Made by a program: the position numbers and the translations under genes | Shown: positions 1 through 44,225 of the stretch, piece after piece | Layout: every line of letters starts with the position of its first letter | How positions within the stretch are numbered: position 1 is the first letter of the stretch | DNA from: an uncultured Erysipelotrichaceae bacterium | GTDB taxonomy: Bacteria > Bacillota_I > Bacilli_A > Erysipelotrichales > Erysipelotrichaceae | NCBI GenBank assembly: GCA_902778375.1 | Contig: CACYXJ010000013.1 | Coordinates: 1-44,225, forward strand | Length of the DNA stretch: 44,225 nucleotides | Direction: 5' to 3' | Notes under the pieces: model-generated | What the model was told of the DNA's origin: nothing | Database searches by the model: none | Seen by the model: only the letters and a program-made list of their open reading frames with translations

Positions 1-838
1 CGATGTGATCCGCCAGGCTGCTTCGCTTGGCATCAGAAAGATCAAGATCACCGGCGGCGAGCCTCTGGTCCGCAAAAACTGCACGGATCTGATCCGCGCG
101 GTAAAAGCCATCGACGGTATTGAAAAAGTCACCTTGACGACCAACGGCATTCTTCTGCCGCAGTATATCGGTGAGCTCAGAGAAGCAGGAATCGACGGCA
201 TCAATATTTCCCTCGACACCCTGAAGAAAGAACGTTTCAGGGAAATTACCGGCTTCGATGCCCTCGGTCAGGTGCTGGAGGGAATCAAGGCATCAGTGAA
301 TTCCGGAATCCGGACGAAGATCAATACCGTTCTGCAGAAAGGTGTCAATGACGATGAATGGGTGGATCTGATGAAACTGGCGGAAACCATGCCGCTCGAT
401 GTGCGATTCATCGAACTGATGCCGATCGGCTACGGCGACAAGAAACTCGGTGTCAACGACCATGAACTGCGGGAAAAGATCAGGGAAATGTATCCGGGAA
501 CCAAAGAGGATACAAGTGTTCACGGCAACGGACCGGCCACCTATGTCAGCATCCCCGGTTTTGCCGGCGGTGTCGGATTCATCGCGGCCATCAACGAAAA
601 GTTCTGCAGCGACTGCAACCGTATCCGGCTGACATGCACGGGAAGAATCAAACCGTGTCTGTGCTATGGTGAATCGTTCGACTTACGGGAAATCCTGCGG
701 ACAAAGGCAGGCGAAGAACGGAATTCACTGCTGAGGCAGACATTGCAGCAGGCAATTATGTACAAACCGAAGGAACACTGCTTCGAAACAAACAGCAAGA
801 TCACAGAAAAGAAGAAAATGAGTCAGATCGGAGGCTGA
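1..838 (+). CDS. moaA: GTP 3',8-cyclase MoaA (5' end outside window)
   Basis: Radical-SAM enzyme that rearranges GTP in the first step of molybdopterin synthesis, in the cytoplasm. The reading frame is open from base 2, so the start and the N-terminal CxxxCxxC radical-SAM cluster lie off the left edge. About 278 residues of a family usually near 320-330 are visible. Seen: the ITGGEPL motif soon after the edge, the C-terminal cluster motif FCSDCNRIRLTC...KPCLC (CxxC then a third Cys), and the terminal Gly-Gly that is conserved and functionally important in MoaA. The next gene starts four bases after the stop and its ribosome site GGAGG lies in the end of this gene, so the two are co-transcribed and probably translationally coupled. 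The family call is secure; the full length is not visible. Confidence 0.95.
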   Translation, partial: DVIRQAASLGIRKIKITGGEPLVRKNCTDLIRAVKAIDGIEKVTLTTNGILLPQYIGELREAGIDGINISLDTLKKERFREITGFDALGQVLEGIKASVNSGIRTKINTVLQKGVNDDEWVDLMKLAETMPLDVRFIELMPIGYGDKKLGVNDHELREKIREMYPGTKEDTSVHGNGPATYVSIPGFAGGVGFIAAINEKFCSDCNRIRLTCTGRIKPCLCYGESFDLREILRTKAGEERNSLLRQTLQQAIMYKPKEHCFETNSKITEKKKMSQIGG

Positions 839-841
839 AAC

Positions 842-1765
842 ATGGGAAAAGTACTGGCAATCTGCATCAGCGAGAAAAAAGGAACCCAGAAACATCAGGT
901 CGACGAAGCCGTGCTGAAGGAAGACTGGGGTATCGAAGGCGACGCTCATGCCGGCAACTGGCATCGTCAGGTTTCACTTCTGGCATTCGAAAAGATCGAG
1001 GATTTCCGAAGCAAAGGCGGTGATGTCGAATTCGGCGCATTTGGCGAAAACATTGTTGTCGAGGGATTCGACCTGCGTTCGCTTCCTGTCGATACCATAT
1101 TCCATATCGGCGAATGTGTTCTGAGACTGACCCAGATCGGCAAGGAATGCCATGACCACTGTTCCATTTTCAACCAGGTAGGTGACTGCATCATGCCCCG
1201 GGAAGGCGTCTTTACGGAAGTACTCAAAGGCGGCGCGATCCATGCCGGAGAAGAAGTGACAATCGAACCGCTGGCGGATGACAGACCGTTCACGGCAGCG
1301 ATCATCACCCTCAGCGACCGTGCCTACAAAAAGGAATATGAAGACCGCAGCGGGCCTGTGATCCGGGAAATCCTGGAAGAAAAAGGCTATCGGGTGATCG
1401 AACAGATCCTTCTGCCGGATGAAAAGAAGATGCTGAAACAGCAGCTGATCCGACTGGCTGACCAAAGACAGGTCAATGTCATTTTCACGACCGGCGGCAC
1501 CGGATTCTCCCGCCGCGATATCACACCGGAAGCGACTACCGAAGTCTGCGACCGTATGGCACCGGGTATTGCTGAAGCAATGCGGGCGGGATCGATGCAG
1601 ATCACGCCGAAAGCCATGCTGTCACGTCAGGTTTCCGGAATCCGCAAGGGAACGCTGATTGTCAATCTGCCGGGCAGTCCGAAAGCATGCCGGGAGGATC
1701 TCGATATCATTCTTTCACCGCTGGAACACGGACTTGGTATCCTCAGGGGGAGCGATACCGACTAA
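842..1765 (+). CDS. MOSC domain-MogA/MoaB fusion (molybdenum cofactor enzyme)
   Basis: A 307-residue two-domain protein. Residues about 1-145 are a MOSC domain (Mo cofactor/sulfur carrier type) with the Cys-bearing stretch GKECHDHCSIF and GDCIMPREGVF. Residues about 150-305 are a MogA/MoaB-type molybdopterin adenylyltransferase with ITLSDRA near its start, TTGGTGFSRRDITPEAT as the nucleotide/pterin loop, and NLPGSPKA. In the family, MogA adenylates molybdopterin before molybdate insertion; MOSC domains bind or transfer sulfur or cofactor. The fusion suggests that late cofactor steps are channelled in one polypeptide; this is inference. It follows moaA directly (start at 842, GGAGG upstream). 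No other mo genes or molybdoenzyme are in the window, so the remaining pathway must lie to the left or elsewhere. Confidence 0.9.
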   Translation: MGKVLAICISEKKGTQKHQVDEAVLKEDWGIEGDAHAGNWHRQVSLLAFEKIEDFRSKGGDVEFGAFGENIVVEGFDLRSLPVDTIFHIGECVLRLTQIGKECHDHCSIFNQVGDCIMPREGVFTEVLKGGAIHAGEEVTIEPLADDRPFTAAIITLSDRAYKKEYEDRSGPVIREILEEKGYRVIEQILLPDEKKMLKQQLIRLADQRQVNVIFTTGGTGFSRRDITPEATTEVCDRMAPGIAEAMRAGSMQITPKAMLSRQVSGIRKGTLIVNLPGSPKACREDLDIILSPLEHGLGILRGSDTD

Positions 1766-1801
1766 CTCTTCAGATTTTCAGTTTCTGTCTTCCGTCAAGG
1801 A

Positions 1802-1810
1802 TGGTAAACT
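1802..1810 (+). promoter_or_regulatory. Probable mgtE promoter (extended -10)
   Basis: TGG followed by TAAACT (1805-1810) forms an extended -10 element about 34 bases before the mgtE ATG. No good -35 is seen. The leader would be short (about 27 bases) with AAAGGGG as ribosome site, so there is no room for an M-box magnesium riboswitch. Confidence 0.4.
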
Positions 1811-1843
1811 GTAAAGTAGGTTTATAGGAAAGGGGAAGATCAT

Positions 1844-3226
1844 ATGACATATCAGAAGGAAAGTTTTGATGCTCTTGTCGAACGGATGAGTGAATACCTC
1901 ACCCAGAAGAAATATGTTCAGGCAAGGGAAACACTGGTAGATCTTGAACCTGTAGATATCGCTTTTATCATGGAAAGCCTGCCGGAAGACACGATTCCGG
2001 TCGTTTTCCGTTTACTGCCGAAAGAACTCGCGGCTGAGGTCTTTGTCGAACTTGACACTGATTCCCAGGAAAAACTGATCAAGGGATTCTCCAAATCCGA
2101 GCTGAAGGAAGTCGTCGATGAACTGTATCTGGACGACGTCGTCGATATTATCGAAGAGATGCCGGCCAATGTGGTAAAACGCATTATCGCTTCCGCCGAT
2201 GCCGATACGAGAAGGGATATCAACAATATCCTGCGTTATCCTGAATCTTCCACCGGCTCGATCATGACGACCGAGTATATCGATCTGAAGACGAATATGA
2301 CAGTGGCTGATGCCCTGAAAAAAATCCGCCGTGTCGGTCAGGACATGGAGACGATCAACGTCATGTACGTCACCGATCCCGCCCGTCATCTGCTGGGTTA
2401 CGTAACCATCCGCGATCTTCTGCTTGCCGATGAAAACGACACGATGGAAGAAATCATGGACGACAGCATTATTTCCGCATCCACGATGGATGACCAGGAA
2501 GAGACAGCCCGTAAGTTCGGCAAATACGACTTCCTGACCATGCCGGTCGTCGACAAGGAAAACAGACTCGTCGGTATCGTTACCGTCGACGATGCTCTGG
2601 ACGTCCTGGTTGAAGAGACAACGGAAGACATCGAACGAATGGCTGCTATCACGCCGACCGATGATTCCTATCTGAATACAAGCGTCATTTCCACCGTGAA
2701 ATCACGTATCCCATGGCTACTTCTGCTGATGGTTTCCGCGACGTTCACCGGTCAGATCATTTCCTCCTTCGAAGATGCCCTGGCTGCCTTCACGGTTCTG
2801 ACCGCATACATTCCGATGCTGATGGATACCGGCGGCAACTGCGGTTCCCAGGCAAGCGTCACCGTCATCCGCGGTATTTCCCTTGATGAGATCAAACTGA
2901 AGGATCTGGGTGCTGTCATATGGAAGGAAATCAGGGTCGCCGTGATCATCGGTGTGATCCTTGCCATATGCAACTTCGCCAAGCTGATGCTGGTCGACAA
3001 GATGCTGTTCGGCAATCCGATCACGGTCACAGTCGCGGCTGTCATCTGTCTGACACTGGTATGCACGGTTTTTGCCGCAAAGCTGGTGGGCTGCTCGCTG
3101 CCGATCTTTGCCAAGGCTTTGGGCTTCGACCCGGCAGTCATGGCTTCGCCGTTTATCACGACGATCGTCGATGCCATCTCGCTGCTGATCTATTTCCAGT
3201 TCGCCAAGTTTATCCTGCATATCTAG
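1844..3226 (+). CDS. mgtE: Magnesium transporter MgtE
   Basis: A 460-residue Mg2+ channel of the inner membrane. Domains in order: MgtE N domain (about 15-130, helical repeats rich in acidic residues), paired CBS domains (about 135-260, including GYVTIRDLL and GIVTVDDALDVL), a connecting helix, and a C-terminal membrane domain of about five helices (about 285-458). The signature PMLMDTGGNCGSQAS at the start of the pore region is typical. In the family, Mg2+ bound between the N and CBS domains closes the pore when cytosolic Mg2+ is high. Length is close to normal (about 450). It is monocistronic, with its own extended -10 and a strong terminator 20 bases after the stop. The ATG at 1844 is preceded by AAAGGGGAAGATC. 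Confidence 0.95.
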   Translation: MTYQKESFDALVERMSEYLTQKKYVQARETLVDLEPVDIAFIMESLPEDTIPVVFRLLPKELAAEVFVELDTDSQEKLIKGFSKSELKEVVDELYLDDVVDIIEEMPANVVKRIIASADADTRRDINNILRYPESSTGSIMTTEYIDLKTNMTVADALKKIRRVGQDMETINVMYVTDPARHLLGYVTIRDLLLADENDTMEEIMDDSIISASTMDDQEETARKFGKYDFLTMPVVDKENRLVGIVTVDDALDVLVEETTEDIERMAAITPTDDSYLNTSVISTVKSRIPWLLLLMVSATFTGQIISSFEDALAAFTVLTAYIPMLMDTGGNCGSQASVTVIRGISLDEIKLKDLGAVIWKEIRVAVIIGVILAICNFAKLMLVDKMLFGNPITVTVAAVICLTLVCTVFAAKLVGCSLPIFAKALGFDPAVMASPFITTIVDAISLLIYFQFAKFILHI

Positions 3227-3241
3227 CAGACATTTAAAACT

Positions 3242-3296
3242 GACAGTAAAAGGATGTCCGTTTCCCTGTTTGAGAAGCAGACATCCTTTTTCAGTT
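3242..3296 (+). terminator. Rho-independent terminator after mgtE
   Basis: AAAAGGATGTC (3248-3258) pairs with GACATCCTTTT (3280-3290), an 11-bp stem followed by T residues. The flanking ACTG/CAGT can extend it. It lies between convergent genes and may also serve the minus-strand lipoprotein, though its T run is weaker on that side. Confidence 0.85.
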
Positions 3297-3312
3297 GCAA
3301 ATTCAGAAGTGA

Positions 3313-3915
3313 TTATTCGGCATAGATATCGCCGAGACCGGCGAACTTCACGGATTTGACAGGCATCGTTTTGATCGCTTCCTCAGGATCGACATCATAG
3401 TTGTCGACATTGCCGTCAAAGACTACCGTATAGCTGTGGGGACCGTAATGGAAATTGTATTCCATTGTTTCCAGATTGCTCATCCAGATACTCCAGCCGT
3501 CAGCGAGAAGATCGCCGCCGGTTTTTCCGACCAGTTTGTCGAGTTCTTCCTGACTGATTGCTGTTTCGTTGAGATATTCCGTCCTGGCAATGGGCAGGGT
3601 GGAAATCAGATTATAGAGTTTCTCGTCATGTTCCTGATCGAGAATATCGAGTTTGTCGATCTCCGCGACTGTCTCATCCGGCAGGTCGACAAAGAATCTG
3701 TAGCATTCGCCGTCCTTGTCGAAGGCATAGACGAACTGGTTTCCCGACTGTGTCCATTCGGTTGAGCCGGCTTCGATTGCGAATGCATCCGCGACCGTTT
3801 TGATGTTTGCCGGATCGAATGCATCAGCATTCTGGCTGTTGTTCTGGCTGCTGCAGGCAGATGCCATTGTCAGGCACATGAGTGCGGCAAGCAGCAGTTT
3901 TTCTGTTTTCTTCAT
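3313..3915 (-). CDS. Putative lipoprotein of unknown function
   Basis: 200 residues. The N-terminus is a lipoprotein signal: MKKTEK, a hydrophobic stretch (LLLAALMCLTMA), then ASAC at residues about 18-21 as the lipobox cysteine, followed by an Asn/Ser/Gln-rich linker. The mature part is acidic, with alternating beta-like segments (QFVYAFDKDGECYRFFVDL, YTVVFDGNVDNYDV) and no motif I recognise. It starts 35 bases after the trpS stop with AAAGGAG as ribosome site, so it may be read with trpS from the T-box promoter, although I see no functional reason for the pairing. The protein should sit on the outer face of the membrane. Function is unknown. Confidence 0.75.
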   Translation of the reverse strand: MKKTEKLLLAALMCLTMASACSSQNNSQNADAFDPANIKTVADAFAIEAGSTEWTQSGNQFVYAFDKDGECYRFFVDLPDETVAEIDKLDILDQEHDEKLYNLISTLPIARTEYLNETAISQEELDKLVGKTGGDLLADGWSIWMSNLETMEYNFHYGPHSYTVVFDGNVDNYDVDPEEAIKTMPVKSVKFAGLGDIYAE

Positions 3916-3950
3916 ATCACAAAACTCCTTTCTTCTAATTTGATTCTGAA

Positions 3951-4940
3951 TCAGATGATTTCCATGCCGATTGCCTTCTGGACCTGATCCAGTTTTTCAT
4001 CGGCGATCTGATTGGCTCTTTCGGCACCGGTTTTCAGGGCTTCATTGATCTCGCCGGAAGCGAGAATCTCATGATAGCGGTTCTGGATCATTTCCAGAGT
4101 TTCGCAGACCTTGTCAGCGACAGCGCGTTTGAAATCGCCGTATCCCTTGCCGGCAAATTCTGCTTCGATATCGGCCATCGGGCGGTCATCGGAAAGGGAG
4201 GAAAGGATCTGCATCAGGTTAGAGATACCCGGCTGGTTTTCCGGATCGTATTTGACCTGGCCAAGGGAATCGGTTACTGCCGACATGATTTTCTTGCGGG
4301 CAGTCTTCAGGTCGTCAAGCAGATAGATGCATCCCTTGTTTGTCTCGTCGGATTTGGACATCTTTTTGGAAGGATCGGAAAGTGACATGATCCTGGCACC
4401 GACCTTGGCAATCAGCGGTTCCGGTACCTTGAAGAGATGACCGTAACGGTTGTTCATTCTTTCCGCTACATCTCTGGTCAGCTCGACATGCTGTTTCTGG
4501 TCTTCGCCGACCGGTACATAGTCGGGATCATAGAGCAGGATGTCGGCAGCCATCAGTGCCGGATAGGTATAGAGACCGCCGGAAAGATTGCGCTCACCCT
4601 TGGCCTGTTTGTCCTTGAACTGGGTCATGCGGTTGAGTTCGCCCATATAGGTATGACAGCACATGATATAGCCGAGCTGGGCATGTGCCCTGACATCTGT
4701 CTGCAGGAAGATCGTTGCCTTTGCAGGATCCAGTCCGCAGGCCAGGTAAAGGGCGACACAGTCGCGCAGGTTGGCATGCAGTTCCTCGGGATCCTGGGGA
4801 ACGGTAATGCAGTGCAGATTGGCGATGAAGGCGAACATCTCATATTCGTCCTGGTATTCGACAAAGTGCTTCAGAGCTCCGATGTAGTTGCCAAGATGGA
4901 GCTGTCCGGTCGGCTTGATGCCTGATAACATTCTTTTCAT
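3951..4940 (-). CDS. trpS: Tryptophanyl-tRNA synthetase
   Basis: 329-residue class I synthetase that charges tRNA-Trp. Seen: GIKPTGQLHLGNY near the N-terminus, where HLGN is the HIGH-type ATP motif, and PSKKMSKSD at about residue 190, the KMSKS loop. Length is normal (about 325-335). An upstream GTG at 4946 is in frame, but AGGAGA ends immediately before it (4947-4952); the ATG at 4940 has proper 6-base spacing and gives the usual MKRMLSG start. It is preceded by a T-box leader whose predicted specifier is the Trp codon UGG, so uncharged tRNA-Trp should raise expression. A lipoprotein gene follows 35 bases downstream. Confidence 0.95.
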   Translation of the reverse strand: MKRMLSGIKPTGQLHLGNYIGALKHFVEYQDEYEMFAFIANLHCITVPQDPEELHANLRDCVALYLACGLDPAKATIFLQTDVRAHAQLGYIMCCHTYMGELNRMTQFKDKQAKGERNLSGGLYTYPALMAADILLYDPDYVPVGEDQKQHVELTRDVAERMNNRYGHLFKVPEPLIAKVGARIMSLSDPSKKMSKSDETNKGCIYLLDDLKTARKKIMSAVTDSLGQVKYDPENQPGISNLMQILSSLSDDRPMADIEAEFAGKGYGDFKRAVADKVCETLEMIQNRYHEILASGEINEALKTGAERANQIADEKLDQVQKAIGMEII

Positions 4941-4958
4941 AAACACTCTCCTGAAATG

Positions 4959-5170
4959 AAAAAACCCTTCCGTGAAGGGACGCTTGTACAGCGCGGTGCC
5001 ACCCGACTTATCCGCAGAAAATGCAGATCACTTGAGGGGATAACGGACCGCCGTATTTCGTTCGAAATAGATGCTCCCGGGTTCCAGCGCATCATCCGGT
5101 ATGGACAGCTTTCATCAGCCGCTGTCTTTCTGAACAGGGACCGATCATGATGCTTGCGCCCGATCATTGC
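4959..5170 (-). promoter_or_regulatory. T-box riboswitch (tRNA-Trp) of trpS
   Basis: Read on the minus strand. The conserved T-box GGTGGCACCGCG (4992-5003 region) precedes a terminator hairpin (CCCTTC 4974-4979 region with GAAGGG at 4965-4970) and a run of T at 4959-4964. Upstream is a stem I-like region with ACAGCGGCTGATGAAAGCTGT and then TGG at 5086-5084 followed by AACCCGGGAGC, the expected place for the specifier codon. TGG is tryptophan, agreeing with the downstream gene. In this family, uncharged tRNA stabilises the antiterminator and lets transcription proceed. Confidence 0.92.
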
Positions 5171-5176
5171 GAGTCA

Positions 5177-5205
5177 ATTAAAACACACTTGATGACGGTT
5201 TTCAA
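5177..5205 (-). promoter_or_regulatory. Promoter of the trpS T-box transcript
   Basis: Minus strand: -35 TTGAAA (5205-5200), 17-base spacer, -10 TTTAAT (5182-5177). This places the start of the leader near 5170. It is divergent from the spx promoter, with roughly 30 bases between the two promoter cores. Confidence 0.7.
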
Positions 5206-5232
5206 GACGGTGGAAGAGGCTATTGACGTGCG

Positions 5233-5241
5233 TGCTATAAT
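5233..5241 (+). promoter_or_regulatory. spx promoter (extended -10)
   Basis: TGC followed by TATAAT (5236-5241) is a consensus extended -10. The expected -35 window (5213-5218) is GAAGAG, a poor match. A TTGACG at 5223-5228 lies too close to act as its -35. The spx ribosome site AAAGGAG and ATG follow about 10-20 bases later. Confidence 0.6.
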
Positions 5242-5260
5242 GCAAGGGAAAGGAGTTCAT

Positions 5261-5704
5261 ATGATCGTTGTCTATACTTCTCCGGGCTGTGCGAGCTGCC
5301 GTAAAGTCAAGCAATGGCTGAAAGACAGGGAACTCCCGTTTATTGAAAAAAACATATTCAAGACTCTGCTCAATACAAACGAGATCAAACATCTTCTGAT
5401 GCGAAGCGAAAACGGCAGTGATGATATCATCTCCAAACGCAGCAAGATCATACAGGAAAGCAACATCGACATCGACGCCATGACGACCGATCAGCTGATC
5501 CGGTTCATCAAGCAGAACCCGAGTGTCCTCAAGCGTCCGATCATTCTTGATGAAACCAGTTTCCAGGTCGGTTACGACGAAGAGGAGATTGCTGTATTTG
5601 TCCCGCAGGAACTGCGCAAGGTAGCCGAAAGGGCCTGCTGCAATACCTGTCCGAGCTATAAATCGTGTGAGAACGTCAGAAAAACAGAAGAAACCGTATC
5701 ATGA
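5261..5704 (+). CDS. spx: Spx-family redox transcriptional regulator with Cys-rich tail
   Basis: 147 residues, ArsC/Spx fold. Spx binds the RNA polymerase alpha C-terminal domain and redirects transcription during disulfide stress. Seen: VVYTSPGCASCRKVKQWL with the redox switch C10xxC13; the NIF-K-L-N-EIKHLL and GSDDIISKRSK segments; and RPIILDETSFQVGYDEEEI, matching Spx closely. Although the frame is open from 5147, the start at 5261 is set by AAAGGAG six bases upstream and by alignment to the family N-terminus. Odd: the protein is about 16 residues longer than Bacillus Spx (131) and ends in a tail containing CCNTC and a further Cys, not found in the canonical protein as I know it. The gene stands alone, divergent from trpS. 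Confidence 0.9.
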   Translation: MIVVYTSPGCASCRKVKQWLKDRELPFIEKNIFKTLLNTNEIKHLLMRSENGSDDIISKRSKIIQESNIDIDAMTTDQLIRFIKQNPSVLKRPIILDETSFQVGYDEEEIAVFVPQELRKVAERACCNTCPSYKSCENVRKTEETVS

Positions 5705-5731
5705 TTTGTGATGCGTGATTCTTCTTTTTTT
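5698..5731 (+). terminator. Weak terminator after spx
   Basis: ATCATG (5698-5703) can pair with CGTGAT (5714-5719), a 6-bp stem with one G-U pair, followed by TTCTTCTTTTTTT. The stem is short, so termination may be partial. Confidence 0.4.
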
Positions 5732-5732
5732 G

Positions 5733-5738
5733 TATAAT
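5733..5738 (+). promoter_or_regulatory. mnmA promoter -10, probably leaderless start
   Basis: A consensus TATAAT ends eight bases before the mnmA ATG (5747). A start seven or so bases downstream of the -10 would leave almost no 5' leader, and no Shine-Dalgarno sequence is present before the ATG. The -35 is not clear. Confidence 0.5.
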
Positions 5739-5746
5739 ATCTAAGT

Positions 5747-6880
5747 ATGAAAATTCTCGTTGGTCTGTCAGGCGGTGTCGACAGCGCTGTCGCCGCATAT
5801 CTTCTCAAACACCAGGGACATGACGTTACCTGCGCTTTCATGCGCAACTGGGACTCACTTGCCAATGACGATTTCAGCGGCAACCCGACACTGAACGATC
5901 CGATCTGTCCCCAGGAAGCCGATTACAACGATGCCATGGCAGTGGCAGAAAAACTCGGTCTTAAACTGCTGCGGATCGATTTCATCAAGGAATACTGGGA
6001 CGATGTCTTCCGCACATTCCTCGAGGAATACAAGAAGGGACGCACGCCGAACCCCGACATTCTCTGCAACCGCTATATCAAATTCGACAGTTTCATGCGC
6101 TTTGCCAGAGAGCAGGGTTTTGAGACGGTCGCGACCGGCCACTATGCCAAATGCGGCATAGAGAACGGCAATGCAGTACTGATGAAGGCGGATGACAGAA
6201 ACAAGGACCAGTCCTATTTTCTGGCAGAGATCAGAAGGGAAGTGCTGGACCATGTTGTCTTTCCGTTAGGAAGCATCGAAAAGCCGGAAGTCAGACGGAT
6301 CGCCGAGGAACTGGATCTTTCAATCGCTGACAAGAAAGATTCCACCGGCATCTGCTTTATCGGCGAACGGAATTTCCGTCAGTTTCTCAGCAACTATCTG
6401 CCGATGAAACCTGGAAAGATCATCAATATTTCCGGTAAAAAGGAAGTCGGCACCCATAAAGGTGTCATGTACTATACGATTGGCCAGCGCAAGGGTCTCG
6501 ATATCGGCGGTATCGGTCCGTTCTTCGTCGTCGGCAAGAATGTCGAAAGGAACGAACTGTATGTGACCGACCCGGCTCATGAGGATTATCTTTACAGCGA
6601 CAGCTGCCTGATCAGCGAAGTCAACTGGCTGGCAGACAGAGAACTGCCCCTGAACTGCGCGGCGAAGTTCCGCTACCGTCAGGCAGACAATCCTGTCACG
6701 ATCTCACTGAATGAAGACGGCACGCTTCTGGCATCCTATCCGCAGCTGATCCGTTCTGTCACGCCCGGTCAGGAAGCAGTCATCTATGACGGCGATACCG
6801 TGATCTGCGGCGGCAGGATCGAAAATATCTACAGAAACGGCGAGGATCTGCAGGAAAAGATCCGGTCCATGTTTATATGA
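5747..6880 (+). CDS. mnmA: tRNA-specific 2-thiouridylase MnmA
   Basis: 377-residue cytoplasmic enzyme that makes 2-thiouridine at the wobble U34 of tRNA-Lys, -Glu and -Gln, using sulfur relayed from a cysteine desulfurase. Seen: the PP-loop SGGVDS at residues 8-13, the catalytic cysteines C107 (NPDILCNRY) and C203 (STGICFIGER), and the C-terminal beta-barrel with YTIGQRKGLDIGG. Length is normal. The start is fixed by the family N-terminus (MKILVGLSGGVDS), yet there is no ribosome site and a TATAAT lies just upstream, so the mRNA may be leaderless. Its stop overlaps the recD2 start by four bases (ATGA), so the two form an operon. Confidence 0.96.
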   Translation: MKILVGLSGGVDSAVAAYLLKHQGHDVTCAFMRNWDSLANDDFSGNPTLNDPICPQEADYNDAMAVAEKLGLKLLRIDFIKEYWDDVFRTFLEEYKKGRTPNPDILCNRYIKFDSFMRFAREQGFETVATGHYAKCGIENGNAVLMKADDRNKDQSYFLAEIRREVLDHVVFPLGSIEKPEVRRIAEELDLSIADKKDSTGICFIGERNFRQFLSNYLPMKPGKIINISGKKEVGTHKGVMYYTIGQRKGLDIGGIGPFFVVGKNVERNELYVTDPAHEDYLYSDSCLISEVNWLADRELPLNCAAKFRYRQADNPVTISLNEDGTLLASYPQLIRSVTPGQEAVIYDGDTVICGGRIENIYRNGEDLQEKIRSMFI

Positions 6881-9087
6881 CGATTGTGAACGAAGAAAAT
6901 CTGATCCGTCTCAACGGGAAATTCACCTATATTCTTTTCAGAAATGAAGAGAATTTTTATACTGTCGCCAAGTTCCGCATCAATGATGAAAGAGAAAGAG
7001 TCATTACCGTGACCGGTCTTCTGCCGCAGGTGCAGACAGATCTGCTTTACAACATCACGGGAATCTATACCGAACATCCCCGCTACGGCATGCAGTTTCA
7101 GATTCAGTCCTTTGAGAAACCGCTGCCTTCGGAAAGGGAAGGAATCATCCGCTATCTGTCCGGCATCCAGTTTGCCGGCATCGGTAAGAAGACAGCGGAA
7201 AAGATCGTCGGTTCCCTTGGCGAGGAATGCCTGAATCTGATCCGGGCTGATGACAATGTCCTTTATACCGTTCCCGGACTCAGCGCGAAACAGATCGCCG
7301 CCATCAAGGAAGGCATGCTGCAGAGCGATGACGGGCTCGAGGAACTTGTCCGTTTTCTCAATGTCCATGGCATCGGCATGCGCAACCTGGTGCGCCTGAA
7401 CAAGGTCTACGGCAAGGAAGCGCTGAACAAACTGAAAGAAGATCCGTACCGGGTGATCCGGGAGTGCGAGGGATTCGGCTTTGCGACTGCCGACAAGATC
7501 GGAGCGTCGCTCGGCATTGCCCCCGATGATGAAAGACGTCTTTCCGCCATGCTGGTCGCCGCATGCAGCGATGCCTGCATGAGCAGCGGCAATTCCTATG
7601 TCCGTCTGGAATCCTTCGAAGATTATTTCCGCAGGATCAGCGACGGTGTCAGCTGCGATTTTGAAGCTCTGCTGAATGAAGCGGTATTCGACGGACAGCT
7701 GATCCGGGAGGAAAACCGCATCTATCCCAAAGCCCAGTATGACAGCGAGCATTTCATCGCTTCGTTTCTGACTTCATTTCCGTACCGTGAGACGGAAGAC
7801 ACGGATATGGAAAACGTGCATGCCTGTCTGGAGAAAATGCAGAAGGATACCGGCATCGTCTATGACGAAAAGCAGACGGAAGCGATCGAAACTCTGTTCC
7901 GGGAAGACTGCATGATCATTACCGGCGGTCCCGGCACCGGCAAGACAACGGTGATCCGGGCTCTGGTCCATCTGTTTGAGGAACTGTATCCCGATGCTTC
8001 GGTGATTCTCGCCGCCCCGACCGGAAGGGCAGCCAAACGGCTGAGCGAACTGACCCATACCAGCGCGTCGACGATCCATTCGATCCTGCAATGGGACCTG
8101 GAAACAAATACCTTCGGCAAGAACGAGGAAGATCCTTTAAGCGGCGATCTTCTGATCGTGGACGAGTTTTCCATGGTCGACGCTTATCTCTTCAGCAATC
8201 TGCTGCGGGCGTCCCATACCATCCGCAAGATCTGCATCATCGGTGATGAAGATCAGCTGCCAAGCGTAGGTCCCGGCTGTGTATTACGCGACATGATCGC
8301 GTCGAATATCTTCCCTCTGATCCGCCTTTCCCATATCTACCGGCAGGAAAACGGCAGCGGTGTCATTGCCCTTGCACATGACATCAACCGCGGCGCACTG
8401 CAGGAATCCTACTCCCAGGATGTCGGATTCTATGAATGCCGCCGCCATGAGATCAAAAACGGCATTGTCGAAATCGTACGAAACGCGCTGGAAAAGGGAT
8501 ATTCCCTGGATGATGTCCAGGTACTTTCCCCGATGTACAGCGGAGCCGCCGGCATCGATGTACTGAACAACGCCCTGCAGGAAGTGTTCAATCCTTCTGA
8601 CGGGATGAAGAAGGAACTGCGGATCGGCTATACGACATTCCGGGAAGGGGACAAGATCCTGCAGCTGAAAAACCAGCCGGACGATGAGGTTTTCAACGGT
8701 GACATCGGCACCCTTGCCGAGATCATCGAAGCCCGGGAGAGTCCCGACCGCAAGACGACGATCATCGTCGATTTCCAGGGTATCTTTGTCGAATACAACC
8801 AGGACAGCTGGAACAACATCTCGCTTGCCTACTGTATCAGCGTGCACAAGTCGCAGGGTTCGGAATATCCGATCGTGATTATGCCGTTTACCTACCAGAT
8901 GAATATCATGCTGCAAAGAAAACTGATCTATACCGGTGTCACGAGAGCCCGCAAGGCGATCCTTCTGCTGGGCGAACTTGGCGCCTTCCGGAAGGGAATC
9001 GCCATCATTGAAAGACACCCCCGGGAAACCACACTTTGCCGGCGGCTGACGGAATACAGCAGCCGTGAAGACCCCTTTGATTTCTGA
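6877..9087 (+). CDS. recD2: ATP-dependent DNA helicase RecD2
   Basis: 736-residue SF1B 5'-3' helicase, the form found in bacteria without RecBC, linked to replication-fork and mismatch-repair functions. Domains: N-terminal OB-like and helix-hairpin-helix region (about 1-220, with GIGKKTAEKIV and GIGMRNLVRL), then the helicase core from about 330. Seen: Walker A GGPGTGKTT at about 350-358, LIVDEFSMVD as motif II, GDEDQLPSVGPG as motif III, and CISVHKSQGSEYP followed by YTGVTRA near the C-terminus. Length is typical (about 740). It overlaps mnmA by ATGA and is followed by a strong terminator. It has no association with recBC here. Confidence 0.95.
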   Translation: MTIVNEENLIRLNGKFTYILFRNEENFYTVAKFRINDERERVITVTGLLPQVQTDLLYNITGIYTEHPRYGMQFQIQSFEKPLPSEREGIIRYLSGIQFAGIGKKTAEKIVGSLGEECLNLIRADDNVLYTVPGLSAKQIAAIKEGMLQSDDGLEELVRFLNVHGIGMRNLVRLNKVYGKEALNKLKEDPYRVIRECEGFGFATADKIGASLGIAPDDERRLSAMLVAACSDACMSSGNSYVRLESFEDYFRRISDGVSCDFEALLNEAVFDGQLIREENRIYPKAQYDSEHFIASFLTSFPYRETEDTDMENVHACLEKMQKDTGIVYDEKQTEAIETLFREDCMIITGGPGTGKTTVIRALVHLFEELYPDASVILAAPTGRAAKRLSELTHTSASTIHSILQWDLETNTFGKNEEDPLSGDLLIVDEFSMVDAYLFSNLLRASHTIRKICIIGDEDQLPSVGPGCVLRDMIASNIFPLIRLSHIYRQENGSGVIALAHDINRGALQESYSQDVGFYECRRHEIKNGIVEIVRNALEKGYSLDDVQVLSPMYSGAAGIDVLNNALQEVFNPSDGMKKELRIGYTTFREGDKILQLKNQPDDEVFNGDIGTLAEIIEARESPDRKTTIIVDFQGIFVEYNQDSWNNISLAYCISVHKSQGSEYPIVIMPFTYQMNIMLQRKLIYTGVTRARKAILLLGELGAFRKGIAIIERHPRETTLCRRLTEYSSREDPFDF

Positions 9088-9094
9088 TTTGACA

Positions 9095-9128
9095 AGAGAC
9101 AGAAACATCCGTGTTTCTGCTCTTTTTT
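9095..9128 (+). terminator. Terminator after recD2
   Basis: AGAGACAGAAACA and TGTTTCTGCTCT form a long stem with a short loop, followed by TTTTTT. It begins about eight bases after the stop and ends the mnmA-recD2 operon. Confidence 0.88.
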
Positions 9129-9153
9129 ATTATTTAAAACAACTTTTTTTCAG

Positions 9154-9179
9154 CGCAAGCGCTTACTCAAACGCTTACA
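9154..9179 (+). promoter_or_regulatory. Two tandem cre-like operators upstream of the amylase
   Basis: CGCAAGCGCTTACT (9154-9167) and CTCAAACGCTTACA (9166-9179) are direct repeats offset by 12 bases. Both match the core AANCGNWNNC of catabolite-responsive elements; the leading TG is replaced. Binding by CcpA or another LacI-family sugar regulator is the natural reading. They lie about 24 bases upstream of the proposed -35. Confidence 0.6.
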
Positions 9180-9202
9180 TTGAAAACCTTGGTCAAACAC
9201 CA

Positions 9203-9231
9203 TGGACTTCCTGGTTCGAAAGTCCTAAAAT
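9203..9231 (+). promoter_or_regulatory. Probable amylase promoter
   Basis: -35 TGGACT (9203-9208), 17-base spacer, -10 TAAAAT (9226-9231). A ribosome site GAGGAGG follows directly before the start at 9250, so the untranslated leader is very short (roughly 12 bases). Confidence 0.5.
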
Positions 9232-9249
9232 TGTCGCGAGGAGGAAAAC

Positions 9250-10701
9250 ATGAAAAAGACAAACGGCGTTATGATGCAGTATTTTGAGTGGTATCTTCCG
9301 GAAAACTGTAAATTATGGAAGCAGGTCAGTAAAAATGCTGCTGAATTGAATAAAAAAGGATTTACCGCCATCTGGCTGCCGCCGGCGTACAAGGGACAGG
9401 CCGGCAAGTCGGATGTCGGATATGGTGTTTACGATCTTTATGATCTTGGCGAATTCGACCAGAAGGGAAGCGTGGAAACCAAATACGGATCCCGCGACGA
9501 ATATCTCAAGGCAATCGAAGATCTGCATGCCAACGGTCTGCAGGTATATGCCGACATCGTTCTGAACCATAAGATCGGTGCCGACGGTGTGGAAATTGTT
9601 GAAGCTGTGCAGAATGCCGAAGACGACCGCAACCGCGAAGTCTCGGATGAGCACAAGATCAAGGCCTGGACGAAATTCACATTCCCCGGCCGTAACGGCA
9701 AATACTCCGACTTTACATGGGATCACACCTGTTTCAGCGGTGTCGATTTCGATAACAGGACAAAGGAAAAGGGTATCTACAACTTCAAGGATGCTGAATG
9801 GAGCGAGAATACCGACAAGGAAAACGGCAACTCAGATTATCTGATGGGAGCCAATGTCGACTTCTCGAATCCGCGTGTCAGACGTCACATGATTGACTGG
9901 GGACACTGGTATCTGGATACGACCCATGTCGACGGTTTCCGGCTCGATGCCGTCAAGCATATCGACTCCGGTTTCTATCCGGACTGGCTTTACCTGATGC
10001 GTGTGCAGTACGGTGCCGAGTTCTTCAGTGTCGGTGAATACTGGAACGGCGATCTCGGTGTTCTGCAGAACTTTATTTCCGCAACCGGACGGTGTATGTC
10101 ACTGTTTGACGTGCCACTGCATTTCAACCTTCACCATGCATCGCTGTCCAACGGTGAATATGATATGTCCAAACTGCTGGACAACACGCTTGTCGCTGCC
10201 GATCCGTCTCTGGCTGTCACATTTGTTGACAACCACGATACCCAGCCGGGACAGGCACTGGAAAGCACGGTTCAGGAATGGTTCCTGCCTGCTGCCTATG
10301 CCGTGATCCTGCTGCGTCCGCAGGGCTATCCGTGCGTATTCTACGGCGACTACTATGGTCTGGAAGCAAGAGAGGGCAGGAATATCCAGCCTGTCATCGA
10401 TATCATGCTGAAACTGCGGCATGAAAATCTCTATGGTATCCAGCGTGACTACTTCGATGATTCAAGTGTTGTCGGATGGACCATGGAAGGCGACGGGGAA
10501 CATAAAAACAGCGGTCTTGCGGTTATCATGACTGACAAGTCCGGCGGCACAAAGACGATGAATGTCGGCGCTGTGCACAAAGGCGAAGTCTGGAAAGACG
10601 TACTCGGAAACTGCAAGGCAGAAGTGACGATCGACGAAGACGGCAACGGCGAATTCGTCTGTGAAGACGGTTCCTGCAGTGTCTATATCAAAAAGAAATA
10701 A
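9250..10701 (+). CDS. Cytoplasmic alpha-amylase, GH13 (subfamily 5-like)
   Basis: 483 residues. Hydrolyses internal alpha-1,4 bonds of maltodextrins or glycogen-type glucans. The start MKKTNGVMMQYFEWYLP and IWLPPAYKG are typical of the Bacillus liquefying-amylase/E. coli AmyA group (GH13_5). The catalytic residues by position are D233 (GFRLDAVKH, nucleophile), E263 (SVGEYW, acid/base) and D330 (FVDNHDTQ), with the DIVLNHK region near residue 100. There is no signal peptide, so it should act in the cytoplasm on imported or stored glucan. It is a single gene with tandem cre-like sites, implying carbon-source control. No maltodextrin transporter lies next to it. Subfamily is inferred from memory of the family. 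Confidence 0.92.
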   Translation: MKKTNGVMMQYFEWYLPENCKLWKQVSKNAAELNKKGFTAIWLPPAYKGQAGKSDVGYGVYDLYDLGEFDQKGSVETKYGSRDEYLKAIEDLHANGLQVYADIVLNHKIGADGVEIVEAVQNAEDDRNREVSDEHKIKAWTKFTFPGRNGKYSDFTWDHTCFSGVDFDNRTKEKGIYNFKDAEWSENTDKENGNSDYLMGANVDFSNPRVRRHMIDWGHWYLDTTHVDGFRLDAVKHIDSGFYPDWLYLMRVQYGAEFFSVGEYWNGDLGVLQNFISATGRCMSLFDVPLHFNLHHASLSNGEYDMSKLLDNTLVAADPSLAVTFVDNHDTQPGQALESTVQEWFLPAAYAVILLRPQGYPCVFYGDYYGLEAREGRNIQPVIDIMLKLRHENLYGIQRDYFDDSSVVGWTMEGDGEHKNSGLAVIMTDKSGGTKTMNVGAVHKGEVWKDVLGNCKAEVTIDEDGNGEFVCEDGSCSVYIKKK

Positions 10702-10708
10702 AGAAAAA

Positions 10709-10745
10709 AACAGGAATTCATGATGATATGCGTTCCTGTTTTGTT
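10709..10745. terminator. Bidirectional terminator between amylase and ABC operon
   Basis: AACAGGAA (10709-10716) and TTCCTGTT (10733-10740) form the stem. On the minus strand it is followed by a run of seven T, making it strong for the ABC operon; on the plus strand it is followed by TTGTT and serves the amylase less well. Confidence 0.8.
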
Positions 10746-10752
10746 ATGCCTT

Positions 10753-11559
10753 TTATCTCGAGAGCAGGGACTGATCGTCAGCGAATTCTTCGCCGCTGGC
10801 CTCTTCGAATTTCTTCATGAGGTCGTCGACAGTCAGCTTCTGTTTTTCCTCGCCGGAAACATCGAAGAGGATCCTGCCTTCGTACATCATGATCAGACGG
10901 TTGCCGGTGCTGATGGCATCACGCATGTTGTGGGTGACCATCAGGGCAGTCAGATGATCGCGTTCGACGATCTCTTTGGTGATACCCAGCACTTTTTTCG
11001 CTGTCTGGGGATCGAGGGCAGCCGTATGTTCGTCCAGAAGCAGAAGTTTCGGTTTCTGGATCGAAGCCATCAGAAGGGTAAGTGCCTGTCTCTGGCCGCC
11101 GGAGAGAAGTCCGACCTTCTGTGTCAAACGGTCTTCAAGACCGAGGTTGAGAAGCTTGAGCTGTTCATGATAGCTTTCCCGTTCTGTTTTGCTGATATGC
11201 CAGCGCAGGGTTCTTTTCTTGCCGCGTCTTGCCGCCAGGGCGAGGTTTTCGTCGATCTGCATTGTCGGGGCAGTACCCATCATCGGATCCTGGAAGACAC
11301 GTCCGATCAGATGGGCACGCTGGAAATCCGCCATGCCGGTAACGTTTTCGTCACCGATGATGATCGAGCCGGAATCGACCGGCCATACACCGGCGATCGC
11401 ATTCAGAAGGGTGGATTTGCCGGCGCCGTTGCCGCCGATCACGGTAATGAAGTCTCCTTCTTCCATTTCCAGCGAGATATCGCGAAGGGCTACCTTTTCA
11501 TTGATCGTTCCGGGATTGAATGTCTTGGAAATATGATCTACTTTCAGCATGACAGACAT
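10753..11559 (-). CDS. ABC transporter ATP-binding protein (TrpZ/COG1101-like)
   Basis: 268-residue nucleotide-binding subunit. Seen: Walker A GGNGAGKST, Q-loop region (VFQDPMMGTAPTM), ABC signature LLSGGQRQAL, Walker B KLLLLDEHTAALD and the switch histidine VTHN. It starts one base after the permease stop, with AGGAGGTG inside the end of the permease gene, so the two are translated together. With the substrate-binding protein and permease it forms an importer of the type found with PF04392 binding proteins. In streptococci a related set (TrpXYZ) has been tied to tryptophan; the substrate here is not shown by the sequence. Confidence 0.9.
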   Translation of the reverse strand: MSVMLKVDHISKTFNPGTINEKVALRDISLEMEEGDFITVIGGNGAGKSTLLNAIAGVWPVDSGSIIIGDENVTGMADFQRAHLIGRVFQDPMMGTAPTMQIDENLALAARRGKKRTLRWHISKTERESYHEQLKLLNLGLEDRLTQKVGLLSGGQRQALTLLMASIQKPKLLLLDEHTAALDPQTAKKVLGITKEIVERDHLTALMVTHNMRDAISTGNRLIMMYEGRILFDVSGEEKQKLTVDDLMKKFEEASGEEFADDQSLLSR

Positions 11560-11560
11560 A

Positions 11561-12526
11561 TTATTTCACCTCCTGCGGCCTGTTGGAATTCTTGCCGGCT
11601 TTGCGGAAGGATGTTTTCGAATACTGCTGCAGATTCGGCACCGCCAGGAAGACGGCGACGATGATCGCGGTAAAGAGTCTCAGAAGGTTGCTGTTGAGTT
11701 TCAGCCAGAGAACGACAATGACAACAAGGTAATAGATGATGCCGCCGATTACGACAAAACTCAGTTTGCCGGCAAAATTCAGATGTTTGCCAAGCAGGGC
11801 ATCGCCGATGACTTCACCGATGATGACAGCGGCCAGACCGATGACGATCGCACCGCGTCCCATATTGATATCGGCAAAACCCTGATACTGGGCCATCAGA
11901 CCGCCGGAGAAGGCGACGATAGCATTGGATAAAGCAAGACCCATTACTTTCATGGTATTGATGTTGATTCCCTGGGCTTTGGACATTTCCGGATTGCAGC
12001 CGGTGGCACGCATCGAGGAACCGATTTCCGTTCCGAAGAACCAGTACATCAGGGCAATCAGCACTGCCGCAACGATCACTCCCGTAATCAGGGCGGAAGG
12101 AATGTTGCGGGAGGAGATCGCCATCGTGTATTTGTCAACGCTGATCGCCTTGTTGGCGGTAAAGCCCATAATGGCCAGGTTGACGGAATACAGTGCGAAC
12201 TGGGTCAGGATACCGGAAAGAATCGACGGGATTCCAAGCTTTGTATGAAGCAGGCCGGTTACCGTTCCGGCAGCCATTCCCGCCAGGAATGCCATCAACA
12301 TGGCCAGCCATGGATTCCAGCCGGCAAGCAGCAGCATGACCGTCACGGCTCCGCCGGTGGTGAATGTGCCGTCGACGGAAAGGTCGGCGACATCGAGCAG
12401 GCGGAAAGTGATATAAAGGCCAAGAGCCATGATACCCCAGATAATTCCCTGGGCAATGCCCGACGGCATACTGCCAAGCAGGGATCCGAAGTTCAGCTCA
12501 AGATTGGAAATCGTCATTACACTCAT
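11561..12526 (-). CDS. ABC transporter permease (COG4120 type)
   Basis: 321-residue membrane subunit with about eight hydrophobic helices, in the branched-chain-amino-acid/ribose permease superfamily. Seen: an N-terminal SMPSGIAQGIIWGIMALGL, DLSVDGTFTTGGA, and the GSSMRATGCNPEMSKAQGIN cytoplasmic loop that contacts the ATPase and is typical of this group. The start at 12526 is preceded by GGAGGATCCT. It has its own extended -10 promoter upstream, separated from the binding-protein gene by a terminator, and runs directly into the ATPase gene. Confidence 0.9.
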   Translation of the reverse strand: MSVMTISNLELNFGSLLGSMPSGIAQGIIWGIMALGLYITFRLLDVADLSVDGTFTTGGAVTVMLLLAGWNPWLAMLMAFLAGMAAGTVTGLLHTKLGIPSILSGILTQFALYSVNLAIMGFTANKAISVDKYTMAISSRNIPSALITGVIVAAVLIALMYWFFGTEIGSSMRATGCNPEMSKAQGININTMKVMGLALSNAIVAFSGGLMAQYQGFADINMGRGAIVIGLAAVIIGEVIGDALLGKHLNFAGKLSFVVIGGIIYYLVVIVVLWLKLNSNLLRLFTAIIVAVFLAVPNLQQYSKTSFRKAGKNSNRPQEVK

Positions 12527-12572
12527 AGGATCCTCCGGTAGAAGTTTCTATTTACTACAGTTACATCTTTGG

Positions 12573-12581
12573 ATTATAGCA
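12573..12581 (-). promoter_or_regulatory. Internal promoter for permease-ATPase
   Basis: Minus strand TGC + TATAAT (12578-12573) is a perfect extended -10 between the binding-protein terminator and the permease start. It would give the permease and ATPase their own transcript. Confidence 0.6.
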
Positions 12582-12602
12582 TATTTACTGCTGTTTATCA
12601 TT

Positions 12603-12632
12603 GTGAAAAAGGTGCTTTTGCAAGCACCTGAT
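12603..12632 (-). terminator. Terminator/attenuator between binding-protein and permease genes
   Basis: On the minus strand GGTGCTT, a GCAA loop and AAGCACC are followed by TTTTT (stem 12611-12628, T run 12610-12606). Placed mid-operon, it should make the binding protein more abundant than the membrane subunits, a common arrangement for ABC importers. Confidence 0.85.
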
Positions 12633-12644
12633 TCATTGTTTTTT

Positions 12645-13628
12645 TTATTTTTCGATCGGTTCGTATCCTTCCGGAATCGTGATGCCGAGAGCCTTGGCTC
12701 TTTCAGCGTCATATTTCTTGACCGGATTCATGAAGTATTCGACAGGCATTGTTGAAATATCTTCACCCTTGAGAATGCGGACGGCCATTTCACCGGTCGT
12801 TCTGCCAAGGTCATAGTAGTTGATCGAAAGGGTGGCGATACCGCAGCCGGATGCGATTCCTTCTTCACCGGTGATGATCGGGATGCCTGCCGGCATTGCG
12901 ACGTTGTTGATCGCTTCGGTGCAGGATGCTGCTGTATTGTCGGTCGGGATATACAGGGCATCGTTTTCGCTGACAGCCTGCTGGGTGACAGAGGCGACGT
13001 CATTGGAATCGGTGAAGGTGTAGACCGTTACGGTATGTCCGCTCTTCTCCAGTTCAGCCTTTACGACTTCTGCCTGATATACGGAGTTTGCTTCAGCGTT
13101 GCAGTAGATGATGCCGATCTTCTTGGCATCCGGCAGGATCTCATCGAACATCGCTGCCTGCTGATCCAGCGGGGCAAGGTCGGATGTACCGGAGATGTTG
13201 CCGCCGACAGTGCCGTTGAAATCAGAGATATCAAGGGCGACACCGTATTCGGTAATGGATGTGCCGAGAATCGGGATCTGGTTGGTTGCGGATGCCGCGG
13301 CCTGCAGGGCAGGTGTGGCATTGGCCATGATCAGGTCGACGCCTTCATTGACGAAGGTATTGGCAATCGTGACGCATGTTGCCGAATCACCGGCAGCTTC
13401 CTGGTAATGGAAGGTAACGCTGTCGCCGAATTCCTCCTTGAGGACATCCTGGAATCCCTGGGTTGCGGCATCAAGAGCCGGATGGGCGACAAGCTGGACA
13501 ATACCTACAGAATATTCAGCATTGCCTGTTTCTGTCGGCTGATCTGTGCCAGCAGGTTCAGCCTGGGAACAGCCTGCCATGCCAATGCACAGCAGAGAGG
13601 CAATCAGCGCTGATGTCATTTTTTTCAT
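12645..13628 (-). CDS. ABC transporter substrate-binding lipoprotein (PF04392/TrpX-like)
   Basis: 327-residue extracytoplasmic binding protein anchored by a lipid. Signal: MKKMTSALIASLLCIGMAGC, with the lipobox GMAGC at residues about 16-20. The body matches the ABC_sub_bind family (VGIVQLVAHPALDAATQGF, DLIMANATPALQAAASAT, KKIGIIYCNAEANS, YIPTDNT, PIITGEEGIASG). The frame extends upstream to 13670, but AGGAGG is spaced for the ATG at 13628 and this gives a normal signal peptide. A strong promoter precedes it. In this family, relatives include TrpX of streptococci (tryptophan) and others of unknown ligand. No T-box or amino-acid leader precedes this operon, so the tryptophan assignment is only a possibility. 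Confidence 0.92.
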   Translation of the reverse strand: MKKMTSALIASLLCIGMAGCSQAEPAGTDQPTETGNAEYSVGIVQLVAHPALDAATQGFQDVLKEEFGDSVTFHYQEAAGDSATCVTIANTFVNEGVDLIMANATPALQAAASATNQIPILGTSITEYGVALDISDFNGTVGGNISGTSDLAPLDQQAAMFDEILPDAKKIGIIYCNAEANSVYQAEVVKAELEKSGHTVTVYTFTDSNDVASVTQQAVSENDALYIPTDNTAASCTEAINNVAMPAGIPIITGEEGIASGCGIATLSINYYDLGRTTGEMAVRILKGEDISTMPVEYFMNPVKKYDAERAKALGITIPEGYEPIEK

Positions 13629-13658
13629 GTAATTTCTCCTCCTGAGATTAATAACAAG

Positions 13659-13687
13659 ATTATATTTCAACGGTTTTTCACAGTCAA
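13659..13687 (-). promoter_or_regulatory. Strong promoter of the ABC operon
   Basis: Minus strand: -35 TTGACT (13687-13682), exactly 17 bases, -10 TATAAT (13664-13659). The leader to the ATG is about 25 bases. Confidence 0.85.
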
Positions 13688-13706
13688 TGCAATATGTTTC
13701 ACAAAA

Positions 13707-13726
13707 TTATGAAAGTATTTTCATAA
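13707..13726. promoter_or_regulatory. Dyad in the ABC/alaS divergent intergenic region
   Basis: TTATGAAA, GTAT, TTTCATAA: a perfect 8-bp inverted repeat with a 4-base spacer. It lies about 20 bases upstream of the ABC -35 and 7 bases upstream of the alaS -35, a position suited to a regulator of either gene. No T run follows, so it is not a terminator. Confidence 0.5.
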
Positions 13727-13733
13727 AATGGTT

Positions 13734-13762
13734 TTGTCTCATTATCACGCTTGTGATATGAT
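13734..13762 (+). promoter_or_regulatory. alaS promoter
   Basis: -35 TTGTCT (13734-13739), 17-base spacer, -10 TATGAT (13757-13762) with an extended TGA before it. It starts the T-box leader. Confidence 0.8.
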
Positions 13763-13768
13763 AAACAG

Positions 13769-13987
13769 GAAATTGATGACGGAGAGTAAGTAGGCTGCGG
13801 ATGACGCTGAAGAGAGAAGACGGCCGGTGCGAGTCTTTGCCGAATTACAGCTGAAGCTTTCTCCAGCAGAGCGCTTAATCAGCGACGCAGACCGGCGTTA
13901 TGGTAAATTAAGGTGCACATTTTCATGTGAACCAGGATGGTACCGCGAGAAATCGTTCCTGGAGATGAAAATGTTTTTTTATTTGAT
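13769..13987 (+). promoter_or_regulatory. T-box riboswitch (tRNA-Ala) of alaS
   Basis: The T-box core GGATGGTACCGCGAGAA lies about 70 bases before the start codon. The arms ACATTTTCAT...CCAGGA and TCCTGG...ATGAAAATGT, followed by a run of T, make the competing terminator. Upstream, GAGAGTAAG marks the base of stem I, and GCT (13850-13852) followed by GAAGC...GAGC sits where the specifier is expected; GCU is an alanine codon, in agreement with the gene. The specifier position is inferred by comparison with the trpS leader. Confidence 0.92.
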
Positions 13988-13998
13988 AAGGAGGATTT

Positions 13999-16638
13999 AT
14001 GCCAAACAAACAGCTCAGCGGCAATCAGATCAGACAGATGTTCCTTGATTTCTGGAAGACAAAGGGATGCATGATTGAACCGGGCGCCAGCCTGATTCCG
14101 CATGATGACCCGACGCTTCTGTGGATCAATGCCGGCGTCTCAGCCCTCAAGAAGTATTTCGACGGAACCGAGAAACCGGCCTGCAACAGAATCGCCAACG
14201 CCCAGAAATCGATCCGTACAAACGATATTGAAAACGTCGGCAAGACAGCCCGCCACCATACATTCTTCGAAATGCTCGGCAACTTCTCGATCGGTGACTA
14301 TTTCAAGGAGGAAGCGATCACCTGGGCATGGGAATTCATGACCAGTCCGGAATGGATCGGCTTCGACAGGGAAAAACTGTATGTAACAGTTTATCCCGAT
14401 GACGAAGTTGCCAAGGAAACATGGATCAAGGTCGGTATGATCCCCGAACATATCCGCAAGACCGATGACAACTTCTGGGAGATCGGCCGCGGACCCGGCG
14501 GACCGGATACCGAACTGTTCTTTGACCGCGGAGAAAAGTATGATCCCGAGCATCTCGGCGAGAAGCTGTTCTTCGAGGATATCGAAAACGACCGCTATAT
14601 CGAAGTATGGAATATCGTCTTCTCGCAGTATGACTGCCGTCCCGGCGAAGTGCCGCGCAGCGAATACAAAGAACTGCCACAGAAGAATATCGATACCGGT
14701 ATGGGTCTCGAACGTCTGACCTGCCTGATCCAGGAAGGCGAGACGAACTTCGACACCGACCTGTTCCTGCCGGTTATCCGTGCCTGCGAAAAGATGGCAA
14801 AGCACAGCTATGACGAGCCGGAATACAAGATGGCTTACAGAGTCATTGCCGACCATATCAGAACCGTTACATTCGCCATTGCCGACGGGGCCATGTTCTC
14901 CAACGAAGGCAGAGGCTATGTATTGAGACGTGTACTGCGCAGAGCTGTCCGCTACGGCATCAAGCTCGGTATCAGCGGCGCCTTCATGTACCGTCTGGTC
15001 AAGATCGTCGCCGACAACATGGAAGACTACTATCCGTATCTGCAGGACAAGGTTTCCCTGATCGAACGTCTGGTCAAGACCGAGGAGGAATCCTTCCACA
15101 AGACACTGGCCAACGGCGAAAACCTGCTGAATGACGCCCTGAAGGCACATGAGGACACGAAAGTCCTGCCGGGCGAAGTGGTCTTCAAACTTTATGATAC
15201 CTACGGATTCCCGAAGGAACTGACAGTTGAGATCGCCGGCGATGCCGGTTACGAAGTCGATCTGGAAGGTTTCGACAAGGAAATGGCTGCCCAGAGAAAG
15301 CGCGCCAAGGAAGCCCGCGGCGACCAGCAGTCCATGCACGGACAGTCGGCTGATCTTATGGATTTCACGGAAGAATCCGTCTTTACCGGCTACAGTGAAA
15401 CCCATTGCGCCGGCAAGGTCATCGGCATGTTCCGCAACGGCGTCAAGGTAGACGAACTGGAAGATGAAGGCGATGTCATTCTTGACAGAACCTGCTTCTA
15501 TGCTGAAAGCGGCGGCCAGTGCGCCGATACCGGAAAACTCTGGAGCGATACGTTCCGCGCCGATGTCACGGATGTCAGAAAAGCACCGCACCAGCAGCCG
15601 ATGCACCATATTCAGAATGTCGAAGGAACACTGCACGTCGGTGATGTCCTGGAAGGCGAATATGACTTCGCAGCCAGACAGAAGACAAGAGCGAACCACT
15701 CTTCGCTGCATCTTCTCCAGGCGGCGCTGAAGCAGGTCCTCGGCGATCATGTCGCCCAGGCCGGTTCCTTCAACGGACCTGACTACGGACGTTTTGACTT
15801 TACCCATTATGAAAAGCCGACTGCGGAACAGCTGAAGGAAGTGGAACGCATCGTCAATGAGAAGATCGCTGCCGCCATTCCTGTCGTCACCGATGTCATG
15901 AGCATCGAAGACGCCAAGAAGACCGGTGCAGTCGCTCTGTTCAACGAGAAATACGGCGACACGGTCAGAGTTGTCTCGATGAGCGAATTCTCCAAGGAAT
16001 TCTGCGGCGGTACGCATGTCAGCAACACGGCCGAACTCGGATCGTTCAAGATCCTCTCGGAAGAATCCATCGGTTCCGGTATCCGCCGTATTACCAGCGT
16101 TACCAAGATGAAATCCTATGAGGAATTCAAGGCAGCTGAAGACTATCTCGAAGAAACTGCTGCGCTTCTGAAGATGAACTCTTCCGTCGGTCTCAAGGAG
16201 CGTCTCGAACAGCTGATCCTCGAAAATGCCTCCCTGAAGAAGGAAGTTGCCCTGCAGAATGAAAAGGCAATGGCAATGGAAGCCCAGGCGATGCAGAGCA
16301 AGGCTGAGACTTACGGAGACATCAGCGCTCTGATCCTGGAACTCAAGGACAAGGATTCCGGATCGCTCAAGGCCTATGCCGAAAAGCTGCGCAACGGCCT
16401 GAAGAACGGTTTCGTCTTCATTTCCAACGAAGGCTCCGGCAAGGTGACATTCGTCTGCGCGTCCTCCAAAGAGGCGATCGCGAAGGGTCTCAAGGCCGGC
16501 GATATCGTCAAGAAGGCAGCCCAGATCACCGGCGGCAACGGCGGCGGACGTCCCGACATGGCCCAGGCCGGCGGCCGCGACACGGCGAAGATCAATGAAG
16601 CTCTTGAGTCTGTCAGAGAGACTCTGAAACAGCTTTGA
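13999..16638 (+). CDS. alaS: Alanyl-tRNA synthetase
   Basis: 879-residue class II synthetase. Domains in order: aminoacylation core (about 1-240, including NAGVSALKKYFDG and GDYFKEEAI), tRNA-recognition region, editing domain (about 560-690) with the zinc-type HSSLH and CGGTH motifs that clear Ser- and Gly-tRNA-Ala, a coiled segment (about 720-770), and the C-terminal DHHA1 domain with GGNGGGRPDMAQAGG. Length is normal (870-880). AAGGAGG precedes the ATG. Expression should follow tRNA-Ala charging through the T-box leader. It heads the conserved Bacillota neighbourhood with ireB, ruvX and mltG but ends in its own terminator. Confidence 0.97.
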   Translation: MPNKQLSGNQIRQMFLDFWKTKGCMIEPGASLIPHDDPTLLWINAGVSALKKYFDGTEKPACNRIANAQKSIRTNDIENVGKTARHHTFFEMLGNFSIGDYFKEEAITWAWEFMTSPEWIGFDREKLYVTVYPDDEVAKETWIKVGMIPEHIRKTDDNFWEIGRGPGGPDTELFFDRGEKYDPEHLGEKLFFEDIENDRYIEVWNIVFSQYDCRPGEVPRSEYKELPQKNIDTGMGLERLTCLIQEGETNFDTDLFLPVIRACEKMAKHSYDEPEYKMAYRVIADHIRTVTFAIADGAMFSNEGRGYVLRRVLRRAVRYGIKLGISGAFMYRLVKIVADNMEDYYPYLQDKVSLIERLVKTEEESFHKTLANGENLLNDALKAHEDTKVLPGEVVFKLYDTYGFPKELTVEIAGDAGYEVDLEGFDKEMAAQRKRAKEARGDQQSMHGQSADLMDFTEESVFTGYSETHCAGKVIGMFRNGVKVDELEDEGDVILDRTCFYAESGGQCADTGKLWSDTFRADVTDVRKAPHQQPMHHIQNVEGTLHVGDVLEGEYDFAARQKTRANHSSLHLLQAALKQVLGDHVAQAGSFNGPDYGRFDFTHYEKPTAEQLKEVERIVNEKIAAAIPVVTDVMSIEDAKKTGAVALFNEKYGDTVRVVSMSEFSKEFCGGTHVSNTAELGSFKILSEESIGSGIRRITSVTKMKSYEEFKAAEDYLEETAALLKMNSSVGLKERLEQLILENASLKKEVALQNEKAMAMEAQAMQSKAETYGDISALILELKDKDSGSLKAYAEKLRNGLKNGFVFISNEGSGKVTFVCASSKEAIAKGLKAGDIVKKAAQITGGNGGGRPDMAQAGGRDTAKINEALESVRETLKQL

Positions 16639-16661
16639 TACAGCCGCAGAGAATTATGAAC

Positions 16662-16695
16662 AGAACAGGGGAACCGCAGCGTTCCTCTGTTTTTC
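16662..16695 (+). terminator. Terminator after alaS
   Basis: AACAGGGGAAC (16664-16674) pairs with GTTCCTCTGTT (16681-16691) with one mismatch, then TTTTT. About 25 bases after the alaS stop. Confidence 0.8.
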
Positions 16696-16794
16696 CGTTT
16701 ATCTTCCTAATTAAGATTTTTCCGTTCAAAATGAGAGTCGCTCTATATTTATATGAAAATTTAGAGTATTATATTAGGAAAGGTGGAGAAGGTT

Positions 16795-17064
16795 ATGAAT
16801 GGTAGAAATTATGACGTCACAGAAACTGTCAGCTTCAACTCCGAAGAAATTCGCCGTGAAAACATCCGCGAAGTTCTCAAGCATGTTGAGACAGCACTGA
16901 ACGAAAGAGGGTACAACGCCATCAATCAGCTGGCCGGATATCTGATTTCCAATGATCCTGCCTACATTTCATCGCACAATAATGCCCGCAGCATTATCCA
17001 GTCGGTGGAACGTCACGAAATCATTGAGGAACTTGTCAGATTCTATCTCGAGGAACATAAATGA
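16795..17064 (+). CDS. ireB: IreB family regulator (DUF965/YrzL)
   Basis: 89-residue cytoplasmic protein. In Enterococcus faecalis IreB is phosphorylated by the PASTA kinase IreK and restrains cephalosporin resistance. Seen: the N-terminal threonines in DVTETVSF, corresponding to the phosphorylated TxxT region, and the conserved body ([49 protein letters not shown]). An in-frame GTG at 16783 would lie inside the ribosome site AGGTGGAG; the ATG at 16795 has correct spacing. It overlaps ruvX by ATGA and starts the six-gene run to udk. An AT-rich stretch with TATTAT/TATATT near 16767-16775 probably holds its promoter. Confidence 0.92.
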
Positions 17065-17492
17065 CGCGATACCTCGGACTGGATCTCGGTTCGGTGACCT
17101 GCGGTGTCAGCGAAAGCGACACCGGCCTCATCGCGCGGACAGTGGAAACCATCAGGTTCCGTCCGGACGATTACAACGAGGCAATGGACAAGGTGCTTCT
17201 GGTCATCGAGCGGGAGAAACCCGATCTGATCGTGATGGGATATCCGCTGCTTCTCAATGACGACGAAGGTCCAAGGGCGCAGCTGTGCCGGGAATTCGGC
17301 GAGGAACTGGAAAAGGAATGCGGTATTCCCGTTGTTCTTCAGGACGAGCGTTTTACCACCAAAGCCGCGGAATCGATCCTGCTGGAAGCGGACGTTTCGC
17401 GCAAAAAGAGAAAAAAGAAGATCGACCAGCTGGCGGCCGTGCAGATCCTGCAGACCTGGCTGGACAGTCATTCTGAGCACAAAGGCGAATAG
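17061..17492 (+). CDS. ruvX: Putative Holliday junction resolvase/pre-16S rRNA nuclease YqgF (RuvX)
   Basis: 143 residues, RNase H-like fold. The E. coli homologue YqgF is needed for 16S rRNA 5' maturation; resolvase activity has been proposed. Seen: [17 protein letters not shown] with the first catalytic Asp, [29 protein letters not shown] with the second acidic site, and [13 protein letters not shown] with the third Asp. Length is normal (about 140). It overlaps ireB by four bases and lies 27 bases before the DUF1292 gene, the usual Bacillota arrangement. Confidence 0.93.
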
Positions 17493-17519
17493 CGCCTTTT
17501 GTTGTGAAAGGAAACAGAA

Positions 17520-17768
17520 ATGCTAAGTGATACAAACAAGATTATTCTGACCGATGACGAAGGGAACGAAAAGGAATTCGAGATCCTGTTCACCTTCGAT
17601 TATGAAGCGACCGGAAAACAGTACGTTGTCGTACAGAATCCGGCAAATGAAGACGAAGTATTCGGATTCAGCTATAACGACGAAGGGGAAGTATTCCCGG
17701 TCGACGAAGAGGAATTCGAAATCGTAGCTGAAGTATTTGATGCATGGAGGGACGAGTCAAATGAGTGA
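17520..17768 (+). CDS. yrzB: DUF1292 protein (YrzB-like)
   Basis: 82-residue very acidic protein. Seen: IILTDDEGNEKEFEILFTF and the repeat-like YVVVQNPANEDEVFGFSYNDEG typical of DUF1292. No enzymatic function is known for this family. GAAAGGAAACAG precedes the ATG, and its last eight bases overlap the mltG start, consistent with the conserved ruvX-yrzB-mltG order. Confidence 0.9.
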   Translation: MLSDTNKIILTDDEGNEKEFEILFTFDYEATGKQYVVVQNPANEDEVFGFSYNDEGEVFPVDEEEFEIVAEVFDAWRDESNE

Positions 17769-18852
17769 ATTATACGAAAAGCCAAGAAGCCATTTTCTGC
17801 TGTATCTGCTACTGTTCCTGCTGACCTTCGCGGGTCTGTTCGGTTTTCTGGCATACCGCTACTACAACCGTTCACTGGAACCGATGCAGGAACAATCGGA
17901 AGCTGTCCTGTTCCGTGTTGACAGTGATATGACAGTCCGTGACGTCACCGTCAAACTGGAAGAGGAAGGACTGATCGCCGATAACCGTACAGCTTATGTC
18001 TATGCAAGACTGAATCATCTGACCGACCTGTATGCCGGCGAATATTTCCTGGACAGAAGCTGGGATGTCGACAAGATCCTCAAGTATCTTGGTGATCCGC
18101 TTTCCGCCAACCAGGATGTCGTCATGGTGACGATCGTCGAAGGTGACTGGGCGAAGCATGTCGCGGAAAAGATCAGCGAAGTCACAAATGTGAAATATGA
18201 TGATCTGATTGCCTTGTGGTCCAACAAGGACTGGATCTCAGCCCAGAAGGAAAAGTATCCGTTCATCACCGACGAGATGTTCCAGAACGGCGTGCGGATC
18301 TTCCTCGAAGGATATCTGGCACCGGATACCTATCAGTTCATGCGCGACACCAACGCCGAGGAAGTCACAATGCGCATCCTCGACCAGACTCTGGCTGTCT
18401 ACAACCAGTTCAAGCCGAAGTTTGATGCCAGCTCGCTGAGCACCCATCAGATCTACACCCTTGCATCGATCGTCCAGTATGAAGGCGGCGGCACATCGAT
18501 GGATGACATGAAGACGATTGCCGGCATCTTCCTGAACCGTCTGAATACGGATTATCCGCTGGAGTCTTCAGTTACTGTCTGCTATGCCATCGACTATGAC
18601 CGTGACATTAACAAGTGGCAGGACTGCGAAGTCAATGTCGAAGTGGAATCGCCATACAATACCTATAAGCATGACGGACTGACGCCGGGCGCGATCGAAA
18701 ACGCCGGTGTCTCAGCTCTTGAGGCCGTGCTGGAACCGAATCAGACAGACTATATGTTCTTCATGGCTGATATCTACGGAGGAACCGGCATTCACTACGC
18801 TGAGACGATAGAAGAACATTCCGCCAACGTCGCAAAGTATCTCGGCGAATGA
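17761..18852 (+). CDS. mltG: Endolytic murein transglycosylase MltG (YceG-like)
   Basis: 363 residues. It cleaves nascent glycan strands at the membrane and sets their length. One N-terminal membrane helix (about residues 12-32, HFLLYLLLFLLTFAGLFGFL), then a LysM-like subdomain (DMTVRDVTVKLEEEGLI) and the YceG catalytic domain. The signature normally written ASIxExE reads ASIVQYE here: the first Glu is Gln (Q239), while the second, E241, which by my count matches E. coli catalytic E218, is kept. SPYNTYKHDGLTPGAIENAG and the C-terminal FMADIYGGTGIHYAET also fit. The start at 17761, not the upstream in-frame ATG at 17737, has GGAGGGACGAG spaced correctly. Its end overlaps the NUDIX gene by ATGA. 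Confidence 0.93.
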   Translation: MSELYEKPRSHFLLYLLLFLLTFAGLFGFLAYRYYNRSLEPMQEQSEAVLFRVDSDMTVRDVTVKLEEEGLIADNRTAYVYARLNHLTDLYAGEYFLDRSWDVDKILKYLGDPLSANQDVVMVTIVEGDWAKHVAEKISEVTNVKYDDLIALWSNKDWISAQKEKYPFITDEMFQNGVRIFLEGYLAPDTYQFMRDTNAEEVTMRILDQTLAVYNQFKPKFDASSLSTHQIYTLASIVQYEGGGTSMDDMKTIAGIFLNRLNTDYPLESSVTVCYAIDYDRDINKWQDCEVNVEVESPYNTYKHDGLTPGAIENAGVSALEAVLEPNQTDYMFFMADIYGGTGIHYAETIEEHSANVAKYLGE

Positions 18853-19322
18853 TACGAAGCACATGCGGCTATCTCAGGCAGAACGGCAGATGGCTGATGC
18901 TGCTGAGAAACCGGAAAAAAGATGATATCAATCAGGGCAAGTGGATCGGACCCGGCGGCAAGTTCGAAGCCGGTGAAGATGCCCGTACCTGCATGAAGAG
19001 GGAACTGTTCGAGGAAACCGGACTGATCGCCGACGAACTGAACTTTGAAGGACTGATCTATTTCCGCTATCCCCACAAGGAAGAGGAAAAGATCTGGATC
19101 TATACCTGCGACAGATTCCATGGTGAAATGCATCCCTGTGATGAAGGAACCCTGGAATGGATCAGGGAAGAAAAGATTCCCAGACTGTCCCTGTGGGAAG
19201 GCGACAGGCTCTTTCTTGAAGAGATTCTGAAAGGAAACAAAGAACCGTTCTGTTTTGAACTTGTCTATGACGAAAAAGACGAACTCATTTCCGCTTTGAA
19301 ACTGGAGGTTGAAGAAGAATGA
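18849..19322 (+). CDS. NUDIX hydrolase (MutT/8-oxo-dGTPase type)
   Basis: 157 residues. The complete Nudix box is present: [23 protein letters not shown] at about residues 38-60, with GKWIGPGGK before it, a pattern seen in MutX/MutT-type 8-oxo-dGTP diphosphatases. Such enzymes remove oxidised nucleotides. Start and stop overlap mltG and udk by four bases each, so it is a tight operon member. Substrate is inferred from family resemblance only. Confidence 0.87.
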
Positions 19323-19942
19323 GCAAACCGATCATTATCGGTATTGCCGGCGGCAGCGCATCCGGCAAAACTTCGATTTCACGCAGACTGAAAAAACAGT
19401 TTGACAATGAGCGTTCCGTACTGATCATCCGTCAGGATGACTATTACAAGGATCAGTCGGATAAACCGATGGAAGAAAGAATCAAGACGAACTACGACCA
19501 TCCGTTTGCCTTCGACAACGATCTTCTCCTGGAACATATTCAGAAGCTTTCGGCAGGGGAAACAGTGGAGAAGCCGACATATGACTTTGTCAACCACACC
19601 CGCAGCGATGTGACGGAAACGTGCTATCCCTGCGACGTGCTGATCCTGGAAGGTCTGTTCGTTCTCGAAGATGAAAACATCCGCAGCCTTCTCGATATCA
19701 AGATCTTCGTTGATACCGATGCCGATGTGCGCTTTATCCGCCGTCTGATCCGCGATGTCAAGGAAAGAGGCCGCGAAGTCGACAATATCGTCAGCCAGTA
19801 TCTTGATACGGTAAGGCCGATGCATGAACAGTTCATCGAACCCAGCAAGCGCTATGCCGACATCATCATTCCCGAAGGCGGCCACAACCTGGTTGCCATC
19901 GACCTGCTGGTCACCAAGATTAACAGCGTCATTCACGTATAA
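19319..19942 (+). CDS. udk: Uridine kinase
   Basis: 207 residues. Phosphorylates uridine and cytidine in pyrimidine salvage. Seen: Walker [10 protein letters not shown] at about residues 9-17, RQDDYYKD, the [10 protein letters not shown] substrate region and [23 protein letters not shown]. Length is normal. It is the last gene in the ireB-mltG operon, overlaps the NUDIX gene by ATGA with GGAGG upstream, and is followed by a terminator. Confidence 0.95.
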
Positions 19943-19950
19943 GGAACAGA

Positions 19951-19981
19951 AACTGTCTTCGTTGATATGAAGGCAGTTTTT
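19951..19981 (+). terminator. Terminator after udk
   Basis: AACTGTCTTC (19951-19960) and GAAGGCAGTT (19969-19978), a 10-bp stem with one G-U pair, then TTTT. Confidence 0.75.
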
Positions 19982-19984
19982 ATA

Positions 19985-20025
19985 TTGCATTTTAGCATTA
20001 TATGCATTATATTATATAATGCATA
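19985..20025 (+). promoter_or_regulatory. Hydrolase promoter covered by a 25-base palindrome
   Basis: TATGCATTATA (20001-20011), TTA, TATAATGCATA (20015-20025) is a perfect inverted repeat with 11-bp arms. Two overlapping promoters are possible: TTGCAT (19985) with TATATT (20008) at 17 bases, or TTAGCA (19992) with TATAAT (20015) at 17 bases. Either -10 lies inside the palindrome, so a bound protein would block transcription. Confidence 0.6.
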
Positions 20026-20039
20026 AAGAAAGTGAGATT

Positions 20040-20969
20040 ATGGCAATGGAAGAGAAGATTATCGTCGGTAAAGATACGGAATATCCTCTGGAAGGTATCC
20101 TGACGATACCGGATCATGTGGAAGGCAAAGTGCCGGCTGTTGTGTTCGTACACGGTTCCGGAGCCAGCAACCGGGACGAAAAAGTCGGCAAGGTTGCACC
20201 GTTCAGGGACCTGGCGGAAGGTCTTGCGGCAAGAGGCATCGCGTCATTGCGCTATGATAAAAGGACGTTTGTTCATGGCCGCAAAATGGTGAAAAACACC
20301 ACCGGTATAACCATTGAAGAGGAAACGATCCAGGATGCAATACTGGCAACGGATCTGCTGAAGCAGAATCCACGAATCGACGCGGAAAAAGTATTCATTA
20401 TCGGTCACAGCATGGGAGCAATCCTGACAGGCAGAATCGATGCCGAGGGCGGCGATTACAGAGGTCTGATCATGATGGCCGGTTCACTGCATTCACTGGA
20501 CGAGATTCTGCTGCGGCAGCTGCATGAACAGAAAGAGACAGGCGGTTTCCTGACCAGACTGGTTCTCGGAAAACTGGTCGGCAAATTTGAAAAGCAGTTC
20601 GCCGCAATGAAAACAATGTCGGATGAAGAGGCGAGGAAAACCAAAATGGGCAACGGAGCCACCCTGTATTACTTCAAGGAAATGGCAGATCATCCGGCGG
20701 CAGACTATTTACGCGAAAATCCGAAACCGATGCTGATCCTGCAGGGATCGGATGATCTGCAGGCAACTGTTGCATCAGATTACAAGTCATATCAGGAACT
20801 GCTTGGCGACCATCAAAACGTCACTTTCAGACTGTATGACGGTCTGAATCATGCCTTCGTTTCTTCGCTTTCAACCGATCCTTCGAAAGCCGGAAAAGAA
20901 TTCAGTAAGGAGCGCCATATTCCTTCAGCTGTCATCGATGATATCGCTGCGTTTATTCAGAGCAATTGA
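20040..20969 (+). CDS. Alpha/beta hydrolase (serine hydrolase)
   Basis: 309 residues from the ATG at 20040 (20046 is an equally possible start; the ribosome site AAGTGAG is weak). Seen: FVHGSGASNRDE as the oxyanion strand, FIIGHSMGAI with the nucleophile Ser at about residue 124, LILQGSDDLQ with the acidic residue and GLNHAF with the histidine. No signal peptide, so cytoplasmic. The sequence resembles dienelactone-hydrolase/S9-like esterases of unknown substrate. The upstream start at 20019 falls inside the palindromic promoter and is unlikely. It stands alone between udk and greA. Confidence 0.85.
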   Translation: MAMEEKIIVGKDTEYPLEGILTIPDHVEGKVPAVVFVHGSGASNRDEKVGKVAPFRDLAEGLAARGIASLRYDKRTFVHGRKMVKNTTGITIEEETIQDAILATDLLKQNPRIDAEKVFIIGHSMGAILTGRIDAEGGDYRGLIMMAGSLHSLDEILLRQLHEQKETGGFLTRLVLGKLVGKFEKQFAAMKTMSDEEARKTKMGNGATLYYFKEMADHPAADYLRENPKPMLILQGSDDLQATVASDYKSYQELLGDHQNVTFRLYDGLNHAFVSSLSTDPSKAGKEFSKERHIPSAVIDDIAAFIQSN

Positions 20970-21002
20970 ATGTATGCGGGTATTTCATTTTTAAAATGTC
21001 AG

Positions 21003-21011
21003 TGCTATAAT
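21003..21011 (+). promoter_or_regulatory. greA promoter (extended -10)
   Basis: TGC followed by TATAAT (21006-21011), with a weak -35 TTTCAT (20983-20988). The same TGCTATAAT form occurs before spx, holA and the ABC permease in this window. Confidence 0.65.
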
Positions 21012-21038
21012 ATGCAGGCAAAAAAAAGGAGCATATTT

Positions 21039-21512
21039 ATGACTGATGATAACAAGATCTATGTGACGGAAGATGGTCTGAAAAAACTGCAGGATGAGTA
21101 TTACAACCTCGTGCATGTTGTCCGCGAAGAAGTCAAGAGCGAACTGAAGGAAGCAAGATCCCTTGGTGACCTTTCGGAAAACGCCGATTACGACGCTGCC
21201 CGCGACAAGCAGTCACAGGTTGAATCCCGTATCGTCGAACTGGAAAACATGCTGCAGCACTATGTGCTGATCGACACCAAGCATGTTTCCAAGAAGATCG
21301 TCCGTATCGGTTCGACCGTGACTCTGGAATTCCTTGATACAAAGGAAGAAGCAACATACACGATCGTCGGTTCGACAGAAGCAGATCCGCTCAACGGCAA
21401 GCTTTCCAACGAGACACCGCTTGCTGTGGCCATCCTTGATTCCAAAGTCGGCCAGACAGTCAATGTCAATGTCGCAAATCCCTATCAGGTCATTATCGTT
21501 GATATAAAATAA
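21039..21512 (+). CDS. greA: Transcription elongation factor GreA
   Basis: 157 residues. Enters the RNA polymerase secondary channel and stimulates cleavage of backtracked RNA. N-terminal coiled coil (about 1-75) with the acidic tip GDLSENADYDAARDKQ, and a C-terminal FKBP-like domain. The frame extends upstream to 20970, but AAAAAGGAG is spaced for the ATG at 21039 and the start MTDDNKIYVTEDGLKKL matches the family. Length is normal. The only terminator-like hairpin after it (21538-21583) overlaps the comEA start. Confidence 0.95.
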   Translation: MTDDNKIYVTEDGLKKLQDEYYNLVHVVREEVKSELKEARSLGDLSENADYDAARDKQSQVESRIVELENMLQHYVLIDTKHVSKKIVRIGSTVTLEFLDTKEEATYTIVGSTEADPLNGKLSNETPLAVAILDSKVGQTVNVNVANPYQVIIVDIK

Positions 21513-21537
21513 CGGAAACTGACAATCCGGAAACAAT

Positions 21538-21583
21538 AAGACAGTCAGGAGGTTCATTATGAAACTGCTGGCTGTCTTTTTTT
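21538..21583 (+). terminator. Terminator hairpin whose loop contains the comEA start site
   Basis: AAGACAGTCAG (21538-21548) pairs with CTGGCTGTCTT (21568-21578), 11 bp with one G-U pair, followed by seven T (21577-21583). The 19-base loop holds most of the AGGAGG ribosome site and the comEA ATG (21559). It would end greA transcripts and expose or block comEA initiation depending on ribosome loading. Confidence 0.75.
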
Positions 21584-22026
21584 GCTGCATACTGCTTTTT
21601 CTGCTGATAAACAATGATAACCTGCATCTTGAAACAGAACAGGATGATCAGATCACAGTCACGGTGGAAGGGGCTGTGGAGGAAGAACAGACACTGCACC
21701 TGGATCGCTATGCCACCATGCAGGAAGCACTGAATGAAATACAGATCAGTGAAAATGCCGATACTGATACACTGAATCCGAATACCGTACTGAAAGACGG
21801 CGACTGTATCATCATCCCCGAAAAGAAGGAACAGAAACGTATTTCAATCAACTCTGCAACTGCCGAAGAACTGATCACGCTGCCGGGAATCGGCCCGAAA
21901 ACAGCGGAAAGAATCATCCGGTACCGTGAAGAGAATGGTCTGTTTCAGAGTATCGACGATCTGGTCAGGGTAAAAGGTATCGGTGAAAAGAAGCTGGATA
22001 AGATCAGGGATCTGATAGCGTTATGA
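21559..22026 (+). CDS. comEA: ComEA competence DNA receptor
   Basis: 155 residues. A membrane-anchored protein that binds incoming double-stranded DNA outside the membrane. N-terminal membrane helix (LLAVFFCCILLFLLI, residues 3-17), a SLBB-like middle part (ITVTVEGAVEEEQTL to GDCIIIPEK), and a C-terminal double helix-hairpin-helix (INSATAEELITLPGIGPKTAERII and LVRVKGIGEKKLDKI). The length is on the short side for ComEA but all parts are there. AGGAGG precedes the ATG, both within a terminator loop. It overlaps comEC by ATGA. Confidence 0.94.
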   Translation: MKLLAVFFCCILLFLLINNDNLHLETEQDDQITVTVEGAVEEEQTLHLDRYATMQEALNEIQISENADTDTLNPNTVLKDGDCIIIPEKKEQKRISINSATAEELITLPGIGPKTAERIIRYREENGLFQSIDDLVRVKGIGEKKLDKIRDLIAL

Positions 22027-23939
22027 ATGATATTCGCGAAAACGCGATGTTTCTCACGTTACTTTGCATCGTATGCGCCTGGCTGTACAGTCACTGGCTG
22101 ATCTCTGTATCTCTGTGTACGCTGTGTCTTTTGCTTCACAGCAGGAAGAAAAGCCTGCTGATCATGATTCCGCTGTTTCTGCTTCTGTCCTTTCCGCGGT
22201 ATCAGAACGCGCTGCCGGCACTTGAAAAAGGCACTGTGGCAGAGGTTCATGAAAAATATGCGATCATACAGAACAGCAGTACAAGAGTACTGGTCTATAC
22301 GGAAACACCGCTGGAATTTGATGCCGAAGTACAGTTCGATGATCCCTATTACGAAGAAATCCGTTCCGCGCAGGGATTTTTCCTGTTTGACTTTTCCGCA
22401 TATCTGAAGCGGCGCGGCGTTTATTTTCAGACGGATGAATCGTGTCTGAAGATCGTGCAGCACTCCGGAAGCATCCGCAGCCGTCTGCAAAGAAGGATCG
22501 GTTCCTGTTTTGAAGGAGACACTGCCGCGTATCTGAACAAGATCCTTCTAAATATATCCGATGACGGGTTTGCAGATTCCTTTCTTTTCCGGCAGGGATT
22601 TGCCGCTGTCGGTTTCCTGATGTTATGCGAGAGTCTTCTTTCTCTGTTTCTGAAAGAGAAAACAAAGAAGAAGTGTTCGCTGTTTCTTTCGTTATCACTG
22701 GCAATTGTATTTCATATGCCGTTTGGTCTGCTGCAGCATACTGTTTTCCGGCTGATGCGCATGCTGCCGCTGAACAGCAGGGAACAGTTCTGTCTGGCAA
22801 CAGTAACAGTTCTTGTCCTGAAACCGCAGGAAGCAGTATCGGCAGCTTTTCTGCTGCCGCTGTTGTTCCGGGTTTCATCCCTGATCAGGGATCTGGATGA
22901 TTCAGTCAGAACAACACTGATTCTGCTGTATCAGAGTTTTACTTATCAGAGGATGTCGCCGCTGCAGTCTATCCTGTTTCCTTTCTTCATGCGGATCAAC
23001 GGTTTTTTCTTTTTAATTGCCTGTCTTCAGGTTATTGTACCGGATGTTTCGTTTATGTCTTTATTCCGGTTAAGCAGTTATCTTGATGTCCTGGTGAACC
23101 TGTTTTCGATAAAAGGCAGCTGTCTGGGAATCGGCATGACTGCCTATCTGATCCTGGCAGTGTATTATCTCTCCCGGAAAAATCTGCGTAAACTTCTGCC
23201 GGCATGTACCTTGCTGTTTCAGCTTTTCGGTCTGTTTCATCCCTGTGCCGAAATCACATTCATCAATGTCGGCCAGGGTGACAGCATTCTCATACGGCAG
23301 CCGTTCAACACGATGAACATGCTGGTGGATACCGGAAAACCGGAAATGAAAGACCGTCTGTATACATTTCTTGACAGCAAGGGAATCAGAAATCTTGATA
23401 CGCTTGTGATCACCCATGAAGACAGTGATCATTCCGGCAATATGGAATGTGTCAGTCAGGATTATCATCCGGCAATGACCGTCACAGAACATCAGTCGTC
23501 TTTCACCAGCGGATCCATTCTCTTTTATGATCTAAACCGCATTGATGAAGAAGACAGAAACCGCTCTTCGGTCGTCCTTTATTTCAGGATGAACGGAATG
23601 TATGTGATGCTGATGGGTGATGCCGACCAGGTGACGGAGGAAGATATTATATACAGATACGGAAACCTGAAATGTGACGTTCTGAAACTGAGTCATCACG
23701 GGTCAGCCACCGGCAACTGTGATCGCTTTCTCGATGCTGTCAGATGCAGTGTCGCCATCATTTCCAGCGGCGCATTTGAAATCTATCATCATCCCAGTCC
23801 GCAGACAGTCAGACGGCTCAGAAAAAGACATATACCCTATGTTGATACAAAAGATGAAGGAGATATCACGATCCTCTGTCTTCCTGGTGTGAATTTGCTG
23901 ATTACCTCACAGGGGAAAGTTGCTATAATAGCAACGTAA
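22023..23939 (+). CDS. comEC: ComEC DNA uptake channel
   Basis: 638 residues, shorter than the usual 700-800. Forms the membrane channel that passes single-stranded DNA in transformation. Parts in order: N-terminal helices (about 8-60), a short OB-like region (about 70-155), multi-helix competence domain (about 190-420) and a C-terminal metallo-beta-lactamase-like domain (INVGQGDSILI, LVITHEDSDHSGN, VLKLSHHGSATGN, IISSG). The metal-binding motif THEDSDHSG is intact. It overlaps comEA by four bases and is followed one base later by holA. Presence of both comE genes suggests competence for transformation, but other com genes are outside the window. Confidence 0.93.
   Translation: MNDIRENAMFLTLLCIVCAWLYSHWLISVSLCTLCLLLHSRKKSLLIMIPLFLLLSFPRYQNALPALEKGTVAEVHEKYAIIQNSSTRVLVYTETPLEFDAEVQFDDPYYEEIRSAQGFFLFDFSAYLKRRGVYFQTDESCLKIVQHSGSIRSRLQRRIGSCFEGDTAAYLNKILLNISDDGFADSFLFRQGFAAVGFLMLCESLLSLFLKEKTKKKCSLFLSLSLAIVFHMPFGLLQHTVFRLMRMLPLNSREQFCLATVTVLVLKPQEAVSAAFLLPLLFRVSSLIRDLDDSVRTTLILLYQSFTYQRMSPLQSILFPFFMRINGFFFLIACLQVIVPDVSFMSLFRLSSYLDVLVNLFSIKGSCLGIGMTAYLILAVYYLSRKNLRKLLPACTLLFQLFGLFHPCAEITFINVGQGDSILIRQPFNTMNMLVDTGKPEMKDRLYTFLDSKGIRNLDTLVITHEDSDHSGNMECVSQDYHPAMTVTEHQSSFTSGSILFYDLNRIDEEDRNRSSVVLYFRMNGMYVMLMGDADQVTEEDIIYRYGNLKCDVLKLSHHGSATGNCDRFLDAVRCSVAIISSGAFEIYHHPSPQTVRRLRKRHIPYVDTKDEGDITILCLPGVNLLITSQGKVAIIAT
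23920..23936 (+). promoter_or_regulatory. Palindromic holA promoter at the end of comEC
   Basis: GTTGCTA, TAA, TAGCAAC is a perfect 7-bp inverted repeat that contains TGC-TATAAT (extended -10, 23922-23930). The -10 ends ten bases before the holA ATG, so a transcript from it would be nearly leaderless. Confidence 0.5.
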
Positions 23940-23940
23940 T

Positions 23941-24948
23941 ATGAGTATCTATATTCTTTCAGGAAAAGACATATACAGACTTCAGGAGAATCTGCGTCAC
24001 ATTCTCAGGAATCACAGTATCGACAAGGAACATACGTTTGTTTTTGACGCGTCGGAAAAGAAAAGCTTCCGGTTCGATGCTGCGATCATGGAATGCGACA
24101 CTTTTTCATTGTTCGACGAAGATGACAAGGCAGTGATCATCCGTGATCCGTATTTTCTCAATGCCGGGAAGAAGAATGAAGGCACCGGAACAAAGAAAAG
24201 CACCGATAAGGATGCTGAAGTCAGAATGTCGATTCTTGAACAGTATCTGAAAAAACCGAATCCCCATGCGGTACTGATCTTTTACTGCCGCGGTTTCGAA
24301 GCGGACAGCCGCAAAAAGGAATACAAACTGCTGCAGAAGCACAGGGCAGAGATCATCCGTCTTCAGAAGATGAAGAAATGGGAGTTCGAAAACTATACCG
24401 ACAAACAGCTTTCTCTCAATCATCTGCGTCTGAACAGAGACGCCAGGGCAGAACTTCTCAACCGCATCGACGGTGACACACTCTTGCTGCACAATGCCAT
24501 CGACAAGATGGTGCTTTACGGCCAGGAGAATCTCGATCTCAATGATGTCACACATCTTGTTTCCCTGAATCCGGAAGTCAATGTCTTTCAGATGTCGAAT
24601 GCCTTTATCCGTCATGATTTTGCCGGTGTGATCCAGGCCCGTGACGAAATGCTCAGCAGCAACTACGATTACCTGGCACTGATCATGATGCTTGCCGGAA
24701 GACTCAGAACCTATTACAAGTACAAACTGCTGTACGAAAAGGGGTATTCGGAAGGGGAAATCGCTACCAGGTTCAGGGCGAACGAATATGCTGTCAAGAT
24801 TTCCCTGGAAGCCGCCTCATCCATCAGCAGCAGAAAACTGCTGGAATGGCTTTGCGAACTGGCAGAGCTCGATCAGAATATCAAGGCCGGCAAAACCGAT
24901 CCGGGATACGGATTTGAAATGTTTATCTTAAGGAATGCGAAACGATAA
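23941..24948 (+). CDS. holA: DNA polymerase III delta subunit
   Basis: 335 residues. Delta subunit of the clamp loader, which opens the sliding clamp. Seen: N-terminal IYILSGKDIYRLQENLRHI, the conserved mid region with HAVLIFYCRGFEADSRKK, and the C-terminal helical collar domain (FQMSNAFIRHDFAGVIQ, LIMMLAGRLRTYYKYKLLY). Length is normal (about 330-345). No Shine-Dalgarno site precedes the ATG, which follows comEC by one base; a -10 box lies just upstream. holA after comEC is the usual Bacillota order. Its TAA overlaps the ATG of the next gene. Confidence 0.93.
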   Translation: MSIYILSGKDIYRLQENLRHILRNHSIDKEHTFVFDASEKKSFRFDAAIMECDTFSLFDEDDKAVIIRDPYFLNAGKKNEGTGTKKSTDKDAEVRMSILEQYLKKPNPHAVLIFYCRGFEADSRKKEYKLLQKHRAEIIRLQKMKKWEFENYTDKQLSLNHLRLNRDARAELLNRIDGDTLLLHNAIDKMVLYGQENLDLNDVTHLVSLNPEVNVFQMSNAFIRHDFAGVIQARDEMLSSNYDYLALIMMLAGRLRTYYKYKLLYEKGYSEGEIATRFRANEYAVKISLEAASSISSRKLLEWLCELAELDQNIKAGKTDPGYGFEMFILRNAKR

Positions 24949-26150
24949 TGCAGGCAATCAGGGAATTATATAAAATGGGACGCGGTCCCAGCAGTTCACA
25001 TACACTGGCACCCGAAAGGGCATGCAGGCTATTTACCGAAGTCAACGGAGTATTCCCGTATTACCGGGTGGAACTCTATGGCTCACTGTCATTGACAGGA
25101 AAGGGACACTGCACCGATCAGGTCATCATCGAAACACTTCCGTCGGAATGCGAAGTCGTCTTCTGTCTGGACTGGGACGAAGAATTTCCGAACGGTTTTT
25201 ATCTGCGTGCCCTGGATGAGAACAAAAACGAAGTCATGAAATGGACGGTATTCTCAGTCGGCGGCGGAACGATCGAAATCAAGGAGTATCCTGTGAACTT
25301 CAGCAGAGAGATCTATACGGAAAACAGTTTCGACGAGATCCGGGAAATACTTGCAAGTGAAGATATTTCGATCAGCGAATATGTATTTATTCATGAACCG
25401 GGCCTCAGAGAATATCTTTCTGACATGATCGACGGGATGTGCGCGTGTGTTCAGAGAGGTCTTAAAACCGAAGGTATCCTGCCGGGCAAGCTGCATATGT
25501 ACCGCTCGGCTGCCAAACTGTACCGTGAATCCCTGGATATCTCTGTGGCGGAACGGAATGACCTGCGGCTGATGGCCTATGCTCATGCGGCAGGGGAAGA
25601 GAACGCGGCCGGCAATACCTGTGTTACGGCACCGACTTTAGGTGCCTGCGGTGTCCTTGCGGCGATGATGTATTACTGTCTGGAGGATCTTTCCGTTGAA
25701 AGGGACAGACTGATCGATGCCCTTGCCGTCGGCGGTCTATTCGGCAACCTGATCAAACAGAACGCGACGATTTCCGGTGCTGTCGGCGGATGCCAGGCGG
25801 AAGTCGGAGCGGCTGTTTCTATGGCTGCCGCGGCCTATGCTTTTCTGATGAATCTCAATATCAGCCAGATCGAATATGCGGCTGAGATCGGAATGGAACA
25901 CCATCTGGGACTCACCTGCGATCCGGTAATGGGATATGTCATGATCCCCTGTATCGAACGCAATGCCATGGGAGTTCTTAGGGCAATCGACGCCGCAGTA
26001 CTGGCAAAATACATGAGCCGGGTCAGAGGCCATCTGGTTTCATTCGACATGGTCGTCCAGACGATGAATGAAACCGGCAAATCATTGCCGAGAGAACTGA
26101 AGGAGACTTCGGAAGGAGGCCTCGCAAAGGAGTTCGAGCATGGCTTCTGA
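24948..26150 (+). CDS. sdaA: L-serine dehydratase, iron-sulfur type, single chain
   Basis: 400 residues. Converts L-serine to pyruvate and ammonia using a [4Fe-4S] cluster. Seen: the N-terminal KMGRGPSSSHTLAPERA loop of the beta domain, and in the alpha domain CVTAPTLGACG, ISGAVGGCQAEVG and GLTCDPVMGYVMIPCIERN, whose cysteines are the expected cluster ligands. It is the fused E. coli-like form rather than the two-subunit SdaAA/SdaAB of many Bacillota, somewhat shorter than E. coli SdaA (454). It overlaps holA by one base and the glycosylase gene by 11 bases, so it is embedded in a DNA-maintenance operon. A weak AAGGAA serves as ribosome site. Confidence 0.92.
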   Translation: MQAIRELYKMGRGPSSSHTLAPERACRLFTEVNGVFPYYRVELYGSLSLTGKGHCTDQVIIETLPSECEVVFCLDWDEEFPNGFYLRALDENKNEVMKWTVFSVGGGTIEIKEYPVNFSREIYTENSFDEIREILASEDISISEYVFIHEPGLREYLSDMIDGMCACVQRGLKTEGILPGKLHMYRSAAKLYRESLDISVAERNDLRLMAYAHAAGEENAAGNTCVTAPTLGACGVLAAMMYYCLEDLSVERDRLIDALAVGGLFGNLIKQNATISGAVGGCQAEVGAAVSMAAAAYAFLMNLNISQIEYAAEIGMEHHLGLTCDPVMGYVMIPCIERNAMGVLRAIDAAVLAKYMSRVRGHLVSFDMVVQTMNETGKSLPRELKETSEGGLAKEFEHGF

Positions 26151-26628
26151 GCGGGTATTTCATACTTTCGGACCTGTCTTTGACGAAAACTCAAAGATCC
26201 TGATCCTCGGTTCGTTCCCTTCGGTTGTGTCCCGTCAGCAGAACTTCTACTATGCCAACCGTTCCAACCGTTTCTGGCCGCTGCTCGCTGAGCTCTTCGA
26301 AGAGGAAATCACGGACAGAAAACAGTTCTGTCTGGACCATCATATCGCTTTGTGGGATGTAATCGAATCATGCCGGATCGACGGTTCCAGTGATGCATCG
26401 ATCAGGGACGTAAAAGCCAATGACATCGGATCCCTGGTAGAGAAGACTGCCATCCGGACTGTCTTTACAACCGGACAGAAGGCAGCTGATCTCTACCGCA
26501 AATATGTTCAGTGCGATATCGAACATATCGCTCTGCCAAGCACATCCGGTGCCAATGCGGCAATGTCATTTGCCAAACTGAAGGAAAGATATCAAATCAT
26601 TCTGGAGAAACTGTATGAAGAAGCCTGA
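26140..26628 (+). CDS. DNA-deoxyinosine glycosylase (uracil-DNA glycosylase family 6)
   Basis: 162 residues. Removes hypoxanthine, the product of adenine deamination, from DNA. Seen: ILILGSFPSVVSRQQNFYY and NRFWPLL, which form the active-site loop of the family, and LPSTSGANA as the second motif. The HhH-less single domain and length fit the hypoxanthine-DNA glycosylase (family 6) group. AAAGGAG lies within the end of sdaA upstream; the 3' end overlaps the U32 gene by 14 bases. Confidence 0.87.
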   Translation: MASERVFHTFGPVFDENSKILILGSFPSVVSRQQNFYYANRSNRFWPLLAELFEEEITDRKQFCLDHHIALWDVIESCRIDGSSDASIRDVKANDIGSLVEKTAIRTVFTTGQKAADLYRKYVQCDIEHIALPSTSGANAAMSFAKLKERYQIILEKLYEEA

Positions 26629-28768
26629 ACTGTTATCACCGGCCGGAAATATGGACGCGCTGAGGGCTGCTGTTGCCGGCGGCTGCGATGCGGTATTTCT
26701 CGGTCTTAATATATTCTCCGCCCGTGCCTTTGCCGGGAATTTTGATCATGAAGAACTGATCGAAGCAGTCAGATACTGCCATATCCGCAATGTCAAGGTC
26801 TATGTGACAGTCAATACGATGCTGTTTGAACCGGAGATCGAAAGGGCGAAGAAGGAAATCGCATTCCTGTATGAGAATGATGTCGACGCCCTGCTGATCC
26901 AGGATCTCGGTCTGTTCCATTATGTCCGTACCTGTTTCCCGGATTTCGATATTCACTGCAGTACCCAGATGCATATCCATAACACAGCCGGTGTCAGAAT
27001 GATGCAGCAGGAAGGGGCGAAGCGTGTTGTCCTTGCCCGTGAGTCACCGATCGAACTGATCCGTGAAGCATGTCAGACCGGGATGGAAATCGAGGCATTC
27101 GTATACGGCGCCATCTGTATCAGCTACAGCGGCCAGTGCCTGATGAGCGCTTCGGTAAAGAACCGTTCCGCCAACCGCGGCATGTGTGCCCAGTGCTGCC
27201 GTCTGAAGTATTTCCCGGACAGCGGATCCTTCCGGGACGGTGATTATGCCCTGAGTCCGAAAGATCTGAACGTTCTCGACCGTCTGCCGGAACTTCTCGA
27301 TGCCGGTGTCAGCAGTCTGAAGATCGAAGGCCGCATGAAACGTCCGGAATATGTCTATCTTGTCACGAAAACATTCCGGGAAGCAATCGATGCCTGGGCT
27401 GAAGGAAGAACATACCGTGTATCGAAAGAACGGATGAAACAGCTGCTTCTGATGTTCAACCGAGGTTTCAGTGAAGGCCATCTGTTCCATGCCTCGACAG
27501 ATGAGCGGATGAGTCACTACCGGCCGAATCATATCGGTGTCACGATCGGCACCGTCCAGCAATACAAAAACGGCAAAGTACAGGTGAGACTCAGCGACAC
27601 GCTGCACCAGCATGACGGTCTCCGTATCCTGAACGAGCCGAATGACACCGGTCTTACCGCCGTGAAGATCGAACGCGACGGAAAACTGGTCAATGAAGCA
27701 AAAGCAGGTGACACGGTCTGGCTGGACTGCAGGTCGAAACCGTATCCGAAAAAGGGTCAGAAACTGCAGAAAACGACCGACGCGGTGCTGCTGGAGGAAA
27801 TCAGAAAGAGCATTGCTGTTCCCCGCAGAAACAGAATCAATGTCAGATATGAGGCGAAAGCCGGCATGCCGCTGATGCTGACTGCGCAGGATGAACGCGG
27901 CAATGAAGTTTTCTATGAAAGTGACTTTATCGTCCAGAAAGCAAAAAACGCCCCGTTGAGCAAGGAACGTATCAGCGAAGCACTGGCCAAAACCGGTCAG
28001 GAACCATATGAAATTGTTTCCATTGACGGAACCATGGATGAGATCTTCCTGCCGGTATCGGTCATCAATGAAGCCAGAAGATCATTGCTGTCGCTTCTTT
28101 CCGATACCAGGTCCCGTCTGTATGGTAACCGTATGGGACAGCAGCCGTATCATCTGGAACTTCAGAAACCAGCTGTGACGCATTCCCGTCTGCTTGTTTC
28201 CGCACAGAGAATATCACCGGATGAAGATGACAGATATGAGATCACAAGTGAGACACCTGTGATCGACCAGCAGCTGAAAGACGGCTGTGCCGGGGAAGGG
28301 ATGGTACTTGGCGAACTTGGTGATCTTTACAATCTGAAAGCCCGCTGCATCGGCGGCATGACACTGAATGCGGCCAATTCCTACAGCATTGCCTGGCTTC
28401 TGCATATAGGCCTGGAATCAGTCATTCTGTCTTCTGAAATCAGCAACGATCATACCAAGGCATCACTTGAAGCCTTTGCGGACCGTTATGGCTTTACACC
28501 GGATATCTACCGGCTTGTATACGGACGCAGGGTATTGATGTATATCAAGGATCATTTCCAGACAGACAGGAATCTTAACGCAATCAATGATTTGCATGGA
28601 AATAATTACAAAGTGGTATATAATACTAATCATACCGAAATTCTGGAACCAAAAGCTCTTGTCAGCAGCAATCCTTACTGCTGGGGAAGCTATCTGATTC
28701 CGGATGAATCGGCAGACTATAAGGAGATAGTGGAGGAAGCATATGAAGAAATTCATGGAAGAATTTAA
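26615..28768 (+). CDS. U32 family peptidase-like protein (RlhA/YrrO-like)
   Basis: 717 residues. U32 domain in the first half (PELLSPAGNMDALRAAVAGG, DAVFLGLNIFSARAFAGNF, the HIHNTAGVRMMQQEGAKRVVL segment, and the cysteine cluster CLMSASVKNRSANRGMCAQCCRLKY), followed by a long C-terminal DUF3656-type region. Family members were named collagenases; E. coli RlhA of this architecture is needed for hydroxylation of a cytidine in 23S rRNA. The cysteines suggest a metal or Fe-S site. Which role applies cannot be told here. It overlaps its neighbours on both sides (14 and 26 bases). Confidence 0.88.
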   Translation: MKKPELLSPAGNMDALRAAVAGGCDAVFLGLNIFSARAFAGNFDHEELIEAVRYCHIRNVKVYVTVNTMLFEPEIERAKKEIAFLYENDVDALLIQDLGLFHYVRTCFPDFDIHCSTQMHIHNTAGVRMMQQEGAKRVVLARESPIELIREACQTGMEIEAFVYGAICISYSGQCLMSASVKNRSANRGMCAQCCRLKYFPDSGSFRDGDYALSPKDLNVLDRLPELLDAGVSSLKIEGRMKRPEYVYLVTKTFREAIDAWAEGRTYRVSKERMKQLLLMFNRGFSEGHLFHASTDERMSHYRPNHIGVTIGTVQQYKNGKVQVRLSDTLHQHDGLRILNEPNDTGLTAVKIERDGKLVNEAKAGDTVWLDCRSKPYPKKGQKLQKTTDAVLLEEIRKSIAVPRRNRINVRYEAKAGMPLMLTAQDERGNEVFYESDFIVQKAKNAPLSKERISEALAKTGQEPYEIVSIDGTMDEIFLPVSVINEARRSLLSLLSDTRSRLYGNRMGQQPYHLELQKPAVTHSRLLVSAQRISPDEDDRYEITSETPVIDQQLKDGCAGEGMVLGELGDLYNLKARCIGGMTLNAANSYSIAWLLHIGLESVILSSEISNDHTKASLEAFADRYGFTPDIYRLVYGRRVLMYIKDHFQTDRNLNAINDLHGNNYKVVYNTNHTEILEPKALVSSNPYCWGSYLIPDESADYKEIVEEAYEEIHGRI

Positions 28769-29135
28769 GGCGTTTGCCTTAAAGGGAAATGTCATGGACA
28801 TGGCCATTGGTGTCATTATTGCCGGCGCATTTTCCAACATCATCACTGCATTGACAGAGAACATTATCAATCCGATCATCGGACTCCTGTTCCAGATGGA
28901 CCTCAGCCAGGTCGTCATTCACATGGGTTCTGTTGACCTCGGCATCGGTAATTTCATTTCTGCCATCATCAACTTCGTCATCCTGGCATTTGTCCTGTTC
29001 ACAATGGTCAAGGCTGTTAACAAGATGATGGATGCGACAAAGAAGCAGGAAGAAGAAGCACCGGCTCCGGCACCGGAAAAGAGCGACGAACTCAAAGCTC
29101 TCGAAGAAATCGTCGAACTGCTGAAGAACAAATAA
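28743..29135 (+). CDS. mscL: Large-conductance mechanosensitive channel MscL
   Basis: 130 residues. Pentameric channel that opens under membrane tension during osmotic downshock. Seen: the N-terminal amphipathic helix MKKFMEEFKAFALKGNVMDMAIGVIIAGAF running into TM1, a short periplasmic loop, TM2 (FISAIINFVILAFVLFTMVKAVN) and a cytoplasmic helix ending in ELKALEEIVELLKNK. A Pro/Ala-Glu linker precedes the last helix. GGAGG overlaps the end of the U32 gene. A TATAAT at 28619-28624 within that gene could be an internal promoter but has no good -35. Confidence 0.95.
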   Translation: MKKFMEEFKAFALKGNVMDMAIGVIIAGAFSNIITALTENIINPIIGLLFQMDLSQVVIHMGSVDLGIGNFISAIINFVILAFVLFTMVKAVNKMMDATKKQEEEAPAPAPEKSDELKALEEIVELLKNK

Positions 29136-29157
29136 GCATAAGACAGCGATACCAATG

Positions 29158-29187
29158 ACAGCGGAAAAACACATCCGCTGTTTTTTT
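29158..29187 (+). terminator. Terminator after mscL
   Basis: ACAGCGGA (29158-29165), loop, TCCGCTGT (29174-29181), then seven T. Ends the comEA-mscL unit. Confidence 0.9.
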
Positions 29188-29190
29188 GTC

Positions 29191-29199
29191 TGTTAGAAT
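29191..29199 (+). promoter_or_regulatory. Probable uidA promoter (extended -10)
   Basis: TGT followed by TAGAAT (29194-29199), 40 bases before the uidA ATG. No clear -35. No operator-like repeat is seen. Confidence 0.45.
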
Positions 29200-29239
29200 A
29201 TAAGTAACTACAGCTTTTCAGATGAAAGGAGAATTTCAA

Positions 29240-31033
29240 ATGGAATCAATGCTTTTCCCATGCGTCAATGCCTGCCGCAGCTGTTTTCTTCTGGACGGTC
29301 TCTGGAAAATGCAGTTTGATCCGGAAGGAACAGGAGAACAGGAAAACTGGCAGAACGGACTTCCGGATTCTTTCAGCATACCGGTGCCGGCGAGTTTTTC
29401 CGACCTGTTCACCGACGCGCGTATCAGAGACTACTGCGGTGATTTCTGGTATGAAAGATCATTTTATCTGGACAATGACAGTTCCCGGGATGTGATCCTG
29501 CGCTTTGGCAGTATTACCCACCGTGCGGTCATTTATATCAACGGCACGGAAGCCGGAAGACATGAAGGCGGCTTTACACCGGTCGTTCTCAATATTACCC
29601 CGCTTGTCAGATTTGATGCCCGCAACAGAATATCGGTCAGAGTCAACAACAAGCTGAACGAAACAAGTCTTCCCTGCGGCGCGGTGAAAGTGCTGCCGGA
29701 CGGCAGAAAACTGGCAGCTCCGTACTTTGACTTTTTCAATTACTCCGGCATTCAGAGAAGTGTTTATCTTCTGAGAATTCCGAAAGAGTCCATCATCGAT
29801 TATGACACCAGGATCTCTCTTACAGATGACCGGGCGGAGATACAGTACTCCATAAAGACCAGCGGAACCCATGAATGCATTGCCGAGATCTTTGATCGGA
29901 AAGGCAGTCTGGTTGCGGAATCAGCCGGTAGGGAAGGGACGCTGGTGATCGAAAATCCGCATCTCTGGAAGGTATATGACGGTTATCTCTATACTCTTGT
30001 GATACGGATCGTTGACGGCGGTCATGATATCGACAAGTATCCGGCCCGCCTCGGTATCAGGACAATTGAAGTCAGAGACGGGAAAATACTTCTGAACAAT
30101 GAGGAAATCTATCTCAAAGGATACGGCAAACATGAGGATTTCGAAGTCATTGGCAGAACCTTCAGCTATCCGGTAGCCAAAAGGGACTTCGAACTGATGA
30201 AATGGTCCAATGCCAACTGTTTCCGTACCAGCCATTATCCATATGCGGAGGAATGGTATCAGATGGCGGATGAGGAAGGAATCCTGATCATCGACGAAGT
30301 ACCGGCCGTCGGTATGATGCGCTCATTGATGAATTTCGCCGATGCCGGAAAAGGATCGGAAGAATCATACTTCTTCAATGCCCCGACAGTGGATCAGCTG
30401 CAGGAAAATCATAAAACCGCTTTGCGGGAAATGATCACAAGAGACAAAAACCATCCTTCGGTGATTGCTTTCAGTATATTCAACGAACCGGAAACGACTT
30501 ATCCGTCCGCACTTGCGTATTTCCGGCCGCTGTTCTCTCTGGCAAGGGAACTGGACGTTCAGAACAGACCGCTGACCGGAGCGCTGCTGATGAGCAGCAG
30601 GCCTGATACCGATCTGACTTATGAACTATGCGATTTCGTCAGTCTGAACCGTTATTACGGATGGTATGTCGCAGGCGGACCGGAACTGATGAGCGCGGAA
30701 GACATGTTCCGGCGGGAAATGGATGGCTGGAAAAGAGTCCTGCAGGGCAAACCGCTGATCTTTACCGAGTTTGGTGCCGATACTTCCGCTTATGAGCATA
30801 AGCTTCCTTCCGTCATGTGGTCGCAGGAATACCAGAATGAATACTATGAAATGAACTTCCGGGTAATGGACAGTTATGACTTTATTAAGGGTGAACTGGT
30901 ATGGAATTTCGCCGATTTCCAGACAACCGAAGGAGTCATGCGCGTCAACGGCAACAAGAAAGGCATCTTCACAAGAAACCGCCAGCCGAAGGATGCCGCA
31001 TTCCTGCTGAAGAAACGCTGGGAAAACAAATAA
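29240..31033 (+). CDS. uidA: Beta-glucuronidase, GH2
   Basis: 597 residues. Cleaves glucuronic acid from glucuronides. Sugar-binding and immunoglobulin-like domains (about 1-270) are followed by the catalytic TIM barrel. Seen: acid/base E416 (FNEPET), nucleophile E510 (IFTEFGAD), and the glucuronate-specific NxK pair N572/K574 in GNKKGIFTRNRQPK, as in E. coli (E413, E504, N566, K568). There is no signal peptide. The loop between VPAVG and RDKNHPS is about 42 residues, close to E. coli's 41, suggesting a Loop 1-type enzyme. Start: GAAAGGAG is spaced for 29240, and the in-frame ATG at 29222 lies on that ribosome site. It is single, with no glucuronide transporter or UidR-like repressor beside it. 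Confidence 0.96.
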   Translation: MESMLFPCVNACRSCFLLDGLWKMQFDPEGTGEQENWQNGLPDSFSIPVPASFSDLFTDARIRDYCGDFWYERSFYLDNDSSRDVILRFGSITHRAVIYINGTEAGRHEGGFTPVVLNITPLVRFDARNRISVRVNNKLNETSLPCGAVKVLPDGRKLAAPYFDFFNYSGIQRSVYLLRIPKESIIDYDTRISLTDDRAEIQYSIKTSGTHECIAEIFDRKGSLVAESAGREGTLVIENPHLWKVYDGYLYTLVIRIVDGGHDIDKYPARLGIRTIEVRDGKILLNNEEIYLKGYGKHEDFEVIGRTFSYPVAKRDFELMKWSNANCFRTSHYPYAEEWYQMADEEGILIIDEVPAVGMMRSLMNFADAGKGSEESYFFNAPTVDQLQENHKTALREMITRDKNHPSVIAFSIFNEPETTYPSALAYFRPLFSLARELDVQNRPLTGALLMSSRPDTDLTYELCDFVSLNRYYGWYVAGGPELMSAEDMFRREMDGWKRVLQGKPLIFTEFGADTSAYEHKLPSVMWSQEYQNEYYEMNFRVMDSYDFIKGELVWNFADFQTTEGVMRVNGNKKGIFTRNRQPKDAAFLLKKRWENK

Positions 31034-31039
31034 TTCAGG

Positions 31040-31075
31040 AATACATTCCGACTGAAGGCGGGATGTATTTTTTTT
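31040..31075 (+). terminator. Terminator after uidA
   Basis: AATACATTCCG (31040-31050) pairs with CGGGATGTATT (31059-31069) with one mismatch, then TTTTTTTT. Confidence 0.88.
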
Positions 31076-31133
31076 GACTGGCAGATGATATCTGTCAGTT
31101 CTGTCAAACCTGTTTTCATGACCTCTGTATACC

Positions 31134-31162
31134 TTTCACTGGCGCATGTATTTTGGTATAAT
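31134..31162 (+). promoter_or_regulatory. smc operon promoter
   Basis: -35 TTTCAC (31134-31139), 17-base spacer, TGG + TATAAT (31157-31162), an extended -10. The AAGGAG site and ATG follow. Confidence 0.65.
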
Positions 31163-31185
31163 ATTTGAGGTTTAAGGAGAAATCA

Positions 31186-34122
31186 ATGTTTTTAAAGCGC
31201 ATAGAAATGCAGGGATTCAAATCCTTCGCAGATCGAACGATCATATCATTTGAGCATCCGGTCACCGGTGTCGTAGGACCCAACGGATGCGGCAAATCGA
31301 ATATAGCAGACGCCGTCAGATGGGTTCTGGGCGAACAGAGCGCCAAAAGCATGCGCGGCGAGAAGATGAACGATGTCATCTTTGCCGGCAGTGAAGACCG
31401 CCGTAAAGTCAATATGGCGGAAGTCACACTGGTATTTGACAACAGCAGCCATGTCCTCAACGACGAGCGGGATGAACTGGAAGTCACCCGCCGTCTTTAC
31501 CGTGATTCCGGCGATGCTGAATACCTGATCAACCGCAGCAACGTCCGTCTGCGCGATGTCGTGGAACTGTTTCTGGATACCGGTCTCGGCCGGGATTCCC
31601 TAAGCATCATTTCCCAGGGAAATGTCGTTTCCTTCGCGGAAGCCAAGCCGCATGAAAGAAGAGGAATCTTCGAGGAAGCCGCGGGTGTCGCCAAATACAA
31701 GAAGAGAAAGCTCGAATCGCTTTCCAAACTGGAACGAACAGCCGCCAATCTCGAACGTTCCCAGGACATCCTTGCGGAGCTCGAGAAACAGGTATCGCCC
31801 CTGAAACGGCAGGCTCATAAGGCGGAAATCTACCGGGAAAAGAAAAAACGCCTGGAAGAGATCGAAATCAGTGTCCTTGTCCAGGACATCGAGCAGATCC
31901 AGAGCGAGATCGAAAGTGCCCGCAAGACGCTGTTCGATATCGAAACAAACACGACAATGTACAACACGAACATCCAGATCAGCGAAACCAGGATCCAGGA
32001 AAACCGCCGTACCGTGCATAAACTGGATCAGGAAATCAATACTCTTCAGGATGAACTGATGCGCAACTTCACGGAAGTACAGGCACTAGAAGCCCGCCGT
32101 ACCGAACTGGACGAGCGCCGCAAATATATCGTCGAAACCGGCACCAGCGAAGAAAGGGCAAAGGAACTCAGAGACCTTCTCGACAGTGCCAGGATCGAAT
32201 ACGAAGACCGTAAGGAACGTCTCGACACCCTGAACAGGGAAATCAAGCTTTTTTCGGAAAAGCTGAATCTCGCCGCCCAGGAAATCGTCGACAAGTCATC
32301 CGATCTTGAACAGTCCTCGGCCCGTCTGAGAGGTCTTGAGAACCGCAAGAATGTTCTCGACCAGCTGATGCGCAATCCTTTCAACAACCAGGCCGGTATC
32401 CGTTCCATCATGGACAGCCGCCATGCCCTCAACGGCATCCTCGGTGTAGTCGGCCAGGTGATGGAAGTTGAGAAGGGATATGAAGATGCCATTTCCACCG
32501 CTCTTGGCGGAGCGATGAACAATATCGTCACATCCGACGAACAGGCGGCAAGAGACGCGATCCGCTTCCTGAAGCGGAATCTCAGCGGCCGCGCGACTTT
32601 CCTGCCGATCAATGTCTGCCAGCCCCGCTATGTCAGCCGCGAGAACATGATCGTCTGCGAGAATACGAAAGGCTTTCTCGGTGTCGCTTCCGACTTCGTC
32701 ACGAATGATCCGAAGTTCGATCCGGTTGTCGAGAGCCTGCTGCAGAATGTGCTCGTTGTCGAGAACATGGAAGCCGGCAACGAACTTTCCGCTCTGACCA
32801 GGCGTACCTACAAGATCGTCACCCTCGATGGTGAAGTCATTCACCGCGGAGGTTCCATGACCGGCGGCAAGACCAGACATGATACCAATATCGTGACCAT
32901 GAAAAAGGAAGCGGAGGAACTCGCTGTTTCCCTGGATGCCGAAAAGGCCAGATACGAACTGGCAAAGAAAGCATATGACAGGGCCAGCGGCGCTAGGGAA
33001 GACGCTGCCAGAAACCTGCAGGAAAAGAGGTTTGCGGCAGCAGCCCTGGAACCGATCGTCGATGCCAAGCAGGCAAAATACGAAAAGCTGCAGAATGACT
33101 ATTCACTGCTGCAGCCGCAGGAGGGAATGGAAGAAGCGGATTCCCATGTCGACGAACTGGTCGTCAGACTGAATAACGCATACCTGCGCCGTGATGAAAT
33201 CACCAACGATATCAAAGGCAAGCGCGACCTCAGGATGCAGACCAACCAGGAAGCCGAACGCAGGGAAGCCCAGCTGCGGCAGATCCGAAAGGAACTGCAG
33301 ACAGCCGAAGCGGCAGCCAATGCCATCCGTGTTGACCAGGGACGTCTGGAAACTAAGATGGAAAACAACCTGCAGAGACTTGCTTCGGAATATCAGCTGA
33401 CTTACGAATTCGCCCGTACCAGGGCATCCGAAACACCGGTGGAAAATGCCCGTGAGGAAGTTGCCCAGCTGCGTTCTGATATCGAGCGTCTCGGCAATAT
33501 CAACATGAACGCGCCGGAAGAATACAACGAAGTCAACGAACGTTACGAGAAACTGAAACAGCAGATCGAGGAACTGACACTCAGCCGCGACAAGATCCTG
33601 GCTGCCATCGATGAGATGGATACCGTCATGAAGCGGCAGTTCAAGGAAATGTTCGACAAGATCAACAAGGAATTCAACGAAATCTTCCGCAGTCTCTATG
33701 GCGGCGGCAAGGCAAGACTTGTTCTGCTCGATCCCGATGACCTTCTGAATACCGGCATCGACATCGATGCCCAGCCTCCGGGCAAGGCAGTCCAGAACAA
33801 CATGCTGTTCTCCGGCGGCGAGAAGTCGCTGATCGCGCTTTGTGTCCTGTTTGCGATACTGAAGGTCAAACCGGTTCCGCTCGTCATTCTTGACGAGGTG
33901 GAAGCTGCGCTTGACCCGGGCAACGTCGAACGTTTTGCCCAGTATCTGCACAACTATACCGACCGCACCCAGTTCATCGTTGTCACCCATCGTCCTGGTA
34001 CGATGGAAAACGCCGATGTTCTCTATGGTGTCACAATGCAGCATCAGGGTGTATCCCAGATGCTGAAAGTACAGCTGCGTGAAGCCATCAACATGGCTGA
34101 ACCGGCACTGGAGGCCGCATGA
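31186..34122 (+). CDS. smc: Chromosome segregation protein Smc (short form)
   Basis: 978 residues, against about 1,180 in Bacillus. ATPase that loops and segregates DNA with ScpA and ScpB. Seen: FLKRIEMQGFKSFADRT, Walker A GPNGCGKSN (about 31-39), the N-terminal coiled coil (about 165-395), hinge (about 400-560, ending GGSMTGG), returning coil (about 560-770), then INMNAPEEYNEV, signature FSGGEKSLIALCVLF (from about 876) and Walker B VILDEVEAALD. Head and hinge are complete; the missing length falls in the coiled-coil arms. Start 31186 is preceded by AAGGAG; the in-frame ATG at 31165 is too far upstream. It overlaps ftsY by ATGA. Confidence 0.95.
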   Translation: MFLKRIEMQGFKSFADRTIISFEHPVTGVVGPNGCGKSNIADAVRWVLGEQSAKSMRGEKMNDVIFAGSEDRRKVNMAEVTLVFDNSSHVLNDERDELEVTRRLYRDSGDAEYLINRSNVRLRDVVELFLDTGLGRDSLSIISQGNVVSFAEAKPHERRGIFEEAAGVAKYKKRKLESLSKLERTAANLERSQDILAELEKQVSPLKRQAHKAEIYREKKKRLEEIEISVLVQDIEQIQSEIESARKTLFDIETNTTMYNTNIQISETRIQENRRTVHKLDQEINTLQDELMRNFTEVQALEARRTELDERRKYIVETGTSEERAKELRDLLDSARIEYEDRKERLDTLNREIKLFSEKLNLAAQEIVDKSSDLEQSSARLRGLENRKNVLDQLMRNPFNNQAGIRSIMDSRHALNGILGVVGQVMEVEKGYEDAISTALGGAMNNIVTSDEQAARDAIRFLKRNLSGRATFLPINVCQPRYVSRENMIVCENTKGFLGVASDFVTNDPKFDPVVESLLQNVLVVENMEAGNELSALTRRTYKIVTLDGEVIHRGGSMTGGKTRHDTNIVTMKKEAEELAVSLDAEKARYELAKKAYDRASGAREDAARNLQEKRFAAAALEPIVDAKQAKYEKLQNDYSLLQPQEGMEEADSHVDELVVRLNNAYLRRDEITNDIKGKRDLRMQTNQEAERREAQLRQIRKELQTAEAAANAIRVDQGRLETKMENNLQRLASEYQLTYEFARTRASETPVENAREEVAQLRSDIERLGNINMNAPEEYNEVNERYEKLKQQIEELTLSRDKILAAIDEMDTVMKRQFKEMFDKINKEFNEIFRSLYGGGKARLVLLDPDDLLNTGIDIDAQPPGKAVQNNMLFSGGEKSLIALCVLFAILKVKPVPLVILDEVEAALDPGNVERFAQYLHNYTDRTQFIVVTHRPGTMENADVLYGVTMQHQGVSQMLKVQLREAINMAEPALEAA

Positions 34123-35090
34123 GTTTTCTGAGCAAGTTAAAGGATATCTTCAATAAGAAAGAAGACAAGGCTGTCTATCTGAGCGGCTTCAAGAAGTCCA
34201 AGCAGACATTCGGCGACCAGCTTTCGCAGATGCAGTATGAATTCAAGGGAGTCGATGATGACTTCCTCGAACAGCTGACGATCATCCTGCTGGAAAGCGA
34301 TGTCGGCATTACGACAGCCGACCTGATCTGTGAAAAGCTGAAAGCAAAGTGTGAAGACTATCCGTCGATCACATTCCATTGGGCCATGAACTTCCTGATG
34401 GAAATCATGAAGGAAGTATATGAGGAATATCCCGACGAACCGATCCGCTATAATGAAGAGGGGACGACTGTCATTCTTCTGGAAGGGGTCAACGGCAGCG
34501 GCAAGACCACGACAGCCGCGAAACTGGCGAAGATGTACATGGACCAGGGGAAGAGCGTTGCCTTTGTCGCGGCGGATACATTCCGTGCCGGTGCCATCGA
34601 ACAGCTGGCCAAATGGGGTGAACGTCTCGGTGTTCCCTGCATCAAGGGCAGGGAGAACGGAGATCCCAGCGCCGCCATCGTCGACGGCTGCCGCTATGCC
34701 AAAGAGAACAATATCGATATTCTTCTCTGCGACACGGCCGGAAGACTGCAGAACAAGACAAATCTGATGAACGAACTGGCCAAGATGAACCGTGTCAGTG
34801 CCCGTGAGATCGATGGGGCGCCGCACAACACCTGGCTTGTCCTGGATGCCACGACCGGCCAGAACGGTCTGTCCCAGGCGGAAGTATTCGCCGAAGCGAC
34901 GACACTTTCCGGCATCATCCTGACCAAGATGGATGGCACAGCCAAGGGCGGTATCGTTCTTGCCATCAAGAACAAGCTGCATCTGCCGGTGTACTTCATT
35001 GGTCTTGGCGAACAGCCGGAAGATCTCAGACCATTCGATCTTGACGGCTATCTGTACAGTATTTCGGAAGGTCTGGATACCAATGAATAA
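34119..35090 (+). CDS. ftsY: Signal recognition particle receptor FtsY
   Basis: 323 residues. GTPase that docks ribosome-SRP complexes at the membrane. N domain (about 20-110), then the G domain with G1 GVNGSGKTTTAAKLA (about 123-137), DTFRAGAIEQL, DTAGRLQNKTNLMNEL and TKMDGTAKGG. The acidic A domain of E. coli is absent, as usual in Bacillota. Overlaps smc by ATGA, the classical smc-ftsY pair, and its last eight bases overlap ylxM. Confidence 0.96.
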   Translation: MSFLSKLKDIFNKKEDKAVYLSGFKKSKQTFGDQLSQMQYEFKGVDDDFLEQLTIILLESDVGITTADLICEKLKAKCEDYPSITFHWAMNFLMEIMKEVYEEYPDEPIRYNEEGTTVILLEGVNGSGKTTTAAKLAKMYMDQGKSVAFVAADTFRAGAIEQLAKWGERLGVPCIKGRENGDPSAAIVDGCRYAKENNIDILLCDTAGRLQNKTNLMNELAKMNRVSAREIDGAPHNTWLVLDATTGQNGLSQAEVFAEATTLSGIILTKMDGTAKGGIVLAIKNKLHLPVYFIGLGEQPEDLRPFDLDGYLYSISEGLDTNE

Positions 35091-35397
35091 ACTTGAAGCC
35101 AACAGTCTTCTCGATTTCTACGGCGTGCTTCTGACCGAAAAACAGCAGCAGATCACGGAATACTACTTCCGCGAAGACTACTCGCTGCAGGAGATCGCCG
35201 AGATCACGAATGTCTCGCGCAGTGCCGTGCATGACACGATCAGACGCTGCGAAAAGGAACTGCAGGCATATGAAGACAAGCTGCATCTGTATGCTTCCTG
35301 GCGGAAGCGCATGAAGTTATATGAACAAATCAGAGCCAGATCGGATGCCGAAACCGGCAGGCTGCTGGATCTGTGTATCGATACCGAAAACGATTAG
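35083..35397 (+). CDS. ylxM: YlxM/p13-like HTH protein (SRP-associated)
   Basis: 104 residues. Sigma-70 region 4-like helix-turn-helix: LTEKQQQITEYYFREDYSLQEIAEITNVSRSAVHDTIRR at about 18-58. In several Bacillota YlxM accompanies ffh and modulates SRP. Here it follows ftsY with an 8-base overlap, and ffh is not in the window. Although the frame is open from 34933, the ATG at 35083 gives the family start MNKLEANSLLDFYG and has GGAAGG upstream. Confidence 0.88.
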   Translation: MNKLEANSLLDFYGVLLTEKQQQITEYYFREDYSLQEIAEITNVSRSAVHDTIRRCEKELQAYEDKLHLYASWRKRMKLYEQIRARSDAETGRLLDLCIDTEND

Positions 35398-35413
35398 GAG
35401 GAAAAATACAATC

Positions 35414-36610
35414 ATGAGTAAGGTAATTGCTGTTAATTCCGGTTCATCGTCACTTAAATTCACACTGTATGACATGCCCAGTGAGAACATTCTCTGCAGC
35501 GGCCAGGCAGAACGTATCGGTCTTGATATGGGAATCTTCACCATCAAGTACAACGGCGAAAAGAAAGTGGACAATCTGCCGATTCCCAACCACAAGGTCG
35601 CAGTCGACATCCTGCTGAAGGACCTGACAGAACTCGGCATTGTCAAGGATCTTGATGAAATCAAGGGTGCCGGTCACCGTATCGTCCAGGGCGGCGCATA
35701 CTTCTCTGAATCCGTAAAGGTTGATGATGACGCTGTTGCCAAGGTCGACGAACTGTGCGAACTCGCTCCGCTTCACAACCATGCCCATCTGGTATGCTAC
35801 CGGGCATTCAAGGAAGCGCTGCCGAAGATCGGTCACGTATTTGTATTCGATACAGCATTCCATCAGACAATGGGACCGGAATCCTATCTGTTCCCGGTAC
35901 CGTATGACTGGTATACACAGTACAAGATCAGAAGATACGGCGCACATGGCACCAGCCACTGGTATGTCAACAGACGTGCTGCGGAACTGATGGGCAAAAA
36001 CGTCGAAGATCTGAACATGATCACCTGCCATCTTGGCAATGGCGCATCCATTTCCGCAATCAAGGGCGGCAAGGTCATCAACACTTCGATGGGTCTGACA
36101 CCGCTCGGCGGCATCATGATGGGAACCCGTTCCGGTGATATCGACCCGACAGTCGTCTTCTATATGATGAAGAAACTGCAGTGCACACCGGATGAGATGG
36201 ATACATTCCTGAACAAGCGTTCCGGCATGCTCGGTGTTTCCGGCATCTCTTCCGATGCCCGTGACATCCAGGCGGCAGTCGACAAGGGTGACGAAAGAGC
36301 GATCCTGACAACCAACCTGTACACCAACCGTGTCATCAACGTTGTCGGCGGCTACTACATGCAGCTTGGCCATGTCGATGCGATCGTATTCACAGCCGGT
36401 CTCGGCGAGAACGACGCAATGACCCGTGAGCGCATCCTGAAGCATATGGAAGAAGCAATGGGTCTGAGCATCGACTATGATCTCAACAAAACGATCCGCG
36501 GCAAGGAATGCAGGATCTCCAGGGATGACTCCAGCATTGCTGTCTATGTCATTCCGACCAACGAAGAAATCGTCATTGCCCGCGATACAGTGAGACTTCT
36601 GGGGTTATAA
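35414..36610 (+). CDS. ackA: Acetate kinase
   Basis: 398 residues. Converts acetyl phosphate and ADP to acetate and ATP, the ATP-yielding end of mixed-acid fermentation. Seen: VIAVNSGSSSLKFTLYD at the N-terminus, GHRIVQGG, HGTSHWYV, HLGNGASI, GLTPLGGIMMGTRSGDIDP and FTAGLGENDAMTRE. Length is normal. AGGAGG overlaps the ylxM stop. Its TAA overlaps the nrnA ATG by one base. No pta is adjacent. Confidence 0.97.
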   Translation: MSKVIAVNSGSSSLKFTLYDMPSENILCSGQAERIGLDMGIFTIKYNGEKKVDNLPIPNHKVAVDILLKDLTELGIVKDLDEIKGAGHRIVQGGAYFSESVKVDDDAVAKVDELCELAPLHNHAHLVCYRAFKEALPKIGHVFVFDTAFHQTMGPESYLFPVPYDWYTQYKIRRYGAHGTSHWYVNRRAAELMGKNVEDLNMITCHLGNGASISAIKGGKVINTSMGLTPLGGIMMGTRSGDIDPTVVFYMMKKLQCTPDEMDTFLNKRSGMLGVSGISSDARDIQAAVDKGDERAILTTNLYTNRVINVVGGYYMQLGHVDAIVFTAGLGENDAMTRERILKHMEEAMGLSIDYDLNKTIRGKECRISRDDSSIAVYVIPTNEEIVIARDTVRLLGL

Positions 36611-37554
36611 TGGACTACACTCAGCTGTATGACGCAATCGCCGCGGCTGAAATCATCACGATCTTCCGTCATCAGAGACCGGACTGCGACGCACTCGGAT
36701 CACAGTTCGGACTGAAGAAATGGATCCGTGACAACTTTCCGGAAAAGAAAGTATACGCGCTCGGATTCGAACAGGCGACACAGGGAAAATTCCCGGCGCC
36801 TGACTGGACCGAGGACAGAGAAGTCAGGGACAGTCTGGCAATTGTCCTCGACACCGCCAACCTGGAAAGGGCGGATGATCAGAGGCTGCAGACCGCCAGT
36901 TATATGATTCGTATCGATCATCATCCGAAAACCCAGGATTTCGGCGATCTGCTTCTGATCAATGACAAGGCGGCAGCGACCTGCGAGATCCTGGCGAACT
37001 TCTTTGCTTCGACGAACAGTATCGTTTCTTCGGAAACGGCTGAATACCTGTATATGGGTCTTCTGACCGATACCCTGTGCTTCAAGACCAGCAACACGAC
37101 GGCAGATACGCTCAAAGCTGCAGCCTATCTTGCCGGCTTCAGCATCGATATTCCGGTGATCAACCGGCTTCTGTTCGATCATCCGTATTCATGGTTTTCC
37201 TTTGACGGATGTCTGCATCAGATTGTCGAAGTCAGAGGCGGAAAAATGGCCTGCGCCATCGTCACTGACGATATCCTGAAGAAGTATCATCTGTCAGGAG
37301 GGGAGGCAAGAAACCATGTCGATCTGTTCAGTGACGTGATCGAATTTGAAATATGGGCAATGTTTACAGAACGAATCGAAAACGGAGTATCCTGTTATGA
37401 CGGATCCGTACGTTCCAAAAAGATTGTCATCAATGATATCGTGCAGTCATACGGAGGCGGCGGTCACAAAAACGCTGCCGGTGTCAAAGATCTGAGTGAA
37501 GCGCAGATGCATGAGCTGATCGACCGTTTGTTTGCAAGGATTCCATCTGAATGA
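36610..37554 (+). CDS. nrnA: DHH/DHHA1 phosphoesterase NrnA-like (oligoribonuclease/pAp phosphatase)
   Basis: 314 residues. Degrades short RNA and DNA oligomers (including pGpG and pApA in relatives) and removes phosphate from pAp. Seen: the first metal motif RPDCDALGSQ (about 20-29), VLDTANLERAD, the DHH motif IDHHPK (about 104-109), and in the DHHA1 part GGGGHKNAAG near the C-terminus. Length is normal (about 310-320). It overlaps ackA by one base and is followed by a terminator, ending the smc operon. Confidence 0.92.
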   Translation: MDYTQLYDAIAAAEIITIFRHQRPDCDALGSQFGLKKWIRDNFPEKKVYALGFEQATQGKFPAPDWTEDREVRDSLAIVLDTANLERADDQRLQTASYMIRIDHHPKTQDFGDLLLINDKAAATCEILANFFASTNSIVSSETAEYLYMGLLTDTLCFKTSNTTADTLKAAAYLAGFSIDIPVINRLLFDHPYSWFSFDGCLHQIVEVRGGKMACAIVTDDILKKYHLSGGEARNHVDLFSDVIEFEIWAMFTERIENGVSCYDGSVRSKKIVINDIVQSYGGGGHKNAAGVKDLSEAQMHELIDRLFARIPSE

Positions 37555-37556
37555 GA

Positions 37557-37590
37557 TGAAAAGCAGTCATATCAATATGGCTGCTTTTTG
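37557..37590 (+). terminator. Terminator after nrnA
   Basis: AAAAGCAGTCATAT and ATATGGCTGCTTTTT form a stem of about 13 bp with one G-U pair and a short loop, then T residues. Confidence 0.85.
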
Positions 37591-37592
37591 AG

Positions 37593-37598
37593 TATAAT
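37593..37598 (+). promoter_or_regulatory. -10 box before the MscS-like gene
   Basis: Consensus TATAAT; the -35 window (37570-37575, TATCAA) lies in the preceding terminator and matches poorly. GAGGGG (37611-37616) precedes the GTG start. Confidence 0.45.
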
Positions 37599-37622
37599 AC
37601 TTGTAATGGCGAGGGGATTACT

Positions 37623-40523
37623 GTGGAAAAATACAGGAAAAAATTGATTGTCAGTATTGTTTTGCTGCTGTTTGTGATCACCGGCTGCAGTGTTATTGGT
37701 TTTGGCTTGCATTCGATGTTTACGATTTACGATGAAATAGATACTGAAACCACTGATCTTTTCAAAAGTATTGAAACAACCTGCGACACACTGGCAGAGA
37801 ACAGTTATCTGTCGATGGATAGTTTTACGGAACGGATTCTTAAAAATGCGGAAGTTTCAGCATATTTTGCCGGATTTCTTGAAGCAGGGGAAGAGGAAGG
37901 TGATGATATTACCGGACCTTTCCAGAAAGGTGATATTATCCTGCTGGAAAACGGGAATCTGATCACAAACGGAAGTCTTCCTTTCTATACGGACGGATTT
38001 GCTGATTCCCTCAATAAAAACAAAGGAACATTCGAAACCTACTTCCTGAACGAAGATGGAGAAGAAGAACTGGCCTTTGTTTCCTTTGTGCTTATCCGGG
38101 ATAACTATTACTACTGTGAAATGCATTCCTATGATGAATACTTGATGTATGTTGAGACACATAAAAACATACAGGAATCATTCAGTAACCTGGAACAGAT
38201 CTATGATACCCGCATGATCGTCGCATTCAACGGGGAAGACGACGACCCCATTGACGAGTATTATACCATTTACTATCAGACGCCCTCCCTGATACAGGAT
38301 TCCTACATAATGGAATGCGAGACCATCAAGGACCTGAAAGCTCTGGATCAGTACGCATCGGAAAACGGTATTATTTCAATGCATGAATTTGATAACGGAA
38401 GAATGTTCGCTCTGGTGGAACTGCCGCTGAAAAACAATGTTTTCGACCTGATTCAGAAATACAGCATTCAATACGGTATCATCATCATGCTTGCAACTGT
38501 GTTTATCGTCTGGGTCATTGCTGTATATCGCTTTGTCTTTGATCATAAACTGACCGACATGCAGAAGGAACAGTATAATCCGAAGCGTGTCCGCAGATCC
38601 GCACGGGTAATCGTCATTGTATGTACATTATGCGTGTTCCTGATTTCAATGTTTATTCATGCTGCCATATCACTGCAAAGGGCCGGCGAGTCGAGCGCAA
38701 GGGCACTGGAACTTCTTAAGTATCAGAATTCGGTTTCCGAAATCAACGCGGATAATACCAACCGTTCCAACAATCTGTTCTATACTGATCTGACATACAG
38801 ACTGGAAAACTTCTTCGCTGAACATCCTGACAGGCTGACACATGATGTACTGGACAGATGTGCCTATTATTCCGATCTTGAATTCATCACATATTACGAC
38901 AGCAGCGGCAATGAAATCAGTTCAAGCAACGATCTTGTCAACCTGTCACTGAGCAATAACGGCGATAACACAACAGCTGTCTTCAAACCGATTCTGAACG
39001 GTGTGGATTCAGTGTATGCCGGGAATGTCAAAGAACCATATTATGCGAATGAACAGGATATTTACGGTTCCAGGACAACACTTGCAGACGGCCGGTATGG
39101 TGTGATCTTGTTCGGTCTTACGGACCAGGATTATCCCCTGGATCAGGAAGATGAGACAAATAAGATGTTACAGGCAATGACTCCCTCTGAATCTCTGACA
39201 TTCCAGGTCGATAAAGAACTGAAGTGTGTATTCCATTCCAGCGATCCCGATCTTCAGTATACTGATACCGAAGCTCTGAACATAAAACTTGATAAGATTG
39301 TCGAAGGAAACGGAAATTTCTACAAGATCAACAACATCAACTATTACGGTCTGGCAAGTGTTGATGAGCATAGCATCTGGTTCTATTTGACAAAATCTTC
39401 CTTTATCTTCAAAAAAATCATCAATGAAGGACTGAACGGCGCAATCCTGTGTCTGATCTCACTTGTGATTCTGTATATTTATCTTCTCCATGGTTATAAC
39501 GATGAGGAATTTGCGAGACATTGCAATACAGGAGATCTGATCGTACGCCGTAACGATCTGTCATACAGCCAGGAACTGCTGACAAGCGATGCAAAGAACG
39601 AAGCCAGGACAATGATGTACACACCGCTGAAGTGGAATGAAAGGATGCCTGATCAGAAAGCGAAGTTTGTATTCCAGTTATTCTCCATTATTCTTCTTCT
39701 GATTATCGGATTCATCGTTGCAAGAAGCAGCAGTCAGGGCGGCAATATCTTCAATTTCCTGATTTACGGAAACTGGACACGCGGATTCAACATGTTTGCT
39801 TATTCCAGCATCGTGATCATGGGACTGCTCGTATTTGCCGGCATATCTGGTATCAAGATGATAATCAGCATGCTGATGAATCTGATGAGTATCCGCACAG
39901 CCACGATTGCCCGTCTGATGATGCATTTCCTGCGCTATGTCGCCATCACTGTCTTCATCTACTACACCGCAGAGTATCTGGGATTGAATCCCGGTACCGT
40001 ACTGGCATCAGCCAGTCTGATCGCCTTTACCGTATCGCTTGGCTCCAAAGACATCGTCACTGACATGGTTGCCGGAATCATGCTGGTATTTGAAAGAGAT
40101 TTCCAGGTCGGTGACATTATCGAAGTCGGAAACTATCGCGGCACAGTATTGGAAATCGGTGTCAGAACCACAAAACTGATCGGTGAAGGCAATAATATCA
40201 AGAGCATTCCGAACAAGGATATCAAGAATGTCATCAACCGTACGACAATGAATTCCTGGTATATCATGACCGTGAGCATTCCGTCTTCCTGTGATCTTGC
40301 AGAAATTGAAAAAATGTTCGCTGAGGAACTGCCGAAGATCGGCTCCAGGATTCCGGAAATCATCAACGATCCTATATATAAAGGTGTTACAAACATTCAG
40401 GGAGGCAAGATGACGATAACGATCATTGCCGAATATAACGAAAAAGATTTCCATGAGGTTCAGAGAAAACTGAATGAAGAAATCATCAATGTCCTCCATG
40501 AACATGATATTCCCATCAGCTGA
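37623..40523 (+). CDS. MscS-family mechanosensitive channel with large extracytoplasmic domains
   Basis: 966 residues, against 286 for E. coli MscS. GTG start with GAGGGG upstream. Membrane helix at about 8-30, a large extracytoplasmic region (about 35-280), two helices (about 283-306 and 319-342), a second extracytoplasmic region (about 350-600), a helix at about 605-625, then helices near 680-700, 725-755 and 770-790 leading into the MscS pore helix (ASASLIAFTVSLGSKDIVTDMVAGIMLVFE) and the beta domain (FQVGDIIEVGNYRGTVLEIGVRTTKL). The two outer regions look like Cache/PAS-type sensor folds by pattern, which is only a guess. Single gene with its own terminator. Confidence 0.88.
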   Translation: MEKYRKKLIVSIVLLLFVITGCSVIGFGLHSMFTIYDEIDTETTDLFKSIETTCDTLAENSYLSMDSFTERILKNAEVSAYFAGFLEAGEEEGDDITGPFQKGDIILLENGNLITNGSLPFYTDGFADSLNKNKGTFETYFLNEDGEEELAFVSFVLIRDNYYYCEMHSYDEYLMYVETHKNIQESFSNLEQIYDTRMIVAFNGEDDDPIDEYYTIYYQTPSLIQDSYIMECETIKDLKALDQYASENGIISMHEFDNGRMFALVELPLKNNVFDLIQKYSIQYGIIIMLATVFIVWVIAVYRFVFDHKLTDMQKEQYNPKRVRRSARVIVIVCTLCVFLISMFIHAAISLQRAGESSARALELLKYQNSVSEINADNTNRSNNLFYTDLTYRLENFFAEHPDRLTHDVLDRCAYYSDLEFITYYDSSGNEISSSNDLVNLSLSNNGDNTTAVFKPILNGVDSVYAGNVKEPYYANEQDIYGSRTTLADGRYGVILFGLTDQDYPLDQEDETNKMLQAMTPSESLTFQVDKELKCVFHSSDPDLQYTDTEALNIKLDKIVEGNGNFYKINNINYYGLASVDEHSIWFYLTKSSFIFKKIINEGLNGAILCLISLVILYIYLLHGYNDEEFARHCNTGDLIVRRNDLSYSQELLTSDAKNEARTMMYTPLKWNERMPDQKAKFVFQLFSIILLLIIGFIVARSSSQGGNIFNFLIYGNWTRGFNMFAYSSIVIMGLLVFAGISGIKMIISMLMNLMSIRTATIARLMMHFLRYVAITVFIYYTAEYLGLNPGTVLASASLIAFTVSLGSKDIVTDMVAGIMLVFERDFQVGDIIEVGNYRGTVLEIGVRTTKLIGEGNNIKSIPNKDIKNVINRTTMNSWYIMTVSIPSSCDLAEIEKMFAEELPKIGSRIPEIINDPIYKGVTNIQGGKMTITIIAEYNEKDFHEVQRKLNEEIINVLHEHDIPIS

Positions 40524-40551
40524 TATTGATGCATAACATTCGTCATACTTG

Positions 40552-40602
40552 AAAAGCCCATGGATCCACACCGGACAGCAGTGTGAATCCAAGGCTTTTT
40601 TG
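40552..40602 (+). terminator. Terminator after the MscS-like gene
   Basis: AAAAGCC...TGGATCCACAC pairs with GTGTGAATCCA...GGCTTTTT, a long stem with two interruptions, followed by T residues. Confidence 0.88.
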
Positions 40603-40648
40603 TTACCTGAAATCTGATTCTATTATTTTCCTGGCAGGAAAGGGGAAT

Positions 40649-40684
40649 AAAAAAAGATCCTCCTGAATAAATTCAGGAAGATCT
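40649..40684 (-). terminator. Terminator of the lipocalin-like lipoprotein gene
   Basis: Minus strand: AGATCTTCCTGAA, TTTA, TTCAGGAGGATCT, then seven T (40656-40650). One mismatch in a stem of about 13 bp. Confidence 0.85.
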
Positions 40685-40696
40685 CCGGTTAACAGA

Positions 40697-41071
40697 TTAC
40701 TGTTTTTCGAAGAAGAGCTTGACTGTGATAACCTCTCCAACAAGCTGGCCGTCTGTATCCGTAAATGTCATGTTGACATCGCCGGTAGTTTTAACACCGT
40801 CTTCCAGTTCGACCCATGTGAAAGTGTTATTGGTGCCTTCAGGATCATCAAATGTACCTGTGCCGTCGCCTTTGAGTTCGAGAAAAACTTCCTTGCCTTC
40901 GAATACTTCTTCAGCAGAGACTTTCTGACCGAACGCTTCAGCACTGACAGCTTTCCAGGTGCCGATGTACTTGCTGTTGGCTACATCTTTGTTCTCCTTT
41001 TTGCAGCCGACAAGAACGAAGCATGTCATGACCAGCATGAAGCTGCAGAGAACAGACATAAATTTTTTCAT
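40697..41071 (-). CDS. Small lipocalin-like lipoprotein
   Basis: 124 residues. Signal MKKFMSVLCSFMLVMTCFVLVGC with lipobox VLVGC (residues 19-23). The mature part begins KKENKDVANSKYIGTWKAVS; the GTWK opening and the beta-rich, acidic body (VFLELKGDGTGTFDD, NTFTWVELEDGVKTTG) resemble lipocalin-like or copper-resistance-type beta-barrel domains of unknown ligand. A TTG upstream in frame at 41086 overlaps the ribosome site GGAGGG, so the ATG at 41071 is chosen. It has its own promoter and terminator and so stands alone, at the left border of the AT-rich end region. Confidence 0.8.
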   Translation of the reverse strand: MKKFMSVLCSFMLVMTCFVLVGCKKENKDVANSKYIGTWKAVSAEAFGQKVSAEEVFEGKEVFLELKGDGTGTFDDPEGTNNTFTWVELEDGVKTTGDVNMTFTDTDGQLVGEVITVKLFFEKQ

Positions 41072-41109
41072 GTTATTTCCCTCCAATGCAGTTGAAAACT
41101 GCCTATTTC

Positions 41110-41138
41110 AATATATCAAATCATTGTGCAAATGTCAG
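41110..41138 (-). promoter_or_regulatory. Promoter of the lipocalin-like lipoprotein
   Basis: Minus strand: -35 CTGACA (41138-41133), 17-base spacer, -10 TATATT (41115-41110). It lies about 30 bases beyond the stop of the double-glycine peptide gene, so the lipoprotein does not depend on that gene's transcript. Confidence 0.65.
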
Positions 41139-41168
41139 TATGCAGACAGAATAAAGGTTTTTCTATTT

Positions 41169-41621
41169 TTACCAGGAACGTGAAACATATACATCAAAAC
41201 CTGAGGCGTAAAGACCGCAGGTGCGGCATGCATACATTGAATGAATGTCATTACGCGGATCTTTTTTTGCAATATAAAATGTATGAGCTCCGCATCTGGG
41301 ACAGGCACAGCCAAGCGGATAATGATCATAGTCGACATTTACGGCAAAGCATCCGCCGTCAGTTCCCCAGCAATGGCTGTCGGGTTCGACGGTTGCTGCA
41401 CATCCTGCCGTTGCATAGTCGCGTTCTGTGGTGGCACCACCGCTGACAGAAGAGAGTTCATCCATGGAGAGACTTTTGTATTCAGAACTGGCTTTGACAA
41501 CTTCCTTTATGAATTCAGATCTCTCTTCGCTGATTTCATATCCGTTTTGTATAAGAATCTGTTGTATTTCTTCTGCTGTTTCAGCATTCATTAACTGCTG
41601 AATAAGATCGTCTTTTTCCAT
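41169..41621 (-). CDS. Double-glycine leader peptide with C-terminal zinc-ribbon-like domain
   Basis: 150 residues. Residues 1-62 look like a Nif11/bacteriocin-type leader: an acidic helical part (MEKDDLIQQLMNAETAEEIQ, NGYEISEER) ending in SMDELSSVSGG, the double-glycine site used by exporting peptidase transporters. The remaining 88 residues hold eight cysteines: single Cys in AGCAAT, SHCWG and GGCFA, then CACPRCGAHTFYI and, 21 residues after the CPRC pair, ACRTCGLYASG, a CxxC-x21-CxxC zinc-ribbon-like arrangement. The ATG at 41621 follows AGGAG by eight bases; a TATAAT (41651-41646, minus strand) lies upstream. No exporter or modification enzyme is in the window. It could be a secreted peptide precursor or a protein using the leader for another purpose. 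Function unknown. Confidence 0.75.
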   Translation of the reverse strand: MEKDDLIQQLMNAETAEEIQQILIQNGYEISEERSEFIKEVVKASSEYKSLSMDELSSVSGGATTERDYATAGCAATVEPDSHCWGTDGGCFAVNVDYDHYPLGCACPRCGAHTFYIAKKDPRNDIHSMYACRTCGLYASGFDVYVSRSW

Positions 41622-41645
41622 ATATAAATCTCCTGATTGCATTTA

Positions 41646-41651
41646 ATTATA
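41646..41651 (-). promoter_or_regulatory. -10 box of the double-glycine peptide gene
   Basis: TATAAT on the minus strand, about 25 bases before the start codon at 41621. The -35 is not clear; an imperfect inverted repeat lies just upstream. Confidence 0.5.
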
Positions 41652-41661
41652 TAATAAAGTT

Positions 41662-41723
41662 CATAGTATTATTACTATTCATTTCCTGAATGGATTGTCA
41701 TGAATAATAAGTATTAGTCTATG
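41662..41723. repeat. Imperfect long inverted repeat between divergent genes
   Basis: Left arm 41662-41682 (CATAGTATTATTACTATTCAT) and right arm 41700-41723 begin and end as reverse complements (ATGAATA...CTATG) with small gaps inside. It sits between the double-glycine peptide gene (minus) and the esterase gene (plus). It may be an operator or the trace of an insertion. Confidence 0.4.
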
Positions 41724-41787
41724 GAACATTTGATAATTTACAATAATTTCAGTTACTGAATGTGTAAAACAGATGGAGGATTGATTT

Positions 41788-42579
41788 ATGGCGTTGCTGC
41801 AGATGGATTTCAGATCAAAAGCATTAAAAAGAACAGTTTCAGTGAATGTAATTCTTCCGGTTGAACGGTTTAAAGGACCATATCCGACTTTGTATCTTCT
41901 TCACGGCCTGACAGACAATTACAACAGCTGGCTCAGTAACAGCAGAATCAGGCTTTGGGCAGAAGAAAGCGGTCTTGCAGTTGTCATGCCTTCCGGTGAA
42001 AATTCATTCTATATGGATGTTCTTGTTAAGGATGGATGTCTCGGTGATTTTGGTGAATATGTCGGACGTGAACTTGTAGAAGTAACACGCGAACTGTTTC
42101 CGCTCTCTGATAGTCGTGATGATACTTTCATCGGCGGATTGTCCATGGGAGGATTTGGTGCCTGCCGCAACGGCCTTAAATACTGTGATACATTCAGTAA
42201 GGTTGCAATTCTGTCAGGTGCGCTCCATTTCTATGAATATCCTGCAGACTGGGTCGAAACGAAAGGCAACACAATCGGTGAAGTCAGAAATTTCGGAAAT
42301 CTGGAAGAAACAAGAAATACAGACAGAAATCCCCGTTATCTGATCAATGTAATCAAAAATGATCCGGAAAAGAAATTCCCTGAATTCTATATAGCCTGCG
42401 GTTTGCAGGATGTATTGCTGGAAGCAAACCGTTCAATTGCCAAGGCACTGGAAGAAGCCGGGGCTGATGTTACATATGAAGAGGGGGAAGGTATCCATGA
42501 CTGGTACTTTTGGGATACATATATCCAGCATGTACTGAAATGGCTGAATTACAGTGCCCAAAGTAAAGAGAATAACTGA
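41788..42579 (+). CDS. Esterase D-like serine esterase (PF00756)
   Basis: 263 residues, alpha/beta-hydrolase of the esterase/FrmB/tributyrin-esterase group. Seen: TLYLLHGLTDNYNSWL as the oxyanion strand, FIGGLSMGGFGA with the nucleophile Ser119, CGLQDVLLEAN with the acidic residue and GIHDWYFWD with the histidine. No signal peptide. Relatives act on short acyl esters or S-formylglutathione; the substrate is unknown. GGAGG precedes the ATG. A perfect small palindrome TTCAGT-T-ACTGAA (41748-41760) sits about 30 bases upstream. Divergent from the double-glycine peptide gene. Confidence 0.87.
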   Translation: MALLQMDFRSKALKRTVSVNVILPVERFKGPYPTLYLLHGLTDNYNSWLSNSRIRLWAEESGLAVVMPSGENSFYMDVLVKDGCLGDFGEYVGRELVEVTRELFPLSDSRDDTFIGGLSMGGFGACRNGLKYCDTFSKVAILSGALHFYEYPADWVETKGNTIGEVRNFGNLEETRNTDRNPRYLINVIKNDPEKKFPEFYIACGLQDVLLEANRSIAKALEEAGADVTYEEGEGIHDWYFWDTYIQHVLKWLNYSAQSKENN

Positions 42580-42595
42580 ATTAACGTCATAATCA

Positions 42596-42946
42596 ATGAT
42601 CTTGGAAGATACAAACTCATCCACGAGGGCTGAATATAATTGTGAATCAATTAACAAATAAACTGCAAATTTATCACCGGAGACTGTCAGCAAATATCCC
42701 GGTCGTACGATTGCGGATCCGGCTGAGCCGATCCGGGATGAATTTCAGCAATATCATGAAGAATTGTCAAAACGCGGTATATTCAGATTGATTAAAAAAG
42801 AAATATCGATGCAGTTATTTGTGACTACGATGACTATGATCTATAAATGTGGCAGCATATATTCCAAAACCGGACATGAAACATGGCTGACGAAAAGGAT
42901 CATCAGGCAATGCGTAAGAGACATCGAATTTGATATTTACGGGTAA
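42596..42946 (+). pseudogene. Decayed or split reading frame of unknown origin
   Basis: An ATG at 42596 opens 21 codons that end at TAA (42659-42661). The same frame then runs 94 codons to TAA at 42944 without another stop (SPETVSKYPGRTIADPAEP, RDEFQQYHEELSKRGIF, then KTGHETWLTKRIIRQCVRD). The composition of the first part looks coding. No ribosome site precedes the ATG, and a proper terminator follows at 42967, as if a real gene once ended here. No family is recognised. An alternative is a short gene beginning within the second part. Confidence 0.4.
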
Positions 42947-42966
42947 TTACCCGTGCCGATTCAAAT

Positions 42967-42992
42967 AAGCGGCCCACAGCGGGTCGCTTTTT
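42967..42992 (+). terminator. Terminator after the decayed frame
   Basis: AAGCGGCCC (42967-42975) pairs with GGGTCGCTT (42981-42989) with one mismatch, then TTTTT. A separate perfect palindrome, ACGGGTAA/TTACCCGT (42939-42954), overlaps the preceding stop codon. Confidence 0.75.
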
Positions 42993-43052
42993 ATAAGATC
43001 TAGATTATCTGTAATACAATGAGGATCAAGTACGTGTAAATACTATTTGTAA

Positions 43053-43156
43053 TGTATCAACTTAAAGGAAATAACAGAAGGATAAAACAACACACCATTG
43101 ACCATTTATAAGCATTTGTATCGACTTAATGTAAAGTTGTATCATCTTAACGTAAA
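43053..43156 (+). repeat. Three direct repeats, two in tandem with a 21-bp period
   Basis: TGTATCAACTTAA (43053-43065), TGTATCGACTTAATGTAAAG (43117-43136) and TGTATCATCTTAACGTAAA (43138-43156). The last two are adjacent with a 21-base period and match at about 17 of 21 positions; the first is 64 bases upstream, close to three periods. On the complementary strand they contain TACATTAAG and TACGTTAAG separated by 12 bases, which fit the LytTR-regulator box (AgrA/ComE/PlnC type). The repeats end directly at a TTGACA. Confidence 0.65.
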
Positions 43157-43186
43157 TTGACATTTATCTGATTTAAGCCAGATATA
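43157..43186 (+). promoter_or_regulatory. Promoter candidate next to the direct repeats
   Basis: Perfect -35 TTGACA (43157-43162) immediately after the second tandem repeat; the -10 is AGATAT (17-base spacer) or GATATA (18). A weak -10 with an abutting repeated operator is the usual form of an activator-dependent promoter. Confidence 0.5.
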
Positions 43187-43246
43187 TCGATTCTATATAA
43201 TACTTCGCATAATGTATGTTATACGATTCTTTTGTTTTCAATTTCT

Positions 43247-43302
43247 GGCAGTTATGAAGGCTGATTACCATTACCCCTGTCTGAAGTATGAACTGCCTTT
43301 TT
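43247..43302 (+). terminator. Terminator-like hairpin in the AT-rich tract
   Basis: GGCAGTT (43247-43253) and AACTGCC (43291-43297) with a 37-base loop, then TTTTT. With the promoter at 43157 it would bound a transcript of about 110 bases. The long loop makes it uncertain. Confidence 0.4.
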
Positions 43303-43542
43303 ATTGCCATCTTTTTAATAAACAACACTGCATTATTTACATATCAAAAACCTTTATTGTGAAACAAGCCATTTCTATCAAAACGTTTTCAGTAATCACT
43401 TCATAACAGGGCTGTTTCATTTTCTCATGTCACTTGTACTTTTCTTTCCCCCTTCTGATAAATATGGAAATACTTATTCAATTACAGGATAATAACGATG
43501 TATACTGGAATGCTGCTAAAAACAGCAACGGAGAAAATGATC

Positions 43543-43635
43543 ATGAGTGATAACAAAAAAGTCATTGATAATGAAGTGCTGAAAAGCGTAGCAGGCGGTC
43601 AGACCGAAGAAGAGTATTATGCGGAACTGGCATAA
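43543..43635 (+). CDS. Short peptide with double-glycine leader
   Basis: 30 codons from ATG 43543 to TAA 43633. MSDNKKVIDNEVLKSVAGG is a typical bacteriocin/pheromone-type leader (acidic, LKSVAGG at the end) followed by QTEEEYYAELA. GGAG lies nine bases before the ATG; in-frame ATGs at 43498, 43510 and 43537 are alternatives that would lengthen the leader. If translated and exported alone, the mature product would be an acidic 11-residue peptide. If the TAA is a recent mutation, this is the first part of an 86-residue protein continuing to 43806. Both readings are possible; see the next entry. Confidence 0.5.
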   Translation: MSDNKKVIDNEVLKSVAGGQTEEEYYAELA

Positions 43636-43806
43636 TTCGGCCTTCTTGACACCGAAGAACATCTTCTGAATGGTAAAAAATGTGGAGACTGCAACATGGG
43701 CAAACTCAGTTTCTTAAGATATCAGCCAGGTCCATTCGGCAATAAGGAAGCGGTTTATTACTGTGACCTCTGCCATGAATACACCGTCACCGGCCTTCGC
43801 AAATAA
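43636..43806 (+). pseudogene. In-frame zinc-ribbon-like segment after the stop codon
   Basis: Directly in frame after the TAA at 43633, 56 codons stay open to the next stop (43804-43806): FGLLDTEEHLLNGKKCGDCN, then KLSFLRYQPGPFGNKEAV and YYCDLCHEYTVTGLRK. The CGDC and CDLC pairs are 23 residues apart, and the end (Y-x-C-x-x-C-x-x-Y-x-x-T-G) matches that of the 150-residue protein at 41169 (YACRTCGLYASG). There is no ribosome site before it, so it is best seen as the core domain of the preceding leader, cut off by one nonsense codon. Confidence 0.5.
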
Positions 43807-43821
43807 AGATCAGTAAATCGA

Positions 43822-43847
43822 AGAGAGCTGAAAACAGCTCTTTTTTC
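43822..43847 (+). terminator. Terminator after the second leader/zinc-ribbon locus
   Basis: AGAGCTG, AAAA, CAGCTCT (43824-43841) then TTTTTT. A clean intrinsic terminator right after the zinc-ribbon segment, showing that the whole 43543-43806 stretch is one transcription unit. Confidence 0.88.
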
Positions 43848-43861
43848 TGTTCCATAACAAA

Positions 43862-43884
43862 AGCGGATCATACCGATCCGCTGC
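43862..43884 (-). terminator. Terminator of the methyltransferase gene
   Basis: Minus strand AGCGGATC, GGTAT, GATCCGCT followed by TTTGTT. An 8-bp perfect stem with a moderate T run. Confidence 0.6.
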
Positions 43885-43909
43885 TTTGTATCCTTTTCAT
43901 ATGAACCAG

Positions 43910-44225
43910 TCAGTCACTGACTTTTCTGACAATCGACTGATACATGACAAGATCCTGATCTTTGGATTTCTGATGGAATGTGTTCTGCATGACCATCTTC
44001 AGCTGCGGGAACTGTCTGAGAAATTCCGTATACTTGTCTTCGGTCATTCTGGTGTAATAGCACATGTCCTTATAACCGTCTTCTTCACCGTATTCAAACG
44101 AAGCATACAGGATGCCGTTTGGCTTGAGAGCACGGATGATCTTCGGATACAGTTCCGCCAGCGCGTCATGTTCCAGATGCATGATCGAAGCACTGGCATA
44201 AATACCGTCGTATTCATCCTCATCG
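43910..44225 (-). CDS. Class I SAM-dependent methyltransferase (5' end outside window)
   Basis: The C-terminal 104 residues are visible; the frame remains open to the right edge. Seen: DEYDGIYASASIMHLEHDAL, the motif around the post-IV strand of Rossmann-type methyltransferases (YDxIxxxxxLxHL), then ALKPNGILYASFEYGEEDGY, the typical strand after motif IV with a glycine turn. Relatives include TehB/UbiE-like small-molecule methyltransferases; the SAM-binding motif I is off the window, so the substrate cannot be judged. Confidence 0.8.
   Translation of the reverse strand, partial: DEDEYDGIYASASIMHLEHDALAELYPKIIRALKPNGILYASFEYGEEDGYKDMCYYTRMTEDKYTEFLRQFPQLKMVMQNTFHQKSKDQDLVMYQSIVRKVSD

Follow-up and report, generated by a model that had tools for sequence, protein, structure and literature searches.

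The cargo expected behind a double-glycine leader is usually a small peptide, and the question raised by the locus described here is what such a leader is doing in front of a cysteine-rich core of 88 residues that ends like a zinc ribbon. The arrangement is found in one gene of the window (the whole stretch of 44,225 nucleotides that was analysed), called here the precursor gene, with the following features:

41172..41621, minus strand: precursor coding sequence, 150 amino acids, with its stop codon at 41169-41171 (open reading frame call, family of copies, dN/dS)
41630..41634, minus strand: AGGAG ribosome-binding site, read from the sequence, 8 nt before the ATG at 41621
41436..41621, minus strand: acidic Nif11-like leader of 62 residues, ending in GG (weak TIGR03798 and PF07862 matches, TIGR01847, predicted helices)
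41436..41471, minus strand: putative C39-peptidase recognition segment LSMDELSSVSGG, predicted cut after 41436 (residue positions as in LahT150)
41349..41423, minus strand: putative radical SAM site RDYATAGCAATVEPDSHCWGTDGGC, residues 67-91, with C74-x4-E79, C84-x3-D88 and C91 (conservation, linkage in relatives)
41217..41303, minus strand: zinc-ribbon-like segment CPRC-x21-CRTC, residues 107-135 (profile matches of RPB9/TFIIS type, predicted beta hairpins)

An alternative open reading frame of 157 amino acids opens at an upstream ATG (41642), and it is less likely because the AGGAG sequence precedes the ATG at 41621. Coding on the plus strand at these coordinates was rejected, as stops break the frame, and so were the remaining plus-strand reading frames, which are without support from relatives. 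Re-reading of the sequence bore out the description that the sequence-only reading gave without naming a strand: the 62-residue acidic leader (net charge -9) precedes an 88-residue core with eight cysteines, at positions 74, 84, 91, 105, 107, 110, 132, and 135, the last four of which form the CxxC-x21-CxxC pattern. A similar pattern (CxxC-x15-25-CxxC) appeared in 352 of 20,000 shuffled cores, i.e., composition alone yields it about 2% of the time, so that the significance of the cysteine pattern rests on its conservation.

The precursor open reading frame is a real gene of a real family. A genome search for further genes with the same C-terminal domain found six more full-length paralogues, 38-45% identical to the precursor, which makes seven full-length copies in all, in addition to one truncated paralogue. 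These next-best relatives (E 2e-30 to 3e-20) match over both leader and core, and they are dispersed in the genome, on different contigs or far apart. A scan of named genomes gave 27 loci in metagenome-assembled genomes (MAGs) of Solobacterium/Erysipelotrichaceae, Clostridia, and Coriobacteriaceae, most of them of ruminant-gut origin and many carrying such a sample label. No relative was found in the viral contigs searched, and the plasmid and phage records searched gave no match. The closest relative is an orthologue (L029) in the Solobacterium sp. MAG RGIG2362, with dN/dS of about 0.2; its locus is syntenic with the window across 33206-41689, which counters the movement of the precursor gene between loci that was also considered. 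The dS value for this pair is 0.15 as compared with 0.45-1.4 for the flanking genes, suggesting a recent exchange between species. The patch concerned, at about 41000-41600 of the window, is approximately 95% identical to RGIG2362 within a syntenic block of far higher synonymous divergence, and recent interspecies recombination is a possible origin for it. Such an exchange is what would be expected of a competition or signalling factor, although it is only suggestive of one.

In the leader the residues L-12, E-8, L-7, V-4, G-2, and G-1 are all found, at positions identical to those studied for LahT150; the hydrophobic groove of the LahT C39 protease holds V-4, L-7, and L-12 (PMC6363468). These recognition residues are conserved among 29 aligned relatives, where G61 is present in 93% and G62 in 97%, and L-12, E-8, L-7, V-4, and GG are conserved across three bacterial classes. 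In two family members, L033 and L047, a short leader replaces the long one. The scores fit the Nif11 leader families to which the sequence-only reading had pointed, without supporting formal membership: TIGR03798 scores 18.9 bits (E 0.0013) with a curated cut-off of 32.3, and PF07862 scores 17.8 bits (E 0.004) with a cut-off of 23.8. As both are below the curated values, the leader is named Nif11-like and not a member of TIGR03798. A TIGR03798 match at E <= 0.01 is present in 9/29 relatives, the best at 6.3e-5, and TIGR01847, with a cut-off of 15.7 bits, gives 13.5 bits in the protein scan and 15.7, flagged as above cut-off, at 41436-41480 in the genome search. The profile of the own-genome family matches the solved Nif11 protein 9zn4 (E 0.0019), a match that is absent with the larger alignment. 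Helices are predicted for the leader, with pLDDT of about 90 over residues 1-40, and nothing reliable is modelled at the GG region (residues 61-64, pLDDT <50). One trait of the TIGR03798 family is nevertheless found, namely a GG cleavage motif that ends the leader in paralogous proteins with divergent cores, and the same type of leader precedes unrelated cores in the own genome and in the clusters of relatives. With weak leader matches and GG kept in nearly all relatives, the reading of the gene as a double-glycine leader joined to a zinc-ribbon-like domain is supported.

The precursor is one among many proteins with GG leaders in its genome, a good share of which carry ribbons, some of these without the cysteine/acid motif of the precursor core; the tallies come from targeted stretches and are lower bounds. 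One such gene lies in the window itself, together with a candidate partner gene downstream of the precursor:

43543..43806, plus strand: second GG-leader/zinc-ribbon gene, with one in-frame TAA (uninterrupted homologue in L104, minus strand)
40697..41086, minus strand: small lipoprotein gene, possible partner (open reading frame call; not conserved beside other copies)

Other GG-leader families were noted as well. In the same clusters as relatives of the precursor there are GG-leader cargoes with C2H2-like zinc-finger cores (L046:1480-1818, L046:2276-2533, and L032:2170-2421), the first of which scores above the PF07862 Nif11 cut-off. A ribbonless GG-leader family with a HEEIMAMLR-like ending occurs on contigs C90, C1, C14, and C35 of G000 (L055, L062, L063, L066, and L069), and there is also a KWxFETLT family.

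Between the GG and the ribbon lies the best-conserved stretch of the protein in the 29 relatives, GCAATVExxSxC-x3-D-(GG)C, with a mean entropy of 0.83 over residues 67-91 versus 2.61 over the ribbon segment, residues 106-136. C74, E79, C84, D88, C91, C107, C110, C132, and C135 are among the positions invariant in the 29 aligned members, the invariance of the motif being partly ascertained, because the two DNA patterns that seeded the named-genome scan fall inside it. The own-genome paralogues were found by plain similarity, unseeded, and the motif is present in them too. Seven of the eight cysteines are invariant, C105 being peculiar to the precursor and its orthologue. The Cys-x3-Asp/Glu spacing is found in all 29 relatives; an adjacent radical SAM gene is a property of the family, not of the precursor copy. 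The divergent paralogue on C7 has the motif in the form CKSNDAC. The own genome (C11, C40, and C7:5540) also has shorter GG proteins that carry the motif and lack the ribbon, and ribbonless motif proteins adjoin a radical SAM gene in L076, L078, and L082. Residues 84-93 have pLDDT <50 in the structure model, which offers nothing reliable there. The sequence-only reading had taken the core for a metal ribbon; the ribbon part of this claim holds, while a core consisting of the ribbon only does not fit, since the most conserved part is the cysteine/acid motif.

The ribbon segment is variable in the 29 relatives save for its four cysteines, one glycine, and a few further positions, both CxxC knuckles (C107 and C110, C132 and C135) being invariant. 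Profile matches of the family include RPB9, TFIIS, and Lar-type ribbons, and the model predicts beta strands and hairpins akin to those of TFIIS and RPB9 with pLDDT of about 80. In Foldseek 1tfi and 1qyp are matched with probabilities of 0.8-0.9 and poor E-values of 0.2-1 (1tfi: probability 0.89, E 0.46); the VIA Z for the ribbon, only about 4, adds no certainty. Taken together, the profiles and the model suggest that the C-terminal part of the core likely has a ribbon fold, and the protein is likely to bind zinc. Weak matches to Elf1, VdcD, IsdH, and EF-hand models were rejected as reflecting shared CxxC or helix composition.

Clustering of neighbouring reading frames revealed that a single protein family adjoins precursors in 11 loci. 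It is composed of radical SAM/SPASM proteins, referred to here as the maturase, with PF04055 (Radical_SAM) and PF13186 (SPASM) both above cut-off, invariant C108, C112, and C115 in the CX3CX2C signature, and more invariant cysteines in the SPASM part. Only distant matches are found in NCBIfam, so that the family has no named model; TIGR04103 gives about 60 bits with a cut-off of 725, which places the maturase outside that family. Sequence profiles match SkfB, SuiB, and PqqE, and the model of the L035 protein (mean pLDDT 90) has whole-length Foldseek matches to SuiB, SkfB, CteB, and PqqE. SuiB carries an N-terminal RiPP recognition element; a Pfam scan of the maturase matched no such element, and the whole-model Foldseek aligns SuiB. 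The own genome encodes three maturases: that on C7 (L025:8545-9948) begins 23 bp after a ribbon-type paralogue, that on C11 follows a short motif precursor, and that on C18 (L075:3064-4536, minus strand) has no recognised precursor nearby. Linkage is observed in relatives and in one ribbon-type paralogue; no maturase adjoins the precursor at its own locus. In a tree of 42 maturases those on C7 and C18 fall in the clade whose neighbours are ribbon-type precursors, while members of other branches adjoin GG precursors with different Cys/Asp-rich cores, which makes the assignment of substrates indirect. Among the 23 relative-bearing genomes the maturase is present in 18, and the five without one at E <= 1e-40 are all drafts.

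A search for C39-peptidase exporters, which the sequence-only reading associates with such leaders, found two of the NHLM type in the own genome, on C4 and C25, both unlinked to the precursor gene. The C4 exporter scores 924.1 bits with TIGR03796 (cut-off 853.3) and 718.5 with TIGR03797 (cut-off 709.4); that on C25 is a divergent second TIGR03796/TIGR03797 pair. All 23 relative-bearing genomes have a TIGR03796 match, 20 of them above cut-off. In several clusters of relatives the precursor adjoins the NHLM (C39 peptidase) exporter, and in several genomes exporter and maturase lie on the same contig within a few kb (for instance G072:C179, G075:C5, and G076:C2). Precursor, maturase, and exporter co-occur beyond chance across genomes. 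In a set of 60 related genomes motif precursors are present in 9, the maturase in 8, and the exporter in 12; the motif is accompanied by the maturase in 7/9 genomes (hypergeometric P 7e-7) and by the exporter in 8/9 (P 2e-6), and the maturase by the exporter in 8/8 (P 2e-7), all uncorrected for shared ancestry. Within the genus the values, likewise uncorrected, are about 3e-5 for motif and maturase and about 2e-5 for maturase and exporter.

The explanation that we prefer, and consider probable, is that the gene encodes an orphan precursor of RiPP type, without a biosynthetic cluster of its own. A radical SAM/SPASM maturase whose gene lies elsewhere in the genome, on C7 or C18, would recognise its Nif11-like leader and act on GCAATVExxSxC-x3-D-GGC. 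Modification of this copy by such an enzyme is rather probable. The specific products would most plausibly be Cys-to-Asp/Glu thioethers (C84-D88, perhaps C74-E79), a tentative suggestion made because the motif spacing resembles the sites of PapB, which in freyrasin (PapA) joins the Cys of CX3D to its Asp and also tolerates Glu (PMC9413430), and of QhpD, with Cys-Asp and Cys-Glu links within one protein (PMC11002830); C84-x3-D88 fits the PapB spacing and C74-x4-E79 is one residue longer. The unlinked NHLM-type ABC exporter would then cut after VSGG through its C39 domain and export the 88-residue core, and GG-dependent export is very likely. The CxxC/CxxC part would fold around zinc, and the result would be a small extracellular protein, cross-linked in its N-terminal loop and holding metal in its ribbon, used probably in interbacterial competition or signalling.

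Each component has known counterparts: precursors of the Nif11/NHLM kind have been described before, and so, independently, have radical SAM thioethers and promiscuous maturases that work in trans. Nif11-derived (N11P/TIGR03798) peptides with NHLM exporters (Haft 2010, PMC2887384) are alike in the acidic Nif11-like leader with GG, in large and partly unlinked paralogous sets, and in the HlyD/ABC1/ABC2 exporter encoded in the genome; they differ in that the precursor leader is below the curated cut-off, its 88-residue core has a zinc-ribbon end, and its partner belongs to the radical SAM/SPASM enzymes, in place of LanM or a cyclodehydratase. As regards the prochlorosins (ProcA/ProcM), PMC10783134 describes many diverse Nif11-leader precursors served in trans by one or a few promiscuous enzymes; the likeness would lie in enzymes acting in trans, whereas the chemistry and enzyme class are other, the core is larger, and it includes a domain of metal-binding type. 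The ranthipeptides share a radical SAM/SPASM enzyme and a Cys-x3-Asp motif with the precursor family, but the precursor has one Cx3D, not six, the maturase is a separate family, and the cross-link is here a prediction. In TIGR04103 (nif11-class peptide radical SAM maturase 3), too, a radical SAM maturase works with leaders of the Nif11 type. Ribbons of the TFIIS/RPB9/Lar type share the two CxxC knuckles, the short beta hairpins, and weak profile and fold matches; unlike them, the precursor ribbon stands behind an export leader and bears no sign of a role in transcription or restriction. A GG leader followed by a conserved modification motif and a zinc ribbon, and accompanied by an unnamed radical SAM family, was not found in the libraries and literature searched; no paper in that search joined Nif11, leader peptide, and zinc ribbon, or Nif11 and Erysipelotrichaceae, which is weak evidence.

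The sequence-only reading had also proposed leader-directed export cargo, and the precursor is indeed one of many GG-leader cargoes. An exported, unmodified zinc-ribbon protein, in which the cysteine/acid motif would bind another metal or form a disulfide, would agree with the absence of a linked maturase at this copy, with the zinc-finger-like cores of GG cargoes in relatives' clusters, and with the motif-less GG-leader ribbons in the own genome and in the window, which indicate that ribbons occur as GG cargo without the motif. It is nonetheless unlikely, because the most conserved part of the protein, far better conserved than the ribbon, is a motif tied to the maturase by neighbourhood and co-occurrence: it tracks the presence of the maturase and, in L076, L078, and L082, adjoins it without any ribbon. 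Likeness to RPB9, TFIIS, and Lar-type ribbons could also suit a cytoplasmic regulator or nucleic-acid-binding protein, the GG at the end of its acidic N-terminus being fortuitous. This is very improbable given recognition residues retained over three bacterial classes, co-occurrence with a C39 exporter, and the same leader type on unrelated cores.

Compatible with modified and unmodified products alike is a bacteriocin, the mature core killing related bacteria and the downstream lipoprotein protecting the producer. The leader and exporter are of the bacteriocin type, the low dS relative to the RGIG2362 orthologue suggests recent interspecies exchange, and no terminator-like site separates the precursor gene from the lipoprotein gene downstream, such a site being located after the latter, at 40686-40653. 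The lipoprotein gene has, however, a promoter-like site of its own at 41138-41110 and no Pfam family above cut-off, and no immunity gene was recognised by Pfam on the lipoprotein or among the neighbours of the copies, beside which none is conserved; moreover, the many unlinked paralogues per genome recall the prochlorosins, whose role is not known. A bacteriocin is therefore regarded as rather doubtful.

If the preferred reading, an orphan precursor modified in trans, is extended to the whole family, its members could be exported hybrids of a radical-SAM cross-linked loop (Cys-Asp, Cys-Glu) and a folded zinc ribbon, a combinatorial metalloprotein-RiPP repertoire of gut bacteria in which a single NHLM exporter and one or two maturases would handle, in trans, the many dispersed precursors of a genome; this is a speculative idea, possible but less likely than not. 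A family with leader, Cys/acid motif, and zinc ribbon would widen both the cargo of such exporters and the substrates of radical SAM maturases, and precursor and maturase constitute a testable pair without a named NCBIfam model. Bacillota and Coriobacteriia of the rumen and intestine have several types of GG cargo that lie below the cut-offs of current leader models, and the family is one of them.

Some minor observations concern the radical SAM clusters. In L053 (about 7869-8360) an apparent fusion remnant combines in one frame the start of an NHLM ABC2 protein, the motif and ribbon, and the SPASM end of the maturase. A 347-residue protein without a Pfam family (L046:4528-5571) recurs in these clusters in six loci, and a sigma-70-like factor (L046:837-1379) in five. 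Elsewhere in the window an ordinary T-box leader (13767-13963, plus strand) lies upstream of an alanyl-tRNA synthetase-like open reading frame at 13999.

What the first reader, a model, noticed from the sequence alone, without database searches (positions are those of the whole stretch)
43543..43806. Second double-glycine leader, split by one TAA from a matching zinc-ribbon-like segment
Seen: a 19-residue LKSVAGG leader, 11 further codons, TAA, then 56 in-frame codons with CGDC and CDLC pairs, ending before a clean terminator. The end aligns with the protein at 41169 (Y-x-CxxC-x-x-Y-x-x-[ST]-G), so two diverged members of one family lie about 2 kb apart. Inference: either a recent pseudogene, or a real short peptide (mature QTEEEYYAELA) that could act as a signal.
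Basis: partly seen in the sequence, partly recalled or inferred. Interest (0 to 1): 0.7.

Follow-up and report, generated by a model that had tools for sequence, protein, structure and literature searches.

The report
Recently broken exported zinc-ribbon miniprotein gene
A small gene for a probably exported, zinc-binding miniprotein of rumen Erysipelotrichaceae has been cut in two by one stop codon; intact relatives, including one in the same genome, show that it is a recently broken gene copy and not an 11-residue signal peptide.

Summary
In detail: 43543-43806 holds a double-glycine leader, 11 codons, an in-frame TAA (43633), then 56 codons with two CxxC pairs, with an RBS before and a terminator after. 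Relatives settle what it is. The same genome carries an intact 86-aa paralogue (contig C36, 69% identical) that reads through the TAA position with Lys; four more intact homologues in the genus have Lys or Arg there. The gene at the same place in another species (G106: esterase, dif, gene, methyltransferase) is also broken, but by different lesions: lost start, two 1-base deletions in the leader, a TGA elsewhere. G044 has the place without the gene. All 36 core residues invariant in intact homologues survive in the window copy, 27 of them beyond the TAA, so the stop is recent (or, less likely, a MAG error). QTEEEYYAELA is just the start of the normal mature domain. The intact family is probably exported by the NHLP-type C39 transporter this genome encodes. 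Kinship with the protein at 41169 is only at the level of 'GG leader plus zinc ribbon'. Ordinary as a pseudogene; the parent family is genus-restricted and without a Pfam or NCBIfam model.

The parts
43530..43535 (+). Ribosome-binding site GGAGAA, 7 nt before the ATG
   Evidence: sequence
43543..43599 (+). Double-glycine leader, 19 codons (MSDNKKVIDNEVLKSVAGG), with hydrophobic residues at -12, -7 and -4
   Evidence: similar leaders in intact homologues
43600..43632 (+). First 11 codons of the mature domain (QTEEEYYAELA)
   Evidence: TEEEYYA is invariant in all intact homologues
43633..43635 (+). Premature TAA stop; Lys or Arg in every intact homologue and Lys in the G106 copy
43636..43806 (+). 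Remaining 56 codons plus stop: zinc-ribbon-like part with CGDC and CDLC; all family-invariant residues kept
43824..43846 (+). Intrinsic terminator AGAGCTG-AAAA-CAGCTCT followed by a T-run; conserved in G106
   Evidence: sequence; alignment with G106
43202..43229 (+). Chromosome dimer resolution (dif) site, marking the syntenic place
   Evidence: 46 of 70 genomes match, nearly all once; 16 of 17 core bases shared with E. coli dif as given in PMC3025954
41169..41642 (-). Intact GG-leader zinc-ribbon protein of a separate multi-copy family (Nif11-like leader, RDYxxxGCxATVE core); compared with, not part of, the broken gene
   Evidence: 92% identical homologue in G044 on the contig of its dif

Best explanation
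43543-43806 is a recently inactivated (nonsense) copy of a gene for an 86-88 aa, genus-restricted precursor protein. Shown: a GG leader joined to a mature domain of about 68 residues with two CxxC pairs, read without interruption in five intact genes including a paralogue in the same genome; and an independently broken copy at the same place beside dif in another species. Inferred for the intact gene: the leader is cleaved after Gly-Gly and the folded, zinc-binding miniprotein is exported by the genome's NHLP-type C39 peptidase/ABC transporter pair, to act outside the cell, probably in competition or cell-cell interaction. In the window copy translation stops after 30 codons, so no zinc ribbon is made. 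The paralogue on contig C36 may cover the function.
For: Intact paralogue in the own genome, 86 aa, no stop, 69% identical across the TAA at E 2.7e-35. Intact homologues in G032, G049, G007 and G109. Lys or Arg at the TAA column in all. Copy in G106 at the same place (esterase, dif, gene, conserved terminator, methyltransferase) broken by other lesions: ATG to ACG, two 1-base deletions in the leader, TGA at the Leu/Trp column, two invariant Gly lost. G044 has the same place without the gene. dN 0.17 against dS about 2.1 between window and G106 shows past selection on the full-length protein. All 27 invariant residues beyond the TAA are kept; simulation gives less than 5% chance of that beyond about 0.05 neutral substitutions per site. 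NHLP exporter pair TIGR03796 and TIGR03797 above their cut-offs in the same genome.
Against: The genome is a draft of 112 contigs, apparently a MAG like its named relatives, and no reads could be checked, so a consensus error at 43633 is not excluded, although two neighbouring substitutions (GAA AAA to GCA TAA) relative to G106 make it less likely. All other family features remain intact, so the copy looks healthy apart from the stop. Export, cleavage and zinc binding are inferred; no intact copy was seen beside a transporter of this kind.
Confidence: 0.84

Rival explanations
1. The TAA is a consensus or assembly error and the gene is intact in the living organism.
For: No other damage: RBS, start, leader, all 36 invariant core residues and the terminator are intact.
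Against: The codon before it also differs (GAA to GCA), so two close base changes would both have to be errors or one real. The gene at this place is already broken in G106 and absent in G044.
Confidence: 0.09
2. A functional short precursor: 30 codons, cleaved after GG to release QTEEEYYAELA as a secreted signal.
For: Good RBS, GG leader with hydrophobic residues at -12, -7 and -4, NHLP-type exporters in the genome. The pre-stop part is highly conserved against G106 (8 synonymous, 1 nonsynonymous difference).
Against: That conservation is what the full-length family shows anyway: TEEEYYA is invariant in intact proteins. No relative has a stop there, G106 has lost the start and the leader frame, and the post-stop part still bears the marks of selection.
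Confidence: 0.03
3. The TAA is read through, or translation restarts at ATG 43696, so a C-terminal product is still made.
For: The post-stop codons show no decay; ATG 43696 has GGAG with an 8-nt spacer before it.
Against: TAA followed by T is generally a strong stop (own knowledge). A restart product would lack the leader and the first CxxC. No homologue shows such an arrangement.
Confidence: 0.04

Closest known systems
Double-glycine leader precursors exported by C39 peptidase ABC transporters (PCAT/AMS; TIGR01847, PF10439; ComA and LahT substrates)
   Same: Short acidic leader with hydrophobic residues at -12, -7 and -4, ending in GG; C39 transporter in the genome
   Different: Cargo is a 68-residue CxxC/CxxC domain rather than a small bacteriocin; models match only below cut-off or not at all; no linked transporter or immunity gene seen
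NHLP/Nif11 precursor system (TIGR03793, TIGR03798 with TIGR03796/TIGR03797; PMC2887384)
   Same: Genome holds the ABC1/ABC2 export pair above cut-offs; scattered precursors; the 41169 family has a Nif11-like leader (TIGR03798 at E 0.0014, below cut-off)
   Different: The window gene's leader is short and not Nif11-like; its core is conserved, not hypervariable
EbfG1-4 of Synechococcus elongatus (PMC4997328)
   Same: Small GG-motif proteins secreted with the help of a C39 peptidase transporter; their shown role is in biofilm formation
   Different: No sequence comparison was made here; CxxC pairs are not a described feature of EbfG proteins (own knowledge)
NrdR-type zinc ribbon
   Same: Best structural match of the predicted mature domain (VIA Z 4.5, rmsd 2.5 over 42-44 residues)
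   Different: Z below 8, 18-19% identity; only the generic zinc ribbon is shared, and NrdR is a cytoplasmic repressor without a GG leader

Membership tests
86-aa GG-leader zinc-ribbon family of this genus (defined here) | Leader ending in GG followed at once by xTEEEYYA | tested here: met
86-aa GG-leader zinc-ribbon family of this genus (defined here) | All invariant core residues, including both CxxC pairs and GKLxFxxYQxGxFGNxEAxY | tested here: met
   36 of 36 core invariants kept
86-aa GG-leader zinc-ribbon family of this genus (defined here) | One uninterrupted reading frame | tested here: not met
   TAA at 43633; hence a pseudogene copy, not a functional member
Nif11-like leader family TIGR03798 | Score above the curated cut-off for the Nif11-like leader | tested here: not met
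   No TIGR03798 match for the window gene or its paralogue; the 41169 protein scores 18.9 against 32.3
Class II bacteriocin GG signal (TIGR01847/PF10439) | Score above the curated cut-off | tested here: not met
   PF10439 14.5 bits against cut-off 27.1; TIGR01847 not reported for the window gene
C39/NHLP exporter substrate | Exporter encoded in the same genome | tested here: met
   C4 pair above cut-offs, plus a diverged pair on C25 below them
C39/NHLP exporter substrate | Cleavage after GG and secretion | not testable with these tools
   needs a protease assay or secretome
Family of the 41169 protein (RDYxxxGCxATVE) | RDY-x-x-x-GC-x-ATVE-x-x-S-x-C core after GG | tested here: not met
   Absent from the window gene and its homologues; no BLASTP alignment; hhalign 77% on GG and CxxC only
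Zinc ribbon fold | Two CxxC knuckles on beta-hairpins | tested here: inconclusive
   AlphaFold model of the L014 homologue, pLDDT 74, three strands; best match NrdR zinc ribbon, Z 4.5

The most novel reading that the evidence does not exclude
This rumen genus makes a varied class of exported zinc-ribbon miniproteins: at least four dissimilar GG-leader families, each with a C-terminal CxxC/CxxC domain, probably sent out by NHLP-type exporters as folded metal-binding effectors rather than as modified peptides. The window copy is one member caught in the act of loss.
Probability: 0.4. Interest if true: 0.45.

Novelty: new member of a known kind. Interest (0 to 1): 0.22.

Why it matters
The locus itself is an ordinary, recent pseudogene, and showing that removes a false lead for an 11-residue signal. 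It points to a small protein family without a Pfam or NCBIfam model, and to a recurring design in these rumen bacteria (GG leader plus zinc ribbon, with NHLP-type exporters in the genome) that would be worth testing on the intact paralogue.

Tried and rejected
Viral contigs: no relative. Plasmids: none. PDB by sequence: nothing significant. Pfam and NCBIfam: only sub-threshold hits. Relatives outside the genus: none in 40 genomes of the order. Conserved neighbour such as an immunity gene: the intact copies sit in unrelated surroundings, save G049 and G007, which are near-identical copies. Modification enzymes: no YcaO; one LanM-like protein on C1 with no GG-leader ORF found near it by a motif scan; no link to this family shown. 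Promoter scan: not above chance. Close kinship with 41169: rejected by BLASTP, weak by profiles. Literature searches turned up no paper on GG-leader zinc-ribbon proteins among the listed results.

Full report
What is in the window. GGAGAA lies 7 nt before the ATG, and a 7-bp hairpin with a T-run follows. The leader has Ile at -12, Leu at -7 and Val at -4; the ComA consensus quoted in PMC6363468 is Leu(-12)-(X)3-Glu(-8)-Leu(-7) before the double-Gly motif.

The two halves are one gene. A DNA search of the own genome found a second place, C36:5114-5282, that matches across the TAA. It is an intact 86-aa ORF: MAEENKVEEVKLAQIAGG-QTEEEYYAEYEKYGLLDTEEHLLQGKKCDFCNRGKLQFLRYQQGRFGNKEAIYRCSLCNEYAVTALRK. 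As a protein query it matches the window locus at 69% identity, E 2.7e-35, with one TAA inside. Intact homologues occur in G032, G049, G007 and G109. At the column of the TAA they carry Lys or Arg. In named records the relatives are MAGs of ruminant-gut Erysipelotrichaceae and Solobacterium. None was found in 40 genomes of other genera of the order, in viral contigs or in plasmids.

The place on the chromosome. In G106 (its contig corresponds to record RUG13885) the same order occurs: esterase (95% DNA identity), dif site, a transporter gene that looks DMT-type by eye, the gene in question, terminator, then a methyltransferase-like gene on the other strand. The G106 copy is also broken, but differently: the ATG has become ACG, the leader has two 1-base deletions, a TGA stands at the Leu/Trp column, and two invariant glycines are Ser. 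At the window's stop it reads Lys. G044 has esterase, dif, transporter and methyltransferase with no trace of the gene in between. So the gene has been damaged more than once at this place, and is missing from it in a third genome.

Age of the stop. Over the core, window against G106 gives dN 0.17 and dS about 2.1, so the protein was under purifying selection, as a whole, for most of the time since the two diverged. dS is close to saturation and the sample is 70 codons, so the ratio is rough. In the window copy all 36 core columns invariant among intact homologues are unchanged, 27 of them after the stop; simulated neutral drift would leave them all intact less than 5% of the time beyond about 0.05 substitutions per site. 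The stop is therefore recent. A consensus error remains possible, but the neighbouring codon also differs from G106 (GAA to GCA, AAA to TAA).

Why not a signal peptide. QTEEEYYAELA is the start of the ordinary mature domain; TEEEYYA is invariant in full-length homologues. No relative ends there, and the G106 copy could not make it. I give this reading 3%.

What the intact protein probably does. The genome has a C39-peptidase ABC transporter and partner on C4 that score above the curated cut-offs for the NHLP export pair (TIGR03796, 924.1 bits against 853.3; TIGR03797, 718.5 against 709.4), and a diverged pair on C25 below the cut-offs. Cleavage after GG and export is the natural inference but is not shown. 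The model of a homologue (pLDDT 74) resembles zinc ribbons, best NrdR, Z 4.5, too weak for a functional claim. The intact copies share no neighbour across lineages, so a bacteriocin with its own immunity gene is not indicated.

Relation to 41169. That protein belongs to a separate, expanded family (seven matches in this genome, itself included) with a Nif11-like leader and the core RDYxxxGCxATVExxSxC before its zinc ribbon. BLASTP finds no alignment with the C36 paralogue; hhalign gives 77%, E 2.2e-5 for the single comparison, resting on the GG site and the CxxC pairs. They share a design; common descent is possible but not established. At least two more GG-leader proteins with two CxxC pairs were seen in the genome (C36 3490-3732; the C11 locus L085).

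Verdict. It is a recently broken member of a small, genus-restricted family of GG-leader zinc-ribbon proteins: low interest in itself, modest interest for the family.

Noticed in passing
window 43202-43229: A dif (Xer) site, ACTTCGCATAATGTATGTTATACGATTC. With up to 2 mismatches its core is found in 46 of 70 genomes of the genus, once in nearly all of them, and it shares 16 of 17 core bases with E. coli dif. The window end therefore probably lies at the replication terminus; the GC skew in the window is too weak to tell.
   Followed up: yes
window 41169-41642 (-) and G000 contigs C47, C61, C1, C11, C7: Expanded family of Nif11-like-leader proteins with conserved core RDYxxxGCxATVExxSxCWxxDGGC followed by a zinc ribbon; seven matches in this genome, present in 6 of 70 genomes, no Pfam or NCBIfam model above cut-off.
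   Followed up: partly
G016:C77, G106:C29, G044:C21 (L077/L081, L072/L078, L080): Further copies of the 41169 family look split between frames or truncated by a stop, which suggests frequent decay of such genes in the genus.
   Followed up: no
L088 3490-3732 (-), L085, L088 5410-5610 (+): Other GG-leader small proteins: two with two CxxC pairs in dissimilar sequences, and one 66-aa GG-leader ORF without CxxC directly downstream of the intact C36 paralogue.
   Followed up: no
L093 2876-5602 (G000:C1): A 908-aa LanM-like protein with a LANC domain in a genome with many GG-leader precursors; its substrates are unknown and no GG-leader ORF was found near it by a motif scan.
   Followed up: partly
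L032 4727-6172 (-): A radical SAM/SPASM protein lies two genes from the intact G109 homologue; not noticed at the other intact loci.
   Followed up: partly
window 41788-42579 against G106:C44:75-890: The esterase is 95% identical in DNA between window and G106 while the region beyond dif is about 73%, which hints at recent recombination beside dif.
   Followed up: no
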